Shown here one piece after another: positions 1-64,000 of a DNA stretch of 64,000 nt. Position 1 is the stretch's first letter; each line of letters begins with the position of its first letter. Under the pieces are notes generated by a model, which worked only from the letters and a program-made list of their open reading frames with translations, did no database searches and was not told the origin of the DNA. The stretch is from Sulfuricurvum sp. (lineage in GTDB: Bacteria; Campylobacterota; Campylobacteria; Campylobacterales; Sulfurimonadaceae). The position numbers were made by a program, and so were the translations under genes. The stretch is from contig JAQTTG010000001.1 in NCBI GenBank assembly GCA_028710885.1, forward strand, positions 62,001 through 126,000, written 5' to 3'.

Positions 1-4
1 TTCA

Positions 5-442
5 ATGCCTTCAGCAAGTTCTACAATAGCTACTCCTGCAACGGACTCAAGTGCCAAGGATTCGAATGCTGCCATCTCTTCGTCTGCCAATACTAATGCA
101 AATACATCAGTAAATCTTACAGCTGAGCTTTCAAGCATTTATTTTGATTTTGACAAATACGACATACGTACCGACATGGAATCAGCATTAAAAATTGATA
201 GTGATTTAGTTAAAAATAAGACTATCAAACTTGAAGGAAATTGTGATGAGTTTGGAAGTGATGAATACAATGTTGCTTTAGGACTTAAACGTGCAAATGC
301 AGTCAAACAAGCACTAATCAATATGGGTATGAGTGCAGATTCCATCAACATGGTTTCACTTGGAAAAAGCAATCCGGTATGCGCAGAACAAACTAAAGAG
401 TGTTGGGCTAAAAATCGTCGTGTAGAGTTTAAACTCCCGTAA
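5..442 (+). CDS. pal: Peptidoglycan-associated lipoprotein / OmpA-family C-terminal domain (N-terminus may lie upstream of the window)
   Basis: ORF with IYFDFDKYDIR...LEGNCDEFGSDEYNVALGLKRANAVKQALI...NRRVEFKLP, typical Pal/OmpA peptidoglycan-binding domain. Confidence 0.85.
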   Translation: MPSASSTIATPATDSSAKDSNAAISSSANTNANTSVNLTAELSSIYFDFDKYDIRTDMESALKIDSDLVKNKTIKLEGNCDEFGSDEYNVALGLKRANAVKQALINMGMSADSINMVSLGKSNPVCAEQTKECWAKNRRVEFKLP

Positions 443-449
443 TAATTTT

Positions 450-487
450 ACATCTTGAAGCTTTGGGCTTGCAAGATGTATTTTTTA
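450..487 (+). terminator. Rho-independent terminator between convergent pal and ClC genes
   Basis: ACATCTTG(450-457)...CAAGATGT(472-479), inner AAGC/GCTT pairing, followed by ATTTTTTAT. Confidence 0.75.
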
Positions 488-493
488 TAATAT

Positions 494-1888
494 TTAATTT
501 TCTTTTTCTACATTTTTATCTTGCCATATAAAGCGTTTATAGCGAAGTTTACTTGGTAAATTTCTTACTTTATCAATATCTTTCATATTAATACTGATAG
601 AAGTATGCTCTATGTCACTACCTTCACCGAGATTAATATTATCTGCCTTATTAAGAGCAATTTTTTGCGATTGGAATACACTTCGATGGCCCGTTATTAA
701 AAAAGCTATGACTACACTTAGCGCTGCATAATTTGCCATATGTACCCCAAATAACTCAACAGCCATAATAATAGAAGCTATTGGTGCATTGGTCGTCCCA
801 GCAAGAACACTCACAAATCCTAAAGCTGCAAAAAGAGCTATATGATCTCCCATAAAATGACCAAAAGCAGCACCACTGGTTGCACCAACAAAGAAGATAG
901 GTGTAATAACACCTCCACTACCTCCTGCTCCTAATGTTACTGCAGTAAATAAGGTTTTTAGAATAAAGTCATACCAATGTACATTCTCAGACAAAAGTGC
1001 TTTTGGATCCAGACAATTTGTGATAGTAGGAATACCTAACCCAAGATATTTTTCTGAAATAAAATATGAAATTGCAATCATAATCAATCCAGCAATAAAT
1101 GCTTTTAAATAACGGTTATATGGGATTTTATGTATCCATTCTTCTATATGATTAACGGTCGTAATAAATGAGTCAGAAACAATACCAAAAAATACTCCTG
1201 CAATAATTACTTGTCCTATAAGTGCTAAATCAAGATGAAAAGATCGATAAAAATTAATATCGTAATACGCATATTCAACTCCAAAAAATTGGGCAGTAGT
1301 AAATGCAGCAAATCCGGCAATAAAAGAAGGTAAAAGAACATCGTACATAATTACGCCGATAATTAATACTTCAATCCCAAAAATTGCACCGGCGATAGGC
1401 GTACCGAATACGGATGCAAACCCAGCACTAATTCCACATATAACAAGTTTTTTTCTGTCTTGTTTAGAAAATTTAAATAACGTTGCAACAAATGAAGCTG
1501 CACCAGCTCCAATTTGGGCTCCTGGCCCCTCTTTTCCAACAGATCCACCTGAAAATATTGTGAGTACCGTAGCAACTAATTTAACCGGAATAATTTTGGC
1601 ATTAATATACCCATCTTGTTTATGAATAGCTTCAATTACTTTTTCAGTACCATGTCCTGTAGCATTTCTATCAAATGTTCTAACTATCCAAATCGTTAAC
1701 ATCAAGCCAAATGGAAGTGTAAAATAATACGGAAATGGGAGGATACCTCGTGCATCTTGTGCAGCATGTATTGTATTGATAAAGATAGATATCAAAAAGC
1801 CAATCATAATACCCGTTGCAGATGAAAGAATAAGCCATTTTGAAACACTAAAGAAGATTACTGTTTGTTCTGTAATATGTTTTTTCAC
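494..1888 (-). CDS. ClC-family voltage-gated chloride channel/antiporter
   Basis: GSVGKEGPGAQIG (GxEGP) and GSGGVITPIFFVGA motifs, multi-TM. Confidence 0.9.
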   Translation of the reverse strand: MKKHITEQTVIFFSVSKWLILSSATGIMIGFLISIFINTIHAAQDARGILPFPYYFTLPFGLMLTIWIVRTFDRNATGHGTEKVIEAIHKQDGYINAKIIPVKLVATVLTIFSGGSVGKEGPGAQIGAGAASFVATLFKFSKQDRKKLVICGISAGFASVFGTPIAGAIFGIEVLIIGVIMYDVLLPSFIAGFAAFTTAQFFGVEYAYYDINFYRSFHLDLALIGQVIIAGVFFGIVSDSFITTVNHIEEWIHKIPYNRYLKAFIAGLIMIAISYFISEKYLGLGIPTITNCLDPKALLSENVHWYDFILKTLFTAVTLGAGGSGGVITPIFFVGATSGAAFGHFMGDHIALFAALGFVSVLAGTTNAPIASIIMAVELFGVHMANYAALSVVIAFLITGHRSVFQSQKIALNKADNINLGEGSDIEHTSISINMKDIDKVRNLPSKLRYKRFIWQDKNVEKEN

Positions 1889-1939
1889 AAATACATCTTT
1901 TAGAGGAAGGAGTTAAAATATTATAACTTTTTTAGGTTA

Positions 1940-3364
1940 ATGCTTGAACATTTTTTTTGCAAAAAAGTATTAATTAAGGAACTCAGGCGTAGCATTTCGC
2001 CATTAATTCTAAATATTTATGATCAAGGATATACAACGCATACTCGTGAAATCAAATTAATTTTATTTAGCTTCATCGCATTGATTTTAATCGGTGCTTT
2101 TTTACTTTCGCTTCCGATTGCGCATAACGGTCAGCTTCGATTTATTGACGCATTATTTACTTCCACATCGGCTGTGTGTGTAACCGGACTGATTGTAAAA
2201 GATACGCCGGTAGATTTTTCATCATTTGGACAATTTATTATCCTGCTTCTCATACAAATCGGCGGTTTGGGATACATGACGGCAGTTACATTTTTAGCTG
2301 TAATGAGAGGAAAAAAAATCGGACATCGTGACCGTTTGATTCTCCAAGAATCACTTAACTATGAAGGGATGGACGGTTTGGTACGATTTTTAAAAATTGT
2401 ATTTTCCACAATATTCATCATTGAATTTATCGGCATGGTCATTTTAACTCTCCGATTTTGGGTGGATATGCCTTTGGCACAAGCGGCATGGTTTGGTATC
2501 TTTCATGCTGTTTCTGCATTTAATAACGCAGGTTTTTCACTCTTTAGTGACAATTTGATGCATTATAGCGGTGATTTCATTATCAATTTTACCATTCCCG
2601 CTTTGATCATCCTTGGCGGTCTTGGATATCTTGTTTTATTGGAACTTTATCATTACCATCGTGGTCGAGTTCTTCGACTATCGACCCATACCAAGCTTGT
2701 ATTGATTATGTCCACTATTTTAATTCTATTAGGTATGGGGTTGATACTTTCACTTGAATGGGACAATCCAAAATCGTTCGGTTCTATGGATCTTTATCAA
2801 AAAATACTTGCTGCATGGTTTGCTTCAGTCAACTACCGTACAGCAGGATTTAATAGCATCGATTTATCAACACTGAGCGATTCAAATCTTTTTTTTGGGA
2901 CTTTTTTCATGATGACAGGGGGCAGTCCCGGAGGAACTGCCGGTGGTATCAAAACTACAGCCGTTGCTTTGGCATTAATAGGAGTATGGTACACCTTGCG
3001 AGGCAGTACCAATGCACATGTGTTTCGCCGCTCTATTTCACAATATCAAATCAACAAAGCGTATGCATTTATTTTTATCGCATCCATCTATGTCGTTCTT
3101 TCTACTATAATCCTCAGTGAAGTCGAACGGCTACCATTTTTGCGCATTCTCTTTGAAACAACGTCAGCGTTTGGAACGGTAGGGGTATCGACAGGTAATG
3201 GAGGAGTCTTGAGCTATAGTGCCCTCTTTAGTGACTGGGGAAAAATAAACATTATGATTTTGATGCTCATGGGACGGGTCGGAGTTTTTGCTTTTACCGT
3301 TGTCATTGTTGGGAAAGCGGCTGAAAGCCGTATAAAGTACGCAGAAGGAAAGGTCATTATATAA
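1940..3364 (+). CDS. ktrB: TrkH/KtrB-family potassium uptake channel subunit
   Basis: SAVCVTGL, AFNNAGFSLF, NYRTAGF, SAFGTVGVSTG selectivity-filter repeats; adjacent RCK protein. Confidence 0.88.
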   Translation: MLEHFFCKKVLIKELRRSISPLILNIYDQGYTTHTREIKLILFSFIALILIGAFLLSLPIAHNGQLRFIDALFTSTSAVCVTGLIVKDTPVDFSSFGQFIILLLIQIGGLGYMTAVTFLAVMRGKKIGHRDRLILQESLNYEGMDGLVRFLKIVFSTIFIIEFIGMVILTLRFWVDMPLAQAAWFGIFHAVSAFNNAGFSLFSDNLMHYSGDFIINFTIPALIILGGLGYLVLLELYHYHRGRVLRLSTHTKLVLIMSTILILLGMGLILSLEWDNPKSFGSMDLYQKILAAWFASVNYRTAGFNSIDLSTLSDSNLFFGTFFMMTGGSPGGTAGGIKTTAVALALIGVWYTLRGSTNAHVFRRSISQYQINKAYAFIFIASIYVVLSTIILSEVERLPFLRILFETTSAFGTVGVSTGNGGVLSYSALFSDWGKINIMILMLMGRVGVFAFTVVIVGKAAESRIKYAEGKVII

Positions 3365-3365
3365 T

Positions 3366-4016
3366 ATGGAAACATACGCTGTTATTGGATTGGGAAAATT
3401 CGGTTTTCACGTTGCAAAAGGTTTGGCACAACAAGGATTGAGCGTCATCGCGGCAGATTTAGATGAAGATCATGTACGGGATATCAATGAATATGTGCAA
3501 GATGCGGTGATTCTTGATTCTACCGATATAAAAGCACTGCGTGAAGCTGGGATCGGAAATGTCAATGTCGCCGTAGTCAGTATCGGAGAAAACATAGAAG
3601 CGAGCATTCTCACGGTTATGGCACTTAAAGATTTAGGAGTTGAAACCGTTGTCGCGAAAGCCATTACCACAGTACATGGTCAAATTCTTTCTAAACTCGG
3701 TGCAGCAAAAGTTATTTATCCTGAAATGGAATCTGCTAAAAAAATTGTCAAAAAAATGGTGCAAAATATGCATTATGAAACCATCGATCTCTCCATAACC
3801 ATGAAAATCGCAAAAATGACTGTTCCATCATTTTGGGTTGGTATTTCTATACTTTCTCCAATCTTTGAAAGTGAATTTGAAGTTAAACCGATAGCCTATA
3901 AACATCAGGGAATATGGTATACCTCATTTGAAAATAACGATATTTTAGAAAAAGGTGATATTCTCGTTGTTTTAGGGAATAGTTCTCACGTCGAAGCCCT
4001 AAGCAAAAAGGTTTGA
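3366..4016 (+). CDS. ktrA: TrkA/KtrA RCK-domain potassium uptake regulator
   Basis: AVIGLGKFGFHVAKGLAQQG Rossmann motif, TrkA-C region; directly follows TrkH/KtrB. Confidence 0.88.
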   Translation: METYAVIGLGKFGFHVAKGLAQQGLSVIAADLDEDHVRDINEYVQDAVILDSTDIKALREAGIGNVNVAVVSIGENIEASILTVMALKDLGVETVVAKAITTVHGQILSKLGAAKVIYPEMESAKKIVKKMVQNMHYETIDLSITMKIAKMTVPSFWVGISILSPIFESEFEVKPIAYKHQGIWYTSFENNDILEKGDILVVLGNSSHVEALSKKV

Positions 4017-4066
4017 GTTAACCACTTTCTGATAAAATACCAAAAATATTTTAAGAAAGAATTATC

Positions 4067-5329
4067 ATGCTCCGTTTTGCTCCAAGCCCTACGGGAGATA
4101 TGCATATTGGCAATCTCCGTGTGGCACTTTTTAATTATATATCCTCGATTCAACGTAATGAGCCGCTTTTAATTCGTATTGAGGACACAGATACAGAGCG
4201 TAATATCCCAGGCAAAGAAAAAGAAATTTTTGAAATTCTTGCACTCTTTGGAATTACTCATCAAGAAGAACAACTGCAAAGTAATAACTTGCGTTTCCAT
4301 CGGGCAATGGCTCTTCAATTGCTCCACGATAAAAAAGCTTTTAACTGCTTTTGTACTTCGGATACTTTGAATGCAAAGTGCGAAGATGGAAAAATTGAAC
4401 ACCGATATGACGGAGCTTGCGAAAATCTTCATCCTGAAGAGGTGATTGACAACCCTCTTCCCTTCACTATTCGTCTTAAGAAACCATCCCACCCAATCAC
4501 GGTGAATGATTTAATTAAAGGCGAATCGACATTTGCTCCGAATGACATCGACAGCTTTATCGTGATGCGCTCCAATAAATATCCGACCTATAACTTTGCG
4601 TGTGCGGTAGATGATATGCTCTCCGATGTCTCTCTTATTATCCGTAGTGAAAATCATCTGAACGATACCCCCAAACAGATCGCAATCCATGAAGCACTCG
4701 GTTATACTAAAAAAATCGAATACGCTCATGTACCGATCACTTTAGGTGATGAGGATTTCAGCGTCAAATGGCTTCTTGAAGAGGGGTATTTGCCCGAAGC
4801 AATCAGCAACTATCTGATTTTATTGGGAAACAAAACACCGGTTGAAATCTTCAGCGTTAAAGAGGCGATCAAATGGTTTGACCTGAAAGCCATTTCCAAA
4901 GCTACTACTTGTTTTGACATCGATAAACTCAAATATATCAATCGTGAGCATCTTAAAGGACTCGATCCGAAAGAGCTCTCACGCTATGTCGGATTTGCCG
5001 ATGAAGAGATCGGAAACTTGGCTAAACTTTTTTTAGAAGAGGCAAGTACCCTCAAAGAACTAAGAGCAAAAGTAGGTGCGGTATTTGCTCCTAAAGAGGT
5101 TTCGAAAGAGTACAAAGAGAGATTTGAAATCCTAAGGGCGCTAACACAAAAAGCTCCCCATTTTGACGATTATGATGCCTATAAAGGGTATTTGAGCGAG
5201 AAAAGCGCTCTTGAGGGAGAGAATCTACTCAAACCACTTCGCCTGCTTCTCAGCGGTGCGGAACACGGACCTGAGATGAATGATCTCTATACACATATTA
5301 AAAATTATCTTAAAGAGGTTGTCAAATGA
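4067..5329 (+). CDS. gltX: Glutamyl-tRNA synthetase 2-like protein (atypical, KMSKS region missing)
   Basis: MLRFAPSPTGDMHIGNLR HIGH motif and GluRS2-like C-terminus; see finding on missing KMSKS. Confidence 0.85.
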   Translation: MLRFAPSPTGDMHIGNLRVALFNYISSIQRNEPLLIRIEDTDTERNIPGKEKEIFEILALFGITHQEEQLQSNNLRFHRAMALQLLHDKKAFNCFCTSDTLNAKCEDGKIEHRYDGACENLHPEEVIDNPLPFTIRLKKPSHPITVNDLIKGESTFAPNDIDSFIVMRSNKYPTYNFACAVDDMLSDVSLIIRSENHLNDTPKQIAIHEALGYTKKIEYAHVPITLGDEDFSVKWLLEEGYLPEAISNYLILLGNKTPVEIFSVKEAIKWFDLKAISKATTCFDIDKLKYINREHLKGLDPKELSRYVGFADEEIGNLAKLFLEEASTLKELRAKVGAVFAPKEVSKEYKERFEILRALTQKAPHFDDYDAYKGYLSEKSALEGENLLKPLRLLLSGAEHGPEMNDLYTHIKNYLKEVVK

Positions 5330-5613
5330 TGGGTGGAATTGCAATGGGATTGGGTGGAATTGTTCACTCGCTTATTACTGTATATATTTGGGTACTTATA
5401 ATCGGAGCCCTGCTCTCTTGGGTACGACCAGATCCATATAATCCAATTGTGCAGATTATATATCGATTAACAGAACCTGCATATTCACTCATTCGTAAAA
5501 TAATGCCAACTGTTTTTAATGGACTTGATCTTGCTCCATTGATTTTGATCATATTACTTCAAGTTTTAGATGTAATTTTGGTAAATGTTATTAATGCGGT
5601 GGTCCTAGCTTGA
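5326..5613 (+). CDS. YggT family integral membrane protein
   Basis: VYIWVLIIGALLSWVRPDPYNPIVQIIYRLTEPAYSLIRKIMP. Confidence 0.85.
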   Translation: MMGGIAMGLGGIVHSLITVYIWVLIIGALLSWVRPDPYNPIVQIIYRLTEPAYSLIRKIMPTVFNGLDLAPLILIILLQVLDVILVNVINAVVLA

Positions 5614-7265
5614 TGCGTTCTCTTTTACTTTCAACACTGTTAATATCATCTATCCATGCGATTACAATTGATGATATCAACGATAAACCTTCATCACGTC
5701 AAAAGAATTTTTTAATCTGGCAGTTTTTGCATCAAGATATCAATGCAACAGAAGCATCAAATGCTTTTTATCAAGTTGAAAATGTCAATGAACGTTTTTT
5801 ATTTGACTATGCAGCCAAAACAGATGAACCTGAAATTAAATACACAGTTGCATGCATGCAACAACCCGCATGCAATCTTCCAACTATTGAACAAGATGAT
5901 TGCTTAATGCTGGCACTTACTCCAGCTAAAGCAACAGCCCTATTACCCCAAGAACGTGAAAAGATTGCGACACAGCTTAATAATAAATTTGGTACTACTG
6001 AATGGTTACGAGCCATGAATCAAGAGTCTTTATTTACATCAACTAATAATCTATACAATGAAAGTATTGTATTTCGTCTTGCTGGTGCAGAGTATCGACA
6101 TATCCATTTCAATCATCCACTCACATCGGAAGTTATTGATGCATTAGCACAAAGCAATGATTTTGCAAAAATAGTTTTTCTTACGGTAACTGATCCTGCC
6201 ATGGATGAATTACAGCAAGCATTTTCTACTATTTCTAGTGGAAACTTTGATCCACAAACTCATTTTTTTCTTGCTATGAATGCTATCAAATTTAAAAGAA
6301 TTGATATCGCATTGGATCATTTAAAAGAATCGAAAAGACTCTATTATTCCCCTATTGACAAAGATAAAACACTTTTTTGGGAATATCAAATAACAAAAAA
6401 TGAAAAATTCCTAAATGAACTATCCAAAAGTCTCGATATTAATATGTACGTTCTTTATGCAAGAGAACTATTGAATCTTCCAACTGAAAATTATTTTACT
6501 ACACTTCCAACGACGCATAATAATCATAGTATTAACGGAATAGATCCATTTCAATGGCGTGAATTTGCTGAAGAAATAAAATCTTCTACTTCTGATTCTA
6601 TTGCATCCCTCATAGATCGTTGTGATAGTGAAGATTCCATAGGTGTACAGGGTTATATTTTGGAACGTACTTATGAGCCGTACATTCATAATTTCACAAT
6701 GCCTTATGATCAATATATGATGACTCTAAGCAATGATGAAAAAGCACTGGTATATGCATTAATGCGCCAAGAAACACGATTTATTCCCGGTCTTATATCT
6801 CGTTCATTTGCACTAGGTTTGATGCAAATCATGCCATTTAATATTGATTCTATCAGTAAAGTACTTCCTGAAAAACCTACTACTTATTTTGATATGTTGC
6901 AACCTGATCTTAGTATCAAATATTCTGTATACCATTTAAAACATTTAATTAGTCATCTATATAACCCGTTGCTGGTTGCTTATGGATACAATGGCGGGTT
7001 AGGTTCAACAAAGCGACTTTTAACAGAGGGAAAAAGATTTTTACCAGGAGAATATGAACCATACTTAAGTATGGAAATCATTGGCAATGATGAAAATCGA
7101 GAGTATGGCAAGAGAGTACTTGCCAACTATGTTATCTATAAAAAAATATTGGGTGAGCCTGTTTCTATAATGACTCTTTTTGATAATTTAATTCAACCGA
7201 GCCAGTCTGATTATTTTCGAGCCGAAGCGCTAATGAAGGTACAGATGTTGAGTCAAAACGAATAA
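5610..7265 (+). CDS. slt: Soluble lytic murein transglycosylase
   Basis: ALMRQETRFIPGLISRSFALGLMQIMPFN and AYGYNGGLGSTKR (SLT domain); signal-like N-terminus. Confidence 0.82.
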   Translation: MMRSLLLSTLLISSIHAITIDDINDKPSSRQKNFLIWQFLHQDINATEASNAFYQVENVNERFLFDYAAKTDEPEIKYTVACMQQPACNLPTIEQDDCLMLALTPAKATALLPQEREKIATQLNNKFGTTEWLRAMNQESLFTSTNNLYNESIVFRLAGAEYRHIHFNHPLTSEVIDALAQSNDFAKIVFLTVTDPAMDELQQAFSTISSGNFDPQTHFFLAMNAIKFKRIDIALDHLKESKRLYYSPIDKDKTLFWEYQITKNEKFLNELSKSLDINMYVLYARELLNLPTENYFTTLPTTHNNHSINGIDPFQWREFAEEIKSSTSDSIASLIDRCDSEDSIGVQGYILERTYEPYIHNFTMPYDQYMMTLSNDEKALVYALMRQETRFIPGLISRSFALGLMQIMPFNIDSISKVLPEKPTTYFDMLQPDLSIKYSVYHLKHLISHLYNPLLVAYGYNGGLGSTKRLLTEGKRFLPGEYEPYLSMEIIGNDENREYGKRVLANYVIYKKILGEPVSIMTLFDNLIQPSQSDYFRAEALMKVQMLSQNE

Positions 7266-7686
7266 GATAATATCGGTTCCAGTTGTTTTGAACAGGCATT
7301 AATGATCGTCTCATATCTTTGTCATCAATAGATTCAATAACAGCCGCTTTTTTGCCATTTAATGTCAAAGAATATCCATATGTTTCCCAATCTCTATTTT
7401 TGATTGTTCTATTATCTGTGTCAAAATAAAGTGCTACGAGAAAATATTCCCCATCATGATATTTGGATGGATCAACTTTATTAAGATATAAAGAAGAAAA
7501 AATTGCCTTTGTTTCAAATGACATAACAATGGTTCCACTTCGCAATTGCTCAACTGCTCGTTCGTGCGCTTCATCCATCTTAAAGAGGTCAAATGCCCCT
7601 TTTTGTGCACATCCACTAAACGCCAATAATGCTAATAAAGCTATCAAAGAAAATCGCATCATAATCCTTTTTATTCGTATAACCAT
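7165..7686 (-). CDS. Hypothetical lipoprotein
   Basis: LIALLALLAFSGCAQKG lipobox; 3' end overlaps slt 3' end. Confidence 0.65.
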   Translation of the reverse strand: MVIRIKRIMMRFSLIALLALLAFSGCAQKGAFDLFKMDEAHERAVEQLRSGTIVMSFETKAIFSSLYLNKVDPSKYHDGEYFLVALYFDTDNRTIKNRDWETYGYSLTLNGKKAAVIESIDDKDMRRSLMPVQNNWNRYYLIRFDSTSVPSLALRLENNQTGSVELNYQKESL

Positions 7687-7705
7687 TATTATACGTTAAC
7701 TCGCC

Positions 7706-9814
7706 TTAGATATTTAAAGTATCAAACATCTCATACGAGCCTTTCCAACGAGGAAGAGTCAGTGTAAATGATGTTCCACCCTCAATATTAATGACTTCAA
7801 TATTTCCTCCCATTTTAGTTCGTATGATAGAGTATGTCATATACAAACCAATACCACTCCCTTTGCCCTCTTCTTTCGTTGTAAAATACGGTTCAAATAT
7901 TCGATTTATAACATCAGGAGCTATCCCCCCTCCATTATCATCGATTATAACTGTTACCCATGTGTCATCGCCAAATATAGAAATTTTAATAGTAGGTTTA
8001 TTTATCTTTTTCTCTATAAAAGCATCGCGTGCATTATGGAGTAAATTAATCATCACCTGTTTAAATTCGCTTGACGAGCCAAAAAGATATAGAGGCTCAT
8101 CGCTATAAGCAATATCAATATCGATATCATTTGATTCGAACATTACCGCTAATAACTGAAGTGACTCAGCAATAGATTGATTCAGGTCAAATGGAAAATT
8201 TTTTTGATCAGGTTTAATAAAATTACGAAAATCTTCAATGGTTTGAGACATAAAAAGAATCTGTTCCATTGATTCTGATGTCATCGTATCAATATAAAAA
8301 CTATCTATTTTACCTGCTTTATATGCATACTCGACATCTTGAACTATTATTCCTAACATATTTAAAGGCTGTCGCCATTGATGAGCAATATTATCAATCA
8401 TTTCACCCATTGCAGCAAGTTTCGATTGTTGAAATAACATCATTTTTTGGTATTCTATTTCACTTTCACTTTCTTCGAGTGCACTTTTTAAACGAAGTTT
8501 TTGTTCAGATGTACGCTTTATATCTTCAATAAATATTTTCTTATCGCGATAATCGATAAAAAACATCATAAGTGACAATACAAACAGATAAGAAAATAAT
8601 GGAACAACGTAAAATCCAATAGATATATAAATATTTTGCCACCAGATAATATAGGCAATCAATGTAGCAGTCAAAATCAAACTAAAGAATACAAAGATAA
8701 CACTCAAATAGCGTTTTCGAATCATAAGTATCAACAGTATTATTGCACTCATTAGTGAAGTTGCGATATTTAAACTTTGGTAAAAAGAAGGCTGAACTTT
8801 CAAATCGCCATTTAACAGATTATTCACCATCGTAGCATGAGCATACACACCTGGTCGAATTGTCCCATCAGCAATCGTATGCCATGTGTCTAATCCAAAT
8901 GCCGTCCCACCAATAAAGACAAATTTTCCCTCTATTTTTTTAGGATCATATTGTCCACTGAGTATATCATAGGCAGATATTCGCTCATATTGTTCATAAG
9001 GATAAAATGAAAGCAATGCGTTTGCATGTTCATCTGAAGCAAATTTATTACCTCCGATATCAAATCCTATATCTCCCATAAATGGTGTTATTGGGAACAA
9101 ATGGACATTAGATTCTACCGACGATACGGCTGACATTCCCAAAGTAGGAATCATTTTATTCTGATAAGCCATTAATAACGATAATCTACGCAAGATTCCA
9201 TCGCTATCAGCTGATGCATGGATATGACCTATTGAATCTGCATTATTTTGATAGATAGGTAAATTGCATACTAGTGTACTCAACTTCTGAATATTATCAA
9301 TATTGACTTCCCCTTGTTTTGTTACAATAGAAGGTACTAAACACTTTTGGCTTTGCGTGGAAATATCTGAAAAAACAGGAAGTACTGTATTAAACCGATG
9401 CATTGTACTTGAAAGGATTTTGTCATTATCTTGCAATGGTTCAGGTAGTCCACTAATTGTAACATTCATCTTAAAAAAATCACGATAAAATGCGCTCAAT
9501 GTCGTAGGTGATGACCTATCTTGCTCAGAAAAAACAATATCAAATACAATAGCAGACGGCTTAGCATCTCCAATTTTATTGACTAAATCAGCAGTAATCA
9601 TTCTAGGCCATGGCCACTGACCTAATGCCTTTAAACTTTTATCATCGATCTCAACAATTATTGTTGAACTCGGAATATGATGAGAAGGAAATAAATAATT
9701 TAGACGATCATAAAACTTGTAATCAAGATAGGTAAGCAAAGGGCTTTGCCACCAAAATAAATAAAACAATATCGTTAAAACAAGTGATCCTGCTGCGAGA
9801 AAAGCAGATTTCAT
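7706..9814 (-). CDS. CHASE2-domain sensor histidine kinase
   Basis: N-terminal CHASE2-like domain (VEIDDKSLKALGQWPWPR...), TM helices, HQWRQPLN HisKA, HATPase GGGIAPDVINRIFEPYFTTKEEGKGSGIGLYM. Confidence 0.88.
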   Translation of the reverse strand: MKSAFLAAGSLVLTILFYLFWWQSPLLTYLDYKFYDRLNYLFPSHHIPSSTIIVEIDDKSLKALGQWPWPRMITADLVNKIGDAKPSAIVFDIVFSEQDRSSPTTLSAFYRDFFKMNVTISGLPEPLQDNDKILSSTMHRFNTVLPVFSDISTQSQKCLVPSIVTKQGEVNIDNIQKLSTLVCNLPIYQNNADSIGHIHASADSDGILRRLSLLMAYQNKMIPTLGMSAVSSVESNVHLFPITPFMGDIGFDIGGNKFASDEHANALLSFYPYEQYERISAYDILSGQYDPKKIEGKFVFIGGTAFGLDTWHTIADGTIRPGVYAHATMVNNLLNGDLKVQPSFYQSLNIATSLMSAIILLILMIRKRYLSVIFVFFSLILTATLIAYIIWWQNIYISIGFYVVPLFSYLFVLSLMMFFIDYRDKKIFIEDIKRTSEQKLRLKSALEESESEIEYQKMMLFQQSKLAAMGEMIDNIAHQWRQPLNMLGIIVQDVEYAYKAGKIDSFYIDTMTSESMEQILFMSQTIEDFRNFIKPDQKNFPFDLNQSIAESLQLLAVMFESNDIDIDIAYSDEPLYLFGSSSEFKQVMINLLHNARDAFIEKKINKPTIKISIFGDDTWVTVIIDDNGGGIAPDVINRIFEPYFTTKEEGKGSGIGLYMTYSIIRTKMGGNIEVINIEGGTSFTLTLPRWKGSYEMFDTLNI

Positions 9815-9818
9815 ATAA

Positions 9819-10415
9819 TCAGCGTACTGTTACTTCAACACGACGGTTCAAAGGTTCTGAAACACCATCCTCGGTTGGTACGATAGGATCATTTTCACCA
9901 TATGAAAGGACTGTTCTCCGTTCAATATCTACTTTGCGTTCAATAAGAAAATTTTCTACAGTTTTAGCTCGTTCAAGCGCTAAAACATAATTTTTATCTG
10001 CGTCTCCGGCACGATCGGAATGCCCTATAATATCAATAGAAGCTGGCTGATGCTCTTTAATAGTATTTATAAGCTCTTCAATTTGATCTTTCGATGCTTG
10101 TGTGATATCTGCTGTACCAGGTTCAAAATAAAATAGCATAGAAACTGCTTTAGTAGGAAGTGCATTTAGAACATCAGAATATTTTTCACGTATCGCATCA
10201 GCATCAGTTTGTTTAATTTCAGAAGGTTTTGCATTTAATGAATTCAAAGTTGTGTAGTCATATGGTTTGTCTATGGTTATTTTTCCTGCTTGCGTAGAAA
10301 CATCAATAGCATTATGTGCTGAATCATTATCTAACAGTACTACAGTTGTTTTTGGCTCAGAACTCAGAAATGGCAATGACAGGATAAAAACAGTCCAAAT
10401 AAATAATGGCTCCAT
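9819..10415 (-). CDS. OmpA-family protein
   Basis: C-terminal DIIGHSDRAGDADKNYVLALERAKTVENFL...NRRVEVTVR. Confidence 0.82.
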   Translation of the reverse strand: MEPLFIWTVFILSLPFLSSEPKTTVVLLDNDSAHNAIDVSTQAGKITIDKPYDYTTLNSLNAKPSEIKQTDADAIREKYSDVLNALPTKAVSMLFYFEPGTADITQASKDQIEELINTIKEHQPASIDIIGHSDRAGDADKNYVLALERAKTVENFLIERKVDIERRTVLSYGENDPIVPTEDGVSEPLNRRVEVTVR

Positions 10416-10417
10416 AA

Positions 10418-10843
10418 TTATTTAGCCTCCACTAAAAATTTTGTACCACGAATTCCAATTACCCCTTGCGGCACTTGAAATCGTACTTTTTCAGGTGCTA
10501 ATTTACTGATTTTTCCTGATTCAAACAAAGCAGTTCCTTTTTGTAAAGAGAGGTCAAAACGAAATTCTTTTTGAGAAGGCTCAAAAGCATAATCATCTAT
10601 GACTAAAATACTTTTGGGTCCTACAGCTACTCGAGTTCCATCATTAAAGGATAACCCCATAGTACCAGTGGCACCGGTTTGTATAATGTCACGACGAAAA
10701 AGCTGTTCACCTTTTTGGGCAGGCTGTGATGTCGTATCTCTTTTTAGTATTGCATCACCTTGAACATTTTTTACAAAAGCCACAACATCTGAAGCCCAAG
10801 ACGTAGCCATCATTATCATTAATACAGCAACATATTTTAACAT
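10418..10843 (-). CDS. FecR-domain protein with signal peptide
   Basis: VQGDAILKRD...LFRRDIIQTGATGTMGLSFNDGTRVAVGPKS...PQGVIGIRGTKFLVE. Confidence 0.82.
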   Translation of the reverse strand: MLKYVAVLMIMMATSWASDVVAFVKNVQGDAILKRDTTSQPAQKGEQLFRRDIIQTGATGTMGLSFNDGTRVAVGPKSILVIDDYAFEPSQKEFRFDLSLQKGTALFESGKISKLAPEKVRFQVPQGVIGIRGTKFLVEAK

Positions 10844-10969
10844 TGGTAACCTCTTTATTTACAATTCTTTTTCAAACTTTATCCTACATCAACTTACAAC
10901 TCATTATAAGCATTCATCGAAATTAAAAATATTTTGAAACTCTTTAGAAAGTTTAAAATGAACCTTGAC

Positions 10970-10975
10970 TATAAT
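10970..10975 (+). promoter_or_regulatory. Candidate -10 element upstream of mobB
   Basis: TATAAT about 20 nt upstream of the annotated start. Confidence 0.4.
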
Positions 10976-10994
10976 ACCCCTAATTTAATAGAGG

Positions 10995-11510
10995 TTGATT
11001 TTTTTGAAAAAACGTTTAGCAGTTGCGTTTACCGGCCCCTCCAATAGCGGAAAAACAACATTAATCCTTAAAGTCGCACGTAAATTAATTCATGAACATA
11101 ATTTACAAGTAGCCATCATAAAAAATGATCCGAAAGATAAAGCCCAATTTGACGTTCCAGGTAAAGACAGCTATAAGTTTAGTGATACCGGAGCTGAAGT
11201 TATTGTCACGTCACCAACCCGTACCACTTATTTTTCACAACGTCACAAAGAACTCGATGAACTGATTGCACTTTTTGGTGAATTCGACGTTTTACTTGTT
11301 GAGGGGTTAAAAAATTTACCTCTCCCGCGCATCAGTATCTTTAGAAGTTCAATTGACACCGATTATTTTCCTTATATGAATGCGTTGGCTATTGACGAGA
11401 GTATTGATACAAAAAACTATGTTATTCCAAATGGAATCGATTTGCTCGATCTCAACAACCCCGATCAAGTGATCGAGTGGATTTTAACTAATGCAAAGGT
11501 TATGCAATGA
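10995..11510 (+). CDS. mobB: Molybdopterin-guanine dinucleotide biosynthesis protein B
   Basis: [19 protein letters not shown]-loop, [30 protein letters not shown]. Confidence 0.85.
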
Positions 11511-12352
11511 ACACTATCTTAAAAGCGATACAAACAAGTGCTATACGGATCAAAGATGCTATTGATGTGAAAGATATTGGCTACTCGCAAGAGCAAAATA
11601 GTTCGGGTGAAACACAACTTCAGCTCGACATACAAAGTGATTTGATTATCGAAGAAGAGTTAAGTCATATTACGAGTGTCCACACTATTGCAAGTGAAGA
11701 GAAAGAACACCCGATGGTTCTCAATGAAAGCGGTCACTATTTCATCGCATTTGATCCATTAGACGGTTCATCATTAGTTGATGTCAATCTCAGTGTCGGT
11801 TCGATCTTCGGTATTTATGAAGGTGCATTTACCCCAAGTAAGATGGTCGGAAGCTGTTATGTTGTTTATGGTCCTCGTGTAGAATTGGTATTTGCCTATG
11901 AAGATAAAGTTTCACTCTATCTCCTTCAAGCGGGAGACTTTGAATATGTCAAAGAAATACGCTTGAATGAAAAAGGGAAAATAAACGCTCCCGGTGGTAC
12001 GCAACAGTGCTGGGCACCATTTCATAAAACGATGATTGACTCATTTTTTACACGAGGATATCGTCTCCGATATTCTGGAGGTATGGTTCCTGATTTGCAT
12101 CAAATATTGCTCAAAGGTGGCGGTCTCTTTAGTTACCCTGGAGCATCAGACAAACCAGAAGGAAAATTACGAATGCTTTTTGAGGTATTCCCTTTTGCCT
12201 TTATTTTCGAAAAAGCTGGTGGTAAAGCTGTTGATGGAAGATCGCGTGTTTTGGAAAAAGAACCTAGGCACGTCCATGATACCAGCCCATGTTTTTTTGG
12301 TTCATGCGATGAGATAAATGAGGTTTTGAGTGTCTATGCCAGAGAACAATGA
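11507..12352 (+). CDS. fbp: Fructose-1,6-bisphosphatase class I
   Basis: [54 protein letters not shown]. Confidence 0.9.
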
Positions 12353-12530
12353 TATCTATGAAATACGATTGGATGACGCGATGCAAAAACTTCAGTCTTG
12401 CCAGCAAGAACGTAATTTAAACAGCTGCTATATTTGCAGTGAGTGCATTGGCTGTGAAATCCGAACCAAATACATCCGAAGCGTATACGACAGTATGTCC
12501 AAGGGTGAAACTGGCGGATTTGATTTTTAA
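12336..12530 (+). CDS. Small cysteine-rich conserved hypothetical protein
   Basis: ORF overlapping the fbp 3' end; [23 protein letters not shown]; start set at the second Met. Confidence 0.6.
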
Positions 12531-12553
12531 TTTAATTAGGGAATAAATATATC

Positions 12554-14503
12554 ATGAAAAATTACATTACTACTCCAATTTATTATGTTAATGGTGAAGC
12601 TCATATCGGTCATGCTTACACGACATTTATCGCTGATTCTCTGGCCCGTTATTCTCGACTGCAAGGGAACGAAACTTATTTCCTAACCGGAACGGATGAA
12701 CATGGACAAAAAATCGAAGAAGCGGCTAAAAAACTGGAGAAACCGACACAACAGTTTGCTGATGAGATTAGTGCAACGTTTCGCAATTTATGGGATGAAT
12801 TTGATATTAGTTACGATCAATTTATCCGAACGACCGATGAGAGCCATAAAAAAGGGGTTCAAGCCGCATTTTCCAAAATGTATGAAAATGGGGATATTTA
12901 TAAAGATTTTTACGAAGGAAACTACTGTGTCAGCTGTGAAACATTTTTTCCTGAATCCCAACTCATGGATGGTGGATGTTGCCCTGACTGCGGAAGAGCA
13001 ACGACAATTTTAAAAGAAGAGAGCTATTTTTTCCGTCTATCCAAATATGAAAAACCTCTTTTGGAATATTATGAAGCCCATCCGGAATTTATCCTCCCAA
13101 AATCACGCCGTAACGAAGTTATTAGCTTCGTCAAGGGCGGTTTAAATGATCTATCCGTTACCCGTACCAGTTTTAGCTGGGGGGTTCATCTTCCTGAATC
13201 ACTTAATGAGCCAAAGCACGTTATGTACGTGTGGCTCGATGCACTAATGAACTACGTGACGGCTTTAGGATACGGTTCTGATGAAGCAAAAATGGATTTC
13301 TGGCCTGCAAACGTTCAATTGGTAGGAAAAGATATCCTACGTTTCCATGCGATCTACTGGCCGGCATTTTTGATGAGTCTCGGTTTACCCTTGCCTAAAC
13401 ATATCGGTGCTCACGGATGGTGGACGCGTGATGGTGAAAAAATGTCAAAATCCAAAGGAAATGTGGTTGATCCGCGTGAAGTAGCACAACACTACGGTGC
13501 TGAAAACTTCCGATATTTCATGATGCGTGAAGTACCGTTCGGGCAAGACGGTGATTTCTCCCAACGTGCACTAATTGACCGCATGAATTCTGACCTCTCC
13601 AACGATCTCGGAAACTTACTCAATCGTATTATCGGAATGTCTGAAAAATATTCAGACTTTGTGATCGATAGTGTCGATGTAGAAAAATACCATGCCAAAG
13701 AGCTAAACGATGCTCATACTATCTTGGACTCTTTACACACCTATTTCTATGAGCTTCAGCTTCACCGTTTCCTCGAAGAGTTATGGAAAGTGTTTACCAT
13801 CGGAAATAAAGCGATCGAAGAACATGCACCTTGGGTAAAAATCAAAGAAGGGCGCAATGATGAAGCTCTTGCGACAGTTGCTTTGGTTGCCAATTTATTG
13901 GCAAAAGCGTCGGTTATGCTTCACTCTATTATGCCAAGTACAACGGCAAAAATTGCCGATGCGCTCGGATTTGAGATCACAACAGAGAGCTATAATCGTC
14001 TCATCATCAATAAAGGGCTTCTGGAGACCTTTACAATCAAAAAAATCCCCCCTCTTTTTCCGCGCGTGGAAGAACCGCTCATGCAAGAAGCGCCAAAAGC
14101 GATGAGTGAAGCATCTGTACCTAAAGTAGAACAAGCAAAAATGGAAGATAAAAAAGAGACTACTGTATCTCCAGATGGTCTTATCACGATTGATCAATTT
14201 TTCCAATCATCCATCAAAATAGGCACTGTTCTTGCAGCTGAAGAAGTTCCAAAAAGTTCAAAACTTCTTAAACTTCATATTGATCTCGGAGAAGAATCTC
14301 CACGCCAAATTATTGCTGGAATCCGTGAATATTACAGTGCAGAATCATTGATTGGAACACAAGTATGTGCTGTAGCCAATCTCAAACCTGCAAAACTTAT
14401 GGGTATGCTCTCTGAAGGGATGCTTTTGGCTGCAAAAGATAGCGATGGTTTATCCCTTATACGTCCTGAAAAAACGCGTAAAAGCGGAAGTTCTGTTGGA
14501 TGA
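12554..14503 (+). CDS. metG: Methionyl-tRNA synthetase with C-terminal tRNA-binding domain
   Basis: YVNGEAHIGHAYT, CVSCETFFPESQLMDGGCCPDCG zinc site, KMSKSKGNVVDP, C-terminal EMAP/Trbp111-like domain. Confidence 0.95.
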   Translation: MKNYITTPIYYVNGEAHIGHAYTTFIADSLARYSRLQGNETYFLTGTDEHGQKIEEAAKKLEKPTQQFADEISATFRNLWDEFDISYDQFIRTTDESHKKGVQAAFSKMYENGDIYKDFYEGNYCVSCETFFPESQLMDGGCCPDCGRATTILKEESYFFRLSKYEKPLLEYYEAHPEFILPKSRRNEVISFVKGGLNDLSVTRTSFSWGVHLPESLNEPKHVMYVWLDALMNYVTALGYGSDEAKMDFWPANVQLVGKDILRFHAIYWPAFLMSLGLPLPKHIGAHGWWTRDGEKMSKSKGNVVDPREVAQHYGAENFRYFMMREVPFGQDGDFSQRALIDRMNSDLSNDLGNLLNRIIGMSEKYSDFVIDSVDVEKYHAKELNDAHTILDSLHTYFYELQLHRFLEELWKVFTIGNKAIEEHAPWVKIKEGRNDEALATVALVANLLAKASVMLHSIMPSTTAKIADALGFEITTESYNRLIINKGLLETFTIKKIPPLFPRVEEPLMQEAPKAMSEASVPKVEQAKMEDKKETTVSPDGLITIDQFFQSSIKIGTVLAAEEVPKSSKLLKLHIDLGEESPRQIIAGIREYYSAESLIGTQVCAVANLKPAKLMGMLSEGMLLAAKDSDGLSLIRPEKTRKSGSSVG

Positions 14504-15504
14504 GACTTGAAAATATCCTCGCGTTAACAAAGGGGGCTCTTCTAGGAGATCCTTCTATCAGTCAATTTGAGAATGCTGTCTTTGAGCCTTCCAAAGTTAA
14601 ACGAGGATCACTTTTTATTGCTTATTCGCCAGATGATATTGAAGAAGCCATTTTACACGGTGCCTACGGAATAATTTTTGACAAACCTACTCAAATATCT
14701 GATAGTGAAGTTGCATGGATCAAAATCGATAATATCGATTCTTCTCTCAAAAAACTATTAAGATTTTATCTGCTCGAAAAAGAGCTACAGGTATACGCTT
14801 GTGATCCGATTTCACTTCGACTGTCATCAATGATTTCTACACCACCTACATTTTGCAATATTGAAGGTTCAATGAGTCAAATATGGGAAAAACTATGGAT
14901 TCTTGAGAAAAATTCCATCGTTCTCTTTTCTCCAGCACTCACAGATCCGGATATATTTATTGAACATTCTCAACTTATTCGAGCACAAGAAAGTACCATT
15001 ACAATTATCGAACAAACCCTTTTTGAAACTTCATTTATCCATAATGATACTTTTTATGAACGCCAAATGCTTTCTCCATTTTTTATCCCTTACTTAGAGC
15101 ATATCCTCTTTTTTTACACATTTTTACGAATTCCTTTTCAAATCAAAGGATTTGGAAAAATAGGTCATTTTATTCCAGTATTTACAAATTCAAGGCTTGA
15201 AATAAAAGAATTTGGCAGTAGTGATCGAGTGATTATATTTGAACCTTTGCTAGAATTGATTGATGAACAAATTGATTTTTTAGCGGATCAAGCATCATGG
15301 GCAAAAATTATTTATCTCCTACCTGATTCTATGCGATCTTCGCTTACCATTGGTGTAGAAAATATTATATTTTATCGATATCCAGAAGAAATAATTTCTT
15401 TATTACAAACAAAAGATTTTCATTTTGCTTTAGTTGCAGGTGTAGATAAAAATATCTTACGTCCTACCCGCTCATCTATGAAGCAATTAGAACTCGATTT
15501 TTAA
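14500..15504 (+). CDS. Mur-ligase N-terminal-domain-like protein without the usual ATP-binding motif
   Basis: N-terminus LENILALTKGALLGDPSISQFENAVFEPSKVKRGSLFIAYSPDDIEEAILHGAYGIIFDKP resembles the MurE/MurF N-terminal domain; no GTNGKT seen. Confidence 0.5.
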   Translation: MRLENILALTKGALLGDPSISQFENAVFEPSKVKRGSLFIAYSPDDIEEAILHGAYGIIFDKPTQISDSEVAWIKIDNIDSSLKKLLRFYLLEKELQVYACDPISLRLSSMISTPPTFCNIEGSMSQIWEKLWILEKNSIVLFSPALTDPDIFIEHSQLIRAQESTITIIEQTLFETSFIHNDTFYERQMLSPFFIPYLEHILFFYTFLRIPFQIKGFGKIGHFIPVFTNSRLEIKEFGSSDRVIIFEPLLELIDEQIDFLADQASWAKIIYLLPDSMRSSLTIGVENIIFYRYPEEIISLLQTKDFHFALVAGVDKNILRPTRSSMKQLELDF

Positions 15505-16154
15505 CTGATATGTAGTTGCTTGAGTTGCTGCCGTAATTCTTTTTCATTCCCTAATATTATTCTTACAAATGCATGAAAATCTTTTGAATGATTCATGTAT
15601 TTTAAGTGTGCCAATTCATGTACAATAATATAATCAATATGCTCATACGATAATTGTAACATTAAGGTATTAAAAGTCACAATCCCAGTATTCGTGCAAC
15701 TGCCCCATCTACGACGCATTTTTTTATACCGTATCTCTGTAGGCGATAAACCCATCTTTTTTGAATAATAGTGTATTCTTGACGGTAATGTTATTTCTGC
15801 TTCATCTTTATAAAATTTATAATAATATTTTTCCATATCCTTACTGTTTTTAGATTTCATCACCATTTTATGCAATTGTGGCAATTGTTCTACAGTAAGT
15901 AATTCTCCACGAAAGCGTATCGTTTCACCAAAGGTATAGGATTGTATCGGTGACAAATTAATCGACTCAAGCTTATTTCGAATCCAATGCGTTCTCTCTT
16001 CAATAATTTTTCGTATTTTATATTCATCTTTTATCGGTGTACGGATAGATACTTCTTTGTTCTTAGACACACTAATATACGTATTTTTGTTTCGTGGTCG
16101 ATAATAAATCGTTATTGCTGAAGTATGAGGGTCAAACATAACAAATAGGATCAA
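15501..16154 (-). CDS. YgjP-like (DUF45) SprT-type metallopeptidase
   Basis: RRRWGSCTNTGIVTFNTLMLQLSYEHIDYIIVHELAHLKYMNHSKDFH, HELAH zinc motif. Confidence 0.88.
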   Translation of the reverse strand: MILFVMFDPHTSAITIYYRPRNKNTYISVSKNKEVSIRTPIKDEYKIRKIIEERTHWIRNKLESINLSPIQSYTFGETIRFRGELLTVEQLPQLHKMVMKSKNSKDMEKYYYKFYKDEAEITLPSRIHYYSKKMGLSPTEIRYKKMRRRWGSCTNTGIVTFNTLMLQLSYEHIDYIIVHELAHLKYMNHSKDFHAFVRIILGNEKELRQQLKQLHIS

Positions 16155-16797
16155 TCACTCCGGCATGTTCAAAACCACGAAGACGCAAACGACAACTATC
16201 ACAGACACCACACGCAATATCTTCGTTTTGATAACAACTCCATGTCAAATGCAAGGGGGCACCAAGTCTCAATGCTTCTTGAACAATTTGAGATTTTTTT
16301 AAATGAACCAATGGCATCTCAATGACAATATTCGTAGTCTCTTTTGTTCCTAAATTTGCCGCTTTAGTGAACATATCTATAAATGCTTCACGACAATCAG
16401 GATAACCACTACTATCCTCTTCGACCACTCCGATAGCGATAGAGGAGCACCCCTCTTTTTCGGCAATCGCCGTTGCAATTGAGAGAAAAATACCGTTGCG
16501 AAACGGGACATAGGTGATCGGAATTCCCTCCTCTATTCCTCCTATTGGTACTTCAATTGAATGATCGGTCAATGCAGATGCACCAATAGTTTTAAAAAAA
16601 TCCAAATCTATTTCATATTTTTCTATTACACCTAAATCATCACAAATCTTACGATATGATTCTAACTCTTTGTTGACAGTGCGTTGTCCGTAATTGAAAT
16701 GTAAAGTTACAATTTCATAACCACGTGATCGCATTATATAAGCAACTAATGTTGAATCCATACCTCCACTCATAATACAAAGTGCTTTTTTATTCAT
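16132..16797 (-). CDS. queC: 7-cyano-7-deazaguanine synthase
   Basis: MSGGMDSTLVAYIMRSRGYE PP-loop; CYQNEDIACGVCDSCRLRLRGF zinc site. Confidence 0.92.
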   Translation of the reverse strand: MNKKALCIMSGGMDSTLVAYIMRSRGYEIVTLHFNYGQRTVNKELESYRKICDDLGVIEKYEIDLDFFKTIGASALTDHSIEVPIGGIEEGIPITYVPFRNGIFLSIATAIAEKEGCSSIAIGVVEEDSSGYPDCREAFIDMFTKAANLGTKETTNIVIEMPLVHLKKSQIVQEALRLGAPLHLTWSCYQNEDIACGVCDSCRLRLRGFEHAGVIDPICYV

Positions 16798-16853
16798 AGT
16801 CTAATCCCTTTCATGTGATTTTACCAAGGGTAGCCTTATGCTACAATGTCATC

Positions 16854-17276
16854 ATGATAGAACTAGATAACAAAACCGAAAAAAATTACGATTTTCTCCT
16901 CCTTGAGCAGATTGCTGAAGGGCTAAGTGAGCAAGAAATCGAACTTATATTGACTCATAATGACGAAATAGCCGAAATTAACCGAGAATTTCGAGGAATC
17001 GATAAACCAACTGATGTTCTCAGTTTTCCTAATGACCCATTTCCTGGTGCACCACTGGGAAGTATTGTAATTAGCGTTGATAAAGTTGAAAGTGTTGCTT
17101 TAGAATTAGGGCATACTGCAGACAATGAAATTGCCCTCTTATTTATCCACGGTATGCTTCATCTACTTGGATTCGATCATGAAGTGGATAATGGGGAAAT
17201 GCGCGATAAAGAATCAGAATTGATTGTTAAGTTCAATCTTCCAAAAAGCTTGATTGTAAGAACATTAGAAGAATAA
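16854..17276 (+). CDS. ybeY: Endoribonuclease YbeY / rRNA maturation factor
   Basis: DKPTDVLSFP...LLFIHGMLHLLGFDHEVDNGEM; start moved to MIELDNK. Confidence 0.92.
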   Translation: MIELDNKTEKNYDFLLLEQIAEGLSEQEIELILTHNDEIAEINREFRGIDKPTDVLSFPNDPFPGAPLGSIVISVDKVESVALELGHTADNEIALLFIHGMLHLLGFDHEVDNGEMRDKESELIVKFNLPKSLIVRTLEE

Positions 17277-17289
17277 AATAATTTACACT

Positions 17290-19077
17290 TTATTTCTTAA
17301 TATACCCCAGATCATCAAGCTTGTTATATATCTGAGAAACGATTCCACCAGCCTCTTCCCCACCATGACCACCATGTTCAACTAAAACAGTAACAACAAA
17401 TTGTGGGTTTTCTGCTGGACCATAGGTAGTAAACCATGCATGCGATCGCTTAAGATATTCCATACTGTGCTCATTTTGACGGGCTTGATTTCCCTGCGCT
17501 ATACCGGTAGTTTGTGCTGTTCCCGTTTTACCAGCAATTGGAAATCGAGTTGCAACGTGACCTTTTGCTGTTCCTCCCGAATCATTACAAACACCTCTCA
17601 TAGCGCGTTGAATAATCGGTAATTTTTCTTTTTCTTTCGCCGTCAAGACATCTATAGGAACAGGAATATAAGGATCATTGCCTATCATTTTTGCAGTATG
17701 AGGAATGGGTAACATTCCAGTAGCCATTAGCGCTGTGTATTGTGCCATTTGCATTGGTGTGACTAAAAAATTACCTTGCCCAATTGCCGTATTAAGGGTT
17801 TCACCTTGATACCATGGTTGTTTAAATCTTTCTCGTTTCCACGCACGACTTGGAACTGTACCAATGAATTCATTAGGCAGATCAATCAAAGTTTTTTTTC
17901 CCAATCCCATGCGTAAAAGTCCTGAACTCATTTTATCAATTCCAACAAGAAGAGCACCTTGATAAAAATAATCATCACAACTTTCAACAATTGCTTTTGT
18001 AATATTGGTTATTCCATGCCCTGTCTTTTTCCAGTCACGAAAAGTACGATTTCCCAAACGCATTGATCCAGTACTCAAAATAGTAGTGTTTTCGTTCATC
18101 ATTCCTGATGTAATGTAGATCAAACCTAAACCAGTTTTTACTGTTGAACCCGGAGGATAAAGACCATTAATTAATTTATTAGTAAACGGGGCATCTACAC
18201 TGTTCATTAGTGCATTCCATTCATCAGAGCTTATACCGGACACAAACGTATTTAGATCATATTCAGGAAAGCTTCCTGCAGCATAAACTGCACCGTGCAC
18301 ATCCATAACAACGACAGCACCAACTCTTTTTTCAAAAATTTGGGTTATATAATTTTGCAATCGCATATCTATATTTAAAACTAGATTATGATTTTCTTGT
18401 GTTGGCGTTCGATCTATCTCTTCAATTTCAATATTATGGGCATTAACTTTAATATGCCGTTCACCGGCAACACCTTGTAGAAAGTGATTGTAATATTTTT
18501 CAATACCATTTTTACCAACATGACCTAAAAGATTTAATGAAGGGTCTGCATCTACCTCTTTTTGATTTGCTTTTGCAACATATCCAATAAGATGTGAGCC
18601 AATAGGACCATATGGATAAAGGCGTTTAGGCGAAGGGGAGATTTTTATCGTATCGCGTAAATTCATCAATGAGTAAAGAGGAATAATCGTTTCATGTGGT
18701 ATATAATCTATCACATCGATAAATGAATTATTATAATATGAATCCTGCATTTTATATGTTTTAGACATTTTAGCAGCATCTAATGTCGGGATCATTGAGA
18801 GCAAATAGGCTATTTCTTTATCTAAACGTGTAGTGTCATCACCACTCGTTAGATGAGGAGCAAGTGAAATCTTAAACCCTAATTCATTAATTGCAATCGG
18901 TTCAAGATTTCGGTCAAGTATTTCCCCTCTTACAGGGGCAGAAAATTCTGTTTTTATACTATTATTTTCAGAGAGTGTCTCGTAATAATCATTTGACTGA
19001 ATTGACAAATGGAATACACGAACAATTAAGCCGATCCAAATGACAATAAAAAAGGTAAGTAATATTTTATTCTTCAT
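17290..19077 (-). CDS. mrdA: Penicillin-binding protein 2 (class B transpeptidase)
   Basis: GSTVKT active-site region, SCDDYFY, KTGTAQ; N-terminal PBP dimerisation domain. Confidence 0.92.
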   Translation of the reverse strand: MKNKILLTFFIVIWIGLIVRVFHLSIQSNDYYETLSENNSIKTEFSAPVRGEILDRNLEPIAINELGFKISLAPHLTSGDDTTRLDKEIAYLLSMIPTLDAAKMSKTYKMQDSYYNNSFIDVIDYIPHETIIPLYSLMNLRDTIKISPSPKRLYPYGPIGSHLIGYVAKANQKEVDADPSLNLLGHVGKNGIEKYYNHFLQGVAGERHIKVNAHNIEIEEIDRTPTQENHNLVLNIDMRLQNYITQIFEKRVGAVVVMDVHGAVYAAGSFPEYDLNTFVSGISSDEWNALMNSVDAPFTNKLINGLYPPGSTVKTGLGLIYITSGMMNENTTILSTGSMRLGNRTFRDWKKTGHGITNITKAIVESCDDYFYQGALLVGIDKMSSGLLRMGLGKKTLIDLPNEFIGTVPSRAWKRERFKQPWYQGETLNTAIGQGNFLVTPMQMAQYTALMATGMLPIPHTAKMIGNDPYIPVPIDVLTAKEKEKLPIIQRAMRGVCNDSGGTAKGHVATRFPIAGKTGTAQTTGIAQGNQARQNEHSMEYLKRSHAWFTTYGPAENPQFVVTVLVEHGGHGGEEAGGIVSQIYNKLDDLGYIKK

Positions 19078-19529
19078 AAAAGTGCCATCAGAATTAGAAA
19101 TTCAATAATTATATATAAAATTATATGCCAATCAATCATCGGAAGGGCTAATAGCAATACTTGATTTGTAAGCCATATAAATATCCAATATCCAGGATAA
19201 GCAAGAGCAACGATAAATGCGGCCATACAACCTTGACATTGAAGCATCTGATCAATTTTAGGAATTACCAAACGGGATAACAGAGTAAAAAATATTACTG
19301 TACTACCAAACCAAAACCCTTTTTCAGCCTCAAAAATCAATAACATTAATACAATAATTATTACACTAAATAAATCATGACGTTTTAGCGCATTGTTGTA
19401 AGAAAAAAACAAAATTGCCAATAAGGGAGGCAGCAAAGGGTATAAACTGCTCAAGCTTACATAGACTGCATAAATACAGACTAATGCAAATTGATTTAGA
19501 GCATTTTTATAAGAGAAACTTCGTTGCAT
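19074..19529 (-). CDS. Small multi-TM protein, MreD-like by position
   Basis: 150-aa hydrophobic protein overlapping the mrdA start. Confidence 0.45.
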   Translation of the reverse strand: MQRSFSYKNALNQFALVCIYAVYVSLSSLYPLLPPLLAILFFSYNNALKRHDLFSVIIIVLMLLIFEAEKGFWFGSTVIFFTLLSRLVIPKIDQMLQCQGCMAAFIVALAYPGYWIFIWLTNQVLLLALPMIDWHIILYIIIEFLILMALL

Positions 19530-19966
19530 ACAGGAAAATGTTTACATTTAATACAATCAGCCCAGATTTTATGCTCTGGAATGCTTTCTTTAGGGATTTC
19601 TATAAATCCAAGCCGTTCAAAAAATCGTTGTTGGTACGTAAGGGCTAAAACCTCTTTAAGCCCTAATTTCGCTCCTTCTTCACATGCTTTAGCAACAAGC
19701 ATACTTCCTATATTCTGACCTCTGTAATTTTGATCAATAATCATAGAACGAAGTTCAGCCAACAAAGGAGAATGAATATGAAGTGCAACAAAACCAACTA
19801 ACTTTTCACCATCCATTGCCAAAAAATACGATCGGATATTAGTTGCAATTTCATCATTACTACGAGGCAAAATTACACCTGATTCTATTTCAGGTTCAAC
19901 CAATTGCTGCATAGCTGCAATGTCGCTGAGTGTAGGTTTTTTATAACTGATTTCAGACATCATCAT
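19496..19966 (-). CDS. GNAT N-acetyltransferase (ArgA-like)
   Basis: LRSMIIDQNYRGQNIGSMLVAKACEEGAKLGLKEVLALTYQQRFFERLGF. Confidence 0.82.
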   Translation of the reverse strand: MMMSEISYKKPTLSDIAAMQQLVEPEIESGVILPRSNDEIATNIRSYFLAMDGEKLVGFVALHIHSPLLAELRSMIIDQNYRGQNIGSMLVAKACEEGAKLGLKEVLALTYQQRFFERLGFIEIPKESIPEHKIWADCIKCKHFPVCNEVSLIKML

Positions 19967-20567
19967 CGCTTTTTAGAAAATGAAAAAGTGTTTCAACAAT
20001 TTTATCAACACCCTTACGTTTAGAGTTGGATATCATCAATGAATCAGGAAAACGCTTTTTAAGTTCCGAAAGCTCTTTTTGGTTTAATTTATCTATTTTT
20101 GTAAATACCGTAAGTATGGATTGATTTGGTAAACAAATTTCATTAAGATATTCAGAAACAGATTGATCTATGGCTAAATCAGGATGTCGGCAATCTATAA
20201 GATGAACAAAAACAGCTATTTGTCTACGTTCTGCAATGTAAGTTGTCAGATTACTTTCCCAGTCAGTTTTTAGCGATTTTGCAACTTTTGCATAACCAAA
20301 GCCTGGTAAATCAACAAATTTTGCTAATAATTTTTCACCATTTTCACGGTCCACAAAAACAACATCAAAATAGTTAATTAAACGTGTTTTACCTGGAGTT
20401 GCAGATACTTTTGCAAGTGATTTTCGATTCGTCAAGGTATTCAGCAAAGAGCTTTTACCGGTATTTGAACGAGCCATAAATGCCACTTCATTTTGAAATT
20501 CATTTTCAGGTGCGAGTCTGATATTTGGTGCTGACGTAACAAAGAAAGAATCAATTATCTCTATCAT
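19953..20567 (-). CDS. engB: Ribosome biogenesis GTPase EngB/YsxC
   Basis: FMARSNTGKSSLLNTLTNRKSLAKVSATPGKTRLINYF, VDLPGFGYAKV, TKIDK. Confidence 0.93.
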   Translation of the reverse strand: MIEIIDSFFVTSAPNIRLAPENEFQNEVAFMARSNTGKSSLLNTLTNRKSLAKVSATPGKTRLINYFDVVFVDRENGEKLLAKFVDLPGFGYAKVAKSLKTDWESNLTTYIAERRQIAVFVHLIDCRHPDLAIDQSVSEYLNEICLPNQSILTVFTKIDKLNQKELSELKKRFPDSLMISNSKRKGVDKIVETLFHFLKSDDDV

Positions 20568-21049
20568 TTTGATAAACTTTTAGTTTTTTTATCTTCTAGC
20601 GTAAAAATCATAACTACAGGTTCACCTGGTGTACTTTCTGCAGCTGCATGTCCTAAAGTTGTATTTAAAACAACTTTATCACCTTTCACACGACGATAAT
20701 CATCTAAGCGTATTAAATCAACTTTTTTATAAAATTGATATTCGTTCTCATTTGGTAAATATATAACACTTTGTGCATTACCCTTGTATTTCTCTTTTTG
20801 CTCAGTAACTATATAAAATGACACATCACCTTCTGCTAAATATTTGAATGGTTTTTTATCTTTATCCGTAAAAATTGTTACCTTTGAAGCATTAAGTTCA
20901 TCAGACCCTTTTTCTACTTTTACATTTCCAGTAAAAATTGAAACTCCTTTGAGTTGATCACCTTTAAAATTATCAGAAACAACTTTAAGCTCTTCGCCCA
21001 TTGAAAACGTAACGATAAAAATAAATAAAACTGCAATTGATTTAATCAT
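20564..21049 (-). CDS. lptA: LPS transport periplasmic protein LptA
   Basis: OstA-like KVVSDNFKGDQLKGVSIFTGNVKVEKGSDELNASKVTIFTD; operon with lptC and kdsC. Confidence 0.85.
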   Translation of the reverse strand: MIKSIAVLFIFIVTFSMGEELKVVSDNFKGDQLKGVSIFTGNVKVEKGSDELNASKVTIFTDKDKKPFKYLAEGDVSFYIVTEQKEKYKGNAQSVIYLPNENEYQFYKKVDLIRLDDYRRVKGDKVVLNTTLGHAAAESTPGEPVVMIFTLEDKKTKSLSK

Positions 21050-21058
21050 TATAAATTC

Positions 21059-21568
21059 CTAATTTAATTGATAACTACCACTAACTTTGTATGCATTTAC
21101 AGTATCTTGATTCGTATTATAATCAAGCTTTGTACCCTCCACACGATTGTGATTTTGAGTAATAACAAAAGGGCCTTCAGTATGTATCAAAGAAGATTTT
21201 GTGTTATATTTTCCTTCATCCGAAACAAACTTTAGACCATCTTCTCGAACAAAATTTACATTTCCTCTAAGGGTAATTAGATCATCTTTATATTTAGCCT
21301 GATCTGCGCTGACAGTTTGAAATAATCGTTTGGTATTATCGCTAAATTTAGCTGACGTTACCTCATAACGATCTTCAAATTCTTTTCCATTTTTAGCTTC
21401 CAACACATGATCTACCCCTTTATGGGAAATTTCATACAACGTAAAAGCTTCCAGTTCCAATTTAGGAACTTCACGTGCATCTTGATGAACTAAATAGCTA
21501 GGTTTAAAATACCCATACATTCCAATCAACAATAATGCGATAACTGTAAAAAATATATTTATTGACAT
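21059..21568 (-). CDS. lptC: LPS export protein LptC
   Basis: N-terminal TM, OstA-like repeats, position between kdsC and lptA. Confidence 0.78.
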   Translation of the reverse strand: MSINIFFTVIALLLIGMYGYFKPSYLVHQDAREVPKLELEAFTLYEISHKGVDHVLEAKNGKEFEDRYEVTSAKFSDNTKRLFQTVSADQAKYKDDLITLRGNVNFVREDGLKFVSDEGKYNTKSSLIHTEGPFVITQNHNRVEGTKLDYNTNQDTVNAYKVSGSYQLN

Positions 21569-22060
21569 TTACATCCAACGCGATAAAAATTTCTCTTCTT
21601 CACCATTACGTCGAATCACTTTTTCAATCATTTCTCGTACACAGGCATCACCACCAGAACGTTCAAGTACATGTGCAAAAGTTTTGATGTAATCTGATCC
21701 ATCATTAGGTGTATAGGCTTGCCCTGCCCATTGTAATAAAAGGTAATCGTTCAGATCATCCCCGATTACAGCAACTTCATGAGATTCAATCGCTAACTCT
21801 GCGCACATTTGAATTGCTACAGAACGTTTATCTTTTACCCCTTGGTATAAATAAGCGATATCTAACTCTTTTGCTCGATGTTCTACAATTGTGGAGTTAC
21901 GACCTGTAATAATGGCTGCATAATGCCCCATCCTGACCCATTCTTTTATTGCAAATCCATCTTTTACATTAAAATTTTTAAGTTCCAGCCCATCAGCTGT
22001 ATAAATAATTTTACCATCGCTCATACATCCATCAACATCTAGAATCAGGAGTCGAATCAT
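21569..22060 (-). CDS. kdsC: 3-deoxy-D-manno-octulosonate 8-phosphate phosphatase
   Basis: LLILDVDGCMSDGKI, ITGRNS, VAVIGDDLNDYLLL HAD motifs. Confidence 0.9.
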   Translation of the reverse strand: MIRLLILDVDGCMSDGKIIYTADGLELKNFNVKDGFAIKEWVRMGHYAAIITGRNSTIVEHRAKELDIAYLYQGVKDKRSVAIQMCAELAIESHEVAVIGDDLNDYLLLQWAGQAYTPNDGSDYIKTFAHVLERSGGDACVREMIEKVIRRNGEEEKFLSRWM

Positions 22061-22629
22061 ACTATACCTTTAGTACTTGGGACACCTGCACGTTCATTGC
22101 GTGCCAATGCGCGACGCAACGCAACCGCTAGGGATTTAAAAGTTGCTTCGATAATATGATGTTTGTTCTTGCCACGCATCATAATAATATGAGCTGTAAT
22201 ACCGGCATTAAATACGATGGCACGAAAGAACTCTTCGGCTAGTTCGACGTCAAATGTACCAATTTTACCTGAAACAGGAACATCATATACTAAAAATGCT
22301 CTATTACTTAAATCCAAATCACAACTTACAGCCGCTTCATCCATAACAATGACTGCACTGCCAAATCGTTCGACCTGCTCTATCGGATAAATTGCCTCAC
22401 GCAGTGCTTGCCCTAAAACAATGCCAATATCCTCAACACTATGATGATCATCAATATGAACATCTCCATCGCATATGACATTTAAATCAATTTGCGCATG
22501 TTTAGCAAAACTTTCGAGCATATGATCCAAAAAACCTACTTTCGTAGAAATGGAACTTTTTCCCTCTCCCATTATGGTAAGTGAAAGCTCAATATTTGTC
22601 TCTTTTGTTTGACGTTTTTTATGAATCAT
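22057..22629 (-). CDS. hisB: Imidazoleglycerol-phosphate dehydratase
   Basis: GFLDHMLESFAKHAQIDL, DDHHSVEDIGIVLGQ. Confidence 0.95.
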   Translation of the reverse strand: MIHKKRQTKETNIELSLTIMGEGKSSISTKVGFLDHMLESFAKHAQIDLNVICDGDVHIDDHHSVEDIGIVLGQALREAIYPIEQVERFGSAVIVMDEAAVSCDLDLSNRAFLVYDVPVSGKIGTFDVELAEEFFRAIVFNAGITAHIIMMRGKNKHHIIEATFKSLAVALRRALARNERAGVPSTKGIV

Positions 22630-22630
22630 A

Positions 22631-23431
22631 CTATTCCCCTATGATAAATGAGCCTCTAAAGTAGCCCTGAGATATAAAGTCACGTGCTTCGGCTTCACTT
22701 TTAAAACCGCTTAGCCATACACGGAATAAACGTTTGCCATTATACTCAGTATCTTTAATGATTGCATTATAGCCTTTAAAAGATGCGTACTTTTGTTTTG
22801 TATAAGAAGCACCTTCAAACCGTTCAAATGAACCAATTTGTACATAAAAAGTACTCATAATACTCTCTTTTGGTCCCTGAGCCAAATTTTGAATATTAAT
22901 CGAACGACTTCCATTTGGTTCGAATCCAAGCACTTCTAATGTAACATTCGCACTTCCTTTTTGAACAATACCTAGCTCATTGGCAGCAGAATATGATAAA
23001 TCTATTATCCGAGTTTCAACAAAGGGCCCTCGATCATTAATCCGAACAACCGTTTTAGCATTTGTTTCCATATTGGTTACTCTAACAACCGTATTCATTG
23101 GTAAAGTTTTATGTGCTGCTGTCATAGCATACATATCGTATGATTCACCGCTTGAAGTTTGCTTGCCATGAAAATCATTCCCATACCAACTTGCTCTTCC
23201 AGTTAACCTGTCACCGATACTTACCACCGTTGGATAATATACTTTTCCCATAACAGTATATGGTCTCATTGTAGGATGTAAGTCACCATTTTGTTTATAA
23301 ATATTTGATGAATTCATCGCTAATTTATCAGATGGATATTGTTGAGATGGTCTATATGAATACGAACCCGTTTTAGTTGTACAACCACCTAAAAAAAGGA
23401 GAAATACAATTAAAAAAAATTTAATTATCAA
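22631..23431 (-). CDS. rlpA: Septal ring lytic transglycosylase RlpA with SPOR domain
   Basis: GRASWYGNDFHGKQTSSGESYDMYAMTAAHKTLP, DRGPFVETRIIDLS, C-terminal SPOR; lipobox LGGC. Confidence 0.9.
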   Translation of the reverse strand: MIIKFFLIVFLLFLGGCTTKTGSYSYRPSQQYPSDKLAMNSSNIYKQNGDLHPTMRPYTVMGKVYYPTVVSIGDRLTGRASWYGNDFHGKQTSSGESYDMYAMTAAHKTLPMNTVVRVTNMETNAKTVVRINDRGPFVETRIIDLSYSAANELGIVQKGSANVTLEVLGFEPNGSRSINIQNLAQGPKESIMSTFYVQIGSFERFEGASYTKQKYASFKGYNAIIKDTEYNGKRLFRVWLSGFKSEAEARDFISQGYFRGSFIIGE

Positions 23432-24647
23432 TTTTCACTTCCTCCCCTTCTTTTAACAAATTTGTCGTAAAAGGGTTATTACGTTTAATCTGTTCAATTG
23501 TTAAATTATACAATGTAGCGACTGAAGCAAGTGTTTCACCGGCTTTTGCCTTATGAAAACCAACCATTTTAACAGAAGGTTTGTTAACAGGTATTTTTAA
23601 ATACCGTTTTTCACCTAAATCATGTTCATCGGCAATCATATTTTCTATCATAATCGCATTTTCAGAAATATTGTATCGCTTAGAAATTCGTGCTAATGTA
23701 TCTTCAGACTTTACACGATGCATGAGAAAATATCCTTTTAGCTCATTTGTCCGATATTTTTGACGAAATTCATCTAATTTTGATTTAGGAATATAAACGG
23801 GATACGACTCTTCATTTGGAGGTGTAATCCCTTTTTTCAAATGAGTATTTAATTTAACTAATTTGTTTTTTGGCATTTCCAATACAGCTGCAATACGATC
23901 AATATTTTCACCTTCTGGTAAATAAATCGTTGAAATCGGATTATCGTGGTCACTGTTTGCAACCGTGTCATATTGAGATAAAAAAGTATCTTCAGTTCCT
24001 AAAAAAGCTAATGCAATTACTTTACGTATATAATTTCGGCTCTCAGGAGGAAGATACCCTCTTCTTGGATCAGCAAGAACTTTTAAATCGTCACTCCCAG
24101 CTTTACGTATTGCCCTGCTGAGACGTCCATCACCACAATTATAAGCAATAAGGGCCAGATACCACTTTCCAAACTCTTTTTTTAATGTACTTAAGTATGC
24201 AATAGCTGCACGTGTGGATTTAATATGATCACGCCGTTCATCAACGTATTGATCAATATGAAGTCCTTGAAGTTTACCTGTTTGCTCCATAAATTGCCAA
24301 AGTCCAGCAGCTCCGTGCACAGATGAACTAGAAGTATTTAATCGTGATTCAGCTAATGCAACAAATAAAAATTCACTCGGTAAATCTGATTGTGCAATCA
24401 AAGAAGAAAGCATAGGAATAAATATATCAGCATTTTCACTCGAATCTGCAAAACCGTCCAGAGAACATTCTAGTTTTTTTTTGGAATAAATATCATGCAG
24501 TGTCGGATCGGACAAAAATGAAGCAGGTATATCAAAATGTTTTAAAACTTCAATCTTTTTACTATCATGTAAATCAAATCCAATACTAAATGCGATTATA
24601 GGAAAAAAAATAAATATTAAAATGTATCTCATCTTTTTCCCTATCAT
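23421..24647 (-). CDS. mltD: Membrane-bound lytic transglycosylase D-like protein with LysM
   Basis: ESRLNTSSSSVHGAAGLWQFMEQTGK, AYNCGDGRLSRAI, two LysM-like C-terminal repeats. Confidence 0.86.
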   Translation of the reverse strand: MIGKKMRYILIFIFFPIIAFSIGFDLHDSKKIEVLKHFDIPASFLSDPTLHDIYSKKKLECSLDGFADSSENADIFIPMLSSLIAQSDLPSEFLFVALAESRLNTSSSSVHGAAGLWQFMEQTGKLQGLHIDQYVDERRDHIKSTRAAIAYLSTLKKEFGKWYLALIAYNCGDGRLSRAIRKAGSDDLKVLADPRRGYLPPESRNYIRKVIALAFLGTEDTFLSQYDTVANSDHDNPISTIYLPEGENIDRIAAVLEMPKNKLVKLNTHLKKGITPPNEESYPVYIPKSKLDEFRQKYRTNELKGYFLMHRVKSEDTLARISKRYNISENAIMIENMIADEHDLGEKRYLKIPVNKPSVKMVGFHKAKAGETLASVATLYNLTIEQIKRNNPFTTNLLKEGEEVKIDN

Positions 24648-24650
24648 TAT

Positions 24651-25430
24651 CTAACCTATACCAAAAAGACTTTTTGCATTCTTAGTTGTGATTAATTCAA
24701 CATCCTCAATCTTTAACTCCAATAATCCCGCTATTTTGTCCACAACTAGCCGCGTATAAGCGGGTTCATTTCGTGTACCACGATGTGGATGAGGAGTTAA
24801 ATAAGGGCCATCAGTCTCTATTAGCAGTTTATTATGTGGAATACGAGAAATGATGTTGATTAATTTTTTTGCATTTTGAAAGGTAATGACTCCACCTATT
24901 CCGAAATAAAAATTTTTATCAGATAGACTTAAAAGTTCATCGTCTGCATTGTAACAATGCAATACACCACCAACCTCTTCCGCACCTTCTTCCAATAAAA
25001 CCATTTTTGCATCATGACTGGCATCACGAATATGGACGATAAGCGGTTTTTTATACAATTTTGCAAGCCTAATTTGATAGCGAAATACTTCATCTTGACG
25101 TTTTTTTTCATCCATTTTCTCTTCATCAGAGCCTTCAAGACGAAAATAATCAAGGCCACATTCACCAATAGCTACACATTTAGAATGACTAACGTAATAC
25201 TCAAAATCAACACTCGCTATTCTTCCTATGTCATACGGATGAACACCAACAGCAAAATAAATATCCTCATAGCGCTCACAAATTTCTACAGCTCGTGACA
25301 ATGTACCAGGATGAGCTCCAGGAATAATAAAAGCTTGGACACCATTATCTCTTGCCCGAAGTAGCATTTCATCAAAATCTTCAACATAGCGTTCATCATC
25401 CAAATGAATATGGGTATCTATTATCATCAT
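24651..25430 (-). CDS. tatD: TatD-family deoxyribonuclease
   Basis: IDTHIHLDDERY, AIGECGLDYFR, LIETDGPYLTPHPHRGTRNEP. Confidence 0.92.
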   Translation of the reverse strand: MMIIDTHIHLDDERYVEDFDEMLLRARDNGVQAFIIPGAHPGTLSRAVEICERYEDIYFAVGVHPYDIGRIASVDFEYYVSHSKCVAIGECGLDYFRLEGSDEEKMDEKKRQDEVFRYQIRLAKLYKKPLIVHIRDASHDAKMVLLEEGAEEVGGVLHCYNADDELLSLSDKNFYFGIGGVITFQNAKKLINIISRIPHNKLLIETDGPYLTPHPHRGTRNEPAYTRLVVDKIAGLLELKIEDVELITTKNAKSLFGIG

Positions 25431-26965
25431 AGTCCTCGTGAACGTTCAAATAAATCTCTGGCAAAGCCTATGGCTTCATCGCTAATTGCTTCACCGCTAA
25501 TGATTCGTGCAATCTCTTCAATTCTCTCTGAATCATTGAGTTCGCGTACACGACTCTCATTATCTTTATAAATCAAAAAATGTTGTTGCCCCATAGATGT
25601 TAATTGCGGCTGATGTGAAATGACAAAGATTTGATAGCGAGTTGAAAGATGTCGTAATACTTTTGCTACACTCATAGACTCTTCACCACTCAGATTTGCA
25701 TCAATCTCATCAAGCATCAATACTCCACCATCACCACTCATATTCTCAACGCCCAGTGCTAACAAAGCAAGACGAAGACGATTGAACTCTCCGGAACTAA
25801 GTTTATCGAGTTTGGTCCCTGATAGACCAAGAATGGCTTTATCTGTCCCTGCTTCGTTTAAAATACATGGTTCAAGTTCTAATGTCGCTTCACGTAAATA
25901 AAGCATACCGAGATAGCTATTTAACGTTTTTAATGTATCTTTTAAAACTCCGTGACGTAAATTAGAAAGTTCGTTAGCAGTGACTTCCAGTTGAGATTTT
26001 AATAGTGAAATTTGCTTAAACAAATCCGCTTTTGAATGTTCAATTCTCTCATACGATTCAAGTTCAAGAACCTTTTGATCTCGATAAATCAATGCTTCCT
26101 CGACACTTCCATAACGACGCTTTAGCTCTGATATTTGTTCTATACGATCAAGTACGGATTCTACTGATACTTCTTCTAACTCTTCAAGGCGCTCCAAGGA
26201 GCTTTCGAATATACCACGCAATTCATTCATTGCATCATCAAAAAAAGCACTATCTACATCCAAAAGTCCTAATACAGAGCTTACATGTGATTCATATAAA
26301 AAAATACCTTGTGATTGTTCAATTGCTTTTTCAATTTTCTCTTTTTTAGAGAGTTGCTTTTTAATGATATTTAGTTCTTCATCTTCACCAATTTTTGGTT
26401 TTATTGTATCTATCTTATTGATCTCATACGCTGCAAATTCTTTTAATTCTGCAAGGTGTTTTTCCTGCTCTTCAATAAGACGAAGTTTTTCAGAAAATGT
26501 TTTAAATTCAGCAAATTTTATACGATGCAACTCTAGATTAATTTTATGCTGAGGATTAGTAGCAATAATCCGATCATCAATTAGATTCAATAATGCAGAT
26601 GCTTCAAAATCACTGTAGTCTTTTAAGCTTAAATGACGTAAATGAGTTGAACTGATCGATTCCATAGAACTTTTTGAAGTGCTTTGATTGTTTATAAAAT
26701 AGCGGGTTTTCTCTTTTTTTACGTGACGAAAAATATTTATTGATTCATTTTGAAGCCCGAAACGTTCCTCATCAATCACCCAAGAAACACTTGATTCACA
26801 AATTTGAGCTTCAACATTTTCCAGTCCAACCGATGCCAAGATGGAACGCATTAAAATGGATTTTCCACTTCCGCTAGGACCTGTAAATACCACTAGACCC
26901 GGATGAAATTCTAAATCAGCCTCTTTAAAGGTCAAAAATTCTTTTAAATAGAATCTTTCTATCAC
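25427..26965 (-). CDS. recN: DNA repair protein RecN
   Basis: LVVFTGPSGSGKSILMRSIL, LSSGEFNRLRLALLAL, LMLDEIDANLSGEESMSVAKVL. Confidence 0.9.
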   Translation of the reverse strand: MIERFYLKEFLTFKEADLEFHPGLVVFTGPSGSGKSILMRSILASVGLENVEAQICESSVSWVIDEERFGLQNESINIFRHVKKEKTRYFINNQSTSKSSMESISSTHLRHLSLKDYSDFEASALLNLIDDRIIATNPQHKINLELHRIKFAEFKTFSEKLRLIEEQEKHLAELKEFAAYEINKIDTIKPKIGEDEELNIIKKQLSKKEKIEKAIEQSQGIFLYESHVSSVLGLLDVDSAFFDDAMNELRGIFESSLERLEELEEVSVESVLDRIEQISELKRRYGSVEEALIYRDQKVLELESYERIEHSKADLFKQISLLKSQLEVTANELSNLRHGVLKDTLKTLNSYLGMLYLREATLELEPCILNEAGTDKAILGLSGTKLDKLSSGEFNRLRLALLALGVENMSGDGGVLMLDEIDANLSGEESMSVAKVLRHLSTRYQIFVISHQPQLTSMGQQHFLIYKDNESRVRELNDSERIEEIARIISGEAISDEAIGFARDLFERSRGL

Positions 26966-26968
26966 AGA

Positions 26969-27823
26969 TTAATTCCCCCACCCTAATTTCTCTTTGAGAA
27001 CTTCAAAATAGTTAAATTCTTTCCGATGGATCAAATGTGCTGCACCACTGGCAAGTTTCATGTGAACCGTATCATTGTCACTGATTTCTACTAAATCCTG
27101 ACCATCAATAATTACCAATGCACTAGCGTCAGGAGTTTTCATCATAATTTCAAAATGACCGGGTAAAACAACAGGTCGTTGCGTCAACGAATGAGGGCAA
27201 ATAGGTGTAAGGGCAAAAACCTGTGTCAATGGGAACAACACGGGTCCACCAGCCGATAAATTATAAGCAGTTGAACCTGTAGGCGTAGAAACGACTACAC
27301 CGTCACCATAATAAGTATTAAAACTGCGCCCATCAACAAACGTCTCAAGTCGGATCATCTTAGCAATCGAAGGGCGTGTCAAAACGATATCATTAAAAGC
27401 AAAAATTTCACTCTCTCCATTTGGAGTTACAATCGTAGCCTGCAACACTGCACGTTGATCTATACGGTATTCTCCAATCAATAATTTATCTAAAAAAGAT
27501 TCAAGTTCGCTAAAATCAAGATCAGCTAAAAAGCCTAATTTACCGGCATGTATCCCTAAAACAGGAAGTTGATAACGATACGAACGACGAACAGCAGAGA
27601 TTAAAGTCCCATCACCGCCAATAGTAACCAAAAAGTCAGAGTTTTGACACATCATATCAAATGGCTGACCCATCACATCAATCATACCACCACTAATATT
27701 ATCAATTATTACCTCTATATTCTTTGCTTCAAATATACGTTTTGCCTCGAAAAACATCTCTTTTAACTCAGGGGTTGAAGGACGGAGAAGTATTCCCACA
27801 CGCTTAATATTAATTAATTTCAA
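26969..27823 (-). CDS. nadK: NAD kinase
   Basis: TIGGDGTLISAVR, GDGVVVSTPTGSTAYNLSAGGPVL. Confidence 0.93.
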   Translation of the reverse strand: MKLINIKRVGILLRPSTPELKEMFFEAKRIFEAKNIEVIIDNISGGMIDVMGQPFDMMCQNSDFLVTIGGDGTLISAVRRSYRYQLPVLGIHAGKLGFLADLDFSELESFLDKLLIGEYRIDQRAVLQATIVTPNGESEIFAFNDIVLTRPSIAKMIRLETFVDGRSFNTYYGDGVVVSTPTGSTAYNLSAGGPVLFPLTQVFALTPICPHSLTQRPVVLPGHFEIMMKTPDASALVIIDGQDLVEISDNDTVHMKLASGAAHLIHRKEFNYFEVLKEKLGWGN

Positions 27824-27933
27824 ATATATTCCCCCTCTTTATATAACCTCTATTATAACCAATTGTTCCATGAGGTCAAAAATATATGACAAAACACTCT
27901 GATTCAATACATGTATATTTTTACACTATTATT

Positions 27934-28821
27934 TTAAGCCATTAATGATTCAAAGTATTCTAAAGCAATCCCTTCACGCAGTCCATCGTCGATAATGATT
28001 GCATCGTTACATTCAAATGCTTCAAATATAGCCGTAACCATCAATATGCCCGCAACAATGAGTTTTTCACGCCCTATTCCAACATATTTAGCACGGATAG
28101 GCTCTTCCATATCTAACAATTCATGATAAGCACGAAAACATTCAGCCAATGAAAGCCGATAACCGTTTATTTTATCCTGATCATAGCTCTCATAATCCAT
28201 GCCGTTAATATATGCGGCAATTGTGGTAGGCGTTCCGGCAGTCAGAACAAGTTGTTTTATCGGTCTTGCTTCTATAGCTTCAGACACCTGTTTTTTAAAT
28301 TCAATAAGATTTTCTCTTAATAATTCAGAAGTAGCGGAGCGTTCTGAAAGGGTTACAATACCATAATTAAGACTTGCAAAGACCACATGATCATTATCAC
28401 AATGGATAAGTTCTGTTGAGCCTCCACCAATATCGGCTAAAATGAATGAAGTGGGTTCAAGTGCAAGTTTATTAAGGCGATAACGTACTGCCATTAGCGT
28501 AAGATACGCCTCTTTTTTCGGATCAATAATGACAAATTTTACATTTGTTTCTACTGCTATTTTTTCAATAATTTCATGAGAGTTTAAAGCCATTCGCATG
28601 GCTGCAGTGGTATAACCGACAACTTCATGAATCGAAAAATCAAATATACTTTTTGCTTCTACAATAGCATCAATAATTCGTTGATATCCATTTTCGCCAA
28701 TTTTTCCTGTCTCGTACAAAGACTCGGCAGTTTTAACTATTTTTTCAAATCTCTTTCCCCATATTTTCCCGTCATACTCAATAAAACGTATCGTATTGGA
28801 GCCTAAATCGATTGCTATCAT
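27934..28821 (-). CDS. Ppx/GppA phosphatase family protein
   Basis: MIAIDLGSNTIRFIEYDG, ILADIGGGSTELIH, GREKLIVAGILM. Confidence 0.88.
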   Translation of the reverse strand: MIAIDLGSNTIRFIEYDGKIWGKRFEKIVKTAESLYETGKIGENGYQRIIDAIVEAKSIFDFSIHEVVGYTTAAMRMALNSHEIIEKIAVETNVKFVIIDPKKEAYLTLMAVRYRLNKLALEPTSFILADIGGGSTELIHCDNDHVVFASLNYGIVTLSERSATSELLRENLIEFKKQVSEAIEARPIKQLVLTAGTPTTIAAYINGMDYESYDQDKINGYRLSLAECFRAYHELLDMEEPIRAKYVGIGREKLIVAGILMVTAIFEAFECNDAIIIDDGLREGIALEYFESLMA

Positions 28822-30951
28822 CTAAATACCGGTACATATATTTTCTATTTGAATTGCCGGTGTCCATGATTCTAGTGATCCTTGCTTTAATAATTCCAAA
28901 TCAAGTTGCGTCTCATATCTATTTTTGAAATAACCAAAGACCGTCAAAATGCCTTGATCAATACCAAAAGTTTTTACATACAAGGTAATGCCATTTTCAA
29001 TCACAGAAGAAGACTCTTTTGCTCGAATTTTATGCTCTAGCTGTACGCAATAAGACTGTGCCATAACGCTTCCCATAGCAACATATTTGTCTTGTATAGA
29101 CTTATACGGTTCAAATACTTCCAAAGTTTTTGCTGCCAACCCTTTTGCCGCATATTTTTGTGCTTTATCAACTATTAAATTCCATTGTTGTTCCAATAAC
29201 TGCGCTTCCGGAATATCATAAAGCAATGGGTATGCACTAAGATATGCGAAAGCATTTAGAAGATTATTGGATGTTATCGCATCATAAAAGAGATGTTTAA
29301 CTCTAATCGCTTCAATTATTCCATTGGCTTCATGGGCATACGCAGGAAATGCAACCAAAATATCACACGCTTTTTTTGCCGTCGCATATTCGCCGCTTGT
29401 ATACGATTTTTGAGCCTGTATATAAACTCTATCTGCATAATCGATTATTTTATTGTATTCAGAAAATTCTTTTAAAAATGGGAGTGCTTTAACCAAATCG
29501 AAAAACTTGACATAATCGCGTTGAGCAATCACTTTTAAAAAATATTCATACATTCTACGTTGCTCAAAGAGTTGCTGAATCAATACCGTTTTTTCAGAAA
29601 TACCTCTGTAGGGAGCCAATAATGTACGTGCTTGATCTTCACCATTTGATTTATTGATCAACTCTTGTGCCTTCGTAAAAAGCTTTCTCCAGTTAAGTTC
29701 CATTTTACGATATGGCTCAGAGTCTTTAAAAACCGGATATTGTTTTGCCATCGAATACGCTAACGTAAAACGTCCTTCATTGACAGATGTCAAAAATTGA
29801 GGATATTTTTCATAATCATGCAAGATTTGAGAAATCATCCCATTTTTTCTTGGTATACCCGCAAACATATTGAGTAACTCTTTAGCTTTGCTAAATTCTT
29901 TCTTTTCTAAGTACGCACGTGCTTTTTCAATCACATCTGACCAAATCTGCTCTGCCAAGAAATAAGGTTTCCCATAAACTAATATCGGGTTATCTTCCAG
30001 TGCATCATAAAATGCTTTATATTGACGTTCTCGCAACATACCCATGTATAATGCTTCATCCCCAAAAAGTGAGTACACACGGACGATTCCATCCATAGTC
30101 CCGACCGCTAATCGTAAAGGGCTTTCGAGAAATGTCATGCTGGTAATTTGCTCACCTTCGACAAGATAGCGCTGTTTCACAAGTTCCATCGTTTGTAAGT
30201 CATATAAACCGATATGTCCGAGTTTTGTCCCTACAAAGGCAAACCGATAATCAGGGCTAGTAATCATCGTCGTAATATCATCATTCATTTTTGTCAAACG
30301 TTTAATTACTTTTCCGCTTGCGATGTCCCAGAGTATCAAGGCCCCCTCTTTTTCTGCCGAAAGTAGTTTTGCTTCCGGTAAAAATACAATTTTCATGACG
30401 ACACTGTTATGTCCGCGTAATCTAATCGGATGCTTTTGTGTAGAGAGGTTTAAAACATTAATTGTACGATCAAAACTTCCTGTTGCAACCCACTGCCCGC
30501 GATTATCAAAAGCAATCGTACTGATGAAATCCAAATGACTCGGTAAAGAAAACGCTAAACGAGAAGTTGAGAGTACCCACGCAAACGCTTTACCATCTTG
30601 TCCGCAGGTAAAACAGTAGCGATTATTCGGATCAATTGCGACACTCTCTATCTCACCGCTATGAGAACCAATTTTGTAAATGAGTTCTTTTTTTGAAATA
30701 TTAAAAACAGCTGCTTTATGGGTTGTGGGTAACACAGAAATAGCATATTCACCATTCATAGAAGCATCAACGATTGATTCGATAAATAGTTTGTGCTGTA
30801 TGCTTGCTTTGAAACCACCCGCTACAGCATAGGTATTAGGATCGATAATTCTTAATGTATTTTGGGAATCTACAATTGTCAATTGCCCATTAGAGAGTGT
30901 TTTAGTTAGGAGTATAGGGCTTTTAATATTAAATAATTTTATTGGTTCCAT
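28822..30951 (-). CDS. WD40-repeat protein with long helical C-terminal region
   Basis: Several WD40-like blades (SGEIESVAIDPNNRYCFTCGQDGKAFAWVL, RGHNSVVMKIVFLPEAKLLSAEKEGALILWDIASGKVI). Confidence 0.82.
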   Translation of the reverse strand: MEPIKLFNIKSPILLTKTLSNGQLTIVDSQNTLRIIDPNTYAVAGGFKASIQHKLFIESIVDASMNGEYAISVLPTTHKAAVFNISKKELIYKIGSHSGEIESVAIDPNNRYCFTCGQDGKAFAWVLSTSRLAFSLPSHLDFISTIAFDNRGQWVATGSFDRTINVLNLSTQKHPIRLRGHNSVVMKIVFLPEAKLLSAEKEGALILWDIASGKVIKRLTKMNDDITTMITSPDYRFAFVGTKLGHIGLYDLQTMELVKQRYLVEGEQITSMTFLESPLRLAVGTMDGIVRVYSLFGDEALYMGMLRERQYKAFYDALEDNPILVYGKPYFLAEQIWSDVIEKARAYLEKKEFSKAKELLNMFAGIPRKNGMISQILHDYEKYPQFLTSVNEGRFTLAYSMAKQYPVFKDSEPYRKMELNWRKLFTKAQELINKSNGEDQARTLLAPYRGISEKTVLIQQLFEQRRMYEYFLKVIAQRDYVKFFDLVKALPFLKEFSEYNKIIDYADRVYIQAQKSYTSGEYATAKKACDILVAFPAYAHEANGIIEAIRVKHLFYDAITSNNLLNAFAYLSAYPLLYDIPEAQLLEQQWNLIVDKAQKYAAKGLAAKTLEVFEPYKSIQDKYVAMGSVMAQSYCVQLEHKIRAKESSSVIENGITLYVKTFGIDQGILTVFGYFKNRYETQLDLELLKQGSLESWTPAIQIENICTGI

Positions 30952-30969
30952 ACTCTCACAAACTCCTAT

Positions 30970-32181
30970 TTAATGTTCTTCACTGCTAAGGTATCGATGC
31001 TCTTTTAATAAGACGCGAATTTGAGACTGATGGTCTTGCCCTTTCGTTTCCAAATGGATAGTAACATTGGCATCACCGTATGCCAATGTCGTAGAAGTAC
31101 GATCATAAGCGATATGAACTATATTAGCATTCAACCCTTGAAGCATTTCGGTTAATTTCATTAAAGCGCCTGGTTTATCAATCAGTGTAACCGTAAGTTT
31201 CATTTTACGCCCCGATTTGATAAGCCCTTTCTCTATAATAATAGATAAAAGTGTTACGTCCATATTTCCGCCACTCAGTATGATGCCAACTTTTTTACCT
31301 TTTAATTCACCTAATTTTCCGTGCAATACAGCTGCTACACCTACAGCTCCGGCACCCTCAACGACCAATTTTTGACGCTCAAGCAAAAATAAAATAGCAT
31401 TAGCAATCTCTTCATCATCAACACTTACCATACTATCAACGCAGTCTAGGATATGCCCCAATGTAATTTCAGAAGTATCACGTACAGCAATTCCATCAGC
31501 TATTGTTCTTACAGAAACACTGTCAATCGCTTTTTTTGCTTCAAAAGATTCTTTCATAGCCGGAGCGCCCAATGCACTTACACCGATAACTTGAGTTTTT
31601 GGAGACAAGGATTTAAAAACTGAAGAGATACCGGAAATCAAGCCACCTCCACCGACGGGAATAATCACTGCATCGAGATCATTAATAGTACTAATCATTT
31701 CAAGAGCAATTGTCCCTTGTCCAGCCATAACGGCATCATCCGTAAATGGATGAACAAATACCATTCCCTGTTCACGACCATACGTTGAAGCATAAGCATA
31801 AGCTTCATCATAATTGCTTCCTGCCAAAATAACTTCAGCACCATAATAGCGCACTCCATTAATTTTTGTCAGCGGCGTTGATTCAGGCATAACAATCTGT
31901 GCCTTGATTCCAAATATTTGTGCTGCCATTGCCACGCCTTGTGCATGATTTCCAGCACTTGCGGCGATTACTCCGCATTGACGTTCTGATTCACTCAAAA
32001 TAGCTATTTTATTGTATGCACCACGTATTTTAAATGCTCCGGTAACTTGGAGATTCTCTTTTTTTAAATAAATTTCACATCCGCACTCTTCACTGAGTCT
32101 CGGAGCATACGCAAACGGTGTTTCAACCACAATCCCTTTGATACGTTCATGTGCACTATAAATTTTTTCTAAATCAATCAA
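30970..32181 (-). CDS. ilvA: Threonine dehydratase with ACT-like C-terminus
   Basis: KKENLQVTGAFKIRGAYNKI, AASAGNHAQGVA, VGGGGLISG, C-terminal ACT-like region. Confidence 0.9.
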   Translation of the reverse strand: MIDLEKIYSAHERIKGIVVETPFAYAPRLSEECGCEIYLKKENLQVTGAFKIRGAYNKIAILSESERQCGVIAASAGNHAQGVAMAAQIFGIKAQIVMPESTPLTKINGVRYYGAEVILAGSNYDEAYAYASTYGREQGMVFVHPFTDDAVMAGQGTIALEMISTINDLDAVIIPVGGGGLISGISSVFKSLSPKTQVIGVSALGAPAMKESFEAKKAIDSVSVRTIADGIAVRDTSEITLGHILDCVDSMVSVDDEEIANAILFLLERQKLVVEGAGAVGVAAVLHGKLGELKGKKVGIILSGGNMDVTLLSIIIEKGLIKSGRKMKLTVTLIDKPGALMKLTEMLQGLNANIVHIAYDRTSTTLAYGDANVTIHLETKGQDHQSQIRVLLKEHRYLSSEEH

Positions 32182-32190
32182 TTTTTACCT

Positions 32191-32622
32191 TTAACCGTGA
32201 ATACGTCGATGTTCGACCATACTACAGTGATTTTGAACTACTTTCATACCTGCACTACTAGCACGTTCTGCAGCTTTGTTATTAACTATACCTTTTTGTG
32301 CCCAAAAAACTTTAATATCATTGCGTGCAATACAAACATCAGCAATTGCTTCAAGCGCATCAGGTTTCCGAAATATATTCACCATATCGATAGGAAACGG
32401 TATTTCTGTAAGCGAACGGTAAACTTTTTCCCCCAGAATGATCTCTTCTTGAGGGTATACAGGAATAATGGTATATCCAACACTCTGTAGATATTCGGCA
32501 ACTCGATAACTATCTTTACTTGGATCAGGAGATAGCCCTAAAACTGCTATGGTTTTTACTTCATCTAAAATAGTTTTAATTTCATTATTTGTTGCATTGA
32601 CGGTGGGAAATTCACACTCCAT
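32191..32622 (-). CDS. CoA-binding domain protein (YccU-like)
   Basis: TIAVLGLSPDPSKDSYRVAEYLQSVGYTIIPVYPQEE. Confidence 0.85.
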   Translation of the reverse strand: MECEFPTVNATNNEIKTILDEVKTIAVLGLSPDPSKDSYRVAEYLQSVGYTIIPVYPQEEIILGEKVYRSLTEIPFPIDMVNIFRKPDALEAIADVCIARNDIKVFWAQKGIVNNKAAERASSAGMKVVQNHCSMVEHRRIHG

Positions 32623-32665
32623 ACAAACTCCTTAGGGTAAAAGTTTCTTATTATACCAAAATACG

Positions 32666-33934
32666 CTACAGTCTCTTTTTGTCGTATCCGATGTAACGCT
32701 GTCTTGGCCGCGCTATCTTCATTTCAGGATCATTTTTTAGCTCTATCCATTGAGTGACCCAACCTACTGAACGACCGATTACAAATATAATCGTAAACAT
32801 CGATTTTGGAATTTTAAGCGCAGTGAGTATTAATCCTGAATAAAAATCAATATTCGGATAAAGTTTACGCTGGATAAAATATTCATCACTCAGTGCAATC
32901 TGTTCAATTTTTTCTGCTATGTTTAATAGATCATTATTGACACCCAGTTCATCTTTTAATTGATCCAAAAGATTTTTAAGAATTTTTGCACGCGGATCAA
33001 AATTTTTATAGACTCTATGACCGAATCCCATCAGTTTGAATTCGTCATTCGGATCTTTAGCACGCGCTATAAATTCATCTACCTTATCTACACTGCCGAT
33101 GTATTCAAGCTGTGCAACGACTGACTCATTTGCACCGCCATGAGCCCTACCCCACAGTGCATTGATTCCAGCAGATAGGGCTGCATACGGATGCGCCCCC
33201 GTAGAGGCAACGGCACGTACAGTTGAGGTCGACGCATTTTGCTCGTGATCGGCATGCAATGTAAAAATCGTATCTAGTGCCTTCACCTCGACATCACGGA
33301 TTTCAAGATTCTCTCCCGGATAGGCACGCATCATGTATAAAAAGTTCTCTGTAAAAGGACGCTCGATATCAGGATAAATATACGGTATCCCAAACATTCT
33401 CCTGTGGGTAAATGCTGCCAAAGTAGGAATTTTCGCAATAATGCGTCGTGCCATAATTTGAGCATCTTCATCTGTTTTTACATTTAAATGTTCAAAATAA
33501 AAGGTAGAAAGTGCTGAAACAGCAGATGACATCATTGCCATCGGGTGAGCTTTATCAGGAAATGCATCAAAAAGACGTTTTAATCCCTCATGAACAAAAG
33601 AGCGTTTACGTAATTCCATGTCAAATGACGCCCGCTCACTCTCGTTTGGTAAATGTCCAGTCAGTAACAAATACGCTACATCCAAATAGCTTTTTTTAGT
33701 AGCCAAATCACTAATATCGTATCCTCGATATCGCAACTCACCTTTTTCACCATCTATGTATGTTATCGCTGAACTGCAACTGGCTGTTGAGGTAAAGCCG
33801 GGATCATACGTAAACATCCCACTCTCTTTATATAGATTCCTTACATCGATAACATCAGGACCTACTGTAGGATGTAAAATGGAAAAGGTATAACTTTTAT
33901 CGGTACGGTTGTCAATCAATGTAATAGTATCCAT
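32666..33934 (-). CDS. gltA: Citrate synthase
   Basis: YIDGEKGELRYRGYDI, LHADHEQNASTSTVR, MGFGHRVYKNFDPRA; start set at MDTITLID. Confidence 0.93.
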   Translation of the reverse strand: MDTITLIDNRTDKSYTFSILHPTVGPDVIDVRNLYKESGMFTYDPGFTSTASCSSAITYIDGEKGELRYRGYDISDLATKKSYLDVAYLLLTGHLPNESERASFDMELRKRSFVHEGLKRLFDAFPDKAHPMAMMSSAVSALSTFYFEHLNVKTDEDAQIMARRIIAKIPTLAAFTHRRMFGIPYIYPDIERPFTENFLYMMRAYPGENLEIRDVEVKALDTIFTLHADHEQNASTSTVRAVASTGAHPYAALSAGINALWGRAHGGANESVVAQLEYIGSVDKVDEFIARAKDPNDEFKLMGFGHRVYKNFDPRAKILKNLLDQLKDELGVNNDLLNIAEKIEQIALSDEYFIQRKLYPNIDFYSGLILTALKIPKSMFTIIFVIGRSVGWVTQWIELKNDPEMKIARPRQRYIGYDKKRL

Positions 33935-34075
33935 AGAAGAAACTCCCAATGCAAAGGATTCATAAGATGTAATATTACTATAGCTAAAAGGGATGAGAAT
34001 ATCAAACAAATCCTAGTTAATACATTTATGTTTAGTTTCGATAAGATATATTTTTATACACTTCAGCATAAAGTG

Positions 34076-35008
34076 ATGTTCATGGCATATCCCATAGAGA
34101 AAAAACTCGTTATCGCGATCTCATCGAGCGCACTGTTCGATCTCTCAGAATCTCAAGCGATCTTTACCGAAAAAGGGCCAAAAGCATACAAAGCATTCCA
34201 AGAGGCAAATCTCGACAACGTTTTGAACAAAGGGGTAGCCTTTCCGTTTATCAAACGATTTCTCAATATCAACAAACGCTTTAACGTCGAACAGCCCGTC
34301 GAGGTGGTCTTGCTCTCTCGAAACTCCGCCTCTACGGGCAAGCGGGTTTTTCGCTCTATCCAGCATTACGGTCTCGATATTACCCGTGCGGCATTTATGG
34401 AGGGGAAATCGCCGTATGAATACATCCCTGCTTTTAACGCATCGCTCTTTTTATCCGCCAACGAATTGGATGTCCAAGACGCAATCAGTGCAGGCTACCC
34501 CGCAGGTGTCGTTCTGCCGAGCAAGATCGTCCTCGATGATGACGAAGAGGAGCTTAGAATCGCGTTTGACTTTGACGGGGTTATCGCCGATGATGAGTCC
34601 GAGAGTGTCTATAAAAACGGTGAACTCAAAGGTTTCCACGCCTATGAAGTCGCTAACTCTCACATCCCTCATCAACCCGGACCTCTCGCCGATTTGTTCA
34701 CCAAACTCTCACTGATGCAACAGCTCGAAGACAAAGAGGTGGAAAAAGATCACAACTACAAACGTATCCTCAATACCTCTATCGTCACCGCGCGCAGTGC
34801 TCCGTCACATGAGCGGGTTATCACGACACTGGAACATTGGGGTGTGAGTGCGAATGAAACCTTTTTCTTGGGCGGAATGGCAAAAGATCGGATACTCTCC
34901 CGCCTCAAACCGCACATGTTTTTCGATGATCAAAAATCTCATTTGGTCTCAGATGGGGATGATATTCCGATGGTGCATATACCGTTTGGGATTGCGAATA
35001 GGAAGTGA
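34076..35008 (+). CDS. Cytosolic 5'-nucleotidase family protein (NT5C1-like)
   Basis: LVIAISSSALFDL, VVLLSRNSASTGKRVF, RIAFDFDGVIADDESESVYK; start set at an internal Met. Confidence 0.78.
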   Translation: MFMAYPIEKKLVIAISSSALFDLSESQAIFTEKGPKAYKAFQEANLDNVLNKGVAFPFIKRFLNINKRFNVEQPVEVVLLSRNSASTGKRVFRSIQHYGLDITRAAFMEGKSPYEYIPAFNASLFLSANELDVQDAISAGYPAGVVLPSKIVLDDDEEELRIAFDFDGVIADDESESVYKNGELKGFHAYEVANSHIPHQPGPLADLFTKLSLMQQLEDKEVEKDHNYKRILNTSIVTARSAPSHERVITTLEHWGVSANETFFLGGMAKDRILSRLKPHMFFDDQKSHLVSDGDDIPMVHIPFGIANRK

Positions 35009-35030
35009 TTGAATTCATTTACAAATAAAG

Positions 35031-35318
35031 CTAATGTTTCTCAAATCCTTTTTGTCGAAACACCGTCAAAATATGCACATTTACCTCTCGTACATGAAAT
35101 ACGATCGTATATCCTTTATATATCAAATCCCTCGTTTGTTCATCTTCAGCATAAAAACTTTCCCGACATCGAAACGGCATTTCCGATAACGTATTAATAG
35201 CATTTTCAAGTTCTCTGATAAATTGGTTGGCTTTTGTTTGAGAGTCTTTTGAAGTGATGAAGGTATGAATTTGAATGAGGTCTTGCAGAGCTTCCGGTTC
35301 GACGATGATTTCGTACAT
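35031..35318 (-). CDS. RelE/ParE-family toxin
   Basis: EALQDLIQIHTFITSKDSQTKANQFIRELENAINTLSEMPFRCRES...RDLIYKGYTIVFHVREVNVHILTVF. Confidence 0.85.
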   Translation of the reverse strand: MYEIIVEPEALQDLIQIHTFITSKDSQTKANQFIRELENAINTLSEMPFRCRESFYAEDEQTRDLIYKGYTIVFHVREVNVHILTVFRQKGFEKH

Positions 35319-35319
35319 T

Positions 35320-35544
35320 TTACGAACGGATCACTTTTTCGATTGCAGTAGAAAGATCTAGACCTTCATTTTTTTGGATATTGTTGATAGCACGCCCTAC
35401 TTTTAGTTTTGCTTCTTCAAGCGAAATTGCGGGAAATTCGTCTTTTTCCTCGACTATATCGATCTTATCTTTTGGTAAAATCTCTAAAAGCCCCATCAAC
35501 TTATCATAAATCGTATCATGGATAATCAGTCGAACGGTATGCAT
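35320..35544 (-). CDS. Antitoxin paired with the RelE/ParE toxin
   Basis: Small ORF directly upstream of the toxin on the same strand; start set at MHTVRLIIHD. Confidence 0.75.
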   Translation of the reverse strand: MHTVRLIIHDTIYDKLMGLLEILPKDKIDIVEEKDEFPAISLEEAKLKVGRAINNIQKNEGLDLSTAIEKVIRS

Positions 35545-35605
35545 TCTAATACCCTCTATTAATTTATTTGTTTTAAATTGTAGCATTGATTGGTAAAAAA
35601 GAAGT

Positions 35606-35623
35606 TAGGTACAACGTAAGCCG
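35606..35623. repeat. attL: displaced 3' end of rnpB
   Basis: TAGGTACAACGTAAGCCG identical to 42607-42624. Confidence 0.88.
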
Positions 35624-35700
35624 CGTGCTTTTTACCACCTGAAATACGGGCTTTCAAAGGATTCTGTGACAGAATTGCTATGCACATAGATATTTATACT

Positions 35701-37098
35701 TTAAATTATTAATTTTTTATCGAAAATCTTTTCTACTTGTCGATTAATAGCTTCAGCATCTTCGGCTTGCCTTAGTGCATTAATCAGTTGATTTTTATGG
35801 TTAGGAATATAATCATGATACTTATCCTGATTGAGATAAGTCATAATGCCCGATATATTTTCAAACTTTGATGATATTTGATCTCCAAATATGCTTCCCA
35901 TAAAATCAGTAATTGATTTCTCTTCTAAAAAAGATAATAAATTACTAAAAGTACCACCACTTAATGTTCCAAATATACCTTTGAAGAGTAGAAATCTCGT
36001 TCCTTTTAGAAGAGATTTTTTATATGATGGCATTTCATTTAGTTTTTTAAAACTATTTGCAAATAATTCGTCTTCAAACGCTTGAAATTCTTTATCATCA
36101 AACGTATGTATGTATCTATTTTTAACTGTTTCTGCAGTCATGAGGCGATTTAGCATATCACTCCGTGTTTTTTCTATCTGCTTAATCAATCCGTCAACTG
36201 ATCTGGAAGAATTCATAAATACGCTAAGCCCTATAGGAAATGTTTCAAATAGCTGTTTTGAATTATTAGTCAAGCTAGTTATTTTCTCTTGCTGTACAGC
36301 GTCATTTAAAAGTTTTTTACCGACATACTTCCAGAACAAAAATACTTGTTGAGACCTTAAAGGTTCAATCGATGTATTTGCCAAATATGCAGCTTTTGAC
36401 TCATTGGCCTGCTCTCCTAAAAAATTAATACGAAATCTATTTATGAGACCTGAAACAATAATCCTTCTACTCATATTATCAGTATGCATATCAAATAGCT
36501 TTTTTACATGATCATAGATATACTCTTCATCGATGTGCGTAATCAATAGTCCTATTAAACATTTTGAACCATGGAAAGTATTTTCATTCTTTATAATCGA
36601 CTGTGCAATGTTCAAAGCATCATAGTGTCTATCTTCAATGCTATAGCCTGATTTGGAAAAATAAGCAAGAAATTTAGATATATCTACATTTGCGTCTAAT
36701 GGTTTTTCTGATATCTCAACATTTAAATATTTTATTAATTCAAATGATTCTTTTGTGGCAGATTTACACATGTTCATTAATTGACTAGTATCATTAACAT
36801 GAGCGGTCTTTATTCCACAGCCTAATCCGCCAATACCATAACTATTTATAAGCTGCTCTACTGCCCGTTCAGTTTTTTGCTGTTCTTGAAAAGGCAATGT
36901 ACCGTCGTAAAATATATTTGGCGACATTACAAGCGCTTCTAACATTTGCAACAAGTTACTTAATTTGTCTATGTGAATTGTATTGGATGAATCATTACCT
37001 TCAAACAAGTCATAAACATCATGAATAGTCCTACTATTAACGAGTAATGATCCAGTATATGCTATTTTTTTGGATAACGGCCGTTCAGGAACTGTCAT
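35701..37098 (-). CDS. Hypothetical protein (element cargo)
   Basis: Long ORF (ORF track starts at GTG 37110; ATG at 37098); no recognised domain. Confidence 0.7.
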   Translation of the reverse strand: MTVPERPLSKKIAYTGSLLVNSRTIHDVYDLFEGNDSSNTIHIDKLSNLLQMLEALVMSPNIFYDGTLPFQEQQKTERAVEQLINSYGIGGLGCGIKTAHVNDTSQLMNMCKSATKESFELIKYLNVEISEKPLDANVDISKFLAYFSKSGYSIEDRHYDALNIAQSIIKNENTFHGSKCLIGLLITHIDEEYIYDHVKKLFDMHTDNMSRRIIVSGLINRFRINFLGEQANESKAAYLANTSIEPLRSQQVFLFWKYVGKKLLNDAVQQEKITSLTNNSKQLFETFPIGLSVFMNSSRSVDGLIKQIEKTRSDMLNRLMTAETVKNRYIHTFDDKEFQAFEDELFANSFKKLNEMPSYKKSLLKGTRFLLFKGIFGTLSGGTFSNLLSFLEEKSITDFMGSIFGDQISSKFENISGIMTYLNQDKYHDYIPNHKNQLINALRQAEDAEAINRQVEKIFDKKLII

Positions 37099-37106
37099 AT
37101 CTATTC

Positions 37107-37289
37107 TCACAATAATTTATCTAAAATTTGTCTTTCAAAATCATCTACAGAACATATGGCGTAAGAATTAATATTATTATGCTTCTCCATATCCTGAAAT
37201 TCTAAAAGTATAATTTTACGTTGTTCAGGGTTCCACTTAGATTTATCCAAGTATCTACAATCATATTCATCACCATCTAAAAGTATATG
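37107..37289 (-). pseudogene. 5'-truncated ORF fragment upstream of, and overlapping, the 469-aa gene
   Basis: HILLDGDEYDCRYLDKSKWNPEQRKIILLEFQDMEKHNNINSYAICSVDDFERQILDKLL*; TAG directly upstream, no start codon except an internal ATG; TGA overlaps GTG of the next gene. Confidence 0.5.
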
Positions 37290-37296
37290 CTAGTAT

Positions 37297-37323
37297 ATTA
37301 CAGTAAAAAAGTTTTATTGTAAT
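37297..37323. repeat. 12-bp inverted repeat (one G-U in RNA) with 3-nt loop
   Basis: ATTACAGTAAAA-AAG-TTTTATTGTAAT, followed by ACTTTTTATT. Confidence 0.6.
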
Positions 37324-37419
37324 ACTTTTTATTATTAAAAATATTGGATATATTGAAAAAAAATGAACAATAAAAAATATATACTTTAATAGACTCATTA
37401 TTTCAAGAAATCATTAGTT

Positions 37420-37443
37420 GATGTTAAGATGTTAAGATGTTAA
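37420..37443. repeat. Three perfect tandem 8-bp repeats
   Basis: GATGTTAA GATGTTAA GATGTTAA. Confidence 0.85.
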
Positions 37444-37566
37444 ACAATATATAAAAGTCTGGCCTGACTACCAAAAAGTTAAGACTTGTAATGTTCATAT
37501 ATAGTCTAAATTAATTTTTTTGATTATTATAATTAAGGTCGCAATAAATTGACGTATAATAGAAAC

Positions 37567-38340
37567 ATGAAAACAAAAAAATCCCCTCTTAAAGACAAAC
37601 CTCTTCGCCATGCAGGGCAATCACTAGATGAGGAAATCAATCACTTGATTGAAAATGAAGCCACTCCATACATAAGTGCTACCCTAACTCTAATATTATT
37701 TGCTGTATTCGAATGGTATCGATGGTATACACATGTTCCCCCTTCTCCTTGGATCTTTACAATTATGGCTTTATTGTTAACAGGATTTACAGTATACAAA
37801 AGCATCAATATTCGATCACAGTTAAAAAATCTTCGTCTAGGTCGTGATGGTGAAAAAGCCGTAGGACAATATCTGGAGAGCTTTCGATCAGCAAATGGTA
37901 TCAAAGTCTTTCATGACATAAAAGGGGATAATTTTAATATCGATCATGTTGTCGTCTCTACAAAAGGTATCTATATAATCGAAACAAAATCGCATTCAAA
38001 ACCGACCAAAGGCAAAGCAGAAATTCTCTTTGATGGAAAACGACTTTTATTTAACGGTGCTGACTACGGTGATCGCATCATCATACAAGTCAAAGCTGAA
38101 ACCAAATGGCTCTCTGAACTGGTAGAAGAAATTACTGCCCGAAGCTTTCCTATTCAACCTGTTATCGCTTTCCCTGGATGGTTTGTAAAAATGACCAATA
38201 CAAATGACAGCGGTATCTGGGCACTCAATCCTAGAGGATTGCCAACGTTTCTAAATAATCAGCCAGAAGTTATGTCACTCGAAGACGTACAATTGGTTTC
38301 AAACCATCTAAGCAGATATATTCGATCATTAGAAAAATAA
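37567..38340 (+). CDS. NERD-domain (PD-(D/E)xK nuclease-related) membrane protein
   Basis: Two TM segments, then LGRDGEKAVGQYLE...FNIDHVVVSTKGIYIIETKSH (NERD signature); start set at ATG 37567. Confidence 0.82.
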   Translation: MKTKKSPLKDKPLRHAGQSLDEEINHLIENEATPYISATLTLILFAVFEWYRWYTHVPPSPWIFTIMALLLTGFTVYKSINIRSQLKNLRLGRDGEKAVGQYLESFRSANGIKVFHDIKGDNFNIDHVVVSTKGIYIIETKSHSKPTKGKAEILFDGKRLLFNGADYGDRIIIQVKAETKWLSELVEEITARSFPIQPVIAFPGWFVKMTNTNDSGIWALNPRGLPTFLNNQPEVMSLEDVQLVSNHLSRYIRSLEK

Positions 38341-39383
38341 TGCAAAAAGAATTTATTAACAACTTGATCTCATATAGTCAGTGCTATCTTCAAGTTGATG
38401 ATATACGTAAAAATGGATTCATTGATATTCTCAAAAAACATCAACATATTGAGAATACACTTACTTTTTTAGAAAAAGTTCATACTGATTTACATAAACT
38501 TCATAATTTTTACGATCAGATTATTACCATCTTACTTGATGGCTTTTACTCCATTATCGATCTTGAAGAAAAACAAAACTCTAGTAGTGAGCATTGGGAT
38601 CGAATAAAACGCTTTGAGAAACAGCGGAAGAATGTTCTTCCCTACATCAATGGTTTGATCAGTTCTCAAGAAATATATCAAAGTATTGATGATCCACTAA
38701 TGAATAAACGAATAACTATTGCTCTAAAAGTATTTGAATCGTTTTTAAAAGATGATGACTTAATACTCGAAAATCTGGCGCTCGCCAGTTATTATTCAAA
38801 AAAAATCAGATTCAATCAGAGATATGATCGAGAAAATCAAGTATTCATTCCAATTCCTTATGACCCTGAAGACATTATAGAAGAAGACTTCCCCCTTAAA
38901 AGCGATATAAAGCTCTATATGCCTGAACTTCTTCCATTCGTTACAAATCTTGGTGATCTGATTTATCTGGCTTCTTTATCAAACTTCTTTTATGGTTATC
39001 GCTTAACACCACAGATGATTTTGAGATCAGTCGCTATCAAGCTCTATAATAATCTGTTTATGGTTCCAATGTACAGTTATGATGAAGATGGAGAGGAATA
39101 TATTAATCATGATGCAATTAATAAATCTGCATTAAAACGCAGTATTGAATCCCTATTACTGCCATTTAGTGAATCCGAAAAGTTTACTATTGATATCAAA
39201 AAGTTTCAAAAATATTATGTAAAAACATATTTTAGAGGCTCCCCTATATTGGCTTTAGAGGGCAAAAACAATAAGAACAAATTCCGAAACTTTTTCAATC
39301 CTGATCAATATTACAAAGCTGACTATCCTATCAGTATTTCGAGAAATCCAAAGGTTATATCACATCAATCCATGTTTATGTAA
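38340..39383 (+). CDS. Hypothetical protein coupled to the NERD gene
   Basis: 347-aa ORF starting in a TAATG overlap with the NERD stop; no recognised domain. Confidence 0.72.
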   Translation: MQKEFINNLISYSQCYLQVDDIRKNGFIDILKKHQHIENTLTFLEKVHTDLHKLHNFYDQIITILLDGFYSIIDLEEKQNSSSEHWDRIKRFEKQRKNVLPYINGLISSQEIYQSIDDPLMNKRITIALKVFESFLKDDDLILENLALASYYSKKIRFNQRYDRENQVFIPIPYDPEDIIEEDFPLKSDIKLYMPELLPFVTNLGDLIYLASLSNFFYGYRLTPQMILRSVAIKLYNNLFMVPMYSYDEDGEEYINHDAINKSALKRSIESLLLPFSESEKFTIDIKKFQKYYVKTYFRGSPILALEGKNNKNKFRNFFNPDQYYKADYPISISRNPKVISHQSMFM

Positions 39384-39440
39384 ATAAATTTTCCTGAATT
39401 TCAGGGAAAAAAAACCTATCCTTCATATCCCCCTATCCCC

Positions 39441-39446
39441 TATAAT
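39441..39446 (+). promoter_or_regulatory. Candidate -10 element for the replication operon
   Basis: TATAAT about 70 nt upstream of the small ORF; weak -35. Confidence 0.4.
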
Positions 39447-39471
39447 TTTCCTCGTTATATAACTTTAAAAC

Positions 39472-39516
39472 GACAAAGCGCTTTGTCAAATCCAAAAATC
39501 ATATAAAGGATTTGAC
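39472..39516 (+). promoter_or_regulatory. Overlapping palindrome and RBS-sequestering inverted repeat
   Basis: Perfect 16-bp palindrome GACAAAGCGCTTTGTC (39472-39487) overlapping GTCAAATCC(39485-39493)/GGATTTGAC(39508-39516), which covers the AAAGGA RBS. Confidence 0.5.
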
Positions 39517-39517
39517 T

Positions 39518-39775
39518 ATGATCAAATTAACTGGAACCCTTCTCAATGTCTACACTTCGAACGATTTCACCAACAAGGAAACGGGTGAAGTGGTACGCGG
39601 TAAAAATAAGTTGCAATTGCTTTTGGAAACCCCTCTTAAAAACGGCGCTACACGTAAAGAGCTGATTGACATCTCTATCCCCTCTTCTAAAGTTGCCCTC
39701 TATCAAGGTCAGGAAAACTCTCCTGTCGAGGTAGATGTTGCCACAGTCGGTAAAACAATCTTCTACGGTGTCTAA
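39518..39775 (+). CDS. Small protein, possible phage-type ssDNA-binding protein
   Basis: 85 aa, IKLTGTLLNVYTSNDFTNKETGEVVRGKNKLQLLLETPLKNGATRKELIDISIP; OB-like beta-rich pattern and position directly upstream of rep. Confidence 0.5.
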   Translation: MIKLTGTLLNVYTSNDFTNKETGEVVRGKNKLQLLLETPLKNGATRKELIDISIPSSKVALYQGQENSPVEVDVATVGKTIFYGV

Positions 39776-39784
39776 CTGAAACTG

Positions 39785-39855
39785 AGCGCATACGTAGGCT
39801 ATGAGCTAGCATGCGGCTATGCCGCCCGTAAGCTCGAAGCCGTTAGGTATGCGCT
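39785..39855. repeat. Long GC-rich imperfect hairpin upstream of rep
   Basis: Nested stems AGCGCATAC/GTATGCGCT, GGCT/AGCC, GAGCT/AGCTC, GCGGC-TAT-GCCGC. Confidence 0.8.
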
Positions 39856-39860
39856 TTAGC

Positions 39861-39887
39861 TCAGGGGGTTCTAGTAACACCCCCTGA
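39861..39887. repeat. Second hairpin upstream of rep
   Basis: TCAGGGGGT (39861-39869) / ACCCCCTGA (39879-39887), perfect 9 bp, 9-nt loop. Confidence 0.8.
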
Positions 39888-39963
39888 CGTAAGTCAAATA
39901 TCATTCTCCCAATAACAAATTTAAAAATAAAAAATGACGTTAAAACGTCGAAAGGAAAAACCT

Positions 39964-41265
39964 ATGCAATCTTCTATTGCCGAAAAATTGCCTTATGCAA
40001 GCGGTATTGACGCATTGTATTACTTTGCACAAAGCGGTGCTTTTTATCATCGGCTCTATGATGACATCATCAATCAGATCGAAGATAAAAAAGCTTATTT
40101 TAAATCCATCAATTATCAGTACGCTGACAATGACATTATCGTCTCTATTAATGGAATCGATGTCGTTTACAGCGGAATGGGAAGAGACGGTTTTCACTGG
40201 TTCAACCATGACTTTTTCAGATCAGGTTTTAAAGACCCTGAGAAGGCTATGAACATTCACAACATACGAATACAGCTCAATGCTATAGGAATCTATACTC
40301 TGGGCTTGAAATCGCTTATAGAGTACGTTAACACGAAATTTTTAGGTGAGTTCACGATGAAGATATTCCCGATCACTCGTATCGACGTTAATATGTTCAT
40401 ACAACACGATTTTAGCTATCTCCGTAAAGAAATGATTTTGTCAAAGAAACAAAATCATTCCGCAAATATAGGTGAGCGTTCCAATGCCTATGAACTTGAA
40501 ACATACTATGTGGGTAAGAAACCCTTTTTACTTCGTATCTACAATAAGCATAAAGAGCTTCAAAGTGCTACACCGATCAAACGGGAGATGATGCACAACC
40601 ATTTCGGGATTCACGGTATGGACTTGGAGAAACCGATCTTTAACGTTGAATTTGAAATGCACAGAGAGTATTTAAAGACTTATGGGATTGATACGATAGA
40701 TGATGCCATTAAGCGTGCCAATATTCTATTTAAAAATGCCTGCGATCAGATCAGACTGATTGATACACAGAGTGTGAGTGAAAAGACTCTTAACTCATCC
40801 AATCGCAAACGAGCGGATACATTACCCGTATGGAATCACATAAAATACCATTACGACGTTAAAGAGTTTATGCAGATCGATACACCGTTAGAGAAGATTG
40901 AGCGGATCAGCTTTCGATACTCCCTGCAAGATGCCGAGAAGTCGATTAAAAAGGTCATCACACGGTTAATGGTTCATCATAATGAGCCGACATTGCTTTT
41001 TTTTCTTGATGTGCTTCAAAGAGCAAAAGCAGAATTCGATTTACGCAAGAGTATAAAAAACCTGCATGAGGAACACAAGGTAGAAACATTTGAAGAGGAA
41101 CTCAAAGGATACAGTGATGAGGGATTATGGAATTTTGATCGGAGCTTGTCAATGGAAATACAAGGCACACCTATAGGTACACCTCTTTATGATGAACTGG
41201 ATCATCGTCACTTACTAATTACCAAAGAGTTAGAAAGACGAAAGCTGATTCCAGATGTGTTTTAG
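39964..41265 (+). CDS. Replication initiation protein (Rep_trans/RIF-like)
   Basis: ITRIDVNMFIQHDF...NAYELETYYVGKKPFLLRIYNKHKEL...FNVEFEMHREYLKTYGI, resembling plasmid/filamentous-phage Rep_trans proteins; start set at MQSSIAEK after AAAGGA. Confidence 0.68.
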   Translation: MQSSIAEKLPYASGIDALYYFAQSGAFYHRLYDDIINQIEDKKAYFKSINYQYADNDIIVSINGIDVVYSGMGRDGFHWFNHDFFRSGFKDPEKAMNIHNIRIQLNAIGIYTLGLKSLIEYVNTKFLGEFTMKIFPITRIDVNMFIQHDFSYLRKEMILSKKQNHSANIGERSNAYELETYYVGKKPFLLRIYNKHKELQSATPIKREMMHNHFGIHGMDLEKPIFNVEFEMHREYLKTYGIDTIDDAIKRANILFKNACDQIRLIDTQSVSEKTLNSSNRKRADTLPVWNHIKYHYDVKEFMQIDTPLEKIERISFRYSLQDAEKSIKKVITRLMVHHNEPTLLFFLDVLQRAKAEFDLRKSIKNLHEEHKVETFEEELKGYSDEGLWNFDRSLSMEIQGTPIGTPLYDELDHRHLLITKELERRKLIPDVF

Positions 41266-41275
41266 GGAATGAGCT

Positions 41276-41491
41276 ATGCGTTACATGTCATTATCTCATC
41301 TAGCAGAATATTACGATGTTCACCCAGATACGCTACGTAGGCGCTTTAAAGAGTTTAATATTAAGAAAGATGAACATTTTATCGTCATAGGAAATACTGT
41401 CCGTTTTGATGTGGTAAAAGTGCATCCATTGCTGACAGGAGAATACGCCGATGATCGTTTTGAAAGTGTTCTGAATCGGTTGTTAATATGA
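41276..41491 (+). CDS. Small HTH DNA-binding protein (excisionase/regulator-like)
   Basis: MSLSHLAEYYDVHPDTLRRRFKEFNIKKDEHFI; stop overlaps the integrase start (ATGA). Confidence 0.65.
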   Translation: MRYMSLSHLAEYYDVHPDTLRRRFKEFNIKKDEHFIVIGNTVRFDVVKVHPLLTGEYADDRFESVLNRLLI

Positions 41492-42552
41492 TCGATGCTA
41501 CAATGTCACCGCATAGCATTTCTGTCCGAAAGGATAGAAGATTGGCAAACATCTACGTGCGTGGCAATAAGTTATGGATTGATTACTTTGTCGAAGGTCG
41601 GCGTGTACGCAAGGCAACAGGATTGGAAGACACAACGTCCAATCGTGCCTTCGTCAACAAGACAATCATTCCAAAGCTTCTTACCATGATAGCAACAGGC
41701 GAAATACATAGAAAACAGCCCAAGACATTCGGGCATTATTTCAAGGTATTTCTAACTCTCAAAGATTCGAACCGATCCTATTTCGTTAAAAAACCGATCT
41801 GGGATAAAGTCAATGAAAAATTTAAAAACTTGGATGTGGACAAGATCACTCGGCTCGATGTAAAAAGTTACATCAATGCTCTGCCGATCAAGTCTGTCTC
41901 AAAGGGTGCTTATAAAACGGTACTATTCGAAGTGTTTGAACTCGCCATCGATGATGGCGTATTAAGCACTAATCCTGCGGTCAATATAAAACTGAAAAGC
42001 GATGAGCAGAGAAAAATAGACTACTTCACCAAAGAGGAGGTTAATTTGCTTCTCTCAAAAGCTGAAGGTGTTATGAGACCCTATTTAATGCTGGCATTTC
42101 ATACGGGTATGAGACCCGAAGAAATATTGGGGTTACAATCGAATGACATTTCGGATGGATGGATTGACATAAAACGGGTTCGTACCCGTGGACGTGTCGA
42201 TATACCAAAAACCCGCAATTCAGTTCGTAAAATCCCCTGCCCTACGTTCGTCCTAGATGAACTGGAACAGATCAAAAGTGATCATCTCTTTTTATTTAGA
42301 GATATCGATGATGCAACGAAGTTTAAACACCGATGGCCTGCACTTTTAGAAAAGTGTGAGCTATCGAGACGAAAGCTTTATTCGGCACGTCATACGTTCG
42401 CAACGATCATGCTTCAAAACGGGGTTGTAAGTATTAACGAGTTAGCAGGATTATTAGGACATTCAAGTCCGAAGATTACATTAGCACATTATGCAAGTGT
42501 GATTGATCCGAAGAAAATTGATTTGGGAAAAAACTTTAATTTGTTTAGCTGA
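41488..42552 (+). CDS. Tyrosine recombinase / phage-type integrase
   Basis: AFHTGMRPEEILGL, SARHTFATIMLQNG, LAGLLGHSSPKITLAHYA (R..HxxR..Y). Confidence 0.93.
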   Translation: MIDATMSPHSISVRKDRRLANIYVRGNKLWIDYFVEGRRVRKATGLEDTTSNRAFVNKTIIPKLLTMIATGEIHRKQPKTFGHYFKVFLTLKDSNRSYFVKKPIWDKVNEKFKNLDVDKITRLDVKSYINALPIKSVSKGAYKTVLFEVFELAIDDGVLSTNPAVNIKLKSDEQRKIDYFTKEEVNLLLSKAEGVMRPYLMLAFHTGMRPEEILGLQSNDISDGWIDIKRVRTRGRVDIPKTRNSVRKIPCPTFVLDELEQIKSDHLFLFRDIDDATKFKHRWPALLEKCELSRRKLYSARHTFATIMLQNGVVSINELAGLLGHSSPKITLAHYASVIDPKKIDLGKNFNLFS

Positions 42553-42606
42553 TAGTACTGACACAATGGAGTCACACTAAGCTTTCAAACAGCCTAAAAT
42601 AGGGAG

Positions 42607-42624
42607 TAGGTACAACGTAAGCCG
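42607..42624. repeat. attR: 3' end of the current rnpB gene
   Basis: TAGGTACAACGTAAGCCG identical to 35606-35623. Confidence 0.88.
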
Positions 42625-42937
42625 GGTTCTGGATGAAGTGATAATTAATCTACTGCCATGATCACTCATGGCCTCTAGCGAAACAATAGCGATGTAGGAC
42701 GCTAACCATCTGTTTCTTGCTGCGCGGTTGGGTTTACATAGCTCTCACAGTTGCCTGCGAGACTGGTGGGCTCTTACCCCGCCGTTTCACCCTTACCTCT
42801 TGCGAGGCGGTATACTCTCTGTTGCACTGATCCCTCATGTTACCATGGCCATCCGTTAGATGGAACCGTGTCCTACGGCAGCCCGGACTTTACCTCTTGG
42901 GATTACTAGTTCCAAGCTATCACCTGTTGTACCTAAC
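42607..42937 (-). ncRNA. rnpB: RNase P RNA
   Basis: Reverse complement has GAGGTAAAGTCCGGGCT, GAGGGATCAGTGCAACAGAGAGTATACCGCC, AGGGTGAAACGGCGGGGTAAGAGCCCACC, AACCCGGCTTACG and a closing P1 helix UAGGUACAAC/GUUGUACCUA. Confidence 0.93.
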
Positions 42938-42940
42938 GAA

Positions 42941-42946
42941 ATTATA
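42941..42946 (-). promoter_or_regulatory. -10 element of rnpB
   Basis: Minus-strand TATAAT just upstream of the rnpB 5' end. Confidence 0.6.
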
Positions 42947-42990
42947 AAAGAAAATGGATTAGAAAGGGCTTGATAAGAGTTAGGAGGAGA

Positions 42991-43009
42991 TTCTCCCGAA
43001 GCGGGAGAA
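42991..43009 (-). terminator. Hairpin downstream of the oor operon
   Basis: TTCTCCCG-AAG-CGGGAGAA perfect 8-bp stem 9 nt after oorC; no strong U-tract. Confidence 0.5.
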
Positions 43010-43017
43010 AGGGAAAA

Positions 43018-43581
43018 TTACATTCCGAGTGCAGCTTTAGCTTCTTTGGCGTATTGGATACCCAATGCCCAAGCTTTATTGTTTACTTCATGTACTTTTT
43101 TTGGAACTTTTGAAAGCATTACTTCACGCAATGTTTCCGGTTCAAGAACACCGGTAAATTCGTTGGTGATACCTAATGCAACAACCGATTGAGTAATAAC
43201 GTTTCCGACTTCCTCTTTTGCAATCGTGATGATCGGAATCTCAACAATGATCCATTTTTTACGGTCTTCTTCAGTTGGGTGAACCAAGTTTGGCTCAACT
43301 ACGATGATTCCGCCCGGTTTTACACCGTTTTTGAATTGTTGGTAACTCACGTTTGCAACGGAAAGCATGAAATCGATTTCACCCTCATTCGCATATGGGT
43401 AGAAAATTTCATTGTCATCAAGGGTAATATCAACAACGGTTGCTCCGCCGCGAACTTGTGACGTATAGGTTGCGGTTTTAAGACCGTGACCACCAAGTTT
43501 GATTTTAGCCGCAGCCATAATCTCACCGGCGAGAAGAACCCCTTGTCCACCGACGCCTGTAAATCGTATCGTATGTCTCAT
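43018..43581 (-). CDS. oorC: 2-oxoglutarate:acceptor oxidoreductase gamma subunit
   Basis: FTGVGGQGVLLAGEIMAAA...TYTSQVRGGATVVDI; operon context. Confidence 0.9.
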   Translation of the reverse strand: MRHTIRFTGVGGQGVLLAGEIMAAAKIKLGGHGLKTATYTSQVRGGATVVDITLDDNEIFYPYANEGEIDFMLSVANVSYQQFKNGVKPGGIIVVEPNLVHPTEEDRKKWIIVEIPIITIAKEEVGNVITQSVVALGITNEFTGVLEPETLREVMLSKVPKKVHEVNNKAWALGIQYAKEAKAALGM

Positions 43582-43590
43582 GGTTTCTCC

Positions 43591-44445
43591 TTAGATTTTT
43601 TTCGCAAAGTCGTCTTGCGTGATTTTAGCGCGTTTACCTTGTGCTGCTTCAATTACCATATCGTACAACTCAGTATATTCTGCTTGTTCAACCTCTCGCA
43701 ATACACCCGTTGGGAACTTGTTCATTTGTTCTTCCGGACTTAGTGCTTCCCATTTTTTCAATGGAGTTGTAATGCTGTCGATCCACTCAAGATTTTCCAT
43801 CGCACTTTGCATTTTGTTTTTACGACCAAGGTTAATATGGCAGTTTGACATAATGTCAAAGAATGAGAACCCTTTGTGTGAGAACCCTTTTACAAGAACT
43901 TTTTCAAGTTTTTTCGGATCAAGCATCGTCTCACGCGCTACGAATGAAGCACCCGCACCCATCGCAAGTTTACACGCATCGAACGTTGGATCAATGTTAC
44001 CGTTTTGCGCCGATACACACCACATACCCTGTGGAGTTGTCGGAGAGATTTGAGAATTGGTCAAACCGTAGATGAAGTTATTAATCAAAATAAAGTTCAA
44101 ATCGATATTACGACGACAACCGTGAATCGTGTGGTTACCACCGATCGCAAGACCATCACCATCACCCGCTACAACAATAACGTGTGCATCAGGACGAGTC
44201 AATTTAATCCCCGTAGCATATGCAATCGTACGACCGTGAGTTGTATGAACGGTATTACAGTTGATGTACGAACTAAAACGTCCTGAACAACCAATACCGG
44301 AAACGACACACACTTTGTCCATATCCCAGCCCATTTTATCGATAGCACGGATAACTGATTTAAGGATAACACCATCACCACAACCCCAACACCAAAGTGT
44401 CGGCATTTTATCTACACGTAAATATTGATCGTAATTGAAAGCCAT
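43591..44445 (-). CDS. oorB: 2-oxoglutarate:acceptor oxidoreductase beta subunit (TPP binding)
   Basis: LWCWGCGDGVILKSV, VVAGDGDGLAIGGNHTIHGCRRN. Confidence 0.92.
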   Translation of the reverse strand: MAFNYDQYLRVDKMPTLWCWGCGDGVILKSVIRAIDKMGWDMDKVCVVSGIGCSGRFSSYINCNTVHTTHGRTIAYATGIKLTRPDAHVIVVAGDGDGLAIGGNHTIHGCRRNIDLNFILINNFIYGLTNSQISPTTPQGMWCVSAQNGNIDPTFDACKLAMGAGASFVARETMLDPKKLEKVLVKGFSHKGFSFFDIMSNCHINLGRKNKMQSAMENLEWIDSITTPLKKWEALSPEEQMNKFPTGVLREVEQAEYTELYDMVIEAAQGKRAKITQDDFAKKI

Positions 44446-45599
44446 TAGAACATCTCCTTAACTTTTGCTACCATTTCTAATGGTGCGATTGGACGACCGT
44501 TTGCTTTATGAAGCGTAGAGAAATCTCTTCGTCCTGTAACACGTTCAATCTCTTTGAGGTATTGACCCATATTGAGTTCAGTTACAAAAATCTTTTTGTA
44601 TTTGTCACCGATTTCTTTGAGTTTTTTCTCCGGACTTGGCCAGATAGTAATCGGGCGGAATAGTCCCGCTTTAATCCCATCATTACGAAGTTTCATAACC
44701 GCTTCTTTTGCACCACGGCTGATTGAACCGTACGCAATAAGTATAACTTCAGGTTCATCATCCATCATGAACTCTTCATAATCCGCTTCGTCGTCCAAAC
44801 CGTCATTTTCAAGTGCAACTGCATTGATTTTTCCAACAAGACGCTCAATGTTGAATTGGCATTGTGCCGCATCTTCTGTCGGGAATCCGGTTGGTCCGTG
44901 GTGAAGTCCCGTAAAGTGGAAACGATACCCTTCGAACATTGGATTTAATACTGCCGCTTCATTCATAGGAACGTCGTATGGGCGATAATCTTCCGGTTTT
45001 CCGTCAAAACGTTTACGGTTTACGATTGAAGCTTTTACATCTTCCAAATCAGGAAGAACCGCTTTTCCGTGCATATGACCAACCGTCTCATCCAAAAGGA
45101 CAAATACCGGAGTCATGTATCGCTCAGCAAGATTAAACCCGCGAACGGTTTGAGTATAACATTCTTCGAGTGAACCGGCACACAAGGTAATTGATGCATA
45201 GTCACCGTGTGTTGGATATTGTGCTTGACCGATATCCGCTTGTGATACACGTGTTGGAAGACCGGTAGATGGACCTCCACGCATTACGTTGATAATTACG
45301 AGTGGTACTTCAGCGATAAAACCCAAACCAATTTGCTCTGATTTGAGGGAGATCCCAGGACCTGACGTTGCCGTCATCGCTTTTGTTCCAGCCATAGAAG
45401 CACCCAGAGCAACCGAAATACCGGCGATTTCATCTTCCATTTGGATAAATTTTCCGCCTACAGTCGGAAGCATATCGGACATCTCATGCATAACTTCAGA
45501 TGATGGTGTAATCGGGTATCCGCCGAAAAACATACATCCTGCATCAAATGCACCGAGTGCCGCTAATTCATTACCTGTAGAAATTACTTCTCTTGCCAT
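44445..45599 (-). CDS. oorA: 2-oxoglutarate:acceptor oxidoreductase alpha subunit
   Basis: GNELAALGAFDAGCMFFGGYPITPSSEVMHEM, TATSGPGISLKSEQIG. Confidence 0.92.
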   Translation of the reverse strand: MAREVISTGNELAALGAFDAGCMFFGGYPITPSSEVMHEMSDMLPTVGGKFIQMEDEIAGISVALGASMAGTKAMTATSGPGISLKSEQIGLGFIAEVPLVIINVMRGGPSTGLPTRVSQADIGQAQYPTHGDYASITLCAGSLEECYTQTVRGFNLAERYMTPVFVLLDETVGHMHGKAVLPDLEDVKASIVNRKRFDGKPEDYRPYDVPMNEAAVLNPMFEGYRFHFTGLHHGPTGFPTEDAAQCQFNIERLVGKINAVALENDGLDDEADYEEFMMDDEPEVILIAYGSISRGAKEAVMKLRNDGIKAGLFRPITIWPSPEKKLKEIGDKYKKIFVTELNMGQYLKEIERVTGRRDFSTLHKANGRPIAPLEMVAKVKEMF

Positions 45600-45928
45600 T
45601 ATTTCACTCCTGCTTGGTCTAGTGACATAAATTTGTTTGCAATGACCGCCGCTTGACGCGCTTTTGCATCATCAGTCAACTTTGCAAATTTAAAATCTGC
45701 CTTGTCAGCGACATAAATCGCGAAGTCAGGACATGAGAGTTCGCACTCATTGCATCCGATACATGACTCGGGATGATCGACAGAGATCATTGCACCTAAT
45801 GTTGATGTACGCTCATAGCGCATACCTAATACACCCGATGGACATACTGATACACAAATATCACATGCTTTACAGTTATCGGTATTAACCCATACAGGGG
45901 TATTACCAGGGTTGATCGTTTTAAACAT
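45599..45928 (-). CDS. oorD: 2-oxoglutarate:acceptor oxidoreductase delta (ferredoxin-like) subunit
   Basis: Two 4Fe-4S motifs CKACDICVSVCPSG and CIGCNECELSCPDF. Confidence 0.92.
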   Translation of the reverse strand: MFKTINPGNTPVWVNTDNCKACDICVSVCPSGVLGMRYERTSTLGAMISVDHPESCIGCNECELSCPDFAIYVADKADFKFAKLTDDAKARQAAVIANKFMSLDQAGVK

Positions 45929-45951
45929 CTGCTCTCCTCACAAAAATAAAA

Positions 45952-46251
45952 TTATTTTGACTCGTCTTCGGTTGAAAACTTGCCTATGGCACAAGAGACA
46001 AAGCTCTTGAGCTTCAGGGTAGCGTTATCAAGAGTCCCCTCTTCTTCACCTACAAGAGGATATCCAAGAGTTCTTAATAGTGCTTTAAACTGTGCTAATT
46101 GCGCATCGTCGGCAATCTCTGCCGTTACTTTACGAGGCTCGCACGTGAGATCGACACTGACCTCAGTAAATCCCGCCTCTTTCAGTGCTTTTGTAATCGT
46201 GTTAGCACAACCGCTACAACGAATATTAGCTACTTCAAAGACGGTAATCAT
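45952..46251 (-). CDS. Heavy-metal-associated (HMA) domain protein
   Basis: ITVFEVANIRCSGCANTITKALKEAGFTEVSVDL (CxxC HMA motif); one-base TAATG overlap with sucD. Confidence 0.8.
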   Translation of the reverse strand: MITVFEVANIRCSGCANTITKALKEAGFTEVSVDLTCEPRKVTAEIADDAQLAQFKALLRTLGYPLVGEEEGTLDNATLKLKSFVSCAIGKFSTEDESK

Positions 46252-47123
46252 TATTTTTTCATCACTTCGGCAAGTGCTTTACCAATATCTGCAGGAGAAA
46301 CAACAACTTTTACGCCTGCCGCTTCAAGTGCCGCCATTTTCTCTGCTGCAGTCCCTGCTCCACCGGAGATAATAGCCCCGGCATGACCCATACGTTTGCC
46401 CGCAGGTGCAGTTTGTCCAGCGATAAATGCAACGACAGGTTTAGTGATATGCTCTTTGATATACGCCGCTGCTTGGATCTCAAGATCTCCACCAATCTCA
46501 CCGATCATAACGATCGCATGAGTTTCAGGGTCTGCTTCGAACATCGGAAGAAGCTGTTTGTAGCTCAAACCGATAATAGGGTCACCACCGATACCGACAG
46601 CCGTCGTGATACCGAATCCCTCTTTAACCACTTGGTTCGCTGACTCGTAGGTCAATGTCCCTGATTTAGAGATCAAACCGATATTCCCTTTTTTGAAAAT
46701 GAATCCAGGCATGATTCCGATTTTACACTCTTCAGCCGTAATGATCCCAGGGCAGTTTGGCCCAATGGTCATCATGTCTTTTTTGACTGCATACGCTTTT
46801 GCAAACATCATGTCTTTGACCGGTGCACCCTCGGTAATGATAACCGCAAGGCTAATTCCAGCATCAGCCGCCTCCATAACCGCATCAGAAACGAAAGCCG
46901 GTGGAACGAAAATCATAGAAACCGTTGCACCTGTAGCAGCTACTGCTTCAGAAACAGTATTGAAAACCGGTTGACCGAGGTGCTCTTGACCGCCTTTGCC
47001 AGGGGTTACACCACCGACAATTTTAGTTCCGTATGCGATACATTGCTCAGCATGGAAAGTACCCTCTTTACCCGTAAACCCTTGAACGATAACTTTTGTA
47101 TCTTTGTTAACCAAAATAGACAT
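46251..47123 (-). CDS. sucD: Succinyl-CoA synthetase alpha subunit
   Basis: [47 protein letters not shown]. Confidence 0.95.
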
Positions 47124-47126
47124 TAA

Positions 47127-48296
47127 TTACTCTCCCTTAGCTGCTGCAACAGCTTTGCGTGCGCCGTCTGCAAGATCGGTTGCCGCTACGATATTTGCAA
47201 TACCGGCATTTTTTAGAATCTCTGCCGCTTCGATAGCATTTGTACCATCAAGACGTACAATAACAGGGACATTTACATTGGTGATTTTAGTTGCTTCGAT
47301 AATCCCGTTGGCAACACGGTCACAACGGACGATTCCACCAAAAATGTTTACAAAAATCGCTTTGACATTCGGATCTTTGAGGATAATATCAAATCCTTTC
47401 GCCACCGTTTCCGCACTCGCTGAACCGCCAACATCAAGGAAGTTTGCAGGTTTTCCGCCCTCATAGTTGATGGTATCCATCGTTCCCATCGCGAGACCGG
47501 CACCGTTAACCATACAACCAACGTTACCGTCAAGTTTGATATAACTAAGACCATATTTGTCTGCTTCAATTTCTGTCGGTTCTTCTTCACTCAAATCACG
47601 CATCTCATTGACTTGGTTTTGGCGATAGAGAGCGTTGTTATCGAAGCCCATTTTTGCATCAAGTGCCAAGAATTTGCCATCGCCCGTTTTAACCAACGGA
47701 TTGATTTCGATCATCTCTGCATCGTGATCCATATATACACGATAAAGTGCAGATGCAAACTTGATAAATGTATTGATCTCTTCTACTGGAAGACCGAGAC
47801 CAAATGCCAATTTACGACCGTGAAAACTTTGGAAACCAGTCAATGGGTCAATGGATACTTTGATGATTTTTTCCGGAGTATTGTGAGCGACCTCTTCAAT
47901 CGCCATACCACCCTCAGTAGATGCCATCATAATCGGCATTTCAAGTGCACGATCAAGCAATAGACCGAGATAATATTCTTTTTTAATATCTGCGCCCTCT
48001 TCGATGTAGACTTTTTGAACGAGTTTACCCTCAGGACCTGTTTGATGCGTTACGAGTTGCATACCCAAAATTTGAGCCGCCATTTCACGTACTTCAGAGG
48101 TAGATTTGGCAAGTTTTACACCACCGCCTAAACCACGTCCACCAGCATGGATTTGAGCTTTAACAACCCAAATGTTTCCACCCAGTTCTTGAGCTGCTTT
48201 TACCGCCTCATCGGGTGTAAATGCAATGTGTCCGCGCAATGTCGGTACATTGTACTTTTTGAATAATTCTTTTGCTTGATATTCGTGAATATTCAT
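47127..48296 (-). CDS. sucC: Succinyl-CoA synthetase beta subunit
   Basis: [36 protein letters not shown]-grasp. Confidence 0.95.
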
Positions 48297-48316
48297 CCAT
48301 TCCTCCTGTTATAAGT

Positions 48317-49708
48317 TTACGCTATTGGTCTTGTCATCTCTTCAGGGATGACATATTTATCGAACTCTTCGGCTGTGAGTAGACCGAGTTTTATCGCAGT
48401 CTCTTTAAGTGTGGAGTTTTCTTTGTGTGCTGTTTTAGCGATTTTCGCCGCATTCTCATATCCGATATATGGATTGAGTGCTGTTACGAGCATCAATGAG
48501 TTATTCAAATACGCATCGATTTGATCACGTACCGGCTCAATTCCTACCGCACAGTTATCGTTGAACGAAACGATAGAATCTGCGAGTAAACGAACCGATT
48601 GCAAGAAGTTGTACGCAATGACTGGTTTGAATACGTTAAGTTCAAAGTTTCCTTGGCTTGCTGCAAAGCCGATACATGCATCGTTACCCATAACTTGACA
48701 TGCAACCATGGTAACCGCTTCTGATTGTGTCGGATTGACTTTACCCGGCATGATTGATGACCCCGGTTCATTTTCAGGAATAGTGATCTCACCGATCCCA
48801 CAGCGTGGACCTGACGCTAACCAACGAACATCGTTCGCGATTTTCATCATATCTGCAGCAAGAGCTTTGAGTGCACCATGTGCAAATACAAGTGCATCAT
48901 GGCTTGTTAACGCATGAAATTTATTCGGAGCTGTCACAAACTTATGACCTGTAAGTTCCGTCAATTTTGCGGCAACTCGCTCTCCAAGTTCAGGATGTGC
49001 ATTCAGACCAGTTCCAACAGCTGTACCACCAAGAGCAAGTTCACGAACAGCTTCAAGAGAAGTTTTTGCCATTTTTTCACATTTGTTGAGCATCTCTACC
49101 CAACCACTAATCTCTTGCCCTAAAGTAAGCGGAGTAGCATCTTGTAGATGGGTACGTCCGATTTTAACGATATTATTAAAATCAACAGACTTTGATATCA
49201 AAGTACCTCGTAAATGATCAATCGCTGGAAGTAAGCGTGTCTCAACCGCGATGACTGCAGCTACGTGCAATGCTGTCGGATAGGTATCGTTTGAGCTTTG
49301 TGATTTATTGACATCATCATTCGGGTGAACCAATTTTTGAGTACGAAAATCACCACCGAGTATTTCGGTTGCACGAGATGCTAAGACCTCATTGTTATTC
49401 ATATTAGATTGGGTACCTGAACCTGTTTGCCATACAACGAGTGGATAATGAGCATCTAGCTTACCTTCTAGCATCTCATCTGCAGCTTGAGCAATTGCAT
49501 CCGCTTTTTCAGAAGAAAGCATTCCCAAATCACTATTAACAAGCGCTACAGCTTTTTTGAGAAGCGAAAAAGCACGTGTAATCTCATATGGCATTTTCTC
49601 TTCGCCAATTTGAAAATTTTCTAATGAACGCTGTGTTTGCGCTCCCCAATAGGTGTCATTCGGAACCCGAACTTCCCCCATAGTGTCTTTTTCAATACGA
49701 TAACCCAT
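48317..49708 (-). CDS. fumC: Class II fumarate hydratase
   Basis: [45 protein letters not shown]. Confidence 0.95.
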
Positions 49709-50667
49709 TACTTAGCTCCTTCAAAAAAGTTATTTGCATTTAAAGTATCAATGAGAGACTGAACGGATGCGCATGATGCAGCAAACATCTCTTTTTCTGA
49801 GTCATTCAATGTTACTTCAATAATTTTTTCTGCACCATTGGCACCCAACATAACAGGAACACCACTGACAACATCGTGATACCCGTATTCTCCTTCGAGG
49901 TATACAGCACATGGATGGATTTGTTTGGTGTCTTTTAAAATCGCTTCTACCATAATAGCTGTCGCTTTTGCCGGAGCATAGTATGCCGAGCCGGTTTGCA
50001 AAAGGGCTACGATCTCCGCGCCCCCTTTACGTGTACGCTGTACGATTTCATCAATCTCATCCTGGCTTAAAACATCCGAAAGCGGAACACCTGCAACGGT
50101 AGAGTAACGAGGCAATGGAACCATATCATCCCCATGACCACCCATAACCGAAGCACGGATCTGCCCGCCGCCATATCCGAGTTTTTCTTGAATAAATGCT
50201 GCCATACGTGCACTGTCCAAAACCCCAGCCATACCGATGACACGACTACGATCAAAACCACTTTCACGAAGTGCCACATATGTCATTGCATCCAACGGAT
50301 TGGAAACCATAATGACAATTGCATTTGGAGAATATTTTGCGACGCCTTCGATGACTTCTTTAGTGACTTTAGCATTAATCATAAGCAAGTCATCACGACT
50401 CATCCCTGGCAAGCGTGGACTACCTGCAGTGATAACGACCACATCACAATCAGTCAAATCCGCCATAGATTCAGCAACACTTACAACAGAGTGACTCCGT
50501 ACAGCGGCAGCGGCTTGTGACATATCAAGCGCTTTGCCCTTAGCAATTTCAATTTTGTTATCACGTAAAATGATCTCATGACATGAGCCAAGCATTGCAA
50601 GTGAGTAGGCAATCGTTGATCCGACATTTCCTGCCCCAACAATTCCGACACGTTTTCCTTTTACCAT
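49708..50667 (-). CDS. mdh: Malate dehydrogenase
   Basis: [48 protein letters not shown]. Confidence 0.93.
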
Positions 50668-50796
50668 TTCCCTACTCCTTGTGTCATATCAGCATTTCTT
50701 ACCAAAGAAACAAAAGACGATTCTATCGCCTTTTATCTATAGAAAACTCTTCTACAGATAAAAAACGATTGGGGTAATTCCCCAATCGATTACACT

Positions 50797-52992
50797 TTAG
50801 ATAGATGCAATAATTTCGTTAAGTGTTGCACTAGGACGCATTGCAGCTGTTACTTTTGTGATATCAGGGTGGTAATAACCACCGATATCTTGAACTTTAC
50901 CTTCTACAGATAAAAGTTCTTCCATGATTTTAGCTTCATTTTCAACCAAAGATGCGGCTACTGAAGCAAATTTACTTGCAAGTTCTGCATCTGTTGTTTG
51001 CTCAGCCAATGCTTTTGCCCAGTATTGAGCCAAGAAAAAGTGACTTGCTTTGTTGTCCGGTTCACCCGCTTTACGTGATGGTTCTTTGCTATTATCCAAA
51101 TAAGCAGCATTTGCTTCATCAAGAGCTGCTGTAAGAGCAGTCAATTTGTTGTCATTTTTCGTTTTGTTAATGTGGCGAAGTGACTCAGCCAATGCCAAAA
51201 ACTCACCCAATGAATCCCAACGAAGGTGACCCTCGTTTACGAATTGCTCAACGTGTTTCGGTGCAGAGCCGCCTGCACCTGTTTCAAACAATCCTCCGCC
51301 TGCAAGAAGAGGAACGATAGAGAGCATTTTAGCCGATGTTCCAAGCTCAAGGATCGGGAACAAGTCAGTCAAATAGTCACGAAGAACGTTACCCGTTGCT
51401 GAAATCGTATTTTGACCCGCACGCACACGTTTCAATGAAAATGCCATAGCAATTTCTGGAGCCATGATATGGTACTCGATTCCACCTTTGTTAAACTCAG
51501 GAAGATATGCATTTACTTTTTTGATAATTTCCGCATCGTGAGCACGGTTTTCATCTAACCAAAATACTACCGGAACATTTTCGATCTCTGCACGCTCTAC
51601 TGCAAGACGTACCCAGTCTTTGATCGGCACATCTTTTGCACGAGACATACGCCAGATATCACCTTTCTCAACGTTAAAGCTCATCAACACGCCACTATCA
51701 TCAGCAACAGTGACAACACCGTCTTCGTGCATTTCAAACGTTGTTGGATGTGAGCCGTACTCTTCTGCTTTTTGCGCCATCAAACCGACATTTGACACTG
51801 AACCCATAGTGGTTACATCGAATTGTCCGTTTTTCTTACAATCTTCGATAATTTCCGAATACATTGTTGCATAACAACGATCTGGAATCGTTACAACACA
51901 TTGTTCTACTTTTCCTGCTGGATTCCACATTTTACCGCCATCACGTACCACAACCGGCAATGATGCATCGATGATCACGTCGTTTGACGCGTGAAGGTTG
52001 GTGATCCCTTTGTCTGAATCAACCATCGCCATAGCCGGTTGTGTCGGATAAACCGCCATGATAGCCGCTTCGATCTCCGCTTTTTTATCTGATGGTAATT
52101 TAGCCAGTTTTTTGTACAAATCGCCTAGACCGAGATTTGGGTTAACACCGATCTCTTTGAAATCTGCCGCGTATTTTTCAAATACGTCTTTGAAAAATAC
52201 AGAAACAGCATGACCGAACATAATCGGATCACTTACTTTCATCATCGTTGCTTTGAGATGGATCGACCAAAGGATATTTTTCTCTTTTGCTTCCGCGATC
52301 GCTTCTTCATAGAACGAACGAAGTGCTTTTGCACTCAAGAACGTACCATCAAGAACTTCACTGTCAACAGCGTTGATCTCTTTGAGCGTTTTTCCATTGA
52401 TTGCGATAACTATTTTACCGTCACCTTTTTTTGTGATTGATTGCTCATTCGCATAAAAATCACCGCTATTCATGTGAGCAACGCGAGTTTTTGAACCTTC
52501 ATCCCATGCACGAAGCTTGTGAGGATTCTTTTTAGCGAAATTTTTAACCGCAAGCGCCGCACGACGATCCGAGTTCCCTTCACGAAGAACCGGATTAACC
52601 GCAGAACCGAGACAGGTTGCATAACGTGCAAAAATCTCTTTTTCTTCGTCCGTTTGTGGCTCTTCAGGATAAGACGGAAGATCATACCCTTGAGATTGAA
52701 GCTCTTCAATACATGCTTTTAACTGTGGGATCGAAGCCGAAATGTTCGGAAGCTTAATGATGTTTCCATCAGGTTGAGTTGCGATAACACCTAATTCAGC
52801 CAAATTATCGGGGATACGCTGAGCGTCTGTCATTCTTTCAGGGAAAGTTGCGATAACACGACCTGCAAGCGAAATGTCACTTGTTGCAACTTCAACGCCT
52901 GCTGCTTGTGTGAATGCATTTACAATAGGAAGAAGCGAATATGTCGCCAATGCCGGTGCTTCATCAATTACTGACCAAATGATTTTTGCCAT
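50797..52992 (-). CDS. icd: Monomeric NADP-dependent isocitrate dehydrogenase
   Basis: 731 aa, IIWSVIDEAPALATYSLLPIV, KGDIWRMSRAKDVPIKDWV. Confidence 0.93.
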   Translation of the reverse strand: MAKIIWSVIDEAPALATYSLLPIVNAFTQAAGVEVATSDISLAGRVIATFPERMTDAQRIPDNLAELGVIATQPDGNIIKLPNISASIPQLKACIEELQSQGYDLPSYPEEPQTDEEKEIFARYATCLGSAVNPVLREGNSDRRAALAVKNFAKKNPHKLRAWDEGSKTRVAHMNSGDFYANEQSITKKGDGKIVIAINGKTLKEINAVDSEVLDGTFLSAKALRSFYEEAIAEAKEKNILWSIHLKATMMKVSDPIMFGHAVSVFFKDVFEKYAADFKEIGVNPNLGLGDLYKKLAKLPSDKKAEIEAAIMAVYPTQPAMAMVDSDKGITNLHASNDVIIDASLPVVVRDGGKMWNPAGKVEQCVVTIPDRCYATMYSEIIEDCKKNGQFDVTTMGSVSNVGLMAQKAEEYGSHPTTFEMHEDGVVTVADDSGVLMSFNVEKGDIWRMSRAKDVPIKDWVRLAVERAEIENVPVVFWLDENRAHDAEIIKKVNAYLPEFNKGGIEYHIMAPEIAMAFSLKRVRAGQNTISATGNVLRDYLTDLFPILELGTSAKMLSIVPLLAGGGLFETGAGGSAPKHVEQFVNEGHLRWDSLGEFLALAESLRHINKTKNDNKLTALTAALDEANAAYLDNSKEPSRKAGEPDNKASHFFLAQYWAKALAEQTTDAELASKFASVAASLVENEAKIMEELLSVEGKVQDIGGYYHPDITKVTAAMRPSATLNEIIASI

Positions 52993-53092
52993 CAGGTTCT
53001 CCTGTTATTTTTTTTATGTAAGCATCATAACACTTACCGCGAGATTTTTTATCTTTGCTCCTCTAAAGGAGATGAAAAGTTGCAAATATGTT

Positions 53093-54058
53093 TCATTTTG
53101 TAGCATTTAGTATGTTTTGATGGTGTGTAGAAAAGTAACTACTATAAATATGCTCACCATTTTTACCTCGTACGAAATAGAGGTAATTCGTATGTGAAGG
53201 ATAGAGTGCTGCTTTAATGGCATCTTTAGAAACATTACATACAGGATAGAGTGGTAAACCATAGTTTTTATACGTATTATAGGGAGTTTTATCAATTCTT
53301 ATTCTGTGTGCAGTAACCTTTTGATGTGAAAATTCCCCATAATTCAATGTGCCATCCATCTGTAAACGCATCTTTTGATGTAAGCGATTATCAATCACTG
53401 AGCTAACCATCGGCATATCTGCCAAAGAAGCAGCCTCTTTTTGTATTACAGATGCTTTTGTTACAATTCGTAACCAATTTTGATTTTCATAACTCTGTTT
53501 ATACTCATCTGCATATTTTTTCATTTTTCTATCAGATTCATTTAAAAGATAAATTATCAAGTCATTTTCGGATATTTCATTTGGAACACTGTAGGTATCA
53601 GGAACAAAATTCCCTTCCTTATAGCGAGCATGTAAAAGATAGGCTTTATTCAATGTATCAAAGTCAAGTGAAAGCTGATCGCTTAACTGGTGCAAAAAAA
53701 CGACTGTTGTTTCTCCTGGAATAAGTGTGATTTCCCTCATGGCCGCTTTTGCAGTTGTAAGTCTGTATAAATATTCAATACGATTCATTTTTTCATTTTT
53801 GATATCAATCCATCCCTGTTGCGGTTTTCCGATCAATCGCAAAATCAAAGCATCAATTGTATGAAGATTTACCCCTGCTTCTTGCAGGTGTGCTATACTT
53901 TTAAATACAGATCCTTGCGGTATATACACAATTTTTGGTGATGTAACGGTAGAAAATAGGTAGCTCATGAAAGAGACAATCACTACGATTATCATTCCTA
54001 AAACCCATCGAAGCATAGTTCTTTTTTTGGGCTTTATTTTTTTACTCGGTTTTTTCAT
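53093..54058 (-). CDS. mltG: Endolytic transglycosylase MltG
   Basis: TKASVIQKEAASLADMPMVSSVIDNRLHQKMRLQMDGTLNYG, PYNTYKNYGLPLYPVCNVSKDAIKAALYPSHTNYLYFV. Confidence 0.9.
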   Translation of the reverse strand: MKKPSKKIKPKKRTMLRWVLGMIIVVIVSFMSYLFSTVTSPKIVYIPQGSVFKSIAHLQEAGVNLHTIDALILRLIGKPQQGWIDIKNEKMNRIEYLYRLTTAKAAMREITLIPGETTVVFLHQLSDQLSLDFDTLNKAYLLHARYKEGNFVPDTYSVPNEISENDLIIYLLNESDRKMKKYADEYKQSYENQNWLRIVTKASVIQKEAASLADMPMVSSVIDNRLHQKMRLQMDGTLNYGEFSHQKVTAHRIRIDKTPYNTYKNYGLPLYPVCNVSKDAIKAALYPSHTNYLYFVRGKNGEHIYSSYFSTHHQNILNATK

Positions 54059-57000
54059 TTTTATCGCTTTGATAGAAGGTATTAAAATTAATCATTTGAC
54101 ATTTAATGGTGTCATTGTAGAGAAATTATATCTCAAATGGGACAATGCGCTCCTTATCAGTGCATCTAAAATTGATCTAAATAATCTCAAAAATAATAAT
54201 ACACCTATCACCCTAAAGCCTCTCTCTAAACTCCCTACACTTATAAAAGAAGCTCAACGTTGGGTCAAGCAAATCGATATTAATACTATTCAATATGATA
54301 ACATTAGTGTTTCTTTACATTATCTAAAAAATTCTTCCGGTGTTTTAACTATACAAAAAAGTATTTATAAATGGAATGGGACATTCTCACTGACACCAGA
54401 AGAATTTAATTTGACTGTACCTTCTTCTAGTTTTGAAGATGCAAATATTTCTGCGATACTAAGCATTAAACTTGCCGAACAAAAATTAAAGGCAAAAGTA
54501 TCAGTTCTCCTTCCTGATACCCCTGAAATTACTATTTTTGCATTAGGGAATAATGATACAATAGATTTAAATATCAAGACTCTTAAAGAATTAACTACAC
54601 TTAAACCACTGGTTCGATTATTAAAGATAGATACTGATATCGAACCTTGGATTGTTAAATATGCCAAAGCATCGTACTTTAGACTTAATTCATTAGAGGG
54701 TAAATTTCATTACGATCATCCCGAAGAGTTAATTCAGAATATACATGCAGATGCAACTGTTATCAGGGGTGAATATACATTTGCACAAGGGTTTGAACCA
54801 ATTAAATCACCTCAGATTAATCTGATTTTTGAAAATGGAAAACTCTATATTAGCCCAATAAATGGTACTTTCTATACACTTCCAACAGAAAAAAGTAATC
54901 TTAATATTGATTTTACTACTCCGCATACAATGTTAAATATTGCGATAAAAACCGCTAATGCAAGTTTAAATGATCCCATATTAAAGCTTTTGAATTTTTA
55001 TAAAATATATTTACCCATCAAACAAACAGTTGGAAGTTGTAATGTTGATCTCAATTTATCAGTCAATCTTTATACGTACGACACTACTGCAAAAGGTACT
55101 TTTATACCAAGCTCATCAGAACTTTTACTCGATCAAACTCCTCTTCGCTCCGAGGGAGGAATCGTTTATCTTGATAATTCAAAAGTTCTCTTTAAAAACT
55201 TTATTGCCCATTACGGAGAAAACGTTGCCAATGCAGAAGTGAATGGTCAATATGATGCTTCGAATAAACATGGCAATGTTATGATTGATGCATACGAAGT
55301 TATTCCTGACAAAAAACATCTTTATCTTTATAATCGATTTCAGCCACTGCATGTAATATATACCATTTCCCCTACTGGTGACAGTTTAGAGGTTATGCCA
55401 TCTGTATGGAATTTTATAGGTGAAACACTCCATATTGACTCGTTTAGTGCTCCATTTGATTATCACAATGCAACTGCGTCTATTCAAGCGGTTGGTTTTA
55501 ATCTATCAGACAAAATCCATGGAAAAATCAATGCAATTTTCAACGGATCAAAAAAAAATACATCCGTACAGATTCATCTGAATGATTTTGATCATGAAGG
55601 AATTAAGCTCATTAGCTCACCCTTTACATTAAATCTACAATACAATCAAGACAATTTGATATTAAGCACATCAGATACTTCGTCGTGGATTATTCATCAA
55701 CTGCCTACTCTTATATCCCCATTTAGTGCAACATTAATTCATGATAATCTTGCATTTGAAAATATTGAAATTGTTTTAGGTGATCTTCTCAAAGGAAACT
55801 TTTCAGGTCAATATCACTTGAATACTCAAAAAGGGACAATTCAACTGAATAATATGCTCCCCATTAATCCAAAAATGCAACCCATAATTGATGCAAAAAC
55901 ATCATTAGTTTTATCACTGGATGCCTCAAATAATGAATTAATATTGGACTCAGAAGCTTTAAATGGACGTTTTGCAACCATGGAAAATGGATGGAAAATT
56001 TCTTTAAATGATATATCTTTGCTTGCAAATAAGTCCCCTATTTTACGTAGATATAATATTGATAAGGGAAATTTAAATATCTATTATACGGGTGAAAGTT
56101 CACGTTATACGTTTGATGGAATCATAAACTACCCCTATGCACTAATGATTATTAATAATCAACCAATTTCACTTTATCGTTTTAGCGGCACATCCCAAGA
56201 GGGAAAATCAACAATACGCGTCAACAACAGGCTATTAATCAGTAGGACAGAAAAAGAAATCGATATTAAAGCTAATAATACAGGTATAAATTTACCTCAA
56301 TTTATAAAATTTCTTTCCGTTCATAAACCAGATACCAAATCTACATCTGAAGCATCTACTAATGACTCATTACCTGTACGTATTCATGCTGCCAATACCT
56401 ACTTATATCTCATGAAAGATCGGAAAATAGTAGCCGATAATTTTGATGCTTTATTACAAGATGACACTATGGATGCTTCCTTGCAGCATATGGGTGGTTC
56501 AGCCGTTTTAAAAATTAGAAAAGGTCTATTTTACATAGACGGATATGATTTTAATGATAAATTTATGGAGCATTTATTTACTTTGAGTGATTTTATCGGT
56601 GGAAAATTTTCATTCGAAGCGAAAGGTGAATTTGAATCTTTTGATGGAATTATGCGTGTCGAAAATACAATACTTAAAGATTATAAAGTACTGAATAATG
56701 TCTTAGCCTTTGTTAATACGATCCCATCCCTCACAACTTTTTCATTACCAAACTATAACACCAAAGGTCTTCCAGTAAAAGAAGGATATGCTCATTTTGC
56801 TTATCAAAACGATAATCTTCATGTTGATAATTTTACATTGAACTCACCCGAAATAAAAATATTCGGTCAAAGCAATGCAGACATGAAAAACCAAACATTG
56901 AATGGAGAACTTACCCTAAAAACAGATCTTGGTTCCAAACTGGGAAAAGTTCCAATGGTTGGTTATATCCTCTTTGGTGAGGATGGTTCGCTCTCGACCA

Positions 57001-57143
57001 CCGTTACACTTAGCGGTAAGCTTGATAATCCAAAAGTTGAAACGGCCATTGCAAAAGAGATTGTAACAGCCCCTTTTAATATTCTGAAACGGACACTGGT
57101 GTTTCCATTTTTATGGATGATGGATGATAAGAAAAAGAAGTAA
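53967..57143 (+). CDS. AsmA/YhdP-like large envelope protein (DUF3971-like)
   Basis: 1058 aa, N-terminal TM, repetitive beta-rich body, AsmA-like C-terminus. Confidence 0.72.
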   Translation: MKETITTIIIPKTHRSIVLFLGFIFLLGFFIFIALIEGIKINHLTFNGVIVEKLYLKWDNALLISASKIDLNNLKNNNTPITLKPLSKLPTLIKEAQRWVKQIDINTIQYDNISVSLHYLKNSSGVLTIQKSIYKWNGTFSLTPEEFNLTVPSSSFEDANISAILSIKLAEQKLKAKVSVLLPDTPEITIFALGNNDTIDLNIKTLKELTTLKPLVRLLKIDTDIEPWIVKYAKASYFRLNSLEGKFHYDHPEELIQNIHADATVIRGEYTFAQGFEPIKSPQINLIFENGKLYISPINGTFYTLPTEKSNLNIDFTTPHTMLNIAIKTANASLNDPILKLLNFYKIYLPIKQTVGSCNVDLNLSVNLYTYDTTAKGTFIPSSSELLLDQTPLRSEGGIVYLDNSKVLFKNFIAHYGENVANAEVNGQYDASNKHGNVMIDAYEVIPDKKHLYLYNRFQPLHVIYTISPTGDSLEVMPSVWNFIGETLHIDSFSAPFDYHNATASIQAVGFNLSDKIHGKINAIFNGSKKNTSVQIHLNDFDHEGIKLISSPFTLNLQYNQDNLILSTSDTSSWIIHQLPTLISPFSATLIHDNLAFENIEIVLGDLLKGNFSGQYHLNTQKGTIQLNNMLPINPKMQPIIDAKTSLVLSLDASNNELILDSEALNGRFATMENGWKISLNDISLLANKSPILRRYNIDKGNLNIYYTGESSRYTFDGIINYPYALMIINNQPISLYRFSGTSQEGKSTIRVNNRLLISRTEKEIDIKANNTGINLPQFIKFLSVHKPDTKSTSEASTNDSLPVRIHAANTYLYLMKDRKIVADNFDALLQDDTMDASLQHMGGSAVLKIRKGLFYIDGYDFNDKFMEHLFTLSDFIGGKFSFEAKGEFESFDGIMRVENTILKDYKVLNNVLAFVNTIPSLTTFSLPNYNTKGLPVKEGYAHFAYQNDNLHVDNFTLNSPEIKIFGQSNADMKNQTLNGELTLKTDLGSKLGKVPMVGYILFGEDGSLSTTVTLSGKLDNPKVETAIAKEIVTAPFNILKRTLVFPFLWMMDDKKKK

Positions 57144-57148
57144 CCTCG

Positions 57149-57865
57149 TTATTCCCCACTAAGTAGCTGAATAGACCAAAAAACGAGAAATCCTGCAAAG
57201 AGCCAAAGGGTCGAAGAGGGCTTCTCCTCGATCGTATGGGCTTCTACCAACAACTCATCCGTTACTAGATACAACAACGCGGCAACACCAAACGCGAGAA
57301 TCGCACTGATGACACTCGTCGATGCACCGGATAAGAGATAATTGCCCAACAGCGTACACGTGAGAACAATACCCGCCAATGCCACACTCATCAGAACAAC
57401 TCTCCACCCTTTTATTGTATTCGATACCAATGACAATCCCAAAAACAACAACTCAACCGACAATCCCAACGCTAAAATGAACCCCGTATTGCCTCCGGCG
57501 GCAAATCCGGCACCGATGATAAAACCATCCACAGATACATCGATAAACGTCGCAGCAATCAATCCGTAATTAAACGCATTGTCCCCTAGATGTTCAGTTT
57601 TTTCTTCCAGACGAATACTCCAGAGCTTCATGATATACATCATGATTCCGCCAAAAGTGAACGCACCGATAATAACCCATGTCGGAGCGTGTTCACGTCC
57701 AATTTCTGGTAAAACTTCAACCGCTAAAGCCGCCAAAACGACTCCGGCTGCAAAATGCTGTATTAAACTTCGCATTTGGTGCGACGGACTCCAATAGAGC
57801 GCCAAAAGACCACCTAAAGAAGCAACAATAGCCGGAATCAGCATTGAGATCCATGGAGACATCAT
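57149..57865 (-). CDS. ZIP-family metal transporter
   Basis: HFAAGVVLAALAVEVLPE, ATFIDVSVDGFIIGAGFA, LGLSVELLFLGLSL. Confidence 0.82.
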   Translation of the reverse strand: MMSPWISMLIPAIVASLGGLLALYWSPSHQMRSLIQHFAAGVVLAALAVEVLPEIGREHAPTWVIIGAFTFGGIMMYIMKLWSIRLEEKTEHLGDNAFNYGLIAATFIDVSVDGFIIGAGFAAGGNTGFILALGLSVELLFLGLSLVSNTIKGWRVVLMSVALAGIVLTCTLLGNYLLSGASTSVISAILAFGVAALLYLVTDELLVEAHTIEEKPSSTLWLFAGFLVFWSIQLLSGE

Positions 57866-57872
57866 AAATCCT

Positions 57873-59069
57873 TTATTCGTTACGCAAAACAGTCAATACA
57901 TCTACTTCAGAAGCTTTCTTAGCCGGATACCAAGAAGATAGCAATACGATTACAAATGCACCGATAATGATCGAAAAGAAATCCATAATGCTCAAATCAA
58001 GCGGTAAATGAGCTGTTGGATAAACGTCAGTAGGAAGAGAAATGATATCAAAAGTTCCCAATACCCACATTCCTAGTAATCCAAAAATAGTCCCTGTTGT
58101 GATTCCAAGTGTGCCTATCACAATCCCTAAAATGAGAAATATCTTTTTTACCTCTTGTTTTGAGGCACCCAATGAAATCAAGAGGGCAATTTCACTGCGT
58201 CGATTCATCACAGTCATCAATAAAGAAGAGATAATATTGATTGCAGCGATTAAAATTATTAGCATCAAAACAATAAATAGTGATGTTTTTTCCATTTTTA
58301 ATGCTGAGAAAAAATTGCCGTTGTCTTCCCACCATCCACGAATTGAAACCGTATCCGGCAATACTGGAGCAATACGGGTAATATCTTTTTCAGGGTTTGG
58401 AGTATAGATGTGAATCCCGTCATAAAGGTTTTCAGGTATTCCTAAAATTCGTTGCAATGAATCAATAGTTGTATAGGAAAATCCTTTATCATAAGCACTT
58501 AACCCTGAATCAAATGTTGAAATGACATTCAAGCGTTTAATTTTAGGAGTTAATGCCAATCCACCCGGCTCCATCTCTGTAAATACATAAGTTAGTTTTT
58601 CACCCTTTTTAAGAAGAAATTCTTCATTTAATGTTTTACCAACCATTACTTGAAAGCCGTTTGGGATTCCTCCCTTTAGTCCTTCGGCGACAATGGAATT
58701 TACTTTAGCTTCTTGAGCAAAATCAACACCGAAAAGATATCCACCTTCCATTTGATCTCCACTGCGTGACAATACTGCAGAAGTGATATAAGGACTAAAT
58801 GAAAGTTCGGGAAATTTGTTCCGCAACTCATTAACCAAATCCGTATTGACTGTACCATAAAATTTAGGTTGGATTGTAAGAGGGTAGTTCATGACCGTGA
58901 GCTTTTTTTTGAACTCATTATCAAAACCGTTCATCAGTGCCATGGCAATGATTAGAACCATCACACCTAGAGCAATTCCGGAGAATGCGAGGAGCGCGGA
59001 GAGGAAAATAAAAGGCTGCTCTTTGTCAAAGCGCAAAAATCGTTTGACTAGATAAGAAACGATATTCAA
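57873..59069 (-). CDS. Lipoprotein-releasing ABC transporter permease (LolC/LolE family)
   Basis: [47 protein letters not shown]...FtsX-like C-terminus. Confidence 0.87.
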
Positions 59070-61633
59070 GAGGCAAATACCCCTTTTTTAGGTCCTGATT
59101 TGCCACAACAGTTTTTATATTTAAGTCCACTTCCGCATGGGCAGTCATCATTACGAGATATTTTTTTATCTTCTGCTTCACTATCATGATGATTAAGACT
59201 CATTTGATAGGCTTCTTGTTTTTTCTCAATTTCCAACTGACGCGCAAATGCTTCAGCCTCTTCTTCAGCACTATCAACTCTAAAACGGATTACGTGAAGT
59301 GTTTTGATCGTGTCGTATTTAATGGTTTCAACTAACTCACTAAAAAGGTTAAAACTCTCTTTTTTATATTCAACCAACGGATCTTTTTGATTATACGCAC
59401 GCAGTCGAATACCGGTTTTCATACTGTCCATTTGATACAGATGTTCACGCCAAGCTGTATCTAACGTTTTTAGATAAATTTCCCGTTCTATCTCATTTCT
59501 CAGTTTATCGTCAACAACCGACATTTTTTCGTCATATTCAGATTTGAGATAATTTAATAATACTTCACGAATCGATTCTGCACTTTTTTCACTGAAAATT
59601 GCGCTATCAACATCTCCATTTATCTCTTCTTTTAGTGTCAATACCAAACGTTCAAGATCAATCTCATCCTCTGAAATACCATCAAAAATGCCGCAAAAAG
59701 CTAATGTTCGTTCTACATATTCCTTACGTATAGTATCTATTTTATCAGCTATTTGATAAGAAGGATCAAGCAATTCACCACGGAATTTATAAACAATTTT
59801 ACGTTGTTCGTTGGCAACATCATCGTATTCCACAATGTGTTTACGACCTTCAAAATGCATATTTTCGACTTTTTTCTGCGCTTTCTCTACTGCACGTGTT
59901 ACCATAGTCGATTCGATGTATTCACCATCTTCAACGCCTAAACGTTCCATAATCGATTTGATTTTATCGGAGCCAAAAATACGGAGCAGATTGTCTTCGA
60001 GGGAAAGGTAAAACTGACTTGTTCCCGGATCACCCTGACGACCGGCACGTCCTCGAAGCTGATTATCAATACGACGATTCTCATGACGTTCAGTTCCAAG
60101 GATATATAGACCTCCAAGTTCTTTAATCTCATCGCTTACTTTAATATCAACCCCGCGTCCTGCCATATTGGTAGCAATGGTTACTGCACCTTTTTGACCG
60201 GCATTTTTAATAATTTCACCCTCTTGTGTATGGTTTTTAGCATTCAACACCGTATGAGGAATTTTTTCACTTTTTATTAGTTCATGAAGTTTTTCAGATT
60301 TTTCAATCGAAGCCGTACCGATCAATACAGGCTGTCCTTTAGCATGCAATTCTTTAATTTTTGCAATAACTGCCGTAAATTTTTCTGCTTCAGTTTTGTA
60401 AATCAAGTCATTATGGTCTTGACGAATAACTGGAACATTGGTCGGAATAGAGATAACCTCAAGATTATAAATCTGAGCGAACTCTGTTGCTTCTGTTTGT
60501 GCTGTACCAGTCATACCGCCAATTTTTTTATACATGCGAAAATAGTTTTGGTACGTAATATCAGCCAGTGTTTGCGTCTCTTCTTTGATGATGACACCCT
60601 CTTTGGCTTCCAATGCCTGATGAAGCCCTTCTGAATAGCGGCGCCCTTCCGAAAGACGTCCGGTAAATTCATCAACGATAACGATTTGTCCCTCTTGGAT
60701 GACGTAGTCGACATCGATCTCAAAAATATAGTTCGATTTAAGTGCCTGATCGAGGTGATGCGAAAGGGCTGAATTTTCGATACTGTAGAGGTTATCAACA
60801 CCGAAAAGCTCTTCGGCACGTCCAATCCCTTCTTCAGTGATGAGGATAAGGCGGTCTTTTTCATCAACGGTAAAATGCTCGTCTTTTACCAATGCTTTGG
60901 CTACGGCATCGGCACGGGTATAGTTTTCGAGCGTACGATTTGTCGGACCGGAAATAATAAGTGGCGTCCGTGCTTCGTCAATCAAAATCGAATCGACCTC
61001 ATCAACAATAACGTATGCATGAGAACGCTGAACCATATGTTCTTTTGTGTAAGTCATATTGTCGCGAAGATAATCAAATCCAAATTCATTATTGGTACCA
61101 TAGGTAATGTCAGCCGCATATTGCAGACGTTTATCAGACGGATTGTAGCCCCCTTCTAACACGATCCCCGTCTCATATCCTAAAAAAGCATAAAGAGCTG
61201 ACATTTGTGTACCGTCACGCTCTGCCAAATAATCATTGACAGTAACAACATGCACACCCTCACCGGTCATAGCATTTAAAACAACAGGCAAAGTAGCAAC
61301 GAGAGTTTTACCCTCCCCTGTTTTCATCTCAGCAATTCGTCCTTCATGTAAAACCATACCACCAATGAGCTGAACGTCAAAATGACGCATTCCCAGTACA
61401 CGTTTACTCGCTTCACGTGTAATTGCAAACGAATCTACCAAAACATCATTAACAGTGTTAGAACCGCTGCGAACACTTTCTCTGAGTTGTTGAAAAGTAT
61501 TTTGTAGCTCCTCATCGCTCATAGCGCTAAAATGAGGTTCACGTGCATTGATTAAGCCTACACGTTTAATATATTTTTTGATTTCACGATCGTTTTTTGT
61601 ACCAAAAATTTTTCCGACGAGTGATAGGAGCAT
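59066..61633 (-). CDS. secA: Preprotein translocase subunit SecA
   Basis: [46 protein letters not shown]-terminal [14 protein letters not shown]. Confidence 0.97.
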
Positions 61634-61750
61634 TAGAAGCCTTCATTATGAACAGTATTGAAAAAGTCGCAGATTTTAGCATACGAAATCTATTGTTTTG
61701 GTTAATGAGCATAGGATACAATGTCATAATTCATCATTCAAGGATATTAT

Positions 61751-62266
61751 GTGCGATTTTTACCACTTTATTTTTTAATCACTCTCTCACTCTTTGCTTC
61801 CCCAAAGGAGTTGAATTCGTTTAATTCAAAATTTGTTCAAACGATTATTGATGATAATGGCAAAAAAATCACCTATCAGGGTGAGTTATGGGCGATGAAG
61901 CCACAAAATGCATTATGGCTTTACCAAAAACCTATCCAAAAAAGTGTTTATATCAATGGAAAAAAGCTTACTGTCATTGAACCGCAAATCGAGCAAGTAA
62001 CCCTACGAACGCTCGGAGATGAGATTGATTTCCTGGAAATTATCAAAAAAGCAAAATCTCTCGATGGTTCTCACTATAGCGCTATCGTCAATTCACAAAA
62101 CTATATTATTGATTTTAAAAATGAAATCCTCTCATCCATCAGTTACAAAGACAATTTTGATAATAAAGTCAATATCCAATTTACTAATCCAGTACAAAAC
62201 AAATCGATCGAATCGAGCCGATTTAAAGCGACTATACCTTCTGAGTTTGATATCATTAAAGATTAA
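61751..62266 (+). CDS. lolA: Outer membrane lipoprotein carrier LolA
   Basis: FNSKFVQTIIDDNGKKITYQGELWAMKPQNALWLYQKPIQKSVYINGKKLTVIEP; GTG start after AAGGA. Confidence 0.85.
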   Translation: MRFLPLYFLITLSLFASPKELNSFNSKFVQTIIDDNGKKITYQGELWAMKPQNALWLYQKPIQKSVYINGKKLTVIEPQIEQVTLRTLGDEIDFLEIIKKAKSLDGSHYSAIVNSQNYIIDFKNEILSSISYKDNFDNKVNIQFTNPVQNKSIESSRFKATIPSEFDIIKD

Positions 62267-62365
62267 AATAAACTTATTTATTGTTACCGCTTAGTTACTA
62301 TCATAGCGATATGATTTTCGGTGAGTAAGAATAATTTTCTTGCTACACCCGACAAGGAGCATACC

Positions 62366-63022
62366 ATGACAGTTAGTTCTAACTATAGTGCGTATTCATC
62401 TTACAATACTTCCGGGGTATCTTCGTCAACGCAATCATCTAAGCCCAGCTTTGAAGATCTCGCAAAACAGTTGTTGAGTTCTTTAGACACGGATAAAAAT
62501 GGAACCGTAGACTCGGCAGAATTTAGTGCAGCCGCTCAGGCACTCGCATCAAATTCGAGTAACACTGCCAGTAGTTCCAACAATAGTACTTCTGCGACCG
62601 ATACCTTCAATAAACTCGATACCAACAGTGATGGTAGTTTAAGTACTGATGAACTGATGGCAGCACTTAAAAATATGAAACCACCTGAACCGCCACAGGG
62701 TCAAAATGGTAGTATACCACCACCACCGCCACCTCCAAGTGATTCAACATCCAATTCATCAAATAATTCCAGCACATCTTCAACAACACAAAGTGCAAAA
62801 TTATTTTCAGCTTTGGACACTAACCAAGATGGATCGATCAGTGCAAGCGAGTTAGCTGCCCTGTTTGATAATTCCAATACTAATTCAAGCACATCATCAA
62901 CATCAAGTACTAAGGCTTCTAATCAGAACAATAATGATTGGCTGCAAAAAATTCTTTCGTATTATGATAGCAATAATACGACATCCACTTCCTCTACTTC
63001 TTTGCTCAGCGTTAGTGCATAA
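62366..63022 (+). CDS. EF-hand calcium-binding protein with Ser/Asn/Thr-rich linkers
   Basis: Three EF-hand loops: DTDKNGTVDSAEF, DTNSDGSLSTDEL, DTNQDGSISASEL; start after AAGGAG. Confidence 0.85.
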   Translation: MTVSSNYSAYSSYNTSGVSSSTQSSKPSFEDLAKQLLSSLDTDKNGTVDSAEFSAAAQALASNSSNTASSSNNSTSATDTFNKLDTNSDGSLSTDELMAALKNMKPPEPPQGQNGSIPPPPPPPSDSTSNSSNNSSTSSTTQSAKLFSALDTNQDGSISASELAALFDNSNTNSSTSSTSSTKASNQNNNDWLQKILSYYDSNNTTSTSSTSLLSVSA

Positions 63023-63027
63023 TGCAC

Positions 63028-63057
63028 CATGCCCTCCTCGGGCATGTTACTTTTTAT
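63028..63057 (+). terminator. Rho-independent terminator after the EF-hand gene
   Basis: CATGCCC-TCCTC-GGGCATG then TTACTTTTTATT. Confidence 0.78.
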
Positions 63058-63084
63058 TTACTTTCTCCCCGATATAATCGAAAA

Positions 63085-63753
63085 ATGATAAATATTTTGA
63101 TGATTGAAGATGATATTGAATTGGCGCAATTGTTGAAAGTACGTTTAAAAAAAGATGAGATTGAGGTTACAATCGCTGCTACACCTTTAGAAGGATTAAA
63201 TTTATTTCAAACAAATCTATTTGATATGTTGGTTCTCGATCTCTCACTGCCCCAGATGGATGGAATGGAGATTTGCCGTCTGATTCGTCAAGAGAGCCAA
63301 ATTCCTATCATTATCTCCTCTGCGCGTTCTGATATACGGGATAAAATGATGGGATTTTCACGTGGTGCGGATGATTTTCTCCCAAAACCATACGATCCAC
63401 AAGAGCTTATTTTTCGTATCGATGCCATTTTACGTCGACTCCATCCAACACTTCCTCATAAAGTATCCCCCTTTGAAGTCAATGAGGAGCGGCATGAAAT
63501 ATCACGTCACACTACGGTGTTAAAACTGACACCTGCAGAATATGACATTGTTTCATACATGATCAAAAAAGATCGCTATGCCATCTCACGTGAAGAGTTA
63601 TTGATGAATATCGGATCAATCAAATACGAAAGCAGTCTCAAAAGCATCGATGTTATTATGGGTAGAATCCGCCAAAAAATCGGCGATGACCCAAAAAATC
63701 CTCGCTACATAATCTCTGTTCGCGGTGTAGGATACAAATTTGTCAATCAATAA
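63085..63753 (+). CDS. OmpR-family two-component response regulator
   Basis: INILMIEDDIELAQLLKVRL, LVLDLSLPQMDG, winged-helix C-terminus VRGVGYKFVNQ; start set at MINILMIED. Confidence 0.93.
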   Translation: MINILMIEDDIELAQLLKVRLKKDEIEVTIAATPLEGLNLFQTNLFDMLVLDLSLPQMDGMEICRLIRQESQIPIIISSARSDIRDKMMGFSRGADDFLPKPYDPQELIFRIDAILRRLHPTLPHKVSPFEVNEERHEISRHTTVLKLTPAEYDIVSYMIKKDRYAISREELLMNIGSIKYESSLKSIDVIMGRIRQKIGDDPKNPRYIISVRGVGYKFVNQ

Positions 63754-64000
63754 CCACTCCATTATACGGCTTATTAGCCTGTTTTTTTTCTTTGTCTTTA
63801 TCTTGATTAATGGACTATTTTGGATTGCTTATCAACATTTTTATAATGAACACAATAGTGATCAAATGCGTCGATTTCTACTGGCTGAACGACTATTACA
63901 CGACCAACAACGTGATTTTTCGATTGAACTTGGACAACTAATGATCCAAAAATCAGGACTCTCATCAAAACAACTCTTGAGTACAGGAGAAGTTATGAGC
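63740..64000 (+). CDS. Sensor histidine kinase, N-terminal part (runs off the window)
   Basis: Open frame from TTG 63740: LSINNHSIIRLISLFFFFVFILINGLFWIAYQHFYNEHNSDQMRRFLLAERLL...; overlaps the response regulator stop. Confidence 0.65.
   Translation, partial: MSINNHSIIRLISLFFFFVFILINGLFWIAYQHFYNEHNSDQMRRFLLAERLLHDQQRDFSIELGQLMIQKSGLSSKQLLSTGEVMS

Follow-up and report, generated by a model that had tools for sequence, protein, structure and literature searches.

The window, by which we mean the whole 64,000-nucleotide stretch of Sulfuricurvum DNA analysed here, contains downstream of trkH-trkA and upstream of yggT and slt an open reading frame for GltX2, the second glutamyl-tRNA synthetase of this genome (Table 1). 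Its nearest intact relatives, from genomes G021 and G024, are 432 aa long and 85% identical to it. Relative to these two proteins the window gene lacks, in frame, the nine codons for NEGKKMSKR and with them the KMSKS loop, as an earlier note on this DNA had proposed, and no KMSKS motif was found at any other place in the whole protein. The degeneration of RGEDH to RSENH, also read by that note, was confirmed in the translation of the frame, in which RGEDHLSN of the intact relatives appears as RSENHLND. The HIGH motif is intact as claimed, but its form here is the HIGN of the GltX2 family; R45 and other glutamate-pocket residues are likewise unchanged. Rfam and tRNA scans in the vicinity of gltX2 returned no matches, and the gltX2-yggT-slt order is retained in most extreme GltX2 forms examined by synteny.

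Table 1. Features of the gltX2 region, in positions of the window.
Feature	Position	Strand	Description and basis
Putative gltX2-derived pseudo-synthetase gene	4067..5329	+	Open frame, 420 aa; TIGR00464 364.7 bits, PF00749 199 bits, AlphaFold mean pLDDT 93.2
HIGN motif (GltX2 family's form of HIGH)	4103..4114	+	Intact in the window protein
3-residue deletion junction	4384..4385	+	Alignment with intact relatives
RSENH replacing conserved RGEDH	4643..4657	+	G197S, D199N (G021 numbering), followed by S202N, N203D
9-codon deletion junction, NEGKKMSKR (KMSKS loop) gone	4747..4748	+	Codon alignment with relatives
K395E and K397E (G021 numbering)	5213..5221	+	Anticodon-binding domain; charge reversal common to other KMSKS-less lineages
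yggT	5326..5613	+	PF02325, synteny; shares 4 nt (ATGA) with the end of gltX2; operon partner kept across the order
slt-like lytic transglycosylase gene	5610..7265	+	PF01464, synteny; operon partner kept across the order

Over its full length the window protein matches the bacterial GluRS profile TIGR00464 with a score above the curated cut-off of 289.95 bits. GluQRS was considered as an alternative identity and rejected, the score against that profile (161.4 bits) falling below the cut-off of 276.7 and the C-terminal anticodon-binding domain being present. AlphaFold confidently predicts a GluRS fold, with a TM-score of up to 0.88 against solved GluRS structures, and an extreme 382-aa form of GltX2 (mean pLDDT 90.4) also matches such structures. 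Of the features of a functional class I GluRS, the protein thus has the HIGH-type motif, as HIGN, and has neither the KMSKS-type ATP-activation loop nor the RGEDH segment. It retains the synthetase fold expected of a pseudo-synthetase, and catalytic residues have been lost from a gene that remains under purifying selection, as judged by dN/dS in groups of relatives rather than on the window branch alone; a pseudogene is contradicted by the open frame of the window and by the dN/dS values of close KMSKS-less pairs given below. The NCBIfam equivalog TIGR00464 still names the window protein glutamate--tRNA ligase, and the KMSKS-less state is so hidden in public annotation.

The loss of the loop in the window gene and its recurrence across relatives are real. 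An error of assembly or base calling at the junction, which the earlier note had kept as an alternative, is rejected because many genomes with assemblies of their own, some of them near-complete, have lost the same loop or carry mutations in it; the deletion is moreover in frame and creates no stops, the protein is confidently predicted to adopt a GluRS fold, and other conserved positions have changed along with the loop, so that we regard such an error as scarcely credible. The same note had suggested loss between short repeats of the GATGAG type. This slippage idea finds no support, since no clean direct repeat of GATGAG flanks the junction in the codon alignment of the relatives.

The genome to which the window belongs (G000, contig C13) comprises 2.64 Mb, is estimated to be 100% complete and has Sulfuricurvum as its nearest named relatives. 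It encodes three class Ic E/Q synthetases, namely an intact GltX1 (with KLSKR), the window GltX2, and a GlnRS of 753 aa that has a GatB/YqeY tail as well as an MSKRK motif. GatB was found as well, and the worry that a lineage without GlnRS would need GluRS2 for tRNA-Gln therefore does not apply to this genome, in which GlnRS, GltX1 and GatB all occur. All asnS matches were below cut-off, leaving no AsnRS detected in G000. When AsnRS is missing, Asn-tRNA is made by an established pathway that depends on GatCAB, which would consequently still be required here for Asn-tRNA; GatB is retained in 79 of the 80 GlnRS-positive genomes tested. Provided that its GlnRS works, G000 could dispense with GltX2 for the supply of Gln-tRNA.

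Among 399 Campylobacterales genomes, GltX2 was matched in 327 (E<=1e-75) and GlnRS in 138 (E<=1e-60), one of the latter matches (G304) being a frame with 15 stops. We aligned 190 GltX2 proteins, one from each of 190 genomes, the GlnRS-negative sequences having been taken from the better-scoring GltX2 matches listed so as to be spread over genera and to include visibly short ones. In this set, which leaves aside about 170 GlnRS-negative genomes including most of families f11 and f14, KMSK[RS] was kept in 8 of 101 GlnRS-positive genomes vs 85 of 89 GlnRS-negative genomes (Fisher 6.6e-39). HxGN was kept in 19/101 and 86/87, respectively, and RGEDH in 12/101 and 85/89. Both GlnRS-positive members with lost motifs and GlnRS-negative members with intact motifs occur in 11 genera. 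As deletion of the loop would seldom be reversed, this suggests at least 11 losses of the KMSKS loop if gltX2 has descended vertically. A GltX2 tree computed without the motif columns, a rough one built from gltX2 itself and with long branches, gave 27 changes; its supported branches yielded 17 independent pairs, with about 13.7 in agreement with the association and 0.1 against it (median p 1e-4). A single origin of the deletion in the Sulfuricurvum genomes G000, G007, G012 and G014 was not rejected (AU p 0.35), and we therefore claim repeated loss across genera and not for each deletion inside Sulfuricurvum.

The glnS gene lies at most 6 kb from gltX2 in 40 of the 92 genomes compared, either directly upstream within the operon, as in family f20, or in a mostly head-to-head arrangement (Sulfurimonas, f6.g57). 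In Sulfuricurvum it usually adjoins a second clpX, with a nifS-like gene on the opposite side in some genomes. This second ClpX paralogue beside the usual glnS site is seen at G000:C29 and at locus L281, and at L281 nucleotidyltransferase/HepT-like genes of the toxin-antitoxin type stand next to glnS or clpX2.

Some genomes depart from the rule in either direction. GlnRS was not found in four KMSKS-less genomes (G009, G010, G022 and G262), all of them fragmented drafts with completeness estimated at 79-97%. The usual glnS neighbour clpX2 is also missing from G009 and G010, and a clpX2 fragment in G022 is flanked by other genes with no glnS alongside; that missing contigs account for these cases is only suggestive. 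Conversely, GlnRS and KMSKS occur together in eight genomes (G001, G011, G023, G026, G170, G261, G315 and G365). Of these, G001 is assembled in 5 contigs, contamination is estimated at 4-5% in G023 and G026, and glnS is incomplete in G011. The GltX2 of G011, with KMSKS kept, already carries K395S and K397D, and for this reason genomes of this kind may represent early stages.

Several further arrangements were recorded along the way. G026 has two equal-scoring glnS copies (C1 and C9), a possible duplication or assembly redundancy. In G304 (family f9, genus g38) the GlnRS-like frame at C171:7967-9205 contains 4 TAG and 11 TAA stops and GltX2 is intact with KMSKR, possibly the reverse outcome in which glnS has decayed. 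The single-contig genome G079, in which no GlnRS was found, has gltX2 in two frames at C1:1540351-1541246 (L284), with KMSK in the second part, a candidate for a real break or a sequencing error. Only one E/Q-type synthetase, and neither GltX2 nor GlnRS, was found in G100, G113, G248 and G405 (f14.g43), G057 and G075 (f17) and G061 (f21), which implies a single non-discriminating GluRS in those genomes. Family f15 genomes encode proteins of about 285 aa, that at L282 scoring above the GluQRS cut-off and that at L283, of similar size, resembling GltX1.

In intact GltX2, 139 columns show conservation of 95% or higher, and in the KMSKS-less proteins 71 of these still reach at least 80%. Most of the columns kept are core hydrophobics, glycines and the cysteines C94, C96 and C121; the zinc cysteines persist. 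The abandoned columns are H13, G15, N16, T41, R45, R116, R171, G197, D199, S202, N203 and the KMSKR loop, to which the C-terminal domain adds A293, K395, G396, K397 and F400. All 18 changed conserved columns of the window protein fall in the 197-203 segment, in the 225-243 loop region, at A293 or at 395-400; of the nine outside the KMSKS loop, eight coincide with columns that other genera have abandoned (22 of 127 columns) when its own genus is left out (p 1.9e-6). Conserved lysines and arginines are preferentially lost in the KMSKS-less proteins, with net charge moving from -7 to -16 and K397 becoming E in 57/97, and the only new motif that they have in common is the change of N16 to D (43/97). 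Judged by known GluRS structure, this pattern suggests that ATP activation has been lost and contact with tRNA weakened. Such convergent abandonment of conserved catalytic and anticodon-domain positions in GlnRS-bearing lineages lends support to the early suspicion of a non-canonical or inactive enzyme.

Close pairs in which both members are KMSKS-less have Nei-Gojobori dN/dS values of 0.12-0.33, among them G009/G010 (0.123), G210/G232 (0.128), G060/G295 (0.138), G180/G244 (0.141), G121/G134 (0.266) and G103/G116 (0.317). Over all pairs with dS of 0.1-1.05 the median was 0.31 for lost-lost vs 0.23 for intact-intact pairs, which indicates some relaxation. Retention of KMSKS-less gltX2 under selection is thus well supported for the group of relatives, and we infer the same for the window gene. 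Some GlnRS-positive genomes, such as G046, G049, G068, G082, G168 and G221, have lost gltX2 outright, and the retained function must be dispensable there.

The reading that we prefer, with a probability of roughly 0.7, is that GlnRS took over the charging of tRNA-Gln and that GltX2 turned into a pseudo-synthetase which no longer catalyses but is maintained by selection for some task besides charging. Ancestrally, tRNA-Gln would have been glutamylated by GltX2 and the product amidated by GatCAB; with a Deinococcus-type GlnRS carrying the GatB/YqeY tail, Gln-tRNA would be made directly. Freed from charging, GltX2 would lose the KMSKS loop, the RGEDH segment and basic anticodon-domain residues, in many cases HIGN as well, and would stop making Glu-tRNA-Gln. 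Takeover by GlnRS is the likely cause of the loop loss, and both activity and tRNA binding have presumably gone from the KMSKS-less protein. Purifying selection keeps the fold, the zinc cysteines and the place in the operon, and it is from the retention of these three features under selection that we conclude that GltX2 performs some non-charging function, one that would depend neither on catalysis by KMSKS nor on recognising tRNA in the normal way. As a guess, this role might be non-catalytic binding or scaffolding, possibly tied to YggT and Slt. A broader proposal, which we hold to be evenly balanced between right and wrong, is that Campylobacterales GltX2 has long had a second, charging-independent function that GlnRS takeover repeatedly exposes, leaving convergent pseudo-synthetases that carry it alone.

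Other explanations could account for part of these observations. Following the takeover, gltX2 might simply be in slow neutral decay, on its way out and held open only by translational coupling of its stop to yggT, as the ATGA overlap in the window, the faster evolutionary rate in lost lineages, forms shortened to about 350 aa and the complete losses in some GlnRS-positive genomes would allow. Coupling does not preserve amino acids, however, and the low dN/dS of close lost pairs, the 71 columns still conserved, the confident AlphaFold models and about 95 diverse frames that are still open make this course unlikely. It is similarly doubtful that the KMSKS-less protein is still a working synthetase, perhaps for another ligand or tRNA (compare GluQRS and queuosine-tRNA-Asp): although the window protein has the GluRS fold and unaltered HIGN, R45 and other glutamate-pocket residues, and four KMSKS-less genomes are without a detected GlnRS, other lineages have abandoned HIGN, R45, R116, R171 and the KMSKS lysines, conserved basic residues are preferentially lost, and no common new motif has arisen apart from N16 to D. 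Glu-tRNA-Gln made by GltX2 could also compete with GlnRS, in which case inactivation would be favoured and the leftover protein would have no role. The repeated losses, concentrated at catalytic and tRNA-binding sites, would fit such harm, yet the retained GatCAB would repair Glu-tRNA-Gln, long purifying selection and point inactivation in place of gene deletion would go unexplained, and the coexistence of intact GltX2 with GlnRS in G001 is mild counter-evidence; we consider the idea quite improbable.

The presence of both GlnRS and GluRS2 in six epsilonproteobacteria, including Sulfuricurvum kujiense, was described in 2014, together with the origin of this GlnRS from Deinococcus-Thermus and the suggestion that it may be non-functional, GluRS2 always being present (PMC3927822). 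That paper does not mention KMSKS, and in the open literature we found no report of a KMSKS-less GluRS2. The motif losses bear on its open suggestion that GlnRS is the non-functional partner and favour the reverse. They also serve as a warning that automatic annotation still calls KMSKS-less proteins glutamate--tRNA ligase.

Synthetase-derived proteins that do not charge tRNA are known, mostly as single ancient families. Here the same transition has apparently taken place at least 11 times in one order, each time tied to GlnRS, and so amounts to a natural experiment run in replicate, one that can tell the parts of a synthetase needed for charging from those with another use. The window protein is orthologous to GluRS2 (GltX2), the tRNA-Gln-specific glutamyl-tRNA synthetase of Helicobacter pylori and other epsilonproteobacteria (PMC3927822), being 52-85% identical to the intact GltX2 of the order and having HIGN and the order's gltX2-yggT-slt neighbourhood; it differs in its missing KMSKS loop, degenerate RGEDH, reversed anticodon-domain lysines and the GlnRS in the same genome. 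LeuRS-I of Sulfolobaceae is likewise a class I paralogue with a tRNA-facing domain that has diverged to become acidic, and it cannot aminoacylate yet is important for growth, but it still forms leucyl-adenylate and binds tRNA-Leu (PMC9437257), whereas GltX2 loses KMSKS itself, repeatedly and in association with GlnRS. HisZ, the HisRS-derived regulatory subunit of HisG, is a synthetase fold without adenylation that is kept for a protein partner (PMC9437257); it is of class II, with a single ancient origin and a known partner, in contrast to the class I, many-origin KMSKS-less GltX2. GluQRS/YadB, finally, is a GluRS-derived paralogue; the catalytic half of the window protein matches solved structures of YadB, but GluQRS has no anticodon domain, which the window protein keeps.
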